Shown: in pieces, positions 1-38,280 of the stretch | Numbering within the stretch: position 1 is the stretch's first letter | Layout of the letters: every line of letters starts with the position of its first letter | DNA from: a virus | Length of the DNA stretch: 38,280 nt | Strand: one strand, 5' to 3' | Virus record (IMG/VR): IMGVR_UViG_3300048591_000435 | Coordinates: 1 to 38,280 of that record | Position numbers and translations under genes: made by a program | Notes under the pieces: model-generated | What the model was told of the DNA's origin: nothing | Databases searched by the model: none | What the model saw: the letters and a program-made list of their open reading frames with translations, nothing else

Positions 1-475
1 CCGTCGAACGATAGAACGAGTCGGCAATGTCGCCACCAAACATGGCGACGTAGAGGTTCCCGCCCCGCGCCTTCGTAATCGAAAACCCGGTCGTGACCTG
101 TGAGAAGTCGGCGTAAGCGAGTGAGGAAATCGTAACTTCGCTGCTCAGTGTGTCGCTGGCAGTGTCGAGGCTGCGATATACCTGGTCGTCACCACCAACC
201 TCGCGGTGGTAGGCAATGTGGATCTTTGTGCCGGTGTCTCCGGGCGTCCACTTGTCGAACCAGATGGCGGGCGAGAGGACCCACGTATCAGAGTCAAGGC
301 CGATGGTCACGGCTGACCCGAACGTTGCTCCCCCGTCCGTGCTTTTCTTGTAATAGAAGTTATGGCCGTCAGTGAAGAAGACGTAGCAGACCGAACTGCT
401 CGTCCAGACAGGCCCGCGTAGACCGTACTTGGCCGACGCCTCACTGTTGGTTGCGTAGACCGTTACATCGGCCAC
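1..475 (-). CDS. BNR/Asp-box repeat protein, N-terminal part (cut by left edge)
   Basis: A GTG start at 475 lies one base after the stop of the secreted protein gene (477-479), and the frame stays open to the window edge, giving 158 residues. Residues 45-52 read STDGGATF, a clean Asp-box (SxDxGxT-aromatic), the signature of sialidase-type beta-propellers. Further TWVLSP and IHIAYH-like strands suggest more blades. Asp-box propellers in phage are usually tail-spike or receptor-binding domains that bind or cut glycans, or secreted glycosidases; which one applies here is not visible. The protein has no signal peptide. It is the last gene seen in the leftward appendage block. A few bases at the edge leave the reading position at the first base of a codon, which matters for testing circularity. 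Confidence 0.75.
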   Translation of the reverse strand, partial: MADVTVYATNSEASAKYGLRGPVWTSSSVCYVFFTDGHNFYYKKSTDGGATFGSAVTIGLDSDTWVLSPAIWFDKWTPGDTGTKIHIAYHREVGGDDQVYRSLDTASDTLSSEVTISSLAYADFSQVTTGFSITKARGGNLYVAMFGGDIADSFYRST

Positions 476-476
476 G

Positions 477-1922
477 CTACGGCACCCGCCCCGCACGCGG
501 CACGAGGCACGCCCACAGCCCCGGCTGTGCCTCAGTCCATGCGCCTTCGCGTTCAACCCATCCGGTGTTCGCGTCGTTCCGGTCGCGAACTGAGCACCTG
601 GCATTCACCGGCGTCGGCGTCGAGGTCGCCTGAGGCGTCGTAGTGGGTGATGGTGACGGCGTCAAGGTAGCAGTCGGGGTGCTTGTGGCAGTCGGCTGCG
701 AGGTGGGTGTCGATGTTGGCTCCGCCGTGAATGCCGGAGGCGGTGTGCCAGTCGAGAGCGACCATATTGCGAAGTCCTTCGCGAAGAAGGGGCCGTTGCC
801 GGTGTCCTGCCCCCGGAACTGGACCGTCTGCGTCCCTGCCGGGATGGGCATCCAGTAGCTCTTGGTGCGGTCAACGTTCGTCTCTGCGGGCTGGATGCGA
901 GCCGCCTGCCAGCCTCCCCCGAAGTTCACCTCGACGATGCCGTTCGCGCTGAAGCGCAGGTTGCTGCCGGTGGGCGCGGGCGAGGCGAAGTTCACCGTCT
1001 GTGCGCCGTCCACGTAGCGGCGGTCGGCCTGGATGATGCTGAAGGGCGTCGAAGGCTCGACTGAGATGTTGTCCCAGTGCCACGTCCCCGGGATGCCCGC
1101 GCCGTCCTTCGTCGGGGTGTAACTGTGGTGGCCGATCTGGACAACACCCTTCGTGAACCCGAGCGAGGCGATGGCGGTATCGCAGGCGGTCCAACCGGGG
1201 ATAGTGGTGCTGGTGAACTTCAGGTGCGACGGTGAGAGTTCGAGCCGGAAGGTGTCGCGGGCGATGGCGGAAGGCTCCCTGCCCGACGCCCGCAAGTAGC
1301 CTTCGATGGTGTCCCACCAGGCGCTATCAACCTCGTTCTGTACGAAGTTGTCGATGCGGTTGCAGCGAAAGGTCGTCTCACCGTTGAACGTCGACATGGT
1401 GACGTGAATGCCCCGGCGCGGGATGCCCTGCAAGTCCACGTCGCCGTTGTCGAAGGGGAGCGCCAGGTTGTCTTCGTAAGGGGTGATCCAGATGTCCACC
1501 CAGTCGCGGGTACTCATGCGGAGGGTGGACATATCGAACTGGACGACGCCGCCCGCCGAGAAGTCGAGGAGGCGGTTGGGAGTGAGGTAGATAACGCCGT
1601 AGTCGCTCGCGTTGAGCGCCGTCATCACATGGTCGCGGCACTGGAAGACGGAGCCTTCGTAGCTGGTGTTGGTATGTGCGGCCGGGGGCGCGGAGCAGTC
1701 CGGGCCGTGCTGGGCGGCGACTGGCTCCAGGGAGTACCAGTGCTCCGGCCCGCGAACGTGCACCTGCACGTCGTAGGTCGCGCCGTCTCCCGCGTCGGTG
1801 TAGCCGGTGGTCAGCGGGAGCGGTGCGGCAGGATTGCCATCGAAGGTCGAGGCGTTCGCGACGATTGCCGCCCCGAAGACGGCCATTGCTACGGAGATGG
1901 TGAGCAGGAACTTACGAAACAT
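477..1922 (-). CDS. Secreted jelly-roll-like protein with Ser/Thr/Pro linker
   Basis: This 481-aa protein begins MFRKF followed by a hydrophobic stretch and ends its signal peptide near VANAS (about residue 24), so it is predicted to be exported, which is unusual inside a phage tail block. The middle (about 30-390) is beta-rich with several Trp and Cys residues and reads like lectin or family-16-type jelly-roll domains; no catalytic motif was recognised. Residues about 405-445 form a low-complexity linker made almost only of Pro, Thr and Ser, and a short Cys-containing tail follows. Such TPTPTA-type linkers are common in secreted proteins of Chloroflexota, so the gene may be host-derived. It starts at ATG 1922 in a TAATG overlap with the upstream gene. 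A role in cell-surface binding or superinfection exclusion is inference. Confidence 0.7.
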   Translation of the reverse strand: MFRKFLLTISVAMAVFGAAIVANASTFDGNPAAPLPLTTGYTDAGDGATYDVQVHVRGPEHWYSLEPVAAQHGPDCSAPPAAHTNTSYEGSVFQCRDHVMTALNASDYGVIYLTPNRLLDFSAGGVVQFDMSTLRMSTRDWVDIWITPYEDNLALPFDNGDVDLQGIPRRGIHVTMSTFNGETTFRCNRIDNFVQNEVDSAWWDTIEGYLRASGREPSAIARDTFRLELSPSHLKFTSTTIPGWTACDTAIASLGFTKGVVQIGHHSYTPTKDGAGIPGTWHWDNISVEPSTPFSIIQADRRYVDGAQTVNFASPAPTGSNLRFSANGIVEVNFGGGWQAARIQPAETNVDRTKSYWMPIPAGTQTVQFRGQDTGNGPFFAKDFAIWSLSTGTPPPAFTAEPTSTPTSQPTATSTPTATLTPSPSPTTTPQATSTPTPVNARCSVRDRNDANTGWVEREGAWTEAQPGLWACLVPRAGRVP

Positions 1923-3313
1923 TAGACGTACCCAATCATCACCGAGCAGGCGTTCGCAGCCGGGGCGGTGGTATCGTTGTCGGCAATCGCTCCGGTGCAG
2001 GCGACAGAGATGGCTGTACCGAATGCGAAGCCGATTTCGTTGTTCCAGACAAAGCCAGCACCGTCGGAGTCGGCGTTACCGGGGACGGTGAAGGTGAGGA
2101 CTGGCGCGGTTGTGCCAACCGTCACGTTGGCTGCGGTGGCGTTGTAGAACTTGAGGTAGAGCGGTGCGGCGGTGTGGTTGAAAGCGGAAATGCTGAACAC
2201 CTGCCCAGCGGTGGCCTTGACTTGCTCCTCCGTCTCATCGATGTCGATGCTCTTGAAAATCGACATGCCGCCCGTGGTGCGCCCAATCAGGCCGACGTTG
2301 CCAATCGCATTGGTGCCAGCGGAGATGGAGGTAACGTCCACGTCCCCGATGTCCACGCCCGAGTTCGCCGCCAGCTTGCCGATGGCGTTCGTACCAGCAG
2401 GAAGGGCGGCAACCACATCCACCTGCATCTCGGTCCCCGAGACCGCACCGGCAATCGTGGTGATCCCGGCATTCGAGACAGGCTGTGTGACGCCCGATCC
2501 GTCCACCTTCAGCGCGGTCATGGATGCGATGCCCTGGACGGTGATCACATCGGCGGAAGCCGTTCCGGCCGTGCCGAGCGCGGGTTGCTTGGCGGCAGTC
2601 GCGGCACCCGTGGGCAACGCACTGGTGAGCACATCTACCTGCATCTCAGTGCCGGAGACCGCGCCCGCGATGGTCGTAATCCCCGCGTTCGTGACCGCCA
2701 CCGAAGCGTTGCTAGCGGCGATATTTACGTCCATCTGGGACGATGCGTTGATAGCGGCGGCGAGTTCAGTCAGTCCGGCATTGTCAACCGTGATGGTCCC
2801 TGCGCCGTCCGTGATTGCGATGGCACCGTTGGCATCGACGTTCAGGCCACGCTCGTTCCCGGCAGCATCGCGAAGGGTGACGAAGAGGTTGCGGTTGGCC
2901 GACATGCGCAAAGCCCCACCGTCGCCCTCGTCAACAGAGTCGGGCAGTGTGTCGTCAAACTCAGCGCCGACCATCACAACCTTAGACGTGGCCGGGGTAA
3001 ACGCCGCATCGTCAACCTGGACGTGGCTCCCGTTCTCTTGTACCGCAAACGTGCCCGCATTCGTGACCGCGTGCGAACCAACGGTGACGGTCCCGCCCAC
3101 GACCACCTGGAGGTTCCCCGAACCATCCACCAGCGCTGTATCCGTCCCGTCGCTGATTTGCACCGGGAGTGGGTTGGCACCACTGACTTTCGTCTGAGTG
3201 TTGTCCGCCCCGAACTCTAGTTTCACGTAGGGGTGATGGCGCGTTCCATCGTCATCTGTGGCAACTTTCGCACCGTCGGCGGTCCCTGCGGACATTGTGA
3301 TGTCATCGGCCAA
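1922..3313 (-). CDS. Tail-fibre/appendage-like repeat protein
   Basis: This 463-aa protein probably starts at TTG 3313, preceded by GGGGG six bases upstream. It is rich in Ala, Gly, Thr, Val and Asp, poor in Cys and Lys, and contains a 20-residue unit beginning NAGITTIAGAV that occurs twice about 85 residues apart (near residues 208 and 292). GTNAIG also recurs. The C-terminal 120 residues (from about 340) look like a separate beta-sandwich with LKFYNATAANVTVG. Phage fibres and baseplate wedge proteins commonly show this composition, and similar LPVQISDGTDTALVDGSGNLQV text is seen in many phage structural proteins. The exact role is unknown. It is followed by the secreted protein in a TAATG overlap. 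Confidence 0.7.
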   Translation of the reverse strand: MADDITMSAGTADGAKVATDDDGTRHHPYVKLEFGADNTQTKVSGANPLPVQISDGTDTALVDGSGNLQVVVGGTVTVGSHAVTNAGTFAVQENGSHVQVDDAAFTPATSKVVMVGAEFDDTLPDSVDEGDGGALRMSANRNLFVTLRDAAGNERGLNVDANGAIAITDGAGTITVDNAGLTELAAAINASSQMDVNIAASNASVAVTNAGITTIAGAVSGTEMQVDVLTSALPTGAATAAKQPALGTAGTASADVITVQGIASMTALKVDGSGVTQPVSNAGITTIAGAVSGTEMQVDVVAALPAGTNAIGKLAANSGVDIGDVDVTSISAGTNAIGNVGLIGRTTGGMSIFKSIDIDETEEQVKATAGQVFSISAFNHTAAPLYLKFYNATAANVTVGTTAPVLTFTVPGNADSDGAGFVWNNEIGFAFGTAISVACTGAIADNDTTAPAANACSVMIGYV

Positions 3314-3449
3314 GGAGCACCCCCAGGAGCACGCCTACGTAGGGGTAGAGGTTCCGAGTCCCCCGGTGGCGTGTGTAGTAGGTAGCCGCGACCACACCCC
3401 CGGGCGCTTCGGTCACATGCCCGAGTTGATGCATCATCAGAATCAACAT
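3303..3449 (-). CDS. Small 48-aa hydrophobic-ended protein, unknown
   Basis: ATG 3449 overlaps the end of the upstream gene by 7 bases and the stop lies 11 bases inside the next gene. The 48-aa product starts MLILMMHQLGHV and ends in YPYVGVLLGVLLGR, so both ends are hydrophobic around a basic Tyr-rich middle. It is not recognised. Its snug fit between two coding regions that leave no other room is the main support. A membrane-associated or structural micro-protein is possible. Confidence 0.5.
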   Translation of the reverse strand: MLILMMHQLGHVTEAPGGVVAATYYTRHRGTRNLYPYVGVLLGVLLGR

Positions 3450-3694
3450 GGTTCGCTCCACTTCTTCGGGCAGCGCGAGCAATACATCCGCTTGTGTTTC
3501 ACGCCGCCACGCATGGCCGTCCCCGCGATATGCCCGTCATGCTCGTGCGCTTCGGTTGCCGGCGGGTCATACGCCCACCCGTCGAACTCCGAGGCCAGTG
3601 GCACAACCGGGAGCGACGGCGCCCGTCGAAAGCCCCAGACAGCGGTGAGCGTGACGATGATCCCGGCGCCAAACCCGATGAGTTCCTCGGTCAT
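3443..3694 (-). CDS. Membrane-anchored zinc-ribbon protein, 83 aa
   Basis: It begins MTEELIGFGAGIIVTLTAVWGF, a single N-terminal membrane segment (about residues 5-22). A soluble part follows with clustered His (HEHDGH), then a C-terminal MYCSRCPKKW ribbon (CxxC) and a last Cys. The layout suggests an anchored metal-binding protein. The start overlaps the stop of the 3691 gene in an ATGA junction. No family was recognised; an Rz-like or adhesion role cannot be judged from the sequence. Confidence 0.65.
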   Translation of the reverse strand: MTEELIGFGAGIIVTLTAVWGFRRAPSLPVVPLASEFDGWAYDPPATEAHEHDGHIAGTAMRGGVKHKRMYCSRCPKKWSEPC

Positions 3695-4479
3695 GACGTA
3701 AACCTACTACGCGTCGCGCAGTTCACGAGCAGGAGAGCTGTGCCCGCATCGGTCAGTGCTTCAACAGCCGAGACGCCACCTGGCCCCACCAGAACGCCCT
3801 GCTCCCACGGGAGACCCGTCGGCAATTCGAGGTAGCCCGGAGCGACCGCGATGATGTGGTCAAGAGTGACGGATGAATCCAGTGCCGCGCTCCACACCCA
3901 TCGCGTCCAGTAGAGCGCCGGCCCAGGCGATACCGCAGTCGCGGCCTGCGTGTCCTTCAGCCGCGCGGTTGCCCATGCGGCCGGGATCGTCCACGTCACC
4001 GTGCCGTCTTGCCCGAGGGAAGCACCACCACTATCCGTGGCGTCGGTCGCGGACGCGTCAGCCCACGCCGTTCCATTCCAGTACGAGACCGTGAGCACCG
4101 ATGCGTTGCTGTTTGTGCCGTCCACATCGATATGGACGCCACCGAAGGGGATGGCCGAGCCGATGTAGAGCGCATCGTTCTGCGCGAGCGTTCCGAGGCT
4201 GGAGAGCGTTGCGCTCGTGCCGGTGCTACCGTCCTGCGCTTCCGTGCTGTAGTCAGTCGGGTCGGTCGCCAGCAGGTCGGCCGTCTTCAGGACTGTCAGC
4301 CACGGGCAGAGGCCAACACGGGCCACAACCGCCGTGCTGTACGTGGTGCCGATGAGTTGCAGAAAGTTGGTCCCAAACGGGAGCGCGATACGTGCCGCAG
4401 TTGTCGAGAGGGACAGTCCCTTCGACGCTGCGACTTGCTCAACCTGGTTCCACTTCCCCGCGATTACTTCTGTCGCCAT
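3691..4479 (-). CDS. Putative virion appendage/decoration protein, 262 aa
   Basis: ATG 4479 has a good GGGGGA ribosome-binding site 6 bases upstream. The product is rich in Ala, Thr, Ser, Gly and Trp, typical of beta-structured virion proteins. The middle has VLTVSYWNGTAWADAS and a following WTIPAAW segment, a pattern shared by many phage tail or decoration proteins. There are no signal or membrane segments. It lies in the appendage block between an FmdB-type zinc ribbon (upstream) and a membrane zinc ribbon (downstream, ATGA overlap). Its exact place in the virion is unknown. Confidence 0.6.
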   Translation of the reverse strand: MATEVIAGKWNQVEQVAASKGLSLSTTAARIALPFGTNFLQLIGTTYSTAVVARVGLCPWLTVLKTADLLATDPTDYSTEAQDGSTGTSATLSSLGTLAQNDALYIGSAIPFGGVHIDVDGTNSNASVLTVSYWNGTAWADASATDATDSGGASLGQDGTVTWTIPAAWATARLKDTQAATAVSPGPALYWTRWVWSAALDSSVTLDHIIAVAPGYLELPTGLPWEQGVLVGPGGVSAVEALTDAGTALLLVNCATRSRFTS

Positions 4480-4521
4480 TGATTGTCCCCCTGGGCTATC
4501 CGCTTACGTCCGGCCCGCCAA

Positions 4522-4839
4522 TTAAGAGAGGCGCTGTTTGGCCTTTGCTTTCGCGATCTGGTAGAGGGGTGGGGGCGCGAGGTTGGCTATCTGCGTCGCG
4601 TCCTTGAGACGCTCGTGCTTGTATTCCAACTCCGCGCCCGCCTCCTCTGCGTTCTTCCATTCGCGGGCGTAGTCCTTCTCCCCGACCGGGGTAGAGGCAA
4701 ACCCGCCGAACTGGATGCGGTACACGCTCTCTTTGTGCGCTGTGGCCGTGCAGGATGGGCAACAGACATTGCTCGCGTCGAACGAAGTCCGCAGGTCTCC
4801 CCGCCAACCACAAGCACAGGTGAACGTGTACACGGGCAC
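4522..4839 (-). CDS. FmdB-type zinc-ribbon protein, 105 aa
   Basis: The GTG start at 4839 gives MPVYTFTCACGW, matching the MP(L/I/V)YxFxC opening of the FmdB regulatory zinc-ribbon family. Cysteines at C8 and C10, then CCPSC, supply the metal ligands. The C-terminal half is charged and probably helical (EWKNAEEAGAELEYKHERL), so the protein is longer than bare FmdB ribbons. It is the first of two such proteins in the block, each just downstream of a virion-protein gene. In phages these ribbons are often found near structural genes with no known role; DNA or RNA binding, or a metal-stabilised virion part, are possible. Confidence 0.7.
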   Translation of the reverse strand: MPVYTFTCACGWRGDLRTSFDASNVCCPSCTATAHKESVYRIQFGGFASTPVGEKDYAREWKNAEEAGAELEYKHERLKDATQIANLAPPPLYQIAKAKAKQRLS

Positions 4840-4843
4840 CGGC

Positions 4844-5491
4844 TTAGTACCCGATCTGCGCGGCTGCTAGCTCGAGGAAATCGAGGTTCGCGTAGTAGCT
4901 CGGGCCGGTGGTGGTCGCCGCGATTTGGGTGTACAGGCAGAAGCCTCCCGTAATCCGCGGCGGGCGCAGCGGTTCCCACACCATCGACGTGTTCGAAAAG
5001 CCTGTGCCAATGGCGACAGGGATGTCCGAGGACCAGTGGCGCCGGGTCGTGGTCGCCAGTTCCGCCGTCACCGTCACAGCGCCAGCCGCGGCAACCGCAG
5101 CCGTCGAGGCGCATGCGGCCCCGCCCGTATCGAGCGGCAAGGGAACAAACGCGGTGCCCGAATGCGCCCCGGTCACACTCTTGGTGGCGTACTCGTGGAG
5201 CGTGCCGCCACCGAGGTTGATCGAAATGCACTGGTAGACCGGAACCACGACCTTGCCAGCCGCCGCTGTGACGGCGTACTCGGCAGCGGTATCCGTGATC
5301 ACCACGTCGCCAACGAGCGGGGTCGTCACCGTGCCGGCGCGGACCTGGTATCCGAGCCCGTCCTGGATGAGCTTGGCGAACAGGTCGATTACGACCAGTG
5401 CCCCGCTGGAGTCGAGGAGCAGAAGCCCCTGCGCGTTCTCGGAACCACCGCGAGTGGCAGCTCCAAACTGAGCAACATCAAGCGTCGCCAT
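4844..5491 (-). CDS. Putative virion decoration/tail protein, 215 aa
   Basis: ATG 5491 lies 3 bases after the TAA of the upstream gene, with AAAGG-type ribosome-binding bases in that gene's end. The protein is rich in Ala, Thr, Val and Gly with beta-strand alternation (VRAGTVTTPLVGDVVITDTAAEY). It resembles phage surface or decoration proteins in composition but shows no diagnostic motif. Its ATCAATGGCGAC start context matches that of the 3691 gene, hinting that the two appendage genes are old duplicates or share assembly history. Confidence 0.6.
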   Translation of the reverse strand: MATLDVAQFGAATRGGSENAQGLLLLDSSGALVVIDLFAKLIQDGLGYQVRAGTVTTPLVGDVVITDTAAEYAVTAAAGKVVVPVYQCISINLGGGTLHEYATKSVTGAHSGTAFVPLPLDTGGAACASTAAVAAAGAVTVTAELATTTRRHWSSDIPVAIGTGFSNTSMVWEPLRPPRITGGFCLYTQIAATTTGPSYYANLDFLELAAAQIGY

Positions 5492-5494
5492 TGA

Positions 5495-5755
5495 TTAATC
5501 GCCTTTCCAGCCGTTCCCTACGGCTTCGTCCATTGCGCTAAGTGCCTCGCGCTTGTAACCCGTGGCTTCGTCCAACGCCGCCCGCGCACTGCGGGAGACC
5601 TCAAACTCGCTGGCCCACTTGCGCGGGGATGCGTGCTGATACACCGCACTCCGCTTTGCCCGCTGCCCGCAGAAGCACTCGATGCTCGTCGCGCTGACAT
5701 TCGCCAGCCGTTCGTGCTCGTGCCCTGCGGCGCAGCGGAATTCGTAGAGTGGCAT
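5495..5755 (-). CDS. FmdB-type zinc-ribbon protein, 86 aa
   Basis: It begins MPLYEFRCAAGHEHE, the classic FmdB opening, with C8 and H12 then CFCG around residues 27-30 as the second ligand pair. The rest is a charged helix-rich tail (SRSARAALDEATGYKREAL). It starts in a TAATG overlap with the 5755 gene. With the 4522 gene it forms a repeated pattern of beta-rich virion protein followed by FmdB ribbon. The family is named for a formamidase regulator but its action here is not known. Confidence 0.75.
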   Translation of the reverse strand: MPLYEFRCAAGHEHERLANVSATSIECFCGQRAKRSAVYQHASPRKWASEFEVSRSARAALDEATGYKREALSAMDEAVGNGWKGD

Positions 5756-6492
5756 TAGCCCGGAATCGCCAGACCAGACGGGCCGACCATGATCCAGTAC
5801 TCGCTGGTCGCGATACGGCTTGCGGAGACGGCGCGAGACTGCACAAACACCCAGGGGGAGATGGCATTCCCGCCCTCAATGGCGCCGGAGCCGACCTGGC
5901 CGCCGTTCACGAACACCGAAACAGCATCGTTCTGCCCTCGGAACTCCGAACGGAAGTACGTCCCACCCGCGACGGTGTAGACCCCTTCGGCGTTAGCCGT
6001 GGCCGAACCTCCCGACTTCAGGGAGATGAGGTCAAGGTCTGTGTTGTCGTCGGTGTCGCGCACCAGCACGCAGAAGTCCGAAGCGGTTGCGGTCGGGGTG
6101 GCTTTAGCGCCTACCGCACCGGCGTCCGCGATCGAGTCGGTGACACCGACTTCAAGCTTCGAGGTGGTCACCGTGTCCAGTGCCGTATAGTTCTCGAAGT
6201 AGAAGCCCTTGTCACCAGACCAGAACAGACCGAAGCCCTGGCCCGCGTAGCCGTCGTCATCAGTGCCAGACGTGCATGTGAGGCGAGACGAGGCCACAGT
6301 GACCGCGGCTGAAGTGCCGTTCGTCTTGGCAGCCCCCCAATTGCTCGGCAGCGCGTCCCCGAGGAAGTGCGTGTACACGATCTCGTAGGCGGGGTCTCCC
6401 GACATGAGAATGTTGCGCACTGCTTCGGACGCCGCCGCCGCGTTCTTCATGGCCTTTGCCCAGTTACGGGGAAGCCTGTTGATGTCAGTCAT
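5755..6492 (-). CDS. Putative lectin-like virion surface protein, 245 aa
   Basis: The product has a short helical N-terminus (MTDINRLPRNWAKAMKNAAAAS), then from about residue 40 a beta-rich body with alternating strands and YFENYTALDT, FCVLVRDTDDNTDLDLISL and VSVFVNGGQVGSG. This fits a concanavalin-like jelly roll of the kind used in phage decoration or adhesion proteins. That is a fold guess from pattern only. It follows a 42-base gap after the 6535 gene with no clear terminator. Confidence 0.55.
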   Translation of the reverse strand: MTDINRLPRNWAKAMKNAAAASEAVRNILMSGDPAYEIVYTHFLGDALPSNWGAAKTNGTSAAVTVASSRLTCTSGTDDDGYAGQGFGLFWSGDKGFYFENYTALDTVTTSKLEVGVTDSIADAGAVGAKATPTATASDFCVLVRDTDDNTDLDLISLKSGGSATANAEGVYTVAGGTYFRSEFRGQNDAVSVFVNGGQVGSGAIEGGNAISPWVFVQSRAVSASRIATSEYWIMVGPSGLAIPG

Positions 6493-6534
6493 CGGTTACC
6501 CACTGCCGGCCCTGACGCGTCCGGCGAATCGCGA

Positions 6535-7101
6535 CTAGAGCGGTTCGTCCAATGGCCCGAGCAAGAAGTCATCCCGCTTGAGCCCCAGCCGTTCCCGCCG
6601 CTTCTGCGCGTACTCCAGGGGGTTCACCCACCCGGAGTCCTCGCCCTTCACTTCGCTCCACGGGGTAGACGCCTCGCCCACTCCGTAGCGCAATGCCATG
6701 TCGCGCACTTCCAACACGTCATCGAGGCCGACATACAGCGGGTTCTCCCGCTTGAATCGCGCGAGAAGGTGGTACTCCTTGCGCTCCTCATCGACCGCTT
6801 CAGAGGTGTTGGCCGTGGGCTTGTCGTGCGGCCCGTCCACGTGCAAGGTGCCCACTACGTAGGTCCAGCCACGTTTAGAGAGCCAGTCAGTCCAGCGGTC
6901 GAAGTTCCCCCGCAACACGCGTTCGAACTCGTACCGTTCGTTGGTATTTGGAGCGGTGTTTGCCAGCCGCGCGGGGACATCGAAACGCCCTTCCCGCAGG
7001 TCGCCATCCGGGTTCGCGTAGACCGGCACCGTGAGGGAACAAGCGCCTGCCTGCCCCTTCCACGCCACCCGCCGCCGCGTATGCCCGGAGAAGCTAGGCA
7101 T
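6535..7101 (-). CDS. Putative head/tail-joining protein, 188 aa
   Basis: ATG 7101 (an in-frame GTG lies at 7107) overlaps the end of the upstream gene. The sequence is mixed and soluble, with Trp-rich FDRWTDWLSKRGWTYVVG, a charged middle and a KRRERLGLKRDDF helix near the end. Position just downstream of capsid and a 261-aa gene suggests head completion or a tail connector. No motif confirms this. Confidence 0.55.
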   Translation of the reverse strand: MPSFSGHTRRRVAWKGQAGACSLTVPVYANPDGDLREGRFDVPARLANTAPNTNERYEFERVLRGNFDRWTDWLSKRGWTYVVGTLHVDGPHDKPTANTSEAVDEERKEYHLLARFKRENPLYVGLDDVLEVRDMALRYGVGEASTPWSEVKGEDSGWVNPLEYAQKRRERLGLKRDDFLLGPLDEPL

Positions 7102-7879
7102 CGGCACCGCCCACCTCCGTATCGATGAACGAGACGCCCTCGAATTCCGAACCTGCGTTCCTGGCAGGGCGACCGCGGCGCTTCACCGGCACCGTCTCCA
7201 ACCCGTCATCACCGAACCCGGTGGTAACGGAACTGGTGTTTTTGCCGGCGGCGAAGCGATTGACCGCCTTCGCGAGCTTCTCATTGACCTCGCCCACCAT
7301 CGCCCGCATAACGCGGAGAACATTGGGGTCTACCGAGGCAAGCATCTGGGCATGAGCGATCTCTTCCAGTTCAGCGAGCAGCGCATCTGCATCGAACGGT
7401 GCGAGCATCGTGTCGATACGCTTCTGCAACTGCCGCTTGCGCTTTCGCGCCTGGTCGCGGATTTCGGGACGATCACTATTGGCGATGTCCATGTCCGCGT
7501 CTTCGATCTGCTCCTGGCACCAGAGGATCTCGTCTTCGCGGTTCTCACCCATCGTCCGCACGAGCAGCCCTACAGCTTCCGGGGTCAGTTTCGAGCCGAG
7601 GAAGACGTGACCCTTCCGCTGCTCCTTCTGCCGGAACTCCGGGGCGCCCGTACCGTAACGGGCACGAAGGCGGGCATCTTCGATGTCCGGGATACCACCG
7701 TTCGGGTTGATGACCAGCGCATCCCGAATCGTCGCCCCGTCCGGACGCAGGTAGTACGCCCAGGTGCCGGTAATCCCGTTCGGGGTCATCCGAATCTGGT
7801 CAATCGGTTCAAGGACAACTTGATCCCGATATCGCTGCCCGCGCTTGGACTTTGGTCGTTCTTCGGTGGTAGCAGACAT
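7094..7879 (-). CDS. Putative virion-associated protein, 261 aa
   Basis: It starts at ATG 7879 behind an excellent AGGAGG site. The N-terminal third holds a compact domain (TGTWAYYLRPDGATIRDAL). A strongly charged helix with RDQARKRKRQLQKRI, near the middle, is likely coiled coil, then a Lys/Arg-rich KRRGRPAR patch (an AT-hook-like RGRP core) precedes the acidic C-terminus. The RGRP patch could contact DNA. Its place directly after the capsid gene suggests a head or neck role, but this is not certain. Confidence 0.55.
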   Translation of the reverse strand: MSATTEERPKSKRGQRYRDQVVLEPIDQIRMTPNGITGTWAYYLRPDGATIRDALVINPNGGIPDIEDARLRARYGTGAPEFRQKEQRKGHVFLGSKLTPEAVGLLVRTMGENREDEILWCQEQIEDADMDIANSDRPEIRDQARKRKRQLQKRIDTMLAPFDADALLAELEEIAHAQMLASVDPNVLRVMRAMVGEVNEKLAKAVNRFAAGKNTSSVTTGFGDDGLETVPVKRRGRPARNAGSEFEGVSFIDTEVGGADA

Positions 7880-7897
7880 GAATTCCTCCTGGTGGTG

Positions 7898-8752
7898 TTA
7901 GGCGCCCTTCGCCCAGACGCCGTGGTCGTCGCGGGTCTCGATGACACCCCAGATAGCCGAGATGGCGACCTGTTCCGAGAGGTTCTGAATGTCATCGAAC
8001 TTGCGCGTGCGTGGCGCCATGCGCATACCCATCGCGATGGCATCGCGCTGGTAGATGGCGTTGTCGTGGCCCGCCGCGTTCGTGCCTTCAACGTTGGTAC
8101 TGACCCAGGTGGTCAACCCGTAAATGTCCCCGAACGTGCCGCGGACGATGTTCCCACCGCCGCCCCGAGCGAAGTCGCTGGAGGTGTAGCGGTCCACGCC
8201 GAGCAGGCCCATCTTGCTAGCCGGCGACATGGCGAAATACCGCCCATCCATCGGAGCGTTCGCATCGTCGAGGTACTGGATCGCACGCCGAATGTCGTCG
8301 TCAGTCAGGTCCACCGCGAGGGTGCCTACTGGTTGCGTGAAGTTGTCCGGCAGGGCGGCGAGCGTGTCGTCAATCGAGGTGTCGAGCGCGTACGCCGCGG
8401 CCTTCGTGTACCACTTGGCCTGGTCGACGATACTAAGCGACTTCTCGAACTCTTCCAACTCGAAAGCTGAGTACATGTGCTGATTGATGGTCAGCGTGAC
8501 CGAGCCTTCAGTGGTCACGTCATACGTGATGTCGTTGCCCGAGTTGCCTTCAGACTTGGTCCTCGCGGCGCCCGAGTTCGGCACTGAGATGTTGCCCCAC
8601 TTGATCGTGGTGCCAACACGGGCCTCGTCGGTGTAACGCGTGGAAACGGTGCCGCTGAAGCCAAGGTTAGCCTCGCGGAATTCGATCACATCCTTCGAGG
8701 TGATCGCGGGGTTGTTCACAGCCCCCGTGGTGCTCGTGATGCTCGTGGACAA
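7898..8752 (-). CDS. Major capsid protein
   Basis: The 284-aa product is assigned as the coat protein from its position after the scaffold and from its text: an extended N-arm, VIEFREANLGFSGTV, a loop rich in Gly/Asn/Ser, then ALDTSIDDTLAALPDNF and a Gly-rich GGGGNIVRGTFGDIYGLTTWVSTNV segment followed by a C-terminal beta stretch with RMAPRTRKFDD, all typical of HK97-fold coats of short-tailed phages. The start is best placed at TTG 8752, which has GGGAG seven bases upstream; the longer reading frame upstream overlaps a separate zinc-ribbon gene and gives a Cys/Trp-rich nonsense start. No N-terminal protease domain is present. Confidence 0.78.
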   Translation of the reverse strand: MSTSITSTTGAVNNPAITSKDVIEFREANLGFSGTVSTRYTDEARVGTTIKWGNISVPNSGAARTKSEGNSGNDITYDVTTEGSVTLTINQHMYSAFELEEFEKSLSIVDQAKWYTKAAAYALDTSIDDTLAALPDNFTQPVGTLAVDLTDDDIRRAIQYLDDANAPMDGRYFAMSPASKMGLLGVDRYTSSDFARGGGGNIVRGTFGDIYGLTTWVSTNVEGTNAAGHDNAIYQRDAIAMGMRMAPRTRKFDDIQNLSEQVAISAIWGVIETRDDHGVWAKGA

Positions 8753-8756
8753 TTGA

Positions 8757-8903
8757 TTACTCCCGGTATTGCACCAGTTTTGGGTGGGAGAAAATGCACT
8801 CCAGAACGCACTTCGAGCAGACCAGCACTTCCCTGCCATCGACCTGGACGATTAACCCGTCCTTGCCGATCTCGCAGAGGTAACAGCTATCCACGGCGCG
8901 CAT
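8757..8903 (-). CDS. Small zinc-ribbon protein between scaffold and capsid, 48 aa
   Basis: ATG 8903 overlaps the scaffold end by 17 bases and the TAA lies 5 bases before the capsid start. The product holds CYLC (C7, C10) and CSKC (C29, C32), a treble-clef or rubredoxin-like four-Cys ribbon, with one extra Cys at 36. It is short, acidic-basic balanced and has no membrane segment. Function unknown; a metal-stabilised assembly factor or an RNA-binding ribbon are both possible. Confidence 0.65.
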   Translation of the reverse strand: MRAVDSCYLCEIGKDGLIVQVDGREVLVCSKCVLECIFSHPKLVQYRE

Positions 8904-9738
8904 TCGCAAGCAACTGTTCACGTCGCTCTTTCGGCAGTGCCATCCACCTCGCGGTGGGCATCGCCTCGATTTGCGCCAACGTCATCCGTCCTGGCACATC
9001 ACTCCCAGCAAGCTTTGCCGGCCCGGTAGCGCCCGGTTTCTGCAACCGCGCGACTTCCTGCGCCGACTGTTGTTTCTTCTTCTCTGCCTCGGTAAGGGCT
9101 TTCACCTTGCCGGGGACTTCCGTGTCTTCGATGGCCTGGCGCATGTACGCCAGCAGTCCGCTAACAGCTTTCGCCGCGTCACCGGACTGGATTGCCGCGC
9201 GTAGCTTCGACTCCGTTTCACGGGACGGTTTCCAGTCGGGGAAGGACGATTCAATCGTCTTGCTCCCAACCTCGTTCAGTTCCGTGAATACTTCGTGGTA
9301 GAGGTACGGCTTCGCACTCGTCTTGAAGCGGTCGATGAATTGCTTCATGACCACACCCTGTACGAGGGTGGCGACCTCTTCCGGCGATTTACCCTGTTCC
9401 GCCTGGCGAGCTGCCCAGGCCGCGATGTTGCGGATCTGTGCGGTGCCCCAGTCAGCGGTAAGAGATTGCCATTGAGCGTCGACCTGTTGCCGTTCAGCAA
9501 CCCTCGCCTGTTCCTGCGCTTCGGCTTGCGCCTGTGCCCGGAATTCTGCGAGCGCCGCTTCCTTCTCGGCCTCTACCTGCTCCCGCGTGTACGTCTCTGT
9601 TTCAGAGTCCCCATCGCCCGGGTCGGTTTCCGCCGTACCTTCGACCTGTGCCGTTTCCTCGAGTTGAGGTGCCGCGTCGTCGGTGCCGGTGGTTTCCGCT
9701 ACCGGGTCGAGAACTACTGTTCCCGTGTCGTCAGCCAA
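8887..9738 (-). CDS. Scaffold protein
   Basis: The start is TTG 9738, seven bases after GGAGG, giving 283 aa. The N-terminal 75 residues are very acidic (Asp, Glu, Thr). A long Gln/Ala/Glu coiled coil follows (EQVEAEKEAALAEFRAQAQ, about residues 50-95), then a helical middle, and a basic end (PKERREQLLANARRG) suited to capsid binding. This composition and its place before the capsid gene are typical of phage scaffolds. It follows a promoter and an intrinsic terminator (see 9771-9865), so its expression may be controlled separately from the genes upstream. Confidence 0.75.
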   Translation of the reverse strand: MADDTGTVVLDPVAETTGTDDAAPQLEETAQVEGTAETDPGDGDSETETYTREQVEAEKEAALAEFRAQAQAEAQEQARVAERQQVDAQWQSLTADWGTAQIRNIAAWAARQAEQGKSPEEVATLVQGVVMKQFIDRFKTSAKPYLYHEVFTELNEVGSKTIESSFPDWKPSRETESKLRAAIQSGDAAKAVSGLLAYMRQAIEDTEVPGKVKALTEAEKKKQQSAQEVARLQKPGATGPAKLAGSDVPGRMTLAQIEAMPTARWMALPKERREQLLANARRG

Positions 9739-9770
9739 CCAAAGACCTCCGGCAACTCCCGGTACAACGC

Positions 9771-9805
9771 AAAAAGCCCCGCCACGATCCAATCGCAGCG
9801 GGGCT
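9771..9805 (-). terminator. Intrinsic terminator/attenuator ahead of scaffold gene
   Basis: On the minus strand an 8-bp perfect stem AGCCCCGC/GCGGGGCT (arms 9798-9805 and 9775-9782) with a 15-base loop is followed by TTTTT. This is the clearest Rho-independent terminator for leftward transcription in the window. It lies about 30 bases after the predicted start of the 9839-9865 promoter and about 35 bases before the scaffold start codon. Confidence 0.8.
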
Positions 9806-9838
9806 CGTTAGAGTGTCCCGATGAGTGTTGCCGAGTTC

Positions 9839-9865
9839 AGAATACCATAGTTACGCGGTTGTCAA
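9839..9865 (-). promoter_or_regulatory. Leftward sigma70-type promoter with extended -10
   Basis: A perfect TTGACA (9865-9860) is followed after 15 bases by TATTCT (9844-9839), itself preceded by TGG, an extended -10 element. The extended -10 can compensate for the short spacer. The start would be near 9832, producing a leader that runs straight into the 9771-9805 terminator. Confidence 0.55.
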
Positions 9866-9969
9866 GCGGTTCCTGATTGTTCGAGTTTGCAGCAGCGGAA
9901 GCGGTACTTCGTCCCCTGCTCCCACCACCCCCGGGGCGAGCTACACCAGCGGCACCGCACCTCAACCAT
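9862..9969 (-). CDS. Small zinc-ribbon protein, 35 aa (tentative)
   Basis: ATG 9969 (GTG 9972 is also in frame) gives a 35-aa product with CRWC (C6, C9) and a later RFRCC (C26, C27), a plausible metal-binding fold like others in this genome. Its TGA is embedded in the TTGACA of the 9839-9865 promoter. No strong ribosome-binding site is visible. It stands head-to-head with the plus-strand 9990 gene, 20 bases apart. Confidence 0.45.
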   Translation of the reverse strand: MVEVRCRWCSSPRGWWEQGTKYRFRCCKLEQSGTA

Positions 9970-9989
9970 CACGCTTGACGCCACGGTGT

Positions 9990-10157
9990 ATGGTTGGGGA
10001 CGTGCTGAAACGTATAGGGGTTACCCTCGCGCAGTTCGCTGGGTGGGCTGTCGCTGTGGCGGTGTTCATCATCCTGCCAGCCTTCTGGCCCCCTATCGCG
10101 CTCGTCTGGCTCGTGCCTTTCATCTGGTGGATCTGGGAGAACGGCATCCGGCGCTGA
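9990..10157 (+). CDS. Plus-strand small membrane protein, 55 aa
   Basis: The ATG at 9990 opens a frame for 55 residues with an amphipathic start (MVGDVLKRIGVTLAQF), two hydrophobic segments (about 18-31 and 34-48, rich in Ala, Val, Ile, Trp) and a basic end NGIRR. The stop at 10155-10157 lies just beside the stop of the minus-strand giant gene, so the two converge. It is one of only two credible plus-strand genes. No Shine-Dalgarno precedes the ATG; GTG 10002 has GGGGA too close. The membrane pattern is too regular to be chance, but expression signals are weak. Confidence 0.5.
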   Translation: MVGDVLKRIGVTLAQFAGWAVAVAVFIILPAFWPPIALVWLVPFIWWIWENGIRR

Positions 10158-10158
10158 C

Positions 10159-13100
10159 TCATTCGAACTTCGCCGCCAGTCCTTCCTTGATCGCCTTCCT
10201 CGGGTTGTAGTACCCGTACCGCCATGCCTCGTAGGCGACCTCCTGGTTCTCCCACGACCATTGGTCCGTCCACTTCTTGCCGTACGCCTCCATGCCCTCC
10301 GCCGGCTTCTGCTGATTCAGCCATGCATTGATCTGCGTGACTGTGCCGATGTCATCGAGTGTGGCGCCGACTGAATCGAGCGCGACCTTCAGGGCGGCGC
10401 TACGCCAGTCGTCGTAGTGGGCGAAGTCCTTCGGGTTCACCGGCTGGGGGAGTCGCCCGTCGCCGTCCCAAGTGGGCACGTAATAGGCGACGTTGTGCCA
10501 GTTCTCATCGAGCCGGTCGAAGTATCCGCTGGCTTCGATCCTGTCGCGGACCGCCTCGAATTCCCGGACGGCCGGCGTGTCGATCTTGATGAGGCCGGTG
10601 TTCTTCGAGATGTACTCACTCTCGGCGGGCGTGAGGGTGGCCCGGTAGGCGTCCACCTTGTCCCAATCGAGTTTGCCGTCCGGCCCTTCGGCCGCAGCCA
10701 TCGCCGCATAGTACGGCTTGAGGATCGGGTCTTTCGTTTCGAGCTTCCCGGACTTGCGAAGCTCCGCGTAAATCTCATCGTTCGTGATGCGCAGTTCGTC
10801 CTTCCGCGCCTGATAGTCGCGCCGCCACTGCTCCGGGTCGAGGACGCCCTGTGACCGCATCGTGTCACTCGCCGTCTGCTGTTCAATCTTCTTGGCGAGC
10901 ACTTCCGCCGCGCGTTCACCCTCCGGCCCGAACGGCTCCAGCTTCCCGTACTTCTCCTGTACCTCCTGCTTCTCAATCGGGCTGAGGGCGCTGTACCCGC
11001 GTCCGCCATATGTCGGATCGTTCTTCACCTGGCGATCGATCTTGTCGTACTGGCTTTCGGTGTACGCGTTCACGCCGAGGACGTTCGCCGTGGTGAGTAC
11101 CTTCCCGACGCCCTCACGCGCAATTTGCGTAGTGATCGGCGGCAACGGAGCCATATCGAGCGTCCGTTCCTTCCAGTCCTTCCCCTTGCCCAAGTCGCCC
11201 CATGCATACCCGCGCCCAGGGTCGTAGCCAACGCCAATGCTGCCCAGGATCGGCCGCATCGCGGGCGACTGGCTGGAAATGAGCAATTTCCCCCATTCCT
11301 TCGCGATGTCCTTGGCTTGTTCCTCCCCGAAGCCCTCCCGGGCAAGGATGCCAATGGATCGCGCCATTGCCTTTGGCAACTGCTCCTGCGGGAACAGGTT
11401 CACGACCGTACCGTCTGCCAGCGTGATATTCCCGAATCCCGGCTTGGACGGGTCAAACTCGAACGGCTCGACACCGATCCAGTCGTTTATCCACTTCCCC
11501 ACCGCGTACGTCGCCGCGCCCGCCGAGGCGATTGTGGCGGCGGCAAGCACGCGCGTCTCACGCGATGCCGTGGGCGAAAGCAACCGAGCCACCTGGCCCA
11601 TCTGCTGCGCCTGTGCGCGGCGCATCGATGCAGACAACGCGAACGCCTTCTCTACATTCGCGCGGCTGGTCCGCTGCGCCAGTTGCCCGGCGCCCGTGGC
11701 AGCGTTCGCAAATGCCGCGGCGTTCCGCCGCACCGCCGCATCCGTGATATCGGCGCCGGCCGCCTTAGCCATGAGTAGGTTGCCCTCATAGATGAGGTTG
11801 CGCAACCCGCCGAGCACCGTCCCGAACTGAAAGTCCGTCAGTTTCTGGGTGGCAGGCACAAGAGCCTTTTCATCGAAGATGCGTCCCGGCTTGCCAAGTG
11901 CGCTAAACAATGTCTTCTGCTGCGAAAGGTCAACGCTTGCCCCGCGAGCACCCTGCACCACGCCGTCCAACTGGTACGCGACACGCTTCCCCAGCCCTTC
12001 AGTGATGTCCCCCAGCGGCTTCACGCCAACCACGCCCAGCGTCCGGTTGACGATGCCCGAGAGAATAGCGGCACTGTTCGTGGTTCCCGCCTTCAGGACT
12101 TGCTGGCCGAACACCGCGAGGTCACCGATGCCGAACTGCGTGTTCTTGATCGTTTGGGAGAGTGACGCAAGCGCAGCTACCGGGTCATCTCGCACACTCT
12201 GGTACGACGCAGGCTTGGCCTGGTCGAGGGAGCGCGTTACCCATTCTGGCACCTCGGCGCCGAACCGCCGCTTAATCTCAGCCTCACGTACCAGCTTCGC
12301 TGCGCCCCGTGCCATCTGCGGGGTCATACCCTGCATCTCCAGGGCAGACCGGAGGTTCGCCTCCTGCATGAGCAGCGCCGCCGTGTAGCTGTCCGCCACC
12401 TCACCCGTGGCGACAGCGTAGAGCGTGCGCACGATACCGGGGCCATCCTCCCCGAAGCCGTCGAGCACCTGGCGGTTGCGTTCCACCGCGAGGTCGATGC
12501 TGTCCACGAGCGCGGACTTGAGATCGTCGGACGCGTCCATCCGCGCTACGACGTTCTTGGCGAAGTTGATCGACTGCTCATCACTTGCGGTCAACCGCGC
12601 CTTGTTGCTGGATTGCATCTGGGCGCGGTGGGCCTTGTCTTGCTGTTCCGCGAGCCACTTCTCGTTCGACTGTTCCCCCCGCGCCAACCTTCGCGCGTAG
12701 TCGTCTGCCGTCGGGTCATCCAACCCCCGCGCCCATTCGTTCTGCGTCTTCTCCCAGTTGTCCGCCTTGAGCCTGTCCTGCTGCCGCCCGAGCCAATCCA
12801 TCTCCCGCGTTTCACGGCGGGCCACCATCTCTCCGAACGGGTCATCCAGAGGACTAGTCAGATCCCGCGCCCACTCAGCCTCAAACGCCTGCTTAGCCGC
12901 TTCCTCCTCAGAGAGCGCCGCCTTCGTCCCGGCCTGCGCTTCCTTGATACGCGCCTGCTCGGCTTTCTCCAGTTGCTTCCGTTCCAGGGTCTTCGCCCGT
13001 TCTGCCAGCACCCTGTCCGCCTCGTTCTCCTTGGCGATGGCACGCGCCCGCGCATCATCGACCGCCTTCGCCAGCCGCTTGTTCGTCGGGTCCATTCGCG

Positions 13101-15126
13101 CCTGGCGTTGCAGGTCGTCCGCGAGCTCATGCTGCCGTCGCGCCTGTGCCTCGAGCACCGCCGCCCGCTTGCCGTCTACCCGCGCCTGCTCGTTGATCTT
13201 CACGATGTCGTCGGGGGTCAGTTCGGCTACCGTGGCGATGCGCCCCGCGTTCGTCTCGCGGATGGCCCGCGCCACCTCATCGCCGTAGATCTGGCCCAGC
13301 ATCTTGATCTCGCCGGGTTGCAGCTTCTCGCCGTTCTGGAGCTTCGAGAGTGCCTTCGCCGCACGGAAGTTGTCGAACTGCTTGCCACCATTGAACTCGA
13401 TCGCTTCCTTCAGGAGCGAGAGCGTGGTGGCATCGTCCAGCCCGAGGGATTGGCCGGTGGGCAGCATCTTGCCCACACGGGCACCAGCGCTCATCGCATC
13501 GAGGGATTCTGCGAAGGTGTCCCCGAGGTTCTCGGTGGCGGCGGCGATGCCCTTCGCCTGCTGCACCCGCACCGCGTGGATGATCTCGTCAGCCTGCCCG
13601 GACTCGCGGAAGCGGCGCTGTTCGTCCAGCGCGTCCAGAAGCTTGCGACGCGGCTCGTTGAGCGCGGTATCGGCAGCGGCAGTCGGCGGCTTCGGGGGCA
13701 GTGCATCATCTGCCGCACCCGCGACCTGCGGGATGGCACGCCCGGGTGGCACCGTAATGTCCTTGGCGAACGCCGGGAACTGCGCTTCATCGCCCACCCG
13801 GAAGGGCGACGCCTTGTAGATGCTCGGGATGGCTTCGTCCACCGCGCCGAGATTCAGCGCCGCATCCAGCCCCTTGAGCCCGCCGTACGCGCCAACGCCG
13901 CCGAGCAAGCCGCCCGCGATACCACCGGCCACGCTCTGCCCCGCGTCGCTCCCCAGGAAGTTCAGCGCCTCATCCCCGAGCAGCACGTCCCGCCCAAGGA
14001 TCTCCGCGTCGATGTTCGGCACCGAGAAGTTGGGGATAACCTGCGGCGCGTACTCGGCGCCCATCTCGCTCCCCTTGTTACCCGCCGCGCCAACCGCAAT
14101 CTCGCCGGCGAGGCGCTTGCCCACGTTCCCGCTGAATGTGGAGCCAAGCACTGGCACGCTTGGCCCCACACCTGCGGTCAGCCATGTAGCCGGGGCTAGT
14201 GCCGCATCGGTCACATAACCCAGCCCATACGGCAGATCCTCCAGGTCGGCCCGCCCTCCGGTCACAAGGTCCGCGAACTGGTTACCTGAAACATTGGACT
14301 CCCATCGTTCCTGTTCCGTCGAACCGGTCAGCCTGTCCGCGACTTCGTTCGCGAGCTGGTACGGCACGGTGCCGACTTCCGCGATGTTCCCGAGCGCGTT
14401 CTTGAACCCGCCCCACAACCCGCCGCCTTCCCGGCCAGGAAGCGCAAACGTCTCCTGATTCCCCCAGAAGGACGTAGCCCCCGGTTCCGGCGCAACCGTC
14501 TCGCGCCCAGACCCCCACGGGTTGCCGGAAGGGTCGGAGGTGAACGCTGGCCCCGAATCGAACGGCGCGGCGTTGTCGTGCTCCATGATCGCCTGCCACG
14601 CCTGCTGATACTGGTCGGGCGTCATCCACTGGCTAAACTTGTCGTCCCAGATGTTCCCGCTCGGGTCGTACCAGAGCCCGTTGTACCAGCGGTTGCCGCT
14701 CCCTGGCTCCTCATACACGCCACCGCCGGGCATCTCGTACTGCGGCTGATACTCCATGCCGGCCTGCCACTGCTGCGCCGCAGCGTCCACATAGGGCGTC
14801 CCATCGCTGTTCAACCACGACGCGCCGCCGTCGAGGGTGTAGTGGCCCAACCCGTCGTCGTACCGCTGCCCCATGTTCCCGATGTTGAAGTCATCGAAGG
14901 CGGGGCCGTTGAGCGAGTACGTGTTGCCGAAGGACTCCATTGCGCCGGCGGTTGATACCGGCGCGGGCGCGGCTGCGTACGAACGCGCATCGCCCCACGT
15001 CGCGCCATCGTCGTAGCTGAAGTGCCCGAGGCCGTCATCCCACGCGCCGACGTTCTCGTTGAAGTACGGCTCCGGCGACGGCTCGTAGGAGTTGAGTTCC
15101 TCCAACCCCTCGGTGGTGACGCGCAT
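10159..15126 (-). CDS. Giant internal virion/ejection protein, 1655 aa
   Basis: This is the largest gene. Residues 20-200 repeat a DDGLGHYTLDGGASW-like unit rich in Tyr, Trp, Asp and Gly. Around 390-420 is a Gly/Ala hydrophobic stretch (SVAGGIAGGLLGGVGAYGG). Residues about 640-850 are a long charged coiled coil full of Glu, Arg, Ala and Lys. About 1185-1215 holds another hydrophobic stretch, followed by FGNITLADGTVVNLFPQEQLP, text that resembles the large polyvalent-protein-associated regions of phage. Size, coiled coils, hydrophobic spans and position between portal and scaffold fit an ejection protein that crosses the cell envelope in short-tailed phages. No clear protease or transglycosylase motif was seen. 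It starts just after the TGA of the 880-aa gene. Confidence 0.65.
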   Translation of the reverse strand: MRVTTEGLEELNSYEPSPEPYFNENVGAWDDGLGHFSYDDGATWGDARSYAAAPAPVSTAGAMESFGNTYSLNGPAFDDFNIGNMGQRYDDGLGHYTLDGGASWLNSDGTPYVDAAAQQWQAGMEYQPQYEMPGGGVYEEPGSGNRWYNGLWYDPSGNIWDDKFSQWMTPDQYQQAWQAIMEHDNAAPFDSGPAFTSDPSGNPWGSGRETVAPEPGATSFWGNQETFALPGREGGGLWGGFKNALGNIAEVGTVPYQLANEVADRLTGSTEQERWESNVSGNQFADLVTGGRADLEDLPYGLGYVTDAALAPATWLTAGVGPSVPVLGSTFSGNVGKRLAGEIAVGAAGNKGSEMGAEYAPQVIPNFSVPNIDAEILGRDVLLGDEALNFLGSDAGQSVAGGIAGGLLGGVGAYGGLKGLDAALNLGAVDEAIPSIYKASPFRVGDEAQFPAFAKDITVPPGRAIPQVAGAADDALPPKPPTAAADTALNEPRRKLLDALDEQRRFRESGQADEIIHAVRVQQAKGIAAATENLGDTFAESLDAMSAGARVGKMLPTGQSLGLDDATTLSLLKEAIEFNGGKQFDNFRAAKALSKLQNGEKLQPGEIKMLGQIYGDEVARAIRETNAGRIATVAELTPDDIVKINEQARVDGKRAAVLEAQARRQHELADDLQRQARMDPTNKRLAKAVDDARARAIAKENEADRVLAERAKTLERKQLEKAEQARIKEAQAGTKAALSEEEAAKQAFEAEWARDLTSPLDDPFGEMVARRETREMDWLGRQQDRLKADNWEKTQNEWARGLDDPTADDYARRLARGEQSNEKWLAEQQDKAHRAQMQSSNKARLTASDEQSINFAKNVVARMDASDDLKSALVDSIDLAVERNRQVLDGFGEDGPGIVRTLYAVATGEVADSYTAALLMQEANLRSALEMQGMTPQMARGAAKLVREAEIKRRFGAEVPEWVTRSLDQAKPASYQSVRDDPVAALASLSQTIKNTQFGIGDLAVFGQQVLKAGTTNSAAILSGIVNRTLGVVGVKPLGDITEGLGKRVAYQLDGVVQGARGASVDLSQQKTLFSALGKPGRIFDEKALVPATQKLTDFQFGTVLGGLRNLIYEGNLLMAKAAGADITDAAVRRNAAAFANAATGAGQLAQRTSRANVEKAFALSASMRRAQAQQMGQVARLLSPTASRETRVLAAATIASAGAATYAVGKWINDWIGVEPFEFDPSKPGFGNITLADGTVVNLFPQEQLPKAMARSIGILAREGFGEEQAKDIAKEWGKLLISSQSPAMRPILGSIGVGYDPGRGYAWGDLGKGKDWKERTLDMAPLPPITTQIAREGVGKVLTTANVLGVNAYTESQYDKIDRQVKNDPTYGGRGYSALSPIEKQEVQEKYGKLEPFGPEGERAAEVLAKKIEQQTASDTMRSQGVLDPEQWRRDYQARKDELRITNDEIYAELRKSGKLETKDPILKPYYAAMAAAEGPDGKLDWDKVDAYRATLTPAESEYISKNTGLIKIDTPAVREFEAVRDRIEASGYFDRLDENWHNVAYYVPTWDGDGRLPQPVNPKDFAHYDDWRSAALKVALDSVGATLDDIGTVTQINAWLNQQKPAEGMEAYGKKWTDQWSWENQEVAYEAWRYGYYNPRKAIKEGLAAKFE

Positions 15127-15127
15127 C

Positions 15128-17770
15128 TCAGTACCCCACGGCGGTCATCGTCGGGCGTCCCCGCAACTGGAACCGCGCGATCTCGTTCGCCCAGTCATCC
15201 ACCGGGATACCGTAGCGGGTCTGCTTCGCCGCCAGTACGCCCGTCTGGAAGCTCGGTGCCGCGCGGAGGAACGCGCTATCGAGCGTGTTCACGTCGGCGA
15301 GCGGCTGGTCCTGGCGAAAGTCTTCAATCTCGCCCAGCAGCGCCAACGCGGCCGGTGAGAGCGCGGTCGGGTTGAGCGGGTCGCTCGTGGGCGAGGTCGG
15401 CACACTGCCGCTACCCACGGTCTGCACCGTCTGCGGCGCGGGAGCAGGCGCAGGAGCCGCTGTAGTGGCCGTAGGGGCCGGTTGCGGTGCTGGCTGGGGT
15501 GCAGGGGCGGGTTGCGTTGCCACGGGGGCAGGCGCTGGCGCGGGTTGCGTGACCACCGGAGCGGTCGCTACCGGCGCCGTGGGCAAGGGCTGCATCGGCA
15601 TAGGTGCCGGCGCGGGCGCAGAAGCCACTGGCGCAGGCGCAGGCTGTGTCACTACCGGGGCCGGTGTGGGTGCAGGCTGGACTACCGGGGCGGATGCAGG
15701 CTGCTGCTGACTGCTGTAGGAACTCGTCTGGGGCTGCGGATAGTAGGCCGACAGGTCGGGCATGTCGCCAATCCCACCACTCAGTGCGCTCTCCACATCG
15801 GCGTAGGAACCATACGCGAACTTCGGCATGGCACGCATCGCCATCGCCCGCGTCTGCGGCGGCAATGACCGCATCGGCATCACGACGTTGCCGCGCGGCG
15901 TCCACTGCACTACCTCGGGGTTCGGCCTGCCATCTGCCTGAGGGTCGCCCACAATCGCAGCGCCGCGCATCGGCCGGCGTGCCCCATATGCCACCATCGG
16001 AAGCACGACATTGTTGCCGATCGGCTCCTCTGCCGGGTTCGGACCACCCGCGCCGGCAGTCGGAGTACGGTCGTCCGTGGCAATGACACGCCCCACGGTC
16101 GTGAGGTTCTCCGCGCCCGTCTGAGGCTTCGTACTTATATGGGAGTTTGCCGAGTTGGTAAAGCCACTGCCCTGCCGAGACAGGATAGCAACGTCTGATC
16201 CAATCACTGTTCCCACCTGGTAGGGATCAGTCTTACCCGTGATCGTATTCACTCCGGCAAAAGGATCCACATATGGAATCCCCATCACCGTCGCGTATTG
16301 CTGCGCCGCCGCCTGCGCATTCTGGACAGCTTCCGTCAGCACTTCAGCTTGAGACATTGGTTCACTGGGGCCGTTGAACATCTGCGCCAGGCTGGTCACG
16401 TCGAGCACGTCGCCCGTGACCTTGTTCTTGTACATTGGCCGGGGCACACCGTAAGTCATCTTTCCCTGGCTCCCGGGCAATAGCTCCCAGTTGGCTCTCT
16501 TGGAGTACGCCCACGCCCGCGCCGCCGCTTTCTCCTGCTCCTGTCGCAGCAAGCTCAGATCCACCTCCGCAAGCGCTTGCGCCGCAGCCTGCTGTTCGGG
16601 AGTAAGGGCCGGGGTGGCGGGCGTGGCAGGAGCGCCCGTCACCCCGGCGGCTGGCAGCGGCGTCATCGGGATCGGTGTGTTCGCGGCCTGCTGCGTGGCC
16701 GGGTTGGCCGCACCCGCCGCGTTCGCCACAACCTGCCCGAGCGCGTTGTTCGAACCCATCCCACGGATCATCGCGAGGAGTTCCGCCGCGGCGCTGTTCT
16801 CGCGGAAGTTGCCGCCATCCTGCAGCAGACTTGCTGTGGTCGAATCCCCACCGAGCGCGAGGCGGCGCGCATTCAGCCGCGCCATGTCAGGGGACGACAC
16901 CGCCGATTCGAAGTCCTTCAGCGCCTGGAGCCGGTTCTGCTGTTCGTTCTGGATGATCTGCGCTTCCAGCGCCTGCCGGCGAAGCACGTAATCCGGGTTG
17001 TTCGGGTCAGTCTTGAACGCGTGCTCGAGGAGCAACATCTCCTTTTCGAGCGCGAACTTTTTGTCCAGGTACGCCGCTTCCGCGTTACTCTTCGCCTGGA
17101 TCTCCCCGATGTAGTCGCGCGTCGATGCCGACGAGCCACCGCCACCACCACCACCAGAACTCACCCGCGGCATCGAGATCGAGAGGCTCGTATTGCTCGG
17201 ACTCTCCATGCCCGGAGCGATGACGTACTTCTTCTGTGCCGGGTCCCAGACCCACTTGCCGTTCACGAGGTCAGGGGCCTGCGAACCGTCGTCCTGGTAC
17301 GGGGCACCGTTGGGGTACACCGGCTGCCCAGAGCCATAGGAGAACCCGGTCGGGGAGCTAGCATCACGGTAGACGCCCAGCGCCATTCCTGTTGAGTCAT
17401 CGATGCCGTTGCCATCTTTGTCGCGCGGGTCGGCGGTGCTCGCTGCCGGCTTCTTGATGACGGTGATCGAGCCGTCGTACGTGTCCTCCTGGTACACCGC
17501 GCCAGGGAAGCCAGTGATAGCGCCCGTCTCGTCAACCCGCGTGACGTAACGCCCCGCCTGGTTCTGGATCGGGGTGTTCTGGACCGTGACCGACGTGCTC
17601 GCAGGCTTCGGGGCAGCAGGCAGGTAGACACGCCGCCCGTTCGTGTCGAGTTGATACCGCAGCCCGCTTACCGGGTCGTCGTATACCTCCGGCAATACAC
17701 GCGTACCGCTGTCGTCATTGTCGAGCGGCCATCCATCGGTCGGCCCGTCATTCGCTCCTGGCTGGCTCAT
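15128..17770 (-). CDS. Large virion/ejection protein with Pro-Ala linker, 880 aa
   Basis: The N-terminal 200 residues include repeated Gly/Asp/Pro segments and a PRDKDGNGIDDS stretch resembling a calcium-binding dockerin/EF-like loop (DKDGNGIDD, about residue 118). A Gly run with Ser (about 203-215) leads into a charged coiled coil (about 220-260). Residues about 690-780 are an extended Pro/Ala/Val/Gln linker. The last 80 residues are helical (ALLGEIEDFRQDQPLADV). The gene overlaps its upstream neighbour by ATGA and ends next to the 1655-aa gene, so the two are likely partners in the same internal structure. This is a role inferred from order and composition. Confidence 0.65.
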   Translation of the reverse strand: MSQPGANDGPTDGWPLDNDDSGTRVLPEVYDDPVSGLRYQLDTNGRRVYLPAAPKPASTSVTVQNTPIQNQAGRYVTRVDETGAITGFPGAVYQEDTYDGSITVIKKPAASTADPRDKDGNGIDDSTGMALGVYRDASSPTGFSYGSGQPVYPNGAPYQDDGSQAPDLVNGKWVWDPAQKKYVIAPGMESPSNTSLSISMPRVSSGGGGGGGSSASTRDYIGEIQAKSNAEAAYLDKKFALEKEMLLLEHAFKTDPNNPDYVLRRQALEAQIIQNEQQNRLQALKDFESAVSSPDMARLNARRLALGGDSTTASLLQDGGNFRENSAAAELLAMIRGMGSNNALGQVVANAAGAANPATQQAANTPIPMTPLPAAGVTGAPATPATPALTPEQQAAAQALAEVDLSLLRQEQEKAAARAWAYSKRANWELLPGSQGKMTYGVPRPMYKNKVTGDVLDVTSLAQMFNGPSEPMSQAEVLTEAVQNAQAAAQQYATVMGIPYVDPFAGVNTITGKTDPYQVGTVIGSDVAILSRQGSGFTNSANSHISTKPQTGAENLTTVGRVIATDDRTPTAGAGGPNPAEEPIGNNVVLPMVAYGARRPMRGAAIVGDPQADGRPNPEVVQWTPRGNVVMPMRSLPPQTRAMAMRAMPKFAYGSYADVESALSGGIGDMPDLSAYYPQPQTSSYSSQQQPASAPVVQPAPTPAPVVTQPAPAPVASAPAPAPMPMQPLPTAPVATAPVVTQPAPAPAPVATQPAPAPQPAPQPAPTATTAAPAPAPAPQTVQTVGSGSVPTSPTSDPLNPTALSPAALALLGEIEDFRQDQPLADVNTLDSAFLRAAPSFQTGVLAAKQTRYGIPVDDWANEIARFQLRGRPTMTAVGY

Positions 17771-17771
17771 C

Positions 17772-18068
17772 TCATTCCCTCCCTGTGGCGAACATCTTCA
17801 CCAGCACCGGCATGATCGCCTCGGCGCCCGTCAGCTTCGCGTATTTCAGTACCATCGCTCGCCCTCCCTGGACTCCCGGCATCAGCAGCATCTGGACGAA
17901 GTTCGGCCGCTTCGCCACCTGCATCTCAAACCACTTCACGTACTGCTCATCAGTCAGGAACGTCTGCCCCGGACCGATACCCTCAAACTCCTCACCGAGC
18001 AGCTTCGCGAACGTCTCAATGAGGGTTTCCAGTTCCTTCCCCTGCGTCTTAATGAACTCGCGGTTCAT
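17772..18068 (-). CDS. Small helical virion-region protein, 98 aa
   Basis: ATG 18068 follows GGGGGAGA by 3-4 bases. The protein is mainly helical (GKELETLIETFAKLLGEEFEGI), has a hydrophobic patch VQMLLMPGVQGGRAMVL and a basic end. Its first 15 coding bases after the first letter match those of the 18292 gene (NREF), probably chance or a small duplication. Its start is 69 bases from the plus-strand RHH gene start, so the two are divergent. Function unknown; a chaperone or assembly helper of the ejection proteins is possible. Confidence 0.6.
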   Translation of the reverse strand: MNREFIKTQGKELETLIETFAKLLGEEFEGIGPGQTFLTDEQYVKWFEMQVAKRPNFVQMLLMPGVQGGRAMVLKYAKLTGAEAIMPVLVKMFATGRE

Positions 18069-18090
18069 TTATCTCCCCCGTTTTCTCCCC

Positions 18091-18119
18091 GTGACACAGC
18101 GGTTCCCGCGCCATACCGT
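18091..18119 (+). promoter_or_regulatory. Plus-strand promoter of the RHH-type gene
   Basis: GTGACA (18091-18096; five of six match TTGACA), a 17-base spacer and TACCGT (18114-18119, TAnnnT type) make a plausible sigma70-type promoter. Transcription would start near 18126, only a couple of bases before the GGAGGT site used by the gene at 18138. Confidence 0.45.
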
Positions 18120-18137
18120 CCCGGCATGGAGGTAGAT

Positions 18138-18287
18138 ATGAAATTGACCCTGAACCTTGACGAGGAACTCACTGGCGCACTGCTCGACCGCGCCATCGCG
18201 GAGCGCCGCCCAGTCGGCATGCAAGCCGAGGTACTCCTGCGACTGAGCCTAGGCTTACCTGTCCCTGTTCCCCCACGAGAGAAGTAA
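18138..18287 (+). CDS. Plus-strand ribbon-helix-helix-type regulator, 49 aa
   Basis: ATG 18138 has a near-perfect GGAGGT five bases upstream. The product begins MKLTLNLDEELTGALLDRA: a short beta strand with alternating Lys/Thr/Asn followed by a helix, a turn at RRPVG and a second helix (MQAEVLLRLSLGL). This is the length and order of Arc/CopG-like ribbon-helix-helix DNA-binding proteins, which act as dimers on palindromic sites. It lies against the direction of the leftward structural operon and converges with the 18292 gene (4 bases between stops). A repressor or anti-sense regulator of the virion block is an inference; the fold is likely but not proven. Confidence 0.6.
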   Translation: MKLTLNLDEELTGALLDRAIAERRPVGMQAEVLLRLSLGLPVPVPPREK

Positions 18288-18291
18288 CCGC

Positions 18292-18459
18292 TCATTTCCG
18301 CCCCCACTTCCATGCAGCAACCACGCGGGCGGCGCAGTCGAAGCACGTCTGCCCTACTGGCATCGGCGTGCCACACATGCCCGGGCATTGCACCAACACC
18401 CACGGCTGCGTGCTTTCGCCCATCATCGCAAGGCCCAAGACGTTGAACTCGCGGTTCAC
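18292..18459 (-). CDS. Small zinc-ribbon protein after portal, 55 aa
   Basis: The GTG start at 18459 overlaps the portal stop in a GTGA junction. The product has CPGMC (C25, C29) and CFDC (C39, C42), a four-Cys ribbon, followed by a helix with Trp and basic residues (AARVVAAWKWGRK). It is too short for enzymes. It is one of many ribbons in this genome. After its stop, a 223-base stretch to 18068 has no leftward gene but carries the opposing RHH-type gene. Confidence 0.6.
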   Translation of the reverse strand: MNREFNVLGLAMMGESTQPWVLVQCPGMCGTPMPVGQTCFDCAARVVAAWKWGRK

Positions 18460-20546
18460 ATCATCCCTCCCGTGCCCGCGAGTTGCGGCGTGCCCGGCGC
18501 GTTCAACGGGGCCATCGCCGGTGGCGTCGCGCCCATCCCACCCGGAGCCATCTGCGGCTGCTGCACCAGCGGTGTCCCGCCGTTCGCCTGGATGACCTGC
18601 TCATCCGTGACGGCACGCCCGTCCATGCCCACCGGAACGCCATCCGGGGCAATCGCGTACTTCGGCCCGAGGTATTCCGCGGCCGACTGCCGCAGCATCC
18701 CCGGCAGGATCTCCTTCTCCCACATCTGGAAGACCTTCAACTGCGCGTACTTCTTTTCGCCGTTCGGCACGCCCATGTAGTCCGTGAAGTACTCAACGAG
18801 CGTGATGACGCCCTTCTCCAGCAGGATGAGCCCGGTCTCCATGAGAGACGCCCGCTCGAGGCTGCCGACCTCCTGGATGCTCACGTCTGCGATGACGTTC
18901 TCCCAGTCCTTCGGCTTCATGCTCAGTACCTTCGTGCGGTCCAGCTTGCCCGTGTCGCCGATCTTGGCGTACCCGAACACTTCGCCGGGGCCGTGCTCCT
19001 CGTCCGCGAAGCAGCGAATCAGGTTGTTCACCATCACCTGCAGGCACCGCGCAATCGAGCCGATGTAGCTCTTGGGCTCCATGTTTTCCTGGTCGCGCTC
19101 CTGCCTCGCGCTCCATGGCTGCGTGCTGGCGCCAAAGGTCGCGAAGCCGGTGCCCGGCTCCGCATCCTGCATGTCCTTCGCAGTGAACTCGTATAGCCGC
19201 TCAAACTGCGCGTTCATCCCTTCGCCGCCGACTGTGATCAGCTCCAGCCCCGGCGGGATCTTTGCCGCACCGCCCGCCGTGGCGGACATGTCCAGGTCCT
19301 GGTCGCCATCCTGCAACACGGGCATCACGCCCGCTTTCTGCTGCAAGAAGTGCTGGCGGATGGCTCCTTGCTCGATGCCCCAGTTCATGATCGAGCGCAC
19401 CCGGTCGAACTCGGGCTTCTCCTCCAACATCGCGTCGAGCGCGGGCAGGTAGGCCCACGCGGGCGAGGCTACGTCGTTGTACCGCGCGACAGCGAACGCG
19501 AAAGGCGGCATCCCGTAGTGGTGCTCGCCCGCATCGAACGCGTCCTCGTCGCCGTCGACCCATTCGTACCAGTGCCGCCGCGTCCAATACTGGTACAGCG
19601 TGACCTCGCGTTCATAGTCGGTGCTCTCGGGCATCCAATGGTCAATGCTGCCCTGGACGTTCTGCGCCGGCGCATCGCGCTCCCGTAGCGCCTCGCGCTT
19701 CTCCAACGCCGCCCGCTTCTCGTCCTTCCAGTCACCGAGCGAGATGACACGCGCGACCATGAACTCCTTGAACTCGGAAAGCGTGGACTTGTCCTGAATC
19801 CAGAAACACTGGCTCGGGTCAAGGGTCTCCAGGTACGTCGGGAAGCCACACTCAGCTTTGTACCGGGCGATGCGTTCCTTCACTGATTCGTCTGACTCGC
19901 GGTACTTCTTGCCCTTCTTGCGCCCATCCGCGTACTCGTCTTCGACGTAATCGCGGTTGCCGGTGTACCCGCGACCGTTGCACTCGGGGCACTTCTCGCC
20001 ATCCGCCTTGCCGGTGCCCTCGCACATCTCACACTCGGGCAACTCGTCGGCCTCGTCGTAGTCCGGCATGTCGTCATCCCAGACCGACGTGTCTATCCGC
20101 CAGTGCAGGATGCCCACCGCTTTCCACGCGAGGCCGTCGTACAGGTTCCCCTGGATGTCGATGCCGGTCTGCTGCTGGATGTGATCGAAGCCCTGCATCA
20201 ACAGCGTCTCGGCATCGTTCGCCAACCCGCGCCCGCCGATCGTGTCCTTGATGGGCGTGCACTCGATCTTCCACGGGTTCTCGCAGACCCTGGCCTTCAG
20301 CCTCGCGTTGATCTGCTTCACGCGGGTCTTCTGCACCGCCGAGTTCTGCAACGGGCCTTCCCACCCGTCCTGGCGCATCACAGACCCCGGCATCTGTGGG
20401 TCAACCGAAGGGTCGAGGAACATGTGCAGCGTGCGGCGCCGCACTCTCTCGTGCAGCCCGCGCGGACCCTCGAAGCGCTTGCGGAGCATGTCCGCCTTGC
20501 GCTTGCACTCCTCGAGGGTGAGTTTCCGTTCAGCTGGTAGGTTCAT
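18456..20546 (-). CDS. Portal protein with DnaJ-like zinc insert
   Basis: The 696-aa product follows terminase with an ATGA overlap and matches portal proteins of short-tailed phages in length and order: an N-terminal helical region, a wing, clip and long C-terminal helices, with a Met/Pro/Gly-rich end (QQPQMAPGGMGATPP). Odd for a portal, residues 170-195 carry CEMC (C172, C175) and CPEC (C186, C189), each followed by xGxG, the spacing of the DnaJ central zinc domain. An EEHGP-rich region and WSARQERDQENMEPKSY near the core helix are typical of portal barrels. The ring should sit at the capsid vertex and guide DNA from the terminase. Confidence 0.8.
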   Translation of the reverse strand: MNLPAERKLTLEECKRKADMLRKRFEGPRGLHERVRRRTLHMFLDPSVDPQMPGSVMRQDGWEGPLQNSAVQKTRVKQINARLKARVCENPWKIECTPIKDTIGGRGLANDAETLLMQGFDHIQQQTGIDIQGNLYDGLAWKAVGILHWRIDTSVWDDDMPDYDEADELPECEMCEGTGKADGEKCPECNGRGYTGNRDYVEDEYADGRKKGKKYRESDESVKERIARYKAECGFPTYLETLDPSQCFWIQDKSTLSEFKEFMVARVISLGDWKDEKRAALEKREALRERDAPAQNVQGSIDHWMPESTDYEREVTLYQYWTRRHWYEWVDGDEDAFDAGEHHYGMPPFAFAVARYNDVASPAWAYLPALDAMLEEKPEFDRVRSIMNWGIEQGAIRQHFLQQKAGVMPVLQDGDQDLDMSATAGGAAKIPPGLELITVGGEGMNAQFERLYEFTAKDMQDAEPGTGFATFGASTQPWSARQERDQENMEPKSYIGSIARCLQVMVNNLIRCFADEEHGPGEVFGYAKIGDTGKLDRTKVLSMKPKDWENVIADVSIQEVGSLERASLMETGLILLEKGVITLVEYFTDYMGVPNGEKKYAQLKVFQMWEKEILPGMLRQSAAEYLGPKYAIAPDGVPVGMDGRAVTDEQVIQANGGTPLVQQPQMAPGGMGATPPAMAPLNAPGTPQLAGTGGMM

Positions 20547-22024
20547 ATCCGGGCGCTCCTGGTCGTGGCGTAGGTCATGGGGACGGGCCGCGAATGGCCC
20601 TGCGGGTTGGCCGGCAAAGCCCGCATGATCGCCATCAGCGCATAGCGCCGCGCGTCCATAAGGTCGCCGTGTGTCCAGTCAGGGGTAGATGTCTCGAAGC
20701 TCTCGCCGAGTTGGTTCCGGGCCTTCTTCCAGCGGTACACGCCGAACTCCCGGATCGAGACTTCGCAATCAGGGTCGATGGTCGCCAACCCTGAGTCGTA
20801 CCACCAACGGACGTTCGTATCGATGTCCGAGCGGCTCATCGGCGCCTTGATGGCCCGGTAGCCCAGCGCCTGCAACGAGTTGATAACTGTCTCGCCGCCT
20901 GTCTCGCCGACCGACACGATGTCAATTGCGGACGGCCCGCCCCATCGCTTCAAATACGCGTCAATGTCACCAACGCCCGTACCGTTCTTGCCGACAAACT
21001 CGCCGTACTGGTGCGCCTCAACCTGGAGCGCTGAGAGGTTCGTGATGTTCGACGCTTCCGGCCGAACAAGCCCCGTGGACCGCGTGACACCCATTGGCAC
21101 AATTGCCGTCGGGTCACCCGAGCCACCACCGAGGTCGATGCCCACAACGCGCCATGCGCAGTCCAGCCATGCAGCACGCGCCGCACGCAACGTCAGCGCA
21201 CGGTTGAGTTCGTACACGAGGCCGACGCGGGCGATGAACGCATCTTCGGGGTCAACCGGGTAGAAGGCGTCGAAGTTCCCGCCCGCATTGACCGGCCGTG
21301 CAGCTTCGTCAATCCAGAATTGCGAGTCTGGCCCCTGGTCAGGCCGCACGTAGCGCCCGTAGAACAGTTTGCCTTCGCCGTCCGGGGTCGCCTGCCACAA
21401 CTCATGGAACGGCCCAACCGCACCCATCTCAGGGTTCGACGTGCTCGTGATGATGGTCTGCCCGCCGCTGTTGGAGACGGCCGGCTGAATCGTGGCGATG
21501 TTCTCTTTCGCGTAGGGGTGGAACGCCCATTCATCCGCATGGACGCCGAGCGGAAGCGACTCGCCAACACCTGCGTGCTCCGTCGAAGGAAGCACGGTGA
21601 TTTCAGAGCCGGACGGGTATTTGATCAGGTCAACGCCGCGAATGTCGTACCCATCGTTCCGCGCAATCGTGACGATTCGGCGCCCCTGTTTCTTGCTCGC
21701 CGTGAGTCCAGCCGAGACAACCGCGCCATGGTGATACGGCTTGCGTGACGCCTGGTAGTGCCAGTACGCCGCGGTGACCCATGAGATCAGAATCTGGCGA
21801 CGCTTCAGGACGATCAGGTCACGCCCGGACTGCAAAGCACGGGCGTAGTCGTGCAGGTAGGGCCAGTCGGGGAACGGTCCCGCTTCGGTGCGGGCCTTGG
21901 TGAACAGCCATTCCTCGAATGTGCTAGGGAGTGCCGAACTTCTGGTGTCCGCCAGCCTTCTGCTTCCACCGTGTATTCCGTAGAAGCTCAACGGCAGCAA
22001 GGTACTCGACGGGTAGGTTGCCAT
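20543..22024 (-). CDS. terL: Terminase large subunit
   Basis: This packaging motor has an ATPase and a nuclease domain. Residue numbers are counted from the GTG at 22033; subtract 3 for the ATG at 22024 chosen here. The ATPase has a Walker A-like LKRRQILIS (76-84), the RQ-type P-loop seen in many phage terminases, a Walker B HADEWA (165-170) and a TSTSN coupling motif (196-200). The nuclease half starts at VVGIDLGGGSGDPT and ends with HGDLMDARRYAL, giving acidic ligands in RNase H-like order. Both starts overlap the small subunit by about 100 bases in another frame, which is long; TTG codons at 22000 and 21991 are alternatives. Confidence 0.88.
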   Translation of the reverse strand: MATYPSSTLLPLSFYGIHGGSRRLADTRSSALPSTFEEWLFTKARTEAGPFPDWPYLHDYARALQSGRDLIVLKRRQILISWVTAAYWHYQASRKPYHHGAVVSAGLTASKKQGRRIVTIARNDGYDIRGVDLIKYPSGSEITVLPSTEHAGVGESLPLGVHADEWAFHPYAKENIATIQPAVSNSGGQTIITSTSNPEMGAVGPFHELWQATPDGEGKLFYGRYVRPDQGPDSQFWIDEAARPVNAGGNFDAFYPVDPEDAFIARVGLVYELNRALTLRAARAAWLDCAWRVVGIDLGGGSGDPTAIVPMGVTRSTGLVRPEASNITNLSALQVEAHQYGEFVGKNGTGVGDIDAYLKRWGGPSAIDIVSVGETGGETVINSLQALGYRAIKAPMSRSDIDTNVRWWYDSGLATIDPDCEVSIREFGVYRWKKARNQLGESFETSTPDWTHGDLMDARRYALMAIMRALPANPQGHSRPVPMTYATTRSARI

Positions 22025-22328
22025 CGTCGTCACGTTCGATCAGCCCCTGCAAGGCTTTGTGGAACGTAGCTGTGCTCAGTACCAATTGCTGGTCTTCCAC
22101 CGCTTCCAGGTTCTCCTGGAATAGCTCCGCGCGTTCTTTCACCAGTGCGCAGAAGTGCTCCGCACCAGCATCGCGATTGATCCAGTGCGATATCTGCGGT
22201 TGCCGAACCCCAGAGAGACGCGCTGCCGCTTGCTGCGAGTAGCCCTGCGCCAGCAAGTCGGCAACTAACGATTGCTCCGGTGTGGGGAGCCATGCACCAC
22301 TAGTTTCAACTAGTTTCCGGGAAGTCAT
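21924..22328 (-). CDS. terS: Terminase small subunit
   Basis: The 134-aa product has an N-terminal helix-turn-helix (SLVADLLAQGYSQQAAARLSGVRQPQISHWI, about residues 20-50), the DNA-recognition part used to mark the packaging start, followed by a helical oligomerisation region (RAELFQENLEAVEDQQL). It lies just before the large subunit, as usual. ATG 22328 has no Shine-Dalgarno; TAATCT about 8 bases upstream could be the -10 of a leaderless promoter, but no convincing -35 was found. Confidence 0.8.
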   Translation of the reverse strand: MTSRKLVETSGAWLPTPEQSLVADLLAQGYSQQAAARLSGVRQPQISHWINRDAGAEHFCALVKERAELFQENLEAVEDQQLVLSTATFHKALQGLIERDDDGNLPVEYLAAVELLRNTRWKQKAGGHQKFGTP

Positions 22329-22361
22329 CTAATACCAGATTATCCGATACGCCGGCACTTG

Positions 22362-22667
22362 CTACGCATACCAGTAGCCAACCTCGTCCTCGCGGTCGAG
22401 CACCAGCGTTGCGACCTCGGGGGCGAACGCGTCCAGGATGTGTTCGCTCTCGCGATCTATGGCGCTCGCGAACAGTTCGCGCAGTTGCGTTTCAGCGCGA
22501 AGGATGGTCGGGGGCGTTTCTTTCGTACTCCCAGCAGAGAGCGCGGTGCTACCGGAACAGATCTTCACACGGAGCCGCACGGGCACGTCAACCCGTGCCA
22601 GACATAGATCCCCCGTACCCTGCAAATTTGGGGAGCGGACGCTGGTAAGGGACTGAGGGCTGATCAC
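22362..22667 (-). CDS. Paralogue of 23002 gene, 101 aa; start inside hairpin loop
   Basis: The C-terminal 45 residues include AETQLRELFASAIDRESEH, identical to the 23002 gene, and the shared APEVAT further on. The N-terminal half is unrelated to the paralogue and less convincing (Ser, Thr, Arg-rich). GTG 22667 lies five bases after AAGGG, but both sit in the 22637-22687 hairpin. The true start may be further inside. Function is unknown. The copy seems to be a duplicate that gained new 5' sequence, or a decaying copy. Confidence 0.5.
   Translation of the reverse strand: MISPQSLTSVRSPNLQGTGDLCLARVDVPVRLRVKICSGSTALSAGSTKETPPTILRAETQLRELFASAIDRESEHILDAFAPEVATLVLDREDEVGYWYA
22440..22497. repeat. 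58-bp direct repeat, copy A
   Basis: Identical over 58 bases to 23125-23182. It encodes the shared part of the two paralogous proteins. A further 33 bases (22406-22438 versus 23064-23096) are nearly identical, separated in copy B by an extra stretch of about 28 bases. Confidence 0.9.
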
Positions 22668-22687
22668 TTTCGCCCTTACCAGCGTCC
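22637..22687 (-). promoter_or_regulatory. 15-bp perfect hairpin with start codon in loop
   Basis: Arms 22637-22651 and 22673-22687 are perfect complements (GGACGCTGGTAAGGG type), with a 21-base loop. It covers the stop of the 22676 gene and the start of the 22362 gene. In the leftward RNA the AAGGG ribosome-binding bases are in the 5' arm and the GTG start is in the loop. No U-tract follows, so a translational or RNase III-type control is more likely than termination. Confidence 0.7.
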
Positions 22688-22807
22688 AATGGAGGCCCCA
22701 TGGGGGTGCCTCGCACGGTGTTGTTGGCTTACTCGTGGATCCTGCTCATTCAGCTCGGGCAAGTCGCCGAGCTTCTCGGCCGGAGTCTTAGTCCACCTGT
22801 TCACCAT
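22676..22807 (-). CDS. Small basic protein, 43 aa, unknown
   Basis: ATG 22807 overlaps the previous gene by 20 bases. The product (MVNRWTKTPAEKLGDLPELNEQDPR...) is hydrophilic, with a Pro/Glu-rich middle and a His/Arg-rich end. No motif recognised. Its TAA stop lies inside the 22637-22687 hairpin. Confidence 0.5.
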   Translation of the reverse strand: MVNRWTKTPAEKLGDLPELNEQDPRVSQQHRARHPHGASIGRW

Positions 22808-22973
22808 GGCTGAGCCTCTCGGCGGCCTTATCGATGGTCGCACGAGTAATCTTCTCATTCTCTGCATGGGTGTTGCCATAGGCGAAGCTGCGACGCTGGC
22901 GCTCCTTGGCGTCAGCCGTCATGCGGCCTCCGCGGGCCGCACTAAGTAGTCTGTTTAGTTCGTTCGTAGCCAT
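22788..22973 (-). CDS. Small helical protein, 61 aa, unknown
   Basis: ATG 22973 is preceded by GGAGAGGTG at a proper distance. The protein is hydrophilic and helical (TADAKERQRRSFAYGNTHAENEKITRATIDKAAERLS), with a central RQRRSFAYGN turn. Similar small proteins often sit in phage early operons; no function is known. It lies between the two copies of the duplicated gene. Confidence 0.65.
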   Translation of the reverse strand: MATNELNRLLSAARGGRMTADAKERQRRSFAYGNTHAENEKITRATIDKAAERLSHGEQVD

Positions 22974-23001
22974 CTGGGTTGCACCTCTCCAGGGTAGTCG
23001 A

Positions 23002-23274
23002 TCAGCGTCGGGCGTACCTCGTCCTCCCAGAAGCGCCGTAAGGCCCATCACGTAGCCAGCTGGGCGTTGCGACCTCGGGAGCGAGCACGTCCAGGAGTTC
23101 GAGGAGGATGCGATCGCGCTCGACGTGTTCGCTCTCGCGATCTATGGCGCTCGCGAACAGTTCGCGCAGTTGCGTTTCAGCGTGGCAGATGGCAACGATG
23201 TCACTGGATGCATACCAGCGCCCGTGGTGTTCCTCGAATAGCACGACGCCATCAGGGACCTCAGTGCTGTCCAT
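23002..23274 (-). CDS. Paralogue of 22362 gene, 90 aa
   Basis: ATG 23274 lies within the end of the 23261 gene (14-base overlap). The N-terminal part, MDSTEVPDGVVLFEEHHGRWYASSD, looks like a genuine small domain; the middle AETQLRELFASAIDRESEH is identical to the 22362 product, and VERDRILLELLDVLAPEVAT follows. The product is acidic and helical. The family is unknown. Compared with the 22362 copy this one has the more natural N-terminus, so it is probably the parent. Confidence 0.6.
   Translation of the reverse strand: MDSTEVPDGVVLFEEHHGRWYASSDIVAICHAETQLRELFASAIDRESEHVERDRILLELLDVLAPEVATPSWLRDGPYGASGRTRYARR
23125..23182. repeat. 58-bp direct repeat, copy B
   Basis: Exact match to 22440-22497. 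The two copies are 685 bases apart and in the same direction, so recombination between them would delete two small genes. Confidence 0.9.
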
Positions 23275-23356
23275 TGTTCCACCTGCCTGCTAGCCACGCT
23301 CCGAGCATGAATGCCGCACCGCCAGCGACGATTGCTACTGCCATCCACGTGTTCAT
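23261..23356 (-). CDS. Single-pass membrane micro-protein, 31 aa
   Basis: MNTWMAVAIVAGGAAFMLGAW is one membrane segment, followed by LAGRWNNGQH. The ATG 23356 lies 5 bases after the stop region of the 23362 gene, and the end overlaps the next start. The GNxG-free Gly/Ala membrane helix is like the 31-34-aa proteins at 35666 and 35931 but not clearly homologous. Confidence 0.55.
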   Translation of the reverse strand: MNTWMAVAIVAGGAAFMLGAWLAGRWNNGQH

Positions 23357-23361
23357 TGCGT

Positions 23362-23757
23362 TCAATGTACAGGTTTCTTGCGTTCCAGCATCCGCCAGCT
23401 CTGCGCCGCATCCTCCAGGTGGACATTGCTAAACGCGCGTTCGGCGCCGCATGTGCGGCATCGCCCGGTGGAGGTTGGCCCCGCCGGCGTGTCAATGCGC
23501 CAGTGGTGCGCGTGGTCCGTGGGTGTGAGCGGCTTCGCAAACGTCTGCTTGTAGCGGCGGGTCTGGAGCCTGCGTACGTGTTCGAGCTTGGCGGTGGCGG
23601 AGCACTCCTTGCCGCAGGTCGTGCGGGTGCTGCTGAGTTGCGTCTCGAACTCCTTGCGGCAGACCTTGCAGGGGCGGTAGGTGCGGCCACGGGCGAGGCC
23701 GCGTTGGCGTGCTTCCCAGGCGGCGAGCTCGGCGGCGGTCATGTTCGTGGGGTTCAC
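23362..23757 (-). CDS. Two-module zinc-finger protein, 131 aa
   Basis: The first module has C30/C33 and C48/C52 (CKVCRKEF...CGKEC), the zinc-ribbon arrangement found next to HNH nucleases and in phage DNA-binding proteins. The second module is HHWRIDTPAG...CRTCGAERAF (H84/H85, C100/C103), a short zinc knuckle of a type met often in Chloroflexota proteins. No HNH or GIY catalytic motif is present. The start is GTG 23757 (GTGA overlap) or ATG 23742. It may bind DNA or RNA. Confidence 0.65.
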   Translation of the reverse strand: MNPTNMTAAELAAWEARQRGLARGRTYRPCKVCRKEFETQLSSTRTTCGKECSATAKLEHVRRLQTRRYKQTFAKPLTPTDHAHHWRIDTPAGPTSTGRCRTCGAERAFSNVHLEDAAQSWRMLERKKPVH

Positions 23758-23984
23758 TCGTCACCATCCAGGGCACCGTGCCCGACGGAATGGAGAAATT
23801 CCGCGAAGCCGGAGCCGATTTCCCAGCCCTCGGGCGTGATGGCGGGTTGTCGCACTGGCTGCTTGCGTGTCTCCACCTCGAACCTGAGTGTCTGACGTTC
23901 GCCGTCGCTGTCGGCGGTGATGCCGATGATGCGCCAGCCGTCGTCCAGGAGTTTCGCCAGGTCTGAGAACGTCTCAATCATCAT
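23754..23984 (-). CDS. Small protein, 76 aa, unknown
   Basis: Two ATG codons (23984 and 23981) follow AGGAGG. The product is a compact alpha/beta protein starting MMIETFSDLAKLLDDGWRIIGITAD with a later beta strand TLRFEVE. It overlaps the resolvase stop (ATGATG junction). The pattern resembles small phage accessory proteins without known role. Confidence 0.6.
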   Translation of the reverse strand: MMIETFSDLAKLLDDGWRIIGITADSDGERQTLRFEVETRKQPVRQPAITPEGWEIGSGFAEFLHSVGHGALDGDE

Positions 23985-24433
23985 CCGTGCCTCCTGCCCC
24001 ACTCCGCGATCAGGAGCGCCTCAGCGCGCCCGTGGTCCTTCACGCGGCTTAGGGATGCCGTTGGGAACAATTGCTGCGCTAACGCTCGCGCTTTGTCCTT
24101 GTCCTTCGTTACTCCCATCTGGCGCTTCCACACGGCAGGACTCACCTGCCGGTGTGGAATGCCGAGCGCGGCCAGGACTCCAAGGATCTGCCCGAAGCCC
24201 ACACCGTACTTGAAGGTCGAACTCACACCCTGCCCGGGCATGGATTGCGCCTGTTCGAGGAACACCTGCACACCCTGGTCATGCCATCGGTAGAGCACCC
24301 CTACCAGGTCAGCCGCCGTTGCGGGCATGTCGAATACATCAGGCTCATCGAACGGCGCCCACAAACTGGGGTGGATGGCTGCGATGGCGCCGGTTGCGCC
24401 GGGGTCGATGCCAATGATGGTGGTCGCGGTCAC
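23981..24433 (-). CDS. RuvC-type Holliday junction resolvase
   Basis: The 150-aa product begins TTIIGIDPGATGAIAAI with the first catalytic Asp at 10 and the DPG turn of RuvC-like nucleases. VFLEQAQSMPGQG supplies Glu 60, and VKDHGRAEALLIAEWG (D133, H134, E138) the C-terminal acidic set. KYGVGFGQILGVLAALGI is the conserved helix. Such enzymes cut branched DNA at recombination or before packaging. The GTG start at 24433 (GTGA overlap with the C2H2 gene) gives the natural length; frames running further upstream are noise. Confidence 0.85.
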   Translation of the reverse strand: MTATTIIGIDPGATGAIAAIHPSLWAPFDEPDVFDMPATAADLVGVLYRWHDQGVQVFLEQAQSMPGQGVSSTFKYGVGFGQILGVLAALGIPHRQVSPAVWKRQMGVTKDKDKARALAQQLFPTASLSRVKDHGRAEALLIAEWGRRHG

Positions 24434-24633
24434 AGCGGCATCGCAATCGGCTGGTCGAGGTGGACGGACTGGTGGCGGTTGCGCCGGCCGACGGTATCGA
24501 AGGCCATGTCGCACAGGTCGCACTGCCAGATGGAGCCACGGCGTTCGGGGAGCAGGTCGACGTGGGCGAGGCCGCAGGGCAGGCAGTACCACTCGCGCCC
24601 CCAGAGCTTGCCGTTGCATCGTCGGCATCTCAC
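24430..24633 (-). CDS. C2H2 zinc-finger protein, 67 aa
   Basis: Two metal sites are visible. The first is CRRC (C3, C6) with CLPC (C17, C20), a ribbon. The second is C38-x2-C41-x3-F45-x8-H54-x3-H58, exactly the C2H2 spacing (C-x2-C-x12-H-x3-H) including the core Phe. Classical C2H2 fingers are rare in phages. The gene is between the resolvase and another zinc protein and joined to both by 4-base overlaps, so it may assist DNA transactions. GTG 24633 is the start. Confidence 0.72.
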   Translation of the reverse strand: MRCRRCNGKLWGREWYCLPCGLAHVDLLPERRGSIWQCDLCDMAFDTVGRRNRHQSVHLDQPIAMPL

Positions 24634-24863
24634 GCGTCACCGCCTGCGGGCTCGAACTTGCGGCAGGAGCAGTCCGGGGTCTGGCATGCGTTATGGTGAG
24701 TCGGGCTCTTGTGCCATTTTCTCGGATGCCTGCACTCACAGACCTTCGCATCCGGTTCTGGTTTGCCGAATTCAAACTCCTCCAGTTCGCGCTCGATGGC
24801 CCTCAGCGCATTGTGCAGGTCGGTAACTGCGCCCCATATGCGGTCCAGTGTTGTCGTTGCCAT
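24630..24863 (-). CDS. Cys/His-rich small protein, 77 aa
   Basis: An excellent GGAGG precedes ATG 24863. The N-terminal 45 residues form a helical coiled coil (LHNALRAIERELEEFEFGK). The C-terminal half has CECRH, WH, HH and CQTPDCSCRKF, enough ligands for one or two zinc ions. Similar C-terminal ends (CxxH...CxCxxF) occur in small phage proteins of unknown role. The 81-base gap upstream carries a hairpin. Confidence 0.65.
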   Translation of the reverse strand: MATTTLDRIWGAVTDLHNALRAIERELEEFEFGKPEPDAKVCECRHPRKWHKSPTHHNACQTPDCSCRKFEPAGGDA

Positions 24864-24889
24864 GACTTACCTCCGTGGTGTGTGTTGGT

Positions 24890-24933
24890 GGGGCGGGCAT
24901 CCCTGAAAAATCTCAACCCTCATAGCCCGCCCC
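24890..24933 (-). terminator. 9-bp GC hairpin in intergenic gap
   Basis: GGGGCGGGC (24890-24898) pairs perfectly with GCCCGCCCC (24925-24933) over a 26-base loop that includes AAAAA. No T-run follows in either direction, so it is either a weak or Rho-type terminator or an RNA-processing hairpin between the 24945 and 24630 genes. Confidence 0.45.
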
Positions 24934-24944
24934 GTGGGCTGGAC

Positions 24945-25388
24945 TCAAGCAGGGGGCATAGCGCCTCCGAACCAGTTAGCCGCCATGCTGGCTGCGGTGC
25001 GGGCGTTATAGGCCTCGGCGTGGGTCAGGCACTCGTACTGCATCCATGGGTTGCCGGGGAACTGTTCGCCGGCGTGACAGGGTGGGCACCAGAGCGGGGT
25101 AGCCATGCCGTCGAGGTGGTTGATGCGCCCGTCCAGCCATGCCAGTTGGGCGAAGAGGTACGCGAGCTTGTGCAGGCGCTTCCATGTGGCGGGCTCACCG
25201 GTCGGCTTGCCCTCGTACTGCCAGCCTGCGTCATTCCATGCCGCAATGCCCAGACCGATGCGTTTCAGGGTGTTGAGGGCGATATCGCGGTCCTCTGCCA
25301 GTTGCTGCTCGCAGGTCGCGATGCGCTCCAGTCGTGCGGCCTCGATGGCGGCCAGGTCAGGACTTTTCCGGGGTGCTTTCACTGCCAT
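24945..25388 (-). CDS. Helical protein with C-terminal zinc knuckle, 147 aa
   Basis: ATG 25388 has GGAGG seven bases upstream and overlaps the end of the prim-pol gene by 10 bases. The first 70 residues are helical and charged, and the next part holds WKRLHKLAYLFAQLAWLDGRI. The end carries LWCPPC and YECLTHAEAY (CxxC and CxxH). It is not recognised; it may serve in replication given its neighbours. Confidence 0.6.
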   Translation of the reverse strand: MAVKAPRKSPDLAAIEAARLERIATCEQQLAEDRDIALNTLKRIGLGIAAWNDAGWQYEGKPTGEPATWKRLHKLAYLFAQLAWLDGRINHLDGMATPLWCPPCHAGEQFPGNPWMQYECLTHAEAYNARTAASMAANWFGGAMPPA

Positions 25389-27517
25389 TCGTTGTCCTCC
25401 TGATTTTCTCTTGCCTCGGCCCATCCCTTTTTCGCCAACCCCCCCTTCTTAGGGGGGGGGTGGGTTGGCGAAAAACTTGGCGAATGGGAATCGCCAACCT
25501 TGGCGATTTTTTCGCCAACCTTGGCGATTCCCTCGGGGGTCAACTGGTAGACCACGGAGCGCCCTTCGCCGACCCTTTCGAGCACTCCCTGGTTGGTCAA
25601 AAGGGTCACGTAGCCGGCGATTGTGGTGTCCGAAACGTTGAGCCGGGAGCGGAGTTCCGCGTTCCCTTTTGGCCCCTCTTCATATATCGTTCTCAGCATA
25701 ATTTCCGCTTTGGAAGGGATCGCTTTCGCGGGGTGTGTTGAGAGGTCGAAACGCTCGCAGATGATGGTTCCGTCACGCCCGCCGATGATGAACGTGTGGG
25801 ATTCGGGGAGGTTGCCGAAGCGGTTCTTGGTGTTGGTCAGTTTCATCTTGCCGACGGTCTGGTGGTCGAATTCCTCAACCTGCTTGGCGAACCATTGGTA
25901 GTCGGCGATGTTCTTCTTTTGGCTGGCGCCGCGTGGTCCGCTGGTGGATTCGGTGTTCTTGGCGATATGGTCGATGACCACGACGGCGGGCCTCGGGGTC
26001 GTGTGGCGGGCAAGGCGAAAAGGGACGGTAGTCATCCAGTGGGTGACTTCACTGTTCTCGTTCTCGCGCACGCCGGAGTTGCTGAGCAGTTCGGACATTG
26101 CGTCGAACACCACGAGGGCTGGGTAGACCTCCTCTACCAGGTCAACGAGCAGGTCGACATCAGCGGAGTTGAAGCCAGAGAAGGGGTAGTAATAGAGGTA
26201 TTCATCAAGGGCGGCCGGATCGACGCCCATATCGCGCAGGCGGGCGCCGACGAGTTTGATCCCCCCCTCTTCATCGATGAACAGGACGCGATGGCCGGCG
26301 GCGATAGCGTCACGGATGAGCGCGAGCAGGAGCATCGTCTTACCGCTGCCACCCTCGCCGTAGAAGAGGCAGACGGACTCCCTGAAGAAGATCCCATCGA
26401 TGAGCCACTCGGGCTCTGGGATGCCTTCAGTAATCGCCTCGCCCACCAGAACGCGCCGGAAGGGCGAGATTTTCTCTGGTGGGGCGATGATCTCGCCGGT
26501 GTCCGGGTCAACGTCTGTGCGCGTTGTGGGGGGCTTGGGGATGGCAACGCCGCCGCTGCGGTAGCCGGCCTTCCAGAGTTCCCGTGCTGCGGCTGACTGG
26601 TCGCCCTTGTAATTGAGGAGGGCGTAGGCCGCGAACTTCGTGTAGGAGTTGGGCACGGGGTCGAACGCGGTCGAGGTGGTGAACACCATCAGGGTGTCGC
26701 GGTCGGTGTGCCCGGTGGTGGCGGACGTGCCAATGTCTTTGCCGGGGCGGCGCCAATGCGTCGTCTGCCCGCGAGAGAAGACGCGTCGCCAGCCGTGCGG
26801 CTCGAGGATGTCGCTCCAGGAGACCTGCCTCCCAAACAGGTCGCCCGGGCGGTCGCCGTCGATGACGGGCGAGGCGGGTCGTGCGGTGAATTCGATGTGG
26901 AGTTCATGGAACGTCCGCGCGAGGTCCCAGAGGAGTTTGCGTTCTTCCGGGGTGATGGTGGGGATGTCTTCGACGCGGCCGCGGAGGACTTCATAGGGGA
27001 AGCCGGTGTCGTGAACCTTCCCGTGGGACGGCGCCATGATCGAGAAGCCGCCATTGCCACGGGTCTCGATGAGCGTCTTGATGCGGTCCTCAGGGTGCTT
27101 CATCTCCTCGGGCGTCTTGTTCCGCTGGGCGAGCTTCGTGTTTCCGGCGATGGTGTCGCAGCGGTAGTACCAGTGGACGCCGCCATTGGGGGTAGCTTCG
27201 GCGTACGCCTCATCGATGCGGGCGATGAGGTCGCCCATCCCGGCTTTCTCCCCGACCTCACAGAAGGCGAGATAGGTGGGGTAGAAGTCGAACTCGAAAA
27301 GCTCGAGGTTGCCGGAGACTTCGCCGGTGATGCAGCCGATGCCGTCGCGCCCGTCGCGGTACCAGCCCTTGAGGGTGGCCGGGTCTGGCCGTTCCGCCTG
27401 GTATTGCTTCCAGAGGTCGATGGGGCGCTTGGTGCCGTCCTCTTTGGGCGGGATGACCGCGAGGCCGGCTTCGTAGTAGCGCCGCGCCACTGCGAGCATG
27501 TCGATGGTGTCGGTCAT
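25379..27517 (-). CDS. Primase-polymerase/helicase replication protein
   Basis: This 712-aa protein joins an N-terminal archaeo-eukaryotic primase-polymerase (prim-pol) to a RepA-like ATPase. The prim-pol shows EFDFYP (E75, D77), NGGVHWYYR with H115, and RGNGGFSIMAPS (153-163), the three hallmark motifs. The ATPase has Walker A GEGGSGKT (387-394), FIDEEGG after it, Walker B VVFDAMSE (469-476) and VVVIDHIAKN. A winged-helix segment follows (about 600-665). The last 60 residues repeat AKVGE/AKVGD and are encoded by the site cluster at 25433-25526. It would prime and unwind phage DNA and may recognise its own origin. The ATG 27517 has GAGGTG upstream; a longer frame upstream is spurious. Confidence 0.87.
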   Translation of the reverse strand: MTDTIDMLAVARRYYEAGLAVIPPKEDGTKRPIDLWKQYQAERPDPATLKGWYRDGRDGIGCITGEVSGNLELFEFDFYPTYLAFCEVGEKAGMGDLIARIDEAYAEATPNGGVHWYYRCDTIAGNTKLAQRNKTPEEMKHPEDRIKTLIETRGNGGFSIMAPSHGKVHDTGFPYEVLRGRVEDIPTITPEERKLLWDLARTFHELHIEFTARPASPVIDGDRPGDLFGRQVSWSDILEPHGWRRVFSRGQTTHWRRPGKDIGTSATTGHTDRDTLMVFTTSTAFDPVPNSYTKFAAYALLNYKGDQSAAARELWKAGYRSGGVAIPKPPTTRTDVDPDTGEIIAPPEKISPFRRVLVGEAITEGIPEPEWLIDGIFFRESVCLFYGEGGSGKTMLLLALIRDAIAAGHRVLFIDEEGGIKLVGARLRDMGVDPAALDEYLYYYPFSGFNSADVDLLVDLVEEVYPALVVFDAMSELLSNSGVRENENSEVTHWMTTVPFRLARHTTPRPAVVVIDHIAKNTESTSGPRGASQKKNIADYQWFAKQVEEFDHQTVGKMKLTNTKNRFGNLPESHTFIIGGRDGTIICERFDLSTHPAKAIPSKAEIMLRTIYEEGPKGNAELRSRLNVSDTTIAGYVTLLTNQGVLERVGEGRSVVYQLTPEGIAKVGEKIAKVGDSHSPSFSPTHPPPKKGGLAKKGWAEARENQEDNEWQ
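25433..25526. repeat. Iteron-like cluster of TTGGCG/CGCCAA sites, origin candidate
   Basis: Seven hexamers of one type lie in 94 bases: CGCCAA at 25433, 25492 and 25513, and TTGGCG at 25465, 25477, 25500 and 25521. Two identical 14-bp palindromes CGCCAACCTTGGCG start 21 bases apart (25492 and 25513), two helical turns, and the whole 25486-25532 region is itself palindromic around a T-run. It sits in the 3' coding end of the replication gene. Repeated coding for AKVG explains part of it, but not the opposite-facing copies beyond the gene's repeats. Confidence 0.55.
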
Positions 27518-27519
27518 AG

Positions 27520-28665
27520 TCACCTCGTCATCTCCATCGCCAGTTGCCCGCCAGCGCGGCGCACGGCCATGTCCAGGTATCCCGCGTTGAGGTCGATCCC
27601 GATCGCCTTGCGCCCGAGCCTGCGGGCCACCAGCGCGGTTGTACCGCTGCCGATGAACGGGTCGAGGACGATGCCACCTTCGGGGCAACCCGCGAGGATG
27701 CATGGTTCGACCAGCGCCGGCGGGAAGGTGGCGAAGTGCGCCTCGGCATAGGGCGCGGTGGCGATGGTCCACACCGACCGTTTGTTGCGGCCCGCGTCGG
27801 CTTGCTCCTCTTTCGTCATCGCGTCCCAGCGGTCTGCGTACTCAAGCCCGAGGTCCTGGCCGAGTACAAGGCTCTCACCCTTGCCGTTCGCTCCTGCAAC
27901 GACACTCGCCTCCGAGACCCCTTCGCGAATAGCGTCGGCGTTGTAGTAGTACCGGGGGGACTTGGAGAGTAGAAACAACATCTCGTGCGCCTTGGTGGGC
28001 CGGTCGGTCACGCTCTCCGGCATGGGGTTCGGCTTGGCCCAGATGATGTCGCTTCGCAAGTACCAGCCGTCCGCGCGGAGGGCGAAGGCCAGCATCCACG
28101 GGATGCCTACGAGGTCCTTGGGCTTGCAGAAGGGTGCGTTTTTAGTCGCGCCTGCTACTCGACTCACCGCCGCCACGGATGACAGACTACCCGCAAGGTT
28201 GCTCGGGGAGTTGGGAGAATACCCGCCGCCGCCAGCGTAGCTGTCCCCAAGATTGAGCCAGAGCGTGCCATCATCCCGAAGCACCCGCCGCACTTCCCGG
28301 AACACGTCGACCATCTTCGCGACGTACTCCTCCGGCGTGCGCTCCAACCCGAGCTGCTGGTCAATGCGTCGGGCGCCGCACTTGCCGCAGGTGTCGCGGT
28401 AGTTCATAGCCCCTTTGTCGCTGTTGGGCCGTGCCGAACCGTTGAACCCATCTATCGCAACGCGCCCACCGTTGTGCCTTGCCACTGTTTGCTTGTGCTC
28501 GCACGCCACATCCCCGCCCTTCCACGTCGCCGTCCCGTAGTCCCGAAGGCCCCAATACGGCGGGCTCGTCACGCACATGTTCACGGATTCCGCCGGCATC
28601 TCGCGCAGCACGTCCCGCACGTCGCCCAGGAGGAACGTCACCTGTCCGTCGTCGTAGTGGGCCAA
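27520..28665 (-). CDS. DNA methyltransferase (N4-C/N6-A, beta class) with zinc insert
   Basis: TSPPY at 33-37 is the catalytic motif and DPFIGSGTT at 335-343 binds S-adenosylmethionine; the order (catalytic first) marks the beta class. TSPPYWGLR is typical of Type II N4-cytosine or N6-adenine enzymes. An insert at about 50-100 has C55/H57 and C93/C96, a probable zinc site in the target-recognition region. The start is TTG 28665 with GGGGGG seven bases upstream. No restriction partner is near, so it is an orphan enzyme likely used to protect phage DNA or to control expression. Its translation may be set by the 28674-28727 hairpins. Confidence 0.85.
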   Translation of the reverse strand: MAHYDDGQVTFLLGDVRDVLREMPAESVNMCVTSPPYWGLRDYGTATWKGGDVACEHKQTVARHNGGRVAIDGFNGSARPNSDKGAMNYRDTCGKCGARRIDQQLGLERTPEEYVAKMVDVFREVRRVLRDDGTLWLNLGDSYAGGGGYSPNSPSNLAGSLSSVAAVSRVAGATKNAPFCKPKDLVGIPWMLAFALRADGWYLRSDIIWAKPNPMPESVTDRPTKAHEMLFLLSKSPRYYYNADAIREGVSEASVVAGANGKGESLVLGQDLGLEYADRWDAMTKEEQADAGRNKRSVWTIATAPYAEAHFATFPPALVEPCILAGCPEGGIVLDPFIGSGTTALVARRLGRKAIGIDLNAGYLDMAVRRAGGQLAMEMTR

Positions 28666-28673
28666 TGAAGTTC

Positions 28674-28727
28674 CCCCCTTTACATAGAAAGGGGGCCGGT
28701 CGTGAGAGGTAAGACACGACCGGCCCC
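28674..28727 (-). promoter_or_regulatory. Two competing hairpins at the methyltransferase leader
   Basis: Hairpin 1: 13-bp perfect stem GGGGCCGGTCGTG/CACGACCGGCCCC (28692-28704 and 28715-28727), 10-base loop, followed in the leftward RNA by CUUUCU. Hairpin 2: 8-bp stem CCCCCTTT/AAAGGGGG (28674-28681 and 28688-28695), 6-base loop. Bases 28692-28695 belong to both. Hairpin 2 buries the GGGGGG ribosome-binding site of the TTG start at 28665. Hairpin 1 could act as a terminator for the 28742 gene and at the same time free the site. Confidence 0.6.
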
Positions 28728-28741
28728 GGTAGACGGCTGGG

Positions 28742-29281
28742 CTATTCGTCCCACTCCGGGTCAGTCCGCCGTGCGGGGCGTGCGCCGGCCGCGACGGGCT
28801 GGCGCTGAGCCCCGGGACGTGCGGGCGGGGGCGACGCGGCGGGCGCGTCGTCTTCGTCCTCGAGGCGCAGGTAGTCGGTGATCCACGACGTGCCGTCCTC
28901 GTTCTTCACGACGACCTGGCAGGTGCGGCCGACCCATTCCTGCGGGTCGAAGTAGAAGTGCGTCATGTCGTAGCCGAGGCCGGCCATGATCTTGTAGAGC
29001 GTCGCCTTCGGGTGAAGGAAGCCGCTATCGAGGAACTTGGTCGTGATCTTCGGGAACGACGGGAGGACGGTCCCTTCCGGGATGCGCTTGCCGAACAGGG
29101 TGAACTCGACGGCGAACTTGGTTTCCATCTCGCCGCTCTGCGCGTTCGCCTTGTCGTAAGGCTCACCGATGCGCGTGACTTCCGCCTTGTAGACCCCATC
29201 GGGGACGTGCGGCCGGTCGGGGAAATCCCCGCCCGAACCTTCCTGGCCTTCGCGTGCGAAGGTATCCCAACTGCTAGCCAT
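28742..29281 (-). CDS. Single-stranded DNA-binding protein candidate, 179 aa
   Basis: A beta-rich core (VYKAEVTRIGEPYDK...KFAVEFTLFGKRI...GRTCQVVVKNEDGTSW) looks like an OB-fold of phage SSB type. A flexible Ala/Pro/Arg region (about 145-170) leads to the acidic end TDPEWDE, as in SSB tails that recruit partners. It stands between a RecB-like nuclease and the methyltransferase/primase genes. The start ATG 29281 overlaps its neighbour by 8 bases. The OB-fold reading is by pattern only. Confidence 0.6.
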   Translation of the reverse strand: MASSWDTFAREGQEGSGGDFPDRPHVPDGVYKAEVTRIGEPYDKANAQSGEMETKFAVEFTLFGKRIPEGTVLPSFPKITTKFLDSGFLHPKATLYKIMAGLGYDMTHFYFDPQEWVGRTCQVVVKNEDGTSWITDYLRLEDEDDAPAASPPPARPGAQRQPVAAGARPARRTDPEWDE

Positions 29282-29525
29282 TTCGTACCACCTGCCTTTG
29301 TGCCGTGTGTTCCGCCCGTGTCGTCTTGGTGAGTTCGATGACTTGAGCCTTCAAGTCCTCGAAAACGCTCCCTTGAAAATCGATAGCCTTGGCGACTTCT
29401 TCCGGGGTGGAGTACGCCGTGAGGTTGCTCACGCTCAGGAACACCTTGGCCGACTCGTAATTGCCGAGATTGATGGTGCGCTCGACGCTAATGGCGATTC
29501 GAGGGATCTCGTCTAGAGGATCCAT
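29274..29525 (-). CDS. Early protein with NLGNYES motif, 83 aa
   Basis: ATG 29525 lies 2 bases after the nuclease stop, with AAAGG upstream. The product has RIAISVERTINLGNYESAKVFLSVSNL, a beta-hairpin text seen in many small phage and bacterial proteins of unknown role, then a helical end. It is probably a partner of the SSB candidate by position. Confidence 0.65.
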   Translation of the reverse strand: MDPLDEIPRIAISVERTINLGNYESAKVFLSVSNLTAYSTPEEVAKAIDFQGSVFEDLKAQVIELTKTTRAEHTAQRQVVRNG

Positions 29526-29527
29526 TG

Positions 29528-30202
29528 TTAGACCTTTCCCTTTCCATGTCGGGCAAATTGCGGCCATGCCGACTCTTCTGCCTCTTGCTGGATGACTCGT
29601 GGTCGGACATCTGCGAGTTGAATCCGATGTGTCTCTTGCCAGGTATGCAGCGCGAGACAGCCGCGGAAGGCGTCCCAATCGAGCGGGTTGTCGTAACCAA
29701 CTACGCGATAGGTGCCGTCATCGGCGAGTTGCACTGCGTACCGTCCTGTCACCTCCTCTTCGCTCTCCAGAGCGTGTTGATATGCTGCGAGCTGGACGCC
29801 GACGGCCGGCCCCAGCTTTGCGCCTGTCTTGATGTCCACAATGGACAGTTGCCCGCGCACGTAGCCCACGCGGTCGATGGTCCCGGCGTACCAGAGCCGT
29901 TCGTGTAAAACACGGTGCTCGATGTGCGTCGGCGTGAAGTCGAAGTCGTTCCGGAAGTTGACCCACGCGAGCAGATAACCGCGCAGTTCTTCCGGTGCGT
30001 TATCGGGGTTGTAGTCGAGGTCATGGTCGTAGTCCTCGGTGAGCGAATGCACCGCCGTCCCGCGTTCCGCGTACGGCTTGAGCATCTTCTCGCTCATCCG
30101 ATAGTAGGACTCCAGGGGGCGGATGATGGTGGTGACCGATGGCACGCGGTCTTCGCCGACGTGGTAGGTGTGCGACAGCGGCTCAAATTCGAGGGTGGTC
30201 AT
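29528..30202 (-). CDS. RecB/Cas4-like PD-(D/E)XK nuclease
   Basis: The 224-aa protein has the full layout of this nuclease group: RGTAVH (H52), IEHRV (E95), GTIDRVG (D110), IVDIKTG (D123, K125) and VQLAAYQHAL (Q137). The first 45 residues match the small N-terminal part of phage exonucleases. It would cut or resect DNA ends during replication and recombination, with the SSB candidate and RuvC-type resolvase as probable partners. It has no iron-sulphur Cys cluster, unlike Cas4. The start ATG 30202 overlaps the previous stop by ATGA. Confidence 0.83.
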   Translation of the reverse strand: MTTLEFEPLSHTYHVGEDRVPSVTTIIRPLESYYRMSEKMLKPYAERGTAVHSLTEDYDHDLDYNPDNAPEELRGYLLAWVNFRNDFDFTPTHIEHRVLHERLWYAGTIDRVGYVRGQLSIVDIKTGAKLGPAVGVQLAAYQHALESEEEVTGRYAVQLADDGTYRVVGYDNPLDWDAFRGCLALHTWQETHRIQLADVRPRVIQQEAEESAWPQFARHGKGKV

Positions 30203-30378
30203 CGGTTCACGTCCGCCATAGAGATTCCCGTCATTGCTTCGATGATGGTTCGCAAGATGCGCGTTTCCACCACCGCAACGCCCCGACCTCGCAATGCCTC
30301 CAGGCATGGCACACAGATCGGGCCATCGAATTGCCCCCCCTCCCGCTTGTTTGGGCACAAGCGAACAGCACACTTCAT
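30199..30378 (-). CDS. Small zinc-ribbon protein, 59 aa
   Basis: MKCAVRLCPNKREGG has C3 and C8, and ICVPCLEALRGRG gives C22 and C25, a four-Cys ribbon followed by two helices. It is joined to both neighbours by ATGA overlaps. Unknown role. Confidence 0.6.
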   Translation of the reverse strand: MKCAVRLCPNKREGGQFDGPICVPCLEALRGRGVAVVETRILRTIIEAMTGISMADVNR

Positions 30379-30467
30379 TGTTCTCCCCCCTTGCCCCAAC
30401 CGAGGGCGATAGCGAGCGTGCCCCAGAGCACAGCAGCCCAAAGGATGCACTGGATGAGGATGGTCAT
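30375..30467 (-). CDS. Membrane micro-protein, 30 aa
   Basis: The product MTILIQCILWAAVLWGTLAIA, then LGWGKGGEQ, is one membrane helix with a short polar end. Start and stop both lie in ATGA junctions with neighbours, which strongly supports that it is a real gene despite its size. The GGGGGA before the next start lies in its end. Confidence 0.6.
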   Translation of the reverse strand: MTILIQCILWAAVLWGTLAIALGWGKGGEQ

Positions 30468-30721
30468 GTGAGCGCCTTCTTCGCAGCCTTCTCACCGCGC
30501 CTAGCTCGCCTGAAACGGGAATACCAGGGCCGCCATTCTTCAGAATGCCGCTTACAGACTGGCAACCATGTTTCTAACTCAGGTGCCCAGCGCCAGTAGT
30601 ACACAGGACGATTGCAGTTGCCCCAATCGCATGTACCTACAAAGTCCCACGGGTCACCCTCCGGTTTAGCCTGTTTCTTTGCTTTCTGGTCATCGAGCCA
30701 GTCCATTTGCTCAGTTGTCAT
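30464..30721 (-). CDS. Cys/His protein with Trp-rich core, 85 aa
   Basis: CDWGNC (C31, C36) and VCKRH (C56, H59) frame a Trp/Tyr-rich core (VYYWRWAPELETWLP), a probable zinc-binding fold. Basic ends (KAKKQAKPEG and RRARRGEKAAKK) suggest nucleic-acid binding. It is joined by ATGA to both neighbours. Not recognised. Confidence 0.62.
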   Translation of the reverse strand: MTTEQMDWLDDQKAKKQAKPEGDPWDFVGTCDWGNCNRPVYYWRWAPELETWLPVCKRHSEEWRPWYSRFRRARRGEKAAKKALT

Positions 30722-31056
30722 TCCCGTCCCTCCAGTGCGGCATCGATGCGTTCAATCCAGGTCCCTGCATCCCACTGGATAATGGGCTGTTGGGGTTCTG
30801 CCATGCGTTTACGGAGCCGCTCCAGCGCCGCCCGCAGCCGGTCGCGCTCTGTTTCTGTCTGTGCGAAGTCGAGTGACCCGCGTAGTTTGAGGATGGTGTT
30901 CTTGGCTTCTACAGCCAGCTGTGCCGCCCTCTCGATTTCATCCCGCAGCCGGTCGCGCTCCTCGTAGGCGTCCAGGAGTTCGGTGAGTTCCGATGGGTAC
31001 ACTTGTGGGAACGTTCTCTCGGCGCGCTTTCGGAGGTCCGCAACATCGATAGTCAC
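30718..31056 (-). CDS. Coiled-coil protein, 112 aa
   Basis: A GTG at 31056 (GTGA junction) opens a highly charged helical protein: EERDRLRDEIERAAQLAVEAKNTIL and TERDRLRAALERLRKRM are two heptad runs. The end has PIIQWDAGTWIERIDAALEG. A structural or partner-binding role in the early operon is likely; no enzyme motif. Confidence 0.62.
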   Translation of the reverse strand: MTIDVADLRKRAERTFPQVYPSELTELLDAYEERDRLRDEIERAAQLAVEAKNTILKLRGSLDFAQTETERDRLRAALERLRKRMAEPQQPIIQWDAGTWIERIDAALEGRE

Positions 31057-31184
31057 TCAGCTACCCTCCGCTGTTCCGCGTAGGCGATGGCGTCGGCAAC
31101 TGCCGCCGCGAGCAGGTCGGCGTAACGGTCCGTCACCATGTCGTATGCAAGATCGAAGTTGGTTGCACAATCTTCGCAACTCAT
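31053..31184 (-). CDS. Small helical protein with N-terminal CxxC, 43 aa
   Basis: MSCEDCATNFDLAYDMVTDRY has C3 and C6, then an Ala-rich helix (LLAAAVADAIAYAEQRR). The start overlaps the previous stop by ATGA. It might dimerise around a metal ion. Unknown function. Confidence 0.55.
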   Translation of the reverse strand: MSCEDCATNFDLAYDMVTDRYADLLAAAVADAIAYAEQRRVAE

Positions 31185-31417
31185 CGGCTCCACCTCTCTT
31201 CGCGCATCTCTTCCCGCTCCTCGGCCTCGCGTTCGTAGTCCGGCTCGAAGTCTTCGTCGTTCACATGGCAGTCCACCTGGCAGCAGTGCAAGTCGTTCTC
31301 GCACATGTCGCAGGCGCACTCGCACTCCGCATCGACCGCCTCGGCATCGAGGAGTGGCGGCTCCAGGTATGCCGCCTCGGCGGCGGCAAACGCGCGGGCG
31401 GTGTCGGGCCCGGTCAT
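31181..31417 (-). CDS. Cys-rich acidic protein, 78 aa
   Basis: Residues 32-50 hold seven Cys (32, 34, 36, 39, 45, 46, 50) in CECACDMCENDLHCCQVDC, followed by H51, a cluster able to bind two or more zinc ions or other soft metals. The rest is very acidic (DEDFEPDYEREAEEREEMREE). Such a composition is metallothionein-like in Cys density only; a DNA-mimic role through the acidic end is also possible. ATGA overlaps on both sides. Confidence 0.6.
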   Translation of the reverse strand: MTGPDTARAFAAAEAAYLEPPLLDAEAVDAECECACDMCENDLHCCQVDCHVNDEDFEPDYEREAEEREEMREERWSR

Positions 31418-31866
31418 GACTGTGCCTCCGGGAGCTTCTCGGGCCAATCGACGGTCAGCGCCATGAGCGCATCGACCGCAGCGAGCATCTTCGCGCCGTG
31501 CTCCGGGGAAGCGCCCTCAGACCAGCGGGTAGGGTCGCCCCAATGCTCCCGCGCTTCGGGGACGCTGAAATAGCGGCAACCCGCCGAGATGCGCAGTCCC
31601 TCAGACGTGAGGGTGAGCGCGACCATCCAGTCATCAACCGGCCCAATCGTGGCGTAATACACTCCGACCGCGCCGGTGAGGTCCGCGCCGTAGAGGTCCG
31701 CGCCGTAGAGGTCCGCGCCGGTGAGGTCCGCGTAGGTGAGGTCCGCGTAGGTGAGGTCCGCGCCGGATTTGGCTGCCTGTTCGACAGCCTCGCGCAGCGT
31801 CGTGGCCTTTTCGGCCACGAATGCGACATTTCCATCGCGGCGGTAGATGGTGGTTCCGGTTGTCAT
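31414..31866 (-). CDS. Pentapeptide-repeat protein, 150 aa
   Basis: Residues 36-65 are six perfect A-D-L-x-x repeats (ADLTY, ADLTY, ADLTG, ADLYG, ADLYG, ADLTG), about one and a half turns of a right-handed beta helix. Before it lies a small N-terminal domain with RRDGNVAFVAEK and after it an alpha/beta domain (MVALTLTSEGLRISAGCRYFSVPEAREHWG). Pentapeptide proteins can copy the shape of DNA and inhibit gyrase; six repeats are fewer than in such inhibitors. The DNA shows tandem 15-bp repeats here. The C-terminal domain resembles that of small bacterial 'SVPEAREHW' proteins. Confidence 0.78.
   Translation of the reverse strand: MTTGTTIYRRDGNVAFVAEKATTLREAVEQAAKSGADLTYADLTYADLTGADLYGADLYGADLTGAVGVYYATIGPVDDWMVALTLTSEGLRISAGCRYFSVPEAREHWGDPTRWSEGASPEHGAKMLAAVDALMALTVDWPEKLPEAQS
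31666..31770. repeat. 15-bp tandem repeat array in pentapeptide gene
   Basis: Seven units of the type gtccgcgccgtagag/gtccgcgtaggtgag, period 15, with several adjacent units identical. It encodes the ADLxx repeats and can change in number by slippage. Confidence 0.9.
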
Positions 31867-32111
31867 CCCTGGGCCTCCAGCAGGTCCGCGGCGTGCATCT
31901 CCGCGCTACGCCGGATTGCCGCCTGCCACAGGTCGCGCCGGCCGTTCGCCAGCAACCGCCACAGCAGGTAAGCGGCGTCCTCGTACATGGCGTCGATGCT
32001 TGCCGGGTCGCGCCCTTCGAGCATCGCGTCAAGGTCGACATCGTGGTTGCGGAGCCGCTCCAGGTCGTCATGCTGTTCGATGGCGGTCTTGATCGTTGCC
32101 GTCGTGGTCAT
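31863..32111 (-). CDS. Small helical protein, 82 aa
   Basis: ATG 32111 (GTG 32114 just before is also possible) overlaps the previous stop. The product is helical: TIKTAIEQHDDLERLRNHDVDLDAML, then SIDAMYEDAAYLLWRLLANGRRDLWQAAIRRS. It ends in ATGA overlap with the pentapeptide gene. No family recognised; it could work with the pentapeptide protein. Confidence 0.6.
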   Translation of the reverse strand: MTTTATIKTAIEQHDDLERLRNHDVDLDAMLEGRDPASIDAMYEDAAYLLWRLLANGRRDLWQAAIRRSAEMHAADLLEAQG

Positions 32112-32329
32112 CACAGCGTCGCCACGAGATAAACGACGACGTGCTCACCGTCGGGGAGCCTCCGGGTTGTCACGCGGCACTGGTATGCCTCTGCAACCGC
32201 ATAGAGCGCATTAATCTGCCCCCGCAGGAGAACCTGTGGCCTGATACGGACGGCATCGAAGAACGCAGCCCAATTCATGTCTTCCACGGGCTTCCCGTGC
32301 TTCGCTTCGTCGTAGGGTTCAAAGTCCAT
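32111..32329 (-). CDS. Small alpha/beta protein, 72 aa
   Basis: ATG 32329 follows GAGAGG by nine bases. The product has MNWAAFFDAVRIRPQVLL, then CRVTTRRLPDGEHVVVYLVATL, a beta-hairpin end. It is short and soluble with no motif. It is the third gene of the early operon after the RHH regulator and membrane protein. Confidence 0.62.
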   Translation of the reverse strand: MDFEPYDEAKHGKPVEDMNWAAFFDAVRIRPQVLLRGQINALYAVAEAYQCRVTTRRLPDGEHVVVYLVATL

Positions 32330-32377
32330 CTGTGCTAACCTCTCGTTGAGCAGATTCGTTTGTTCGTTGCCGTGACT

Positions 32378-32405
32378 GGCCCGCCCCACACAGGCGGGCC
32401 TTTTA
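32378..32405 (+). terminator. Plus-strand intrinsic terminator
   Basis: GGCCCGCC (32378-32385) and GGCGGGCC (32393-32400) form an 8-bp GC stem with a 7-base loop followed by TTTT, a textbook terminator for rightward transcription. No plus-strand gene precedes it. For leftward RNA it is a plain hairpin just after the stop of the 32403 gene. Confidence 0.6.
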
Positions 32406-32546
32406 CGTTCCTGCGATCAGCCGCCCTCCCAACTGCCACAGCGCCCGCCCGAGCACCATCGCCACCACGGCCGGGATGACCGCTATCCAAATCACCTGGA
32501 CCGGCGTCCAGCGGTTCAACTCAAGGTCGCGCAACCAGCGGGTCAT
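32403..32546 (-). CDS. Membrane micro-protein, 47 aa
   Basis: MTRWLRDLELNRWTPVQ leads into one membrane helix (VIWIAVIPAVVAMVLGRALW) with a positive end. ATG 32546 overlaps the RHH gene stop (ATGA) and GGAGG lies upstream. As second gene after the regulator it may act early at the host membrane, for example in exclusion; that is inference. Confidence 0.62.
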   Translation of the reverse strand: MTRWLRDLELNRWTPVQVIWIAVIPAVVAMVLGRALWQLGGRLIAGT

Positions 32547-32707
32547 GACGTGGCCTCCTTGCCTGTGACGACGAGCGCCCGTGCTGTGACATGCAGGCGG
32601 ATAAACCCCGAAAGCGTCCGCCCTTCGCGCTTTGCGGCCTCTGCCCACAAGTCGTATTCGTCCGCCGTGAGACGGATCTGGATAGGCTTGCTTCGTGCAG
32701 TAGTCAT
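32543..32707 (-). CDS. Ribbon-helix-helix regulator, 54 aa
   Basis: SKPIQIRLTADEYDLWAEAAKREGRTLSGFIRLHVTARAL has the complete CopG/Arc layout: beta strand (PIQIRL, alternating residues that touch DNA), helix A, GRT/S turn and helix B. It should bind as a dimer to a palindrome. ATG 32707 lies directly at the predicted transcription start of the 32715-32743 promoter, so the message is probably leaderless. An imperfect 21-bp palindrome covers that promoter's -35, so self-repression is likely. It is the first gene of the early operon. Confidence 0.78.
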   Translation of the reverse strand: MTTARSKPIQIRLTADEYDLWAEAAKREGRTLSGFIRLHVTARALVVTGKEATS

Positions 32708-32714
32708 GCCGGAG

Positions 32715-32747
32715 ACGCTACGCCCTTGTATGGACGTTGTCAATACA
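32715..32747 (-). promoter_or_regulatory. Early leftward promoter with palindromic operator
   Basis: TTGACA (32743-32738), 17-base spacer, TAGCGT (32720-32715), then CTCCGGC and the ATG of the RHH gene. The 21-bp near-palindrome at 32727-32747 (arms TGTAT.GAC and GTC.ATACA, eight of ten pairs matching) covers the -35 box. A repressor bound here would block RNA polymerase. Confidence 0.68.
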
Positions 32748-32837
32748 GAGATGGCACAAAATTAGGGACCGTGTGCGCGGGTTGCCGGCGCGAGCTGCTC
32801 GGCGCGGGGCAGGTGCTGGACGCACTGGGCAAAAGGT

Positions 32838-32883
32838 AGGGCAGCGCAGCGGGAGGTGGCGTCGTAAGCTTCCCCGCTGCCCT
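32838..32883 (-). terminator. Hairpin at end of the lysis operon
   Basis: AGGGCAGCG (32838-32846) pairs with CGCTGCCCT (32875-32883); an alternative GCAGCGGG/CCCGCTGC stem overlaps it. In the leftward RNA ACCUUUUG follows, a weak U-run. It lies between the lysis genes and the early promoter and may insulate them. Confidence 0.45.
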
Positions 32884-32897
32884 CGGAAAGGTATTGG

Positions 32898-32937
32898 AAG
32901 GGGTGGGCCTTGGTTTCTCAGGCTCGACCCACCCCTT
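32898..32937. terminator. 10-bp hairpin in control gap
   Basis: AAGGGGTGGG (32898-32907) and CCCACCCCTT (32928-32937) are perfect complements over a 20-base loop. No U-run follows on either strand. Together with the 32838-32883 hairpin it makes a double structure before the early promoter. Confidence 0.5.
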
Positions 32938-32997
32938 AGCCGGCAACTATCCCTTTGACAGCACGTAGAGTCCTAGTCTAGTGGCTGGAGGCCACTG

Positions 32998-33117
32998 CTA
33001 TGATTCGAGCACGTCGGCGCTAGCGAAGCCCACCGTGATCGGTTCTCGGCGCTCCCGAGCGGCCCGTTCGTATTCATCTTCCCGGCAGACATAGACGACG
33101 CCAGGGCGCACTTCCAC
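32998..33117 (-). CDS. Small protein, 39 aa, in control gap
   Basis: GTG 33117 begins VEVRPGVVYVCREDEY, followed by ERAARERREPITVGFASADVLES. The alternation of beta and charged helical text is protein-like and differs from the other frames. The ribosome-binding site is weak (GAGGT 15 bases upstream), so the start is unsure. It would be the last gene of the lysis operon or an independent early gene. Bases 33118-33311 hold no other gene I can support. Confidence 0.5.
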   Translation of the reverse strand: MEVRPGVVYVCREDEYERAARERREPITVGFASADVLES

Positions 33118-33133
33118 GACGCGGCGCGTGATG

Positions 33134-33240
33134 ACCTCATTAGGGGCCGCGACGCGTCAACGTCCGGCCCGCGCATCTGGTGGCGGCTGCGCTACTGGTA
33201 GGGGCTATACTGAGGAGTGACGAGTAGACACCTCATTAGG
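33134..33240. repeat. Paired 11-bp repeat acctcattagg
   Basis: The exact 11-mer occurs at 33134-33144 and 33230-33240, 96 bases apart, in the non-coding stretch after the lysozyme gene. On the leftward strand it reads CCTAATGAGGT. It may be a regulator site; no clear promoter is at either copy. Confidence 0.45.
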
Positions 33241-33311
33241 AGATGCCCTGATTATGATCGTGCCACAACTGGTAGGAACCACGGTGAAGTTGCTCGCGTT
33301 CGGGTTTTATT

Positions 33312-33965
33312 TTACCTCAGCCCTAGTTTGGCGGCACACGTCCAAGGCCCCCAAGATGAACGCTGGTACGCCCACCAGGCGGTCCGCGCGTTGGTCACAG
33401 GGTCATCGGCCATCGATTCGTCTATCCCGAAGTACAGAAACCAGCCGTTCCACCACGTCCATGCGCCGTTGACCCAGCGGTAGCCAGAGACGCCCATCTG
33501 GAAGAGTCCGCGCGAGAGCGGGCGGCCCATCTGCTCGGGATGGTTTGAGATATCCCCAGCCCCGTGGGACGACCAGCGCGACTCGCACCAGCTGACTGCG
33601 AGCGCGGCTGTGTGGAGTTCCGCCGGCCAGCCCGCCTCGGTGAGCACCGCCACCATCTCCGCTTCGGTGAGACTGCCGCCCTGCGCCGCCGCGCGTACCG
33701 TCGCAGCCTGCACCGGGCTCGGCGTCGGTTCGATGGTCACGCCGGGGTGGTTGTCAGAATCTGCCAACTCCTCGACGGATTTCTCAGAATCGGGGGGAAG
33801 TTGCGAAGTCCACGGCTCCAGATACCACGACGGGAAGAGGGCGGCGGGCTGGTGGCTCATTCCCAGCCCTGCCGCTGCGCCCTGGAGAGGTAGGGCCTCA
33901 GGTTGCGATGGCGTCTCTCCCACGGACGCCATCGACGCGACTGCCGCCATCACCGCCACCGCCAC
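33312..33965 (-). CDS. Transglycosylase-like lysozyme with N-terminal anchor
   Basis: The C-terminal domain (about 95-217) has ALAVSWCESRWSS with catalytic Glu 128, then SRGLFQMG (152-158) and a NARTAWWAYQRSSWGPWTC end, the order found in lytic transglycosylase/Rpf-like folds that cut the glycan chain. The N-terminus is Ala/Val-rich and may be a membrane anchor; the frame continues upstream with LIILAARAYAL, but lacks a normal start there, so GTG 33965 is chosen. A Pro/Ser linker (about 55-90) joins the two. With the amidase it forms a two-enzyme lysis set. Confidence 0.72.
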   Translation of the reverse strand: MAVAVMAAVASMASVGETPSQPEALPLQGAAAGLGMSHQPAALFPSWYLEPWTSQLPPDSEKSVEELADSDNHPGVTIEPTPSPVQAATVRAAAQGGSLTEAEMVAVLTEAGWPAELHTAALAVSWCESRWSSHGAGDISNHPEQMGRPLSRGLFQMGVSGYRWVNGAWTWWNGWFLYFGIDESMADDPVTNARTAWWAYQRSSWGPWTCAAKLGLR

Positions 33966-33994
33966 CAGGGCGTAGGCGCGGGCAGCGAGGATGA

Positions 33995-34183
33995 TCAGAT
34001 CCCGGTCCTCGCGCTGAAGCCACCCGCGAGCGCGGCACCACCGCCACCGCCGAGCAGGAAGGCGATGATCGTGTCCGCCGCCTTGCTGTCGATGATGTTA
34101 GCGCCGACGAGGACGAACGTCGCCAGCATGAGGACGCCCGTGACGAGGAATGCCATGGTTGGAGTGATGTTCGAGAGTTTCAT
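33995..34183 (-). CDS. Two-helix membrane protein, holin candidate, 62 aa
   Basis: MKLSNITPTMAFLVTGVLML begins a first membrane helix (about 10-27); NIIDSKAADT is a turn and IIAFLLGGGGGAALAGG the second (about 39-55), with a short basic end. Size, topology and position directly after the amidase fit a class II holin. ATG 34183 overlaps the amidase stop by ATGA. Confidence 0.68.
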   Translation of the reverse strand: MKLSNITPTMAFLVTGVLMLATFVLVGANIIDSKAADTIIAFLLGGGGGAALAGGFSARTGI

Positions 34184-34953
34184 TCCGTGATTGTCCCTTC
34201 GATGGTGCCCTTGATGGTCCGCACGCGCGGTTCCTCGGGGGCGGGGTTGGTGCCATGGTTGAGGTGGGGAAACACGAGGTCGGTGTACGCCACGAGGACG
34301 CTGTTCCCGTTCTCGTTCCACTTCTCGATTACGCCAGGGACGCCGCCGGTCAGCGCCGCATACACAGCGTCCAGTTTCGCCCGTTCTTCAGGTGTCATTG
34401 ATTCCTCCTCCAGCGCCGCCATGAACGGCACCCAGAACTCTGGCCCCGGGTCGCTCTTCCCCGATGCCTTGCCCTGCACGGTGTCCTCGTGCCCGGTCAT
34501 CCCTGTCCAGTCGTCATCATTCACCGGGAACACGCGCGTCAGCGGGAACCCATACTCCGCAGCCTTCGCCTTCGCGTAGCGCACACACGCCTCGATGGTC
34601 TCTGGCTCAATCGGCTGGCCCGGGTTGCTCTGCGCGACTTCGACGCTGAGCTTCGTGCGGTCGGAGGGCCACGACGAATACCGCGGCACCCAGTCGTCAG
34701 GCACGCACTCAACGATGCGCCCCGGCCCGATGCCCACGGATGCGATGCCCGCGTAATCTCCGCCGGCGTAGGGCACGCGGTTGTTGGGCGACTTGCACCA
34801 GTTGAGGTATGCGCCGAGCTCGATGTCCCCGTCGTACCACTGGCCCCCGCGTGTGCAATGCCAGAGGATGCCCGTGATCGGCGCCATGCGGGCCATGTGC
34901 TTCCACTGGTGCGGCTGTACCCACGGCCAGACCGAGTCGGTGTAGATGGTCAT
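34180..34953 (-). CDS. N-acetylmuramoyl-L-alanine amidase (endolysin)
   Basis: The first 180 residues follow the amidase-2/PGRP pattern: ILWHCTRGG (zinc ligand H32), SVEVAQ (E105) and GHEDTVQGKASGKSDPGP (H155 and D168 as ligand/catalytic positions). This enzyme cuts the bond between the sugar strand and stem peptide. Residues 185-257 form a separate part with MTPEERAKLDAVYAALTGG, a helical C-terminal region that may bind the wall. No signal peptide, so it needs a holin. ATG 34953 overlaps the methyltransferase stop. Confidence 0.85.
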   Translation of the reverse strand: MTIYTDSVWPWVQPHQWKHMARMAPITGILWHCTRGGQWYDGDIELGAYLNWCKSPNNRVPYAGGDYAGIASVGIGPGRIVECVPDDWVPRYSSWPSDRTKLSVEVAQSNPGQPIEPETIEACVRYAKAKAAEYGFPLTRVFPVNDDDWTGMTGHEDTVQGKASGKSDPGPEFWVPFMAALEEESMTPEERAKLDAVYAALTGGVPGVIEKWNENGNSVLVAYTDLVFPHLNHGTNPAPEEPRVRTIKGTIEGTITE

Positions 34954-35669
34954 ACCAGCGCCATCACTTCCTGCGAGAGACGTTTCGCGGCTATCTCGCA
35001 GTACCGCTCCTCGATCTCGATGCCAATCGCCTTACGCCCGAAGTCCTTCGCGGCGCGGAGGGTTGTCCCTGAACCCATGAACGGGTCGAGGATGGTTTCG
35101 CCGGGATCGGTGAACAGGGTCACGAGGTCAGCCATCAGCGGTTCGGGCTTCTCAGTCATGTGCCCGTGGCGATGGCGAGCGGTGTTGTGGACGTGGACGC
35201 CGTGAGCGCCGCCGCCGTTCCATTTCGAGCGACCTTCGCCAGCCCAACAGGTCACGATGCTTTCGTAGCCCATCCCCGGACGGTCGCCCGTGAACTGACA
35301 TGGTGCGTTCGGCTTCCGCCATATCTGAGTCCGCATGTACCGCGCCGGGGCCAGAGCGTCGCGCCAGAGCATCGCCGCTTCAACCTGACAGAACACCAGA
35401 ACCCAGCCCCTCGCGAGGCGCGCCATCTCACCCCCACTGAACAGGCGCAACTCCTCCGAGATGCCCTCAAAGTCGAGCGGGCGGGTTGCCGAGAATGCCG
35501 CATCCCCATCGCGGGCCGTGTTTCCGCGCCGCCCTAGCGTGTGCGCCTCAGCCTCATACGGCGGGTCAGTAATGACGTGATCCACCGGCCCCAGCGTCGG
35601 CAGCACGTCCCGGCAGTCCGCGTGATAGATGACGATTCCCGCCTTCGTGTCCTCGTAGTACGGCTTCAT
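34950..35669 (-). CDS. DNA methyltransferase (N6-A/N4-C, beta class)
   Basis: DPPYEAEAHT at 35-44 is the catalytic motif and DPFMGSGTT at 195-203 the AdoMet-binding site; the motif order is beta class. HRHGHMTEKPEPLMADLV between them is the usual connector. The 239-aa length is that of a small stand-alone enzyme. It lies inside the lysis operon, overlapping both a membrane micro-protein gene and the endolysin gene, and has no restriction partner. It may protect progeny DNA just before packaging or lysis. ATG 35669 is chosen because of the ATGA junction. Confidence 0.85.
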   Translation of the reverse strand: MKPYYEDTKAGIVIYHADCRDVLPTLGPVDHVITDPPYEAEAHTLGRRGNTARDGDAAFSATRPLDFEGISEELRLFSGGEMARLARGWVLVFCQVEAAMLWRDALAPARYMRTQIWRKPNAPCQFTGDRPGMGYESIVTCWAGEGRSKWNGGGAHGVHVHNTARHRHGHMTEKPEPLMADLVTLFTDPGETILDPFMGSGTTLRAAKDFGRKAIGIEIEERYCEIAAKRLSQEVMALV

Positions 35670-35761
35670 CCTCGGTACGCCCACGCGATGAGCACGGTCG
35701 CGGTGACGATGCCGCCGGCGACGAACGCCCACGCGCCCCACCACGGGTTGTGGATGGTCAT
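35666..35761 (-). CDS. Membrane micro-protein, 31 aa (copy B of pair)
   Basis: MTIHNPWWGAWAFVAGGIV then TATVLIAWAYRG is one membrane helix. It is a clear paralogue of the 35931 protein: NPWWGA, GG and AWAYRG are identical. ATGA overlaps at both ends. A holin-like or lysis-timing role is possible from its place before the methyltransferase and amidase. Confidence 0.68.
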   Translation of the reverse strand: MTIHNPWWGAWAFVAGGIVTATVLIAWAYRG

Positions 35762-35934
35762 ACCAGCGCCTTCGTTCGGATGTGCTTGTGGTTCGGGTTC
35801 TTCAGGCAGAGCACAACGCAACGGCTCACCGACCACCCCCACTTCAGAGACGCGCCACACTCGGCGCAGGCACATTCCTGCTGCGCCTTCTCAGCCTCTT
35901 CGCGAGTGTTGAAGTAGTTGCGCTGGATTCTCAT
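35758..35934 (-). CDS. Small zinc-finger-like protein, 58 aa
   Basis: CACAEC (C21, C23, C26) and CVVLC (C39, C43) with NHKH (H49, H51) give enough ligands for one or two metal ions. The N-terminal NTREEAEKAQQE is helical. It lies between two copies of the membrane micro-protein and is joined by ATGA to both. Unknown role. Confidence 0.62.
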   Translation of the reverse strand: MRIQRNYFNTREEAEKAQQECACAECGASLKWGWSVSRCVVLCLKNPNHKHIRTKALV

Positions 35935-36035
35935 CCGCGGTACGCCCACGCGACCAGCACGACCGCCGTCGCAAAGCCGCCGAGCACGAACGCCGCCGCG
36001 CCCCACCACGGGTTCACCGCTGGCTCACTTTCCAT
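35931..36035 (-). CDS. Membrane micro-protein, 34 aa (copy A of pair)
   Basis: MESEPAVNPWWGAAAFVLGG then FATAVVLVAWAYRG, one membrane helix. ATG 36035 lies 22 bases inside the previous gene. The match to the 35666 product over 27 residues, with 18 identical bases at the NPWWGA codons, shows a tandem duplication with the 35758 gene between. Confidence 0.68.
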   Translation of the reverse strand: MESEPAVNPWWGAAAFVLGGFATAVVLVAWAYRG

Positions 36036-36118
36036 GCGCGGCACCGTTCGCTGTGCAGCCACGAATCGCCAACCCAGAGACACTTGAAGTGCTTGTACCG
36101 AATCGCGTACCAGTTCAT
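36014..36118 (-). CDS. Basic micro-protein, 34 aa
   Basis: MNWYAIRYKHFKCLWVGDSW followed by LHSERCRAWKVSQR is a basic, Trp-rich peptide with two Cys. ATGA overlap with the previous gene supports it. No motif; may bind membranes or nucleic acid. Confidence 0.5.
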   Translation of the reverse strand: MNWYAIRYKHFKCLWVGDSWLHSERCRAWKVSQR

Positions 36119-36381
36119 GCCATTGCCCCCACCGGGTAGGTTTTCTCCAACCAGAAGCTCAATGAGTCGTTCGCCTCGCGCAGCTCTGCTTTGAGTTGCA
36201 GCACCTGCGCCTGCAGGTCGCCCGCTACGCCCCGCCAGAGGGCCGCGCCGCCATCCACTATCTCCATGCACGCTGCTACCTCGCGCACCAACACCGACAT
36301 CTCCCCCGGCTCCGCGCAAAACTCGTGGATCTGCGATGCGCCGTTGTCGAATTTCCAGGCGAGCACGAGCGCGGCGGTCAC
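36115..36381 (-). CDS. Small protein with C-terminal coiled coil, 88 aa
   Basis: The GTG start at 36381 is in a GTGA junction. An N-terminal alpha/beta part (ALVLAWKFDNGASQIHEFC) is followed by VREVAACMEIVDGG and a coiled coil (LQAQVLQLKAELREANDSL). It might be a structural or spanin-like partner, but no lipobox or membrane helix is seen. Confidence 0.55.
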   Translation of the reverse strand: MTAALVLAWKFDNGASQIHEFCAEPGEMSVLVREVAACMEIVDGGAALWRGVAGDLQAQVLQLKAELREANDSLSFWLEKTYPVGAMA

Positions 36382-36560
36382 TTGACGTGCCTCACGGGTA
36401 TCGGCCGGGCGCGGTCGGCCCGCTGTTCGATGTGCTCCTTGCACGCCGCACTCCAGTCCTCGAGTGAGCGTTCGGCGCGTTCCGCCACCCGGCACAACTC
36501 TTCGTTTGGCTCCACGTCCCCGACAATCAGCCCCCACCGCGCCAGCAAGTCCCTAAGCAC
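36378..36560 (-). CDS. Small helical protein, 60 aa
   Basis: GTG 36560, with GAGG upstream, opens VLRDLLARWGLIVGDVEPNEELCRVAERAERSLEDWSAAC, two helices joined by a GDVEPNE turn, and a basic end. It overlaps its neighbours by a few bases. Unknown; longer upstream reading is noise. Confidence 0.55.
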   Translation of the reverse strand: MLRDLLARWGLIVGDVEPNEELCRVAERAERSLEDWSAACKEHIEQRADRARPIPVRHVK

Positions 36561-36789
36561 GGTTCGCCTCGCGGATAGCTGCAGTGTTCTCATCGAGGGC
36601 TGTGACGACGCGCTCCACGAGGTCGACCAGTGTGGCCTTGTCTGCGGTGGCTTCCTGCTCGCGGCGGTCCTGGAGGACATTGTTGCGCCGCCAGAGGGCT
36701 GCGATTGCGCCGGCCATCGCGGTGCCTGCAATACCTGCCACTTCCCCCGAGACCGGCGAGATCATGAACAGCGGTTCTACGGCCACCAA
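36553..36789 (-). CDS. Membrane protein with coiled-coil tail, holin/spanin candidate, 78 aa
   Basis: TTG 36789 is preceded by GGGGG seven bases upstream; ATG 36765 is an in-frame alternative. One membrane helix (EVAGIAGTAMAGAIAALW, about 16-33) is followed by RRNNVLQDRREQEATADKATLVDLVERVVTALDE, a long charged coiled coil. This shape is found in small phage lysis proteins such as XhlA-like ones, though there the order is usually reversed. Position just after tail genes and before the amidase supports a lysis role. Confidence 0.55.
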   Translation of the reverse strand: MVAVEPLFMISPVSGEVAGIAGTAMAGAIAALWRRNNVLQDRREQEATADKATLVDLVERVVTALDENTAAIREANRA

Positions 36790-36834
36790 TGTCGTACCCC
36801 CTGTAGCATCGACTCGCCTCCCCTTTAGTGTATC

Positions 36835-37542
36835 TCAGTACCGCCCGAAGCAGCGCCAACGCGACGACGTGTTGTCGTACATGAGTCCGATACCCTCGTT
36901 CGGTGCGAGCGTAATGTCCGCAGGGAACAGGAAGCGGTTTGCAGCGGTCGAAGTCACATCGTTCTTGAGTACGATGTTGAACCCGCCGACGTTGTATAGG
37001 AACAGGATGCGCCCAGATACGCCGCCAGTGATGCCGGTAATGTCTCGGCTTGCATCGGTCGAGAGGCGGAGGACAGTAGACCACCCGAGACTAGTCGGCG
37101 CATAGTCATCCTGGTTTGCGCCTATCTGGGCCGGGCTGATGACCGCTGACGTGCGTAGTTGACCGCGCACCAGATCCATGTACCCCACGCTTCCATCCCC
37201 GGTCAGTTCAAGGTTTAGCGCGGTATCCACGGAGGTTACCGAAGTGAAGTACATCGATGCCGCGTCGGACGCCGCGTTAATCAACCCAGCGATAGCGGCA
37301 ATCGGTGTAACAACGGAAGGATCGGCTACAAGGTCTTCCACAAAAAAGAGTGCTGTCGTGTCGGAAGATGCATCCACCTGGATACCTTTGTTGTCCAGTT
37401 GCATCGCGTTCCCGCCGAACCGCAACGTCCCCGGCACCATCAGTGCCGGATTCAGCAGGTTCTGGAGCAGCGTGTCCAGCGTGAGCCGGATGCTCTGCAA
37501 GTTCTCCTCGACTACGTTCATGCGTTGGGTAAGCGTTGTCAT
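36835..37542 (-). CDS. Fibre-like virion protein with N-terminal coiled coil, 235 aa
   Basis: TQRMNVVEENLQSIRLTLDTLLQNLL is a trimeric-type coiled coil (5-30), followed by beta-rich text (GTLRFGGNAMQLDNKGIQVDASSDTTALFFVEDL) and a Gly/Thr/Asn-rich end with ILFLYNVGGFNIVLKN and RWRCFGRY. This layout fits a short tail fibre or receptor-binding tip. It overlaps the upstream tail gene by ATGA. Bases 36790-36834 before the next gene hold only its ribosome-binding site. Confidence 0.62.
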   Translation of the reverse strand: MTTLTQRMNVVEENLQSIRLTLDTLLQNLLNPALMVPGTLRFGGNAMQLDNKGIQVDASSDTTALFFVEDLVADPSVVTPIAAIAGLINAASDAASMYFTSVTSVDTALNLELTGDGSVGYMDLVRGQLRTSAVISPAQIGANQDDYAPTSLGWSTVLRLSTDASRDITGITGGVSGRILFLYNVGGFNIVLKNDVTSTAANRFLFPADITLAPNEGIGLMYDNTSSRWRCFGRY

Positions 37543-38280
37543 ACCGGCAGTATCCTCCCATTCCTGTCCCGCGCGGGCGTCTCGGTGTACCAGACCTGTA
37601 TGTCCGATTGCCGCCGCCTGCGCACGATTCTCGGCGTGTTCGTCGCCGTGCTGCCACGCGCAAACGCAAGCTCCAGCGCGAACGACTCGTTATTTACCAT
37701 CTTCTCATCCGTGATGGTAATGATGTGAAACCCGTCCGAGTTGATTGCGGGAAGTGCAACGCTCTGCGCCTGCCCGAACTTGTCCGACCACGTGAGCGTT
37801 GGAGTGATGGTTTCGGTCGCGCTACACCCGTCCGTCTCGAACGTGATGTGCTTCACCTGCTTGTCCGTGCCGGGGCTGCGCGTCAACGCGGACAGGTAGA
37901 TAGTGCCCGCCGCCGCGTACGTGCAGTTGGTATCGGAAGGCCCGTAGAAGTGGCGCCCTTCGATCATCCAGCCCGCGTCGTTGTCCAGGCCCACGTACCA
38001 CGTATCGTTCGTCGTGCCGCCCTTCTTCGCGGCCCACTCGATCGCCTCGCACTCCACGCCTGCGTCGAGGGCCAGCATCGGGAAGATCGACACGGGGTTG
38101 CTGTGGTACTCCCACGGCTGCCGCGGGCGTACCCAACAGAGATACGACTGGTCCGCAACCGGGTTGTAGTAGTTCCAGATCCCCCACTGCTCGCTGTACC
38201 CCTGCGCCGTCACCCGCCCATAGACCGGGCTCAGGTTCGTGGGGAAGCGTTCGACGCCGATGCTCTTCGACTCGAGGCCG
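37539..38280 (-). CDS. Tail/receptor-binding protein, C-terminal part (cut by right edge)
   Basis: The frame is open from the right edge, so an internal GTG at 38213 is probably not the start; 246 residues are visible. The text is beta-rich and Trp/Tyr-rich (WGIWNYYNPVADQSYLCWVRP, WYVGLDNDAGWMIEGRHFYG). Features such as ITFETDGCSATETITPTLTWSDKFG and a C-terminal RRRRQSDIQVWYTETPARD are seen in the last domain of large tail proteins. It could belong to the same kind of protein as the BNR gene at the left edge. Confidence 0.65.
   Translation of the reverse strand, partial: GLESKSIGVERFPTNLSPVYGRVTAQGYSEQWGIWNYYNPVADQSYLCWVRPRQPWEYHSNPVSIFPMLALDAGVECEAIEWAAKKGGTTNDTWYVGLDNDAGWMIEGRHFYGPSDTNCTYAAAGTIYLSALTRSPGTDKQVKHITFETDGCSATETITPTLTWSDKFGQAQSVALPAINSDGFHIITITDEKMVNNESFALELAFARGSTATNTPRIVRRRRQSDIQVWYTETPARDRNGRILPV

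Follow-up and report, generated by a model that had tools for sequence, protein, structure and literature searches.

The locus described here raises the question of whether a phage holds its replication origin within the coding sequence of its own replication initiator. The window, that is, the whole 38,280-nt stretch of viral DNA that was analysed, has matches to terminase, major head protein, endolysin, Holliday junction resolvase, exonuclease and DNA methyltransferase, and on the evidence of its sequence it is a tailed phage. This freshwater phage appears to carry its own replication start inside the tail end of its replication gene, where a cluster of short repeats surrounds a hairpin.

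The replication gene and its surroundings

The gene that harbours the cluster, referred to as rep, starts with an ATG at 27517 and stops at 25379-25381. Its features and its neighbour are as follows.

25379-27517, minus strand: rep, encoding a 712-aa Prim-Pol/AAA_25 RecA-fold helicase/winged-helix protein, a putative replication initiator (Pfam)
26963-27487, minus strand: Prim-Pol domain, residues 11-185 (Pfam; pLDDT mostly >80)
25952-26464, minus strand: AAA_25 RecA-fold helicase domain, residues 352-522 (Pfam and structure comparison)
25529-25708, minus strand: winged-helix domain HTH_27, residues 604-663 (Pfam)
25382-25528, minus strand: C-terminal tail, residues 664-712, translated through the repeat module (alignment of relatives)
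24945-25388, minus strand: the gene after rep, the ATG of which overlaps the rep stop codon (ATGGCAGTGA; sequence)

The Pfam matches of the protein (PF09250, 4e-14; PF13481, 6e-16; PF13463, 1e-7) bear out the initial annotation, which had placed the cluster at the 3′ end of a prim-pol/helicase gene with a winged helix: Prim-Pol, AAA_25 and HTH_27 are all found. Structure comparison of the helicase domain matched the RecA, KaiC and RadA folds, within a structure model of the whole protein that is of moderate confidence only (mean pLDDT 64.7, with residues 671-712 below 50). By analogy with SaPI Rep and Cch2 (PMC7581432), the winged helix is likely to be the iteron-binding domain. Because the next gene starts with an ATG that overlaps the rep stop, the two genes leave no space between them that the module could occupy, and it is translated as part of rep.

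Organization of the repeat cluster and hairpin

The hexamer TTGGCG or its complement CGCCAA occurs at 25433, 25465, 25477, 25492, 25500, 25513 and 25521, and a recount thus returned exactly the seven copies in 94 bases (25433-25526) that had been claimed. The density elsewhere is low: the whole window holds 41 hexamers, against 28 expected from dinucleotide shuffling, and no more than three fell within any 94 bp in 200 first-order Markov shuffles of the window. The repeats do form a cluster, and it is not random. Its elements are listed below, those without a strand being symmetrical or mixed in orientation.

25428-25532, no strand: origin-like module of about 105 bp, with iterons in both orientations and a hairpin
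25513-25526, no strand: iteron inverted pair 1, CGCCAACCTTGGCG
25492-25505, no strand: iteron inverted pair 2, identical to pair 1 and 21 bp from it
25477-25482, plus strand: single iteron TTGGCG
25465-25470, plus strand: iteron TTGGCG inside a hairpin arm
25433-25438, minus strand: iteron in the opposite hairpin arm (CGCCAA)
25428-25475, no strand: hairpin or potential cruciform of 48 nt, TTTTTCGCCAACCC...GGGTTGGCGAAAAA

The two 14-mers had been described as identical palindromes; they are indeed identical, with a spacing of 21 bp, yet each is an inverted repeat with 6-bp arms around a CC spacer and not a perfect palindrome. The hairpin at 25428-25475 had been missed, and the hexamers at 25433 and 25465 belong to its arms, which are 18 nt long, 94% complementary and enclose a core of a C-run, TAAG and a G-run. 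The folding z score is -9.5 for the 111-nt module strand and -5.7 for the hairpin alone. No AT-rich unwinding element was found around the module, the AT content of 40-bp windows there being at most 53%.

The highest raw repeat score of the window belongs to another place, a 15-bp tandem array of 6.6 copies at 31668-31766, within the minus-strand ORF 31414-31866 for a pentapeptide-repeat-like protein. This array was considered as a rival origin, but it is a 15-bp coding unit in one orientation and was rejected.

Position of the module in relatives

Relatives were drawn from viral contigs, genome contigs and annotated phages and were sorted into 38 clusters according to the peptide words they share, with repeats scored as 8-mers repeated in both orientations within 200 bp. 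The best both-orientation cluster of the whole locus lay no more than 300 bp from the rep stop in 23 of the 38 clusters, compared with 2.4 expected, a count that was equalled in none of 200,000 simulations, whereas the 5′ end of rep held the best cluster in three of the 38. Of the 21 clusters that scored strongly, 17 did so at the 3′ end, compared with none at the 5′ end. The pattern was first spotted by eye in L003-L023, and the loci L029-L108 were fetched later.

Two apparent misses can be accounted for: L099 carries an extra gene ahead of the module, and L006 has a frameshift in its rep ORF, so that the module lies beyond the true end of rep. No 3′-end module was detected in about a third of the 38 clusters (including L010, L011, L013-L015, L021, L025 and L028), and the 3′-end arrangement is common, not universal. 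The initial annotation had pointed to related phages as a check on the hexamers themselves; there the exact motif is swapped for others, while in most families the module keeps its position at the 3′ end of this gene. This recurrence of position (23 of 38) and of layout is the strongest evidence for the module.

Some loci show further arrangements. L078, L099, L110 and L111 have an inserted gene, or an additional annotated ORF, separating the rep stop from a module that is still next in line. Very strong repeat arrays follow the rep stop in L106 (~5.1 kb, score 201) and L090 (~5.3 kb, score 290).

L020, the closest relative, has 96.5% identity overall and does not differ at all within the cluster; as the ~250 bp preceding the cluster are also nearly unchanged, it is too similar to test constraint. 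This locus, JAUPWC010000541, is a 3.6-kb contig binned as Verrucomicrobiota with a rep protein that is 99% identical, and is probably a phage contig within a Verrucomicrobiota bin. When the C-terminal half was used as the query, no relatives were found in the viral contigs.

A recurring layout with changing sequence

Read in the direction of the gene, the typical layout in full-length relatives is two to four direct iterons, a spacer, one iteron, the hairpin and inverted iterons, the hairpin following the pattern CCCCC(T)CT-TA-AG(A)GGGG. Examples are L060 (copies of ACCGTTCCGC around CCCCCTCTATAGAGGGG), L081 (CCCCCCTATAAGGGGGG), L087 and L090; in L046, L039 and L050 the hairpin is kept without the C-run. 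The best hairpin of the ~10-kb locus falls inside the module in 15 of 37 clusters, compared with 2.3 expected, and does so in most of the full-length loci with the C-run layout. In each of the matching whole viral records (G002, G005 and G007) the hairpin pattern occurs in one place only. The iteron sequences vary from family to family and the layout recurs.

The family of L033 and L040 separates the DNA from the peptide. In ten members the module lies inside the coding sequence (peptide NLTDLTDP...NLTDFAPPYKGGRSVKSVS), and in five (L040, L041, L042, L047 and L078, the last with its inserted gene) the same DNA follows the stop codon, so that what has been kept is the DNA and not the peptide. 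Read-through into the module is also seen in the window, in L005 and in plasmid pKRAD02, and the overlap of the module with coding sequence therefore probably arose more than once.

Covariation was examined in two ways. Co-variation of the winged helix with the iterons amounted to nothing beyond overall relatedness (partial r = -0.08, p = 0.82), in a low-power comparison with iterons read by eye. Base-pair covariation in the hairpin showed no excess over shuffles, which is put down to a MAFFT alignment in which the hairpin axes are out of register.

Plasmids and isolated phages

Comparable modules are present on small actinobacterial plasmids, the helicases of which are homologous to that of the phage. 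In the 12.9-kb plasmid pKRAD02 of Kineococcus radiotolerans, the 3′ coding end of an AAA_25 gene contains GGGAACC repeats in both orientations together with a long hairpin, and this is the strongest both-orientation cluster of the plasmid (score 98, compared with 16 for the next). In the 7.9-kb plasmid p-XQ-29-C of Streptomyces griseoaurantiacus, CCTGCCC iterons and a CCCCTCTAGGGG hairpin directly follow the stop codon of an AAA family ATPase gene (38 versus 14). No Prim-Pol domain was detected in the AAA_25 protein of pKRAD02, and the protein of p-XQ-29-C, at 370 aa, is probably too short to contain one; the module thus tracks the helicase at least as much as the primase.

In the Streptomyces phage-plasmid NZ_CP108372, GCAGGGACC repeats come directly after the Prim-Pol gene. 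In the Arthrobacter phages GlobiWarming and RootBeer, eight of the ten and all seven of the AGTGACA sites of the genome, respectively, surround a palindrome immediately 3′ of the primase/helicase gene, the GlobiWarming cluster being at 39.1-39.3 kb; the GlobiWarming helicase is D5-like. A small annotated ORF of GlobiWarming, gp64 (L109, 39004-39345), shares its DNA with the iteron module that follows the primase/helicase gene, and its annotation may be spurious.

Alternative functions of the module

A site with the same appearance could serve the winged-helix protein in autoregulation, partition, packaging or integration and not in initiation. Operators and parS-like sites typically show clusters of inverted sites too, and nucleotide skew marks no origin at the module: the GC-skew switch that the initial annotation had proposed to look for at 25.4 kb is not clearly present, the minimum of the detrended cumulative skew being at 21.4 kb. 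However, the module lies at the 3′ end of rep, away from the rep promoter, its recurrent neighbour is the replication gene itself, and it is found on small plasmids as well as on phages of different genome types; moreover, the same place is occupied by the origin in published elements whose initiators are self-loading (PMC7581432, PMC4234260). A role other than initiation is accordingly considered unlikely.

The hairpin might instead act where the rep operon ends, as a transcription terminator or as an element of the mRNA, the hexamers being incidental, as would suit a strong hairpin near the end of a gene and a weak terminator-like match at 25477-25497. On the same strand, however, a T-run precedes the 25428-25475 stem and an A-run follows it, so neither strand gives a stem followed by a T-run and the hairpin is not an intrinsic terminator; it is also absent from the list of predicted intrinsic terminators. 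Termination here would cut off the downstream gene, whose start lies in the rep stop codon; the iterons that flank the stem in both orientations would be left unexplained; and related modules often continue into iterons and not into T-runs. We regard this explanation as very unlikely.

The last alternative concerns the peptide. For the 37-residue peptide PEGIAKVGEKIAKVGDSHSPSFSPTHPPPKKGGLAKK, 20,000 synonymous recodings that followed the codon usage of the window gave a mean of 0.9 hexamers and a maximum of five, so that none reached the seven observed; likewise, none of 1,000 synonymous recodings folded as stably as the observed sequence. The third-position GC content is 0.82 in the body of rep and 0.65 in the tail. 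Coding therefore explains little of the cluster, in line with the earlier estimate that a repeated AKVG peptide would account for only part of it. The reading in which a repetitive AKVG-type tail, which does contain repeated IAKVGEKIAKVGD, gave rise to the DNA repeats as a side effect is thus already contradicted and barely credible, the tail also being missing from most relatives in the alignment and modelled with very low confidence, and related modules being found outside any rep coding sequence.

Proposed role as a replication origin

The segment 25428-25532 is, in our judgement, probably the replication origin of the phage, or the main binding site of its initiator, within the 3′ tail of the initiator gene itself. 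We infer origin function and initiator binding from an arrangement that is non-random, kept independently of coding in one family and recurrent at the same place in relatives, plasmids and isolates, and because the origins of SaPI and pRN1 sit at a matching position (PMC7581432, PMC4234260). The GC skew, the AT content and the comparison of winged helices with iterons lend this reading no support. The iteron-like origin candidate that was initially suggested in or next to the replication gene is in this respect supported, having held up against both the hexamer density of the window and the comparison with relatives.

In the proposed mechanism, the C-terminal winged helix of the Prim-Pol/helicase protein would bind the TTGGCGA iterons, the RecA-fold helicase would assemble at the module and open the duplex, and the hairpin, which could be extruded on either strand, would supply a single-stranded start site to the fused Prim-Pol. 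With the next gene starting on the rep stop codon, rep would read through the origin and gain an extra C-terminal tail, which is probably dispensable.

The window case is one instance of a wider pattern of origin-like modules at the 3′ end of Prim-Pol/AAA_25 initiator genes. Tentatively, and with somewhat more doubt than confidence, this pattern may represent a new class of origin in phages and small actinobacterial plasmids, in which fast-changing iterons surround a conserved C-run/TA/G-run cruciform and are served by a RecA-fold (AAA_25) initiator; many phages would carry this initiator as a fusion with a Prim-Pol able to prime on the hairpin once it is extruded. If so, the class would be a one-protein counterpart of RSF1010 RepA/B′/C, with an origin that has repeatedly invaded the 3′ coding end of its initiator gene. 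Searches of open-access papers, judged by title and abstract, brought up none that describes such a module.

The pattern suggests a sequence rule for finding origins, namely to look for a hairpin surrounded by iterons where a Prim-Pol or AAA_25 gene ends at its 3′ side, and this could be used to locate the replication starts of many uncultivated freshwater phages. It also illustrates how, in origins that overlap an initiator coding sequence, the iteron sequences change quickly while layout and position are retained. The mechanism could be tested in cultivable systems, such as the Arthrobacter phages and the Streptomyces and Kineococcus plasmids.

Comparison with known replication systems

In SaPI Rep and SCCmec Cch2, the C-terminal domain binds iterons directly downstream of their own genes (PMC7581432). 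The phage module resembles the SaPI arrangement in that short iterons are located where the gene for a putative initiator helicase ends or immediately beyond, and phage rep may by analogy be likened to SaPI Rep, a self-loading initiator helicase (PMC7581432). However, SaPI Rep and Cch2 are SF3/AAA+ helicases (DUF927, D5-like), whereas the phage helicase has only the AAA_25 RecA fold; unlike that of SaPI, the phage module includes the C-run/TA/G-run hairpin and lies inside the coding sequence.

The crenarchaeal plasmid pRN1 requires a stem-loop origin just 3′ of the Prim-Pol gene for ORF904, a protein that showed no specific binding in vitro (PMC4234260). As in ORF904, a Prim-Pol, a helicase and a C-terminal winged helix are combined in one phage protein. 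The helicase of pRN1 is of the SF3 type, in contrast to the AAA_25 RecA fold of the phage, and its origin is a stem-loop of ~100 nt with no iterons, whereas the phage module has iterons.

The oriV of the IncQ plasmid RSF1010 contains iterons and hairpins (ssiA and ssiB), which are used by an AEP primase (PMC4234260, PMC4538821). The functions predicted for the phage protein correspond to those of RSF1010 RepA, RepB′ and RepC, i.e. a helicase, an AEP primase starting at hairpins and an iteron-binding initiator. They would be encoded by one fused gene in the phage and are encoded by separate repA, repB′ and repC in RSF1010; the phage has one palindromic hairpin in place of two separate ssi hairpins, and the correspondence is one of function rather than of demonstrated sequence membership.

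The biochemically studied gp43 of corynephage BFK20, a Prim-Pol-clade protein with a RecA-type domain (PMC4538821), aligns to the window protein with an E value of 3e-6. The 3′ end of its gene has no both-orientation iteron cluster, so it is not a positive case. A stem-loop without iterons, CTAAGCGCCC...GGGCGCTTAG, is present in BFK20 (L124) within ~100 nt after the gp43 stop and could be a pRN1-like origin or a terminator. The alpha protein of phage P4, a primase-helicase-winged helix protein, binds repeats at its own origin (PMC4234260); unlike phage rep, it has a Toprim primase, in a comparison made by description only.

The module thus does not belong to any of the three origin systems, being set apart from SaPI and pRN1 by the helicase fold, from pRN1 also by the presence of iterons and from RSF1010 by gene organization. 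It is best read as analogous to the origins of SaPI and pRN1, with a different helicase fold and a variant architecture.
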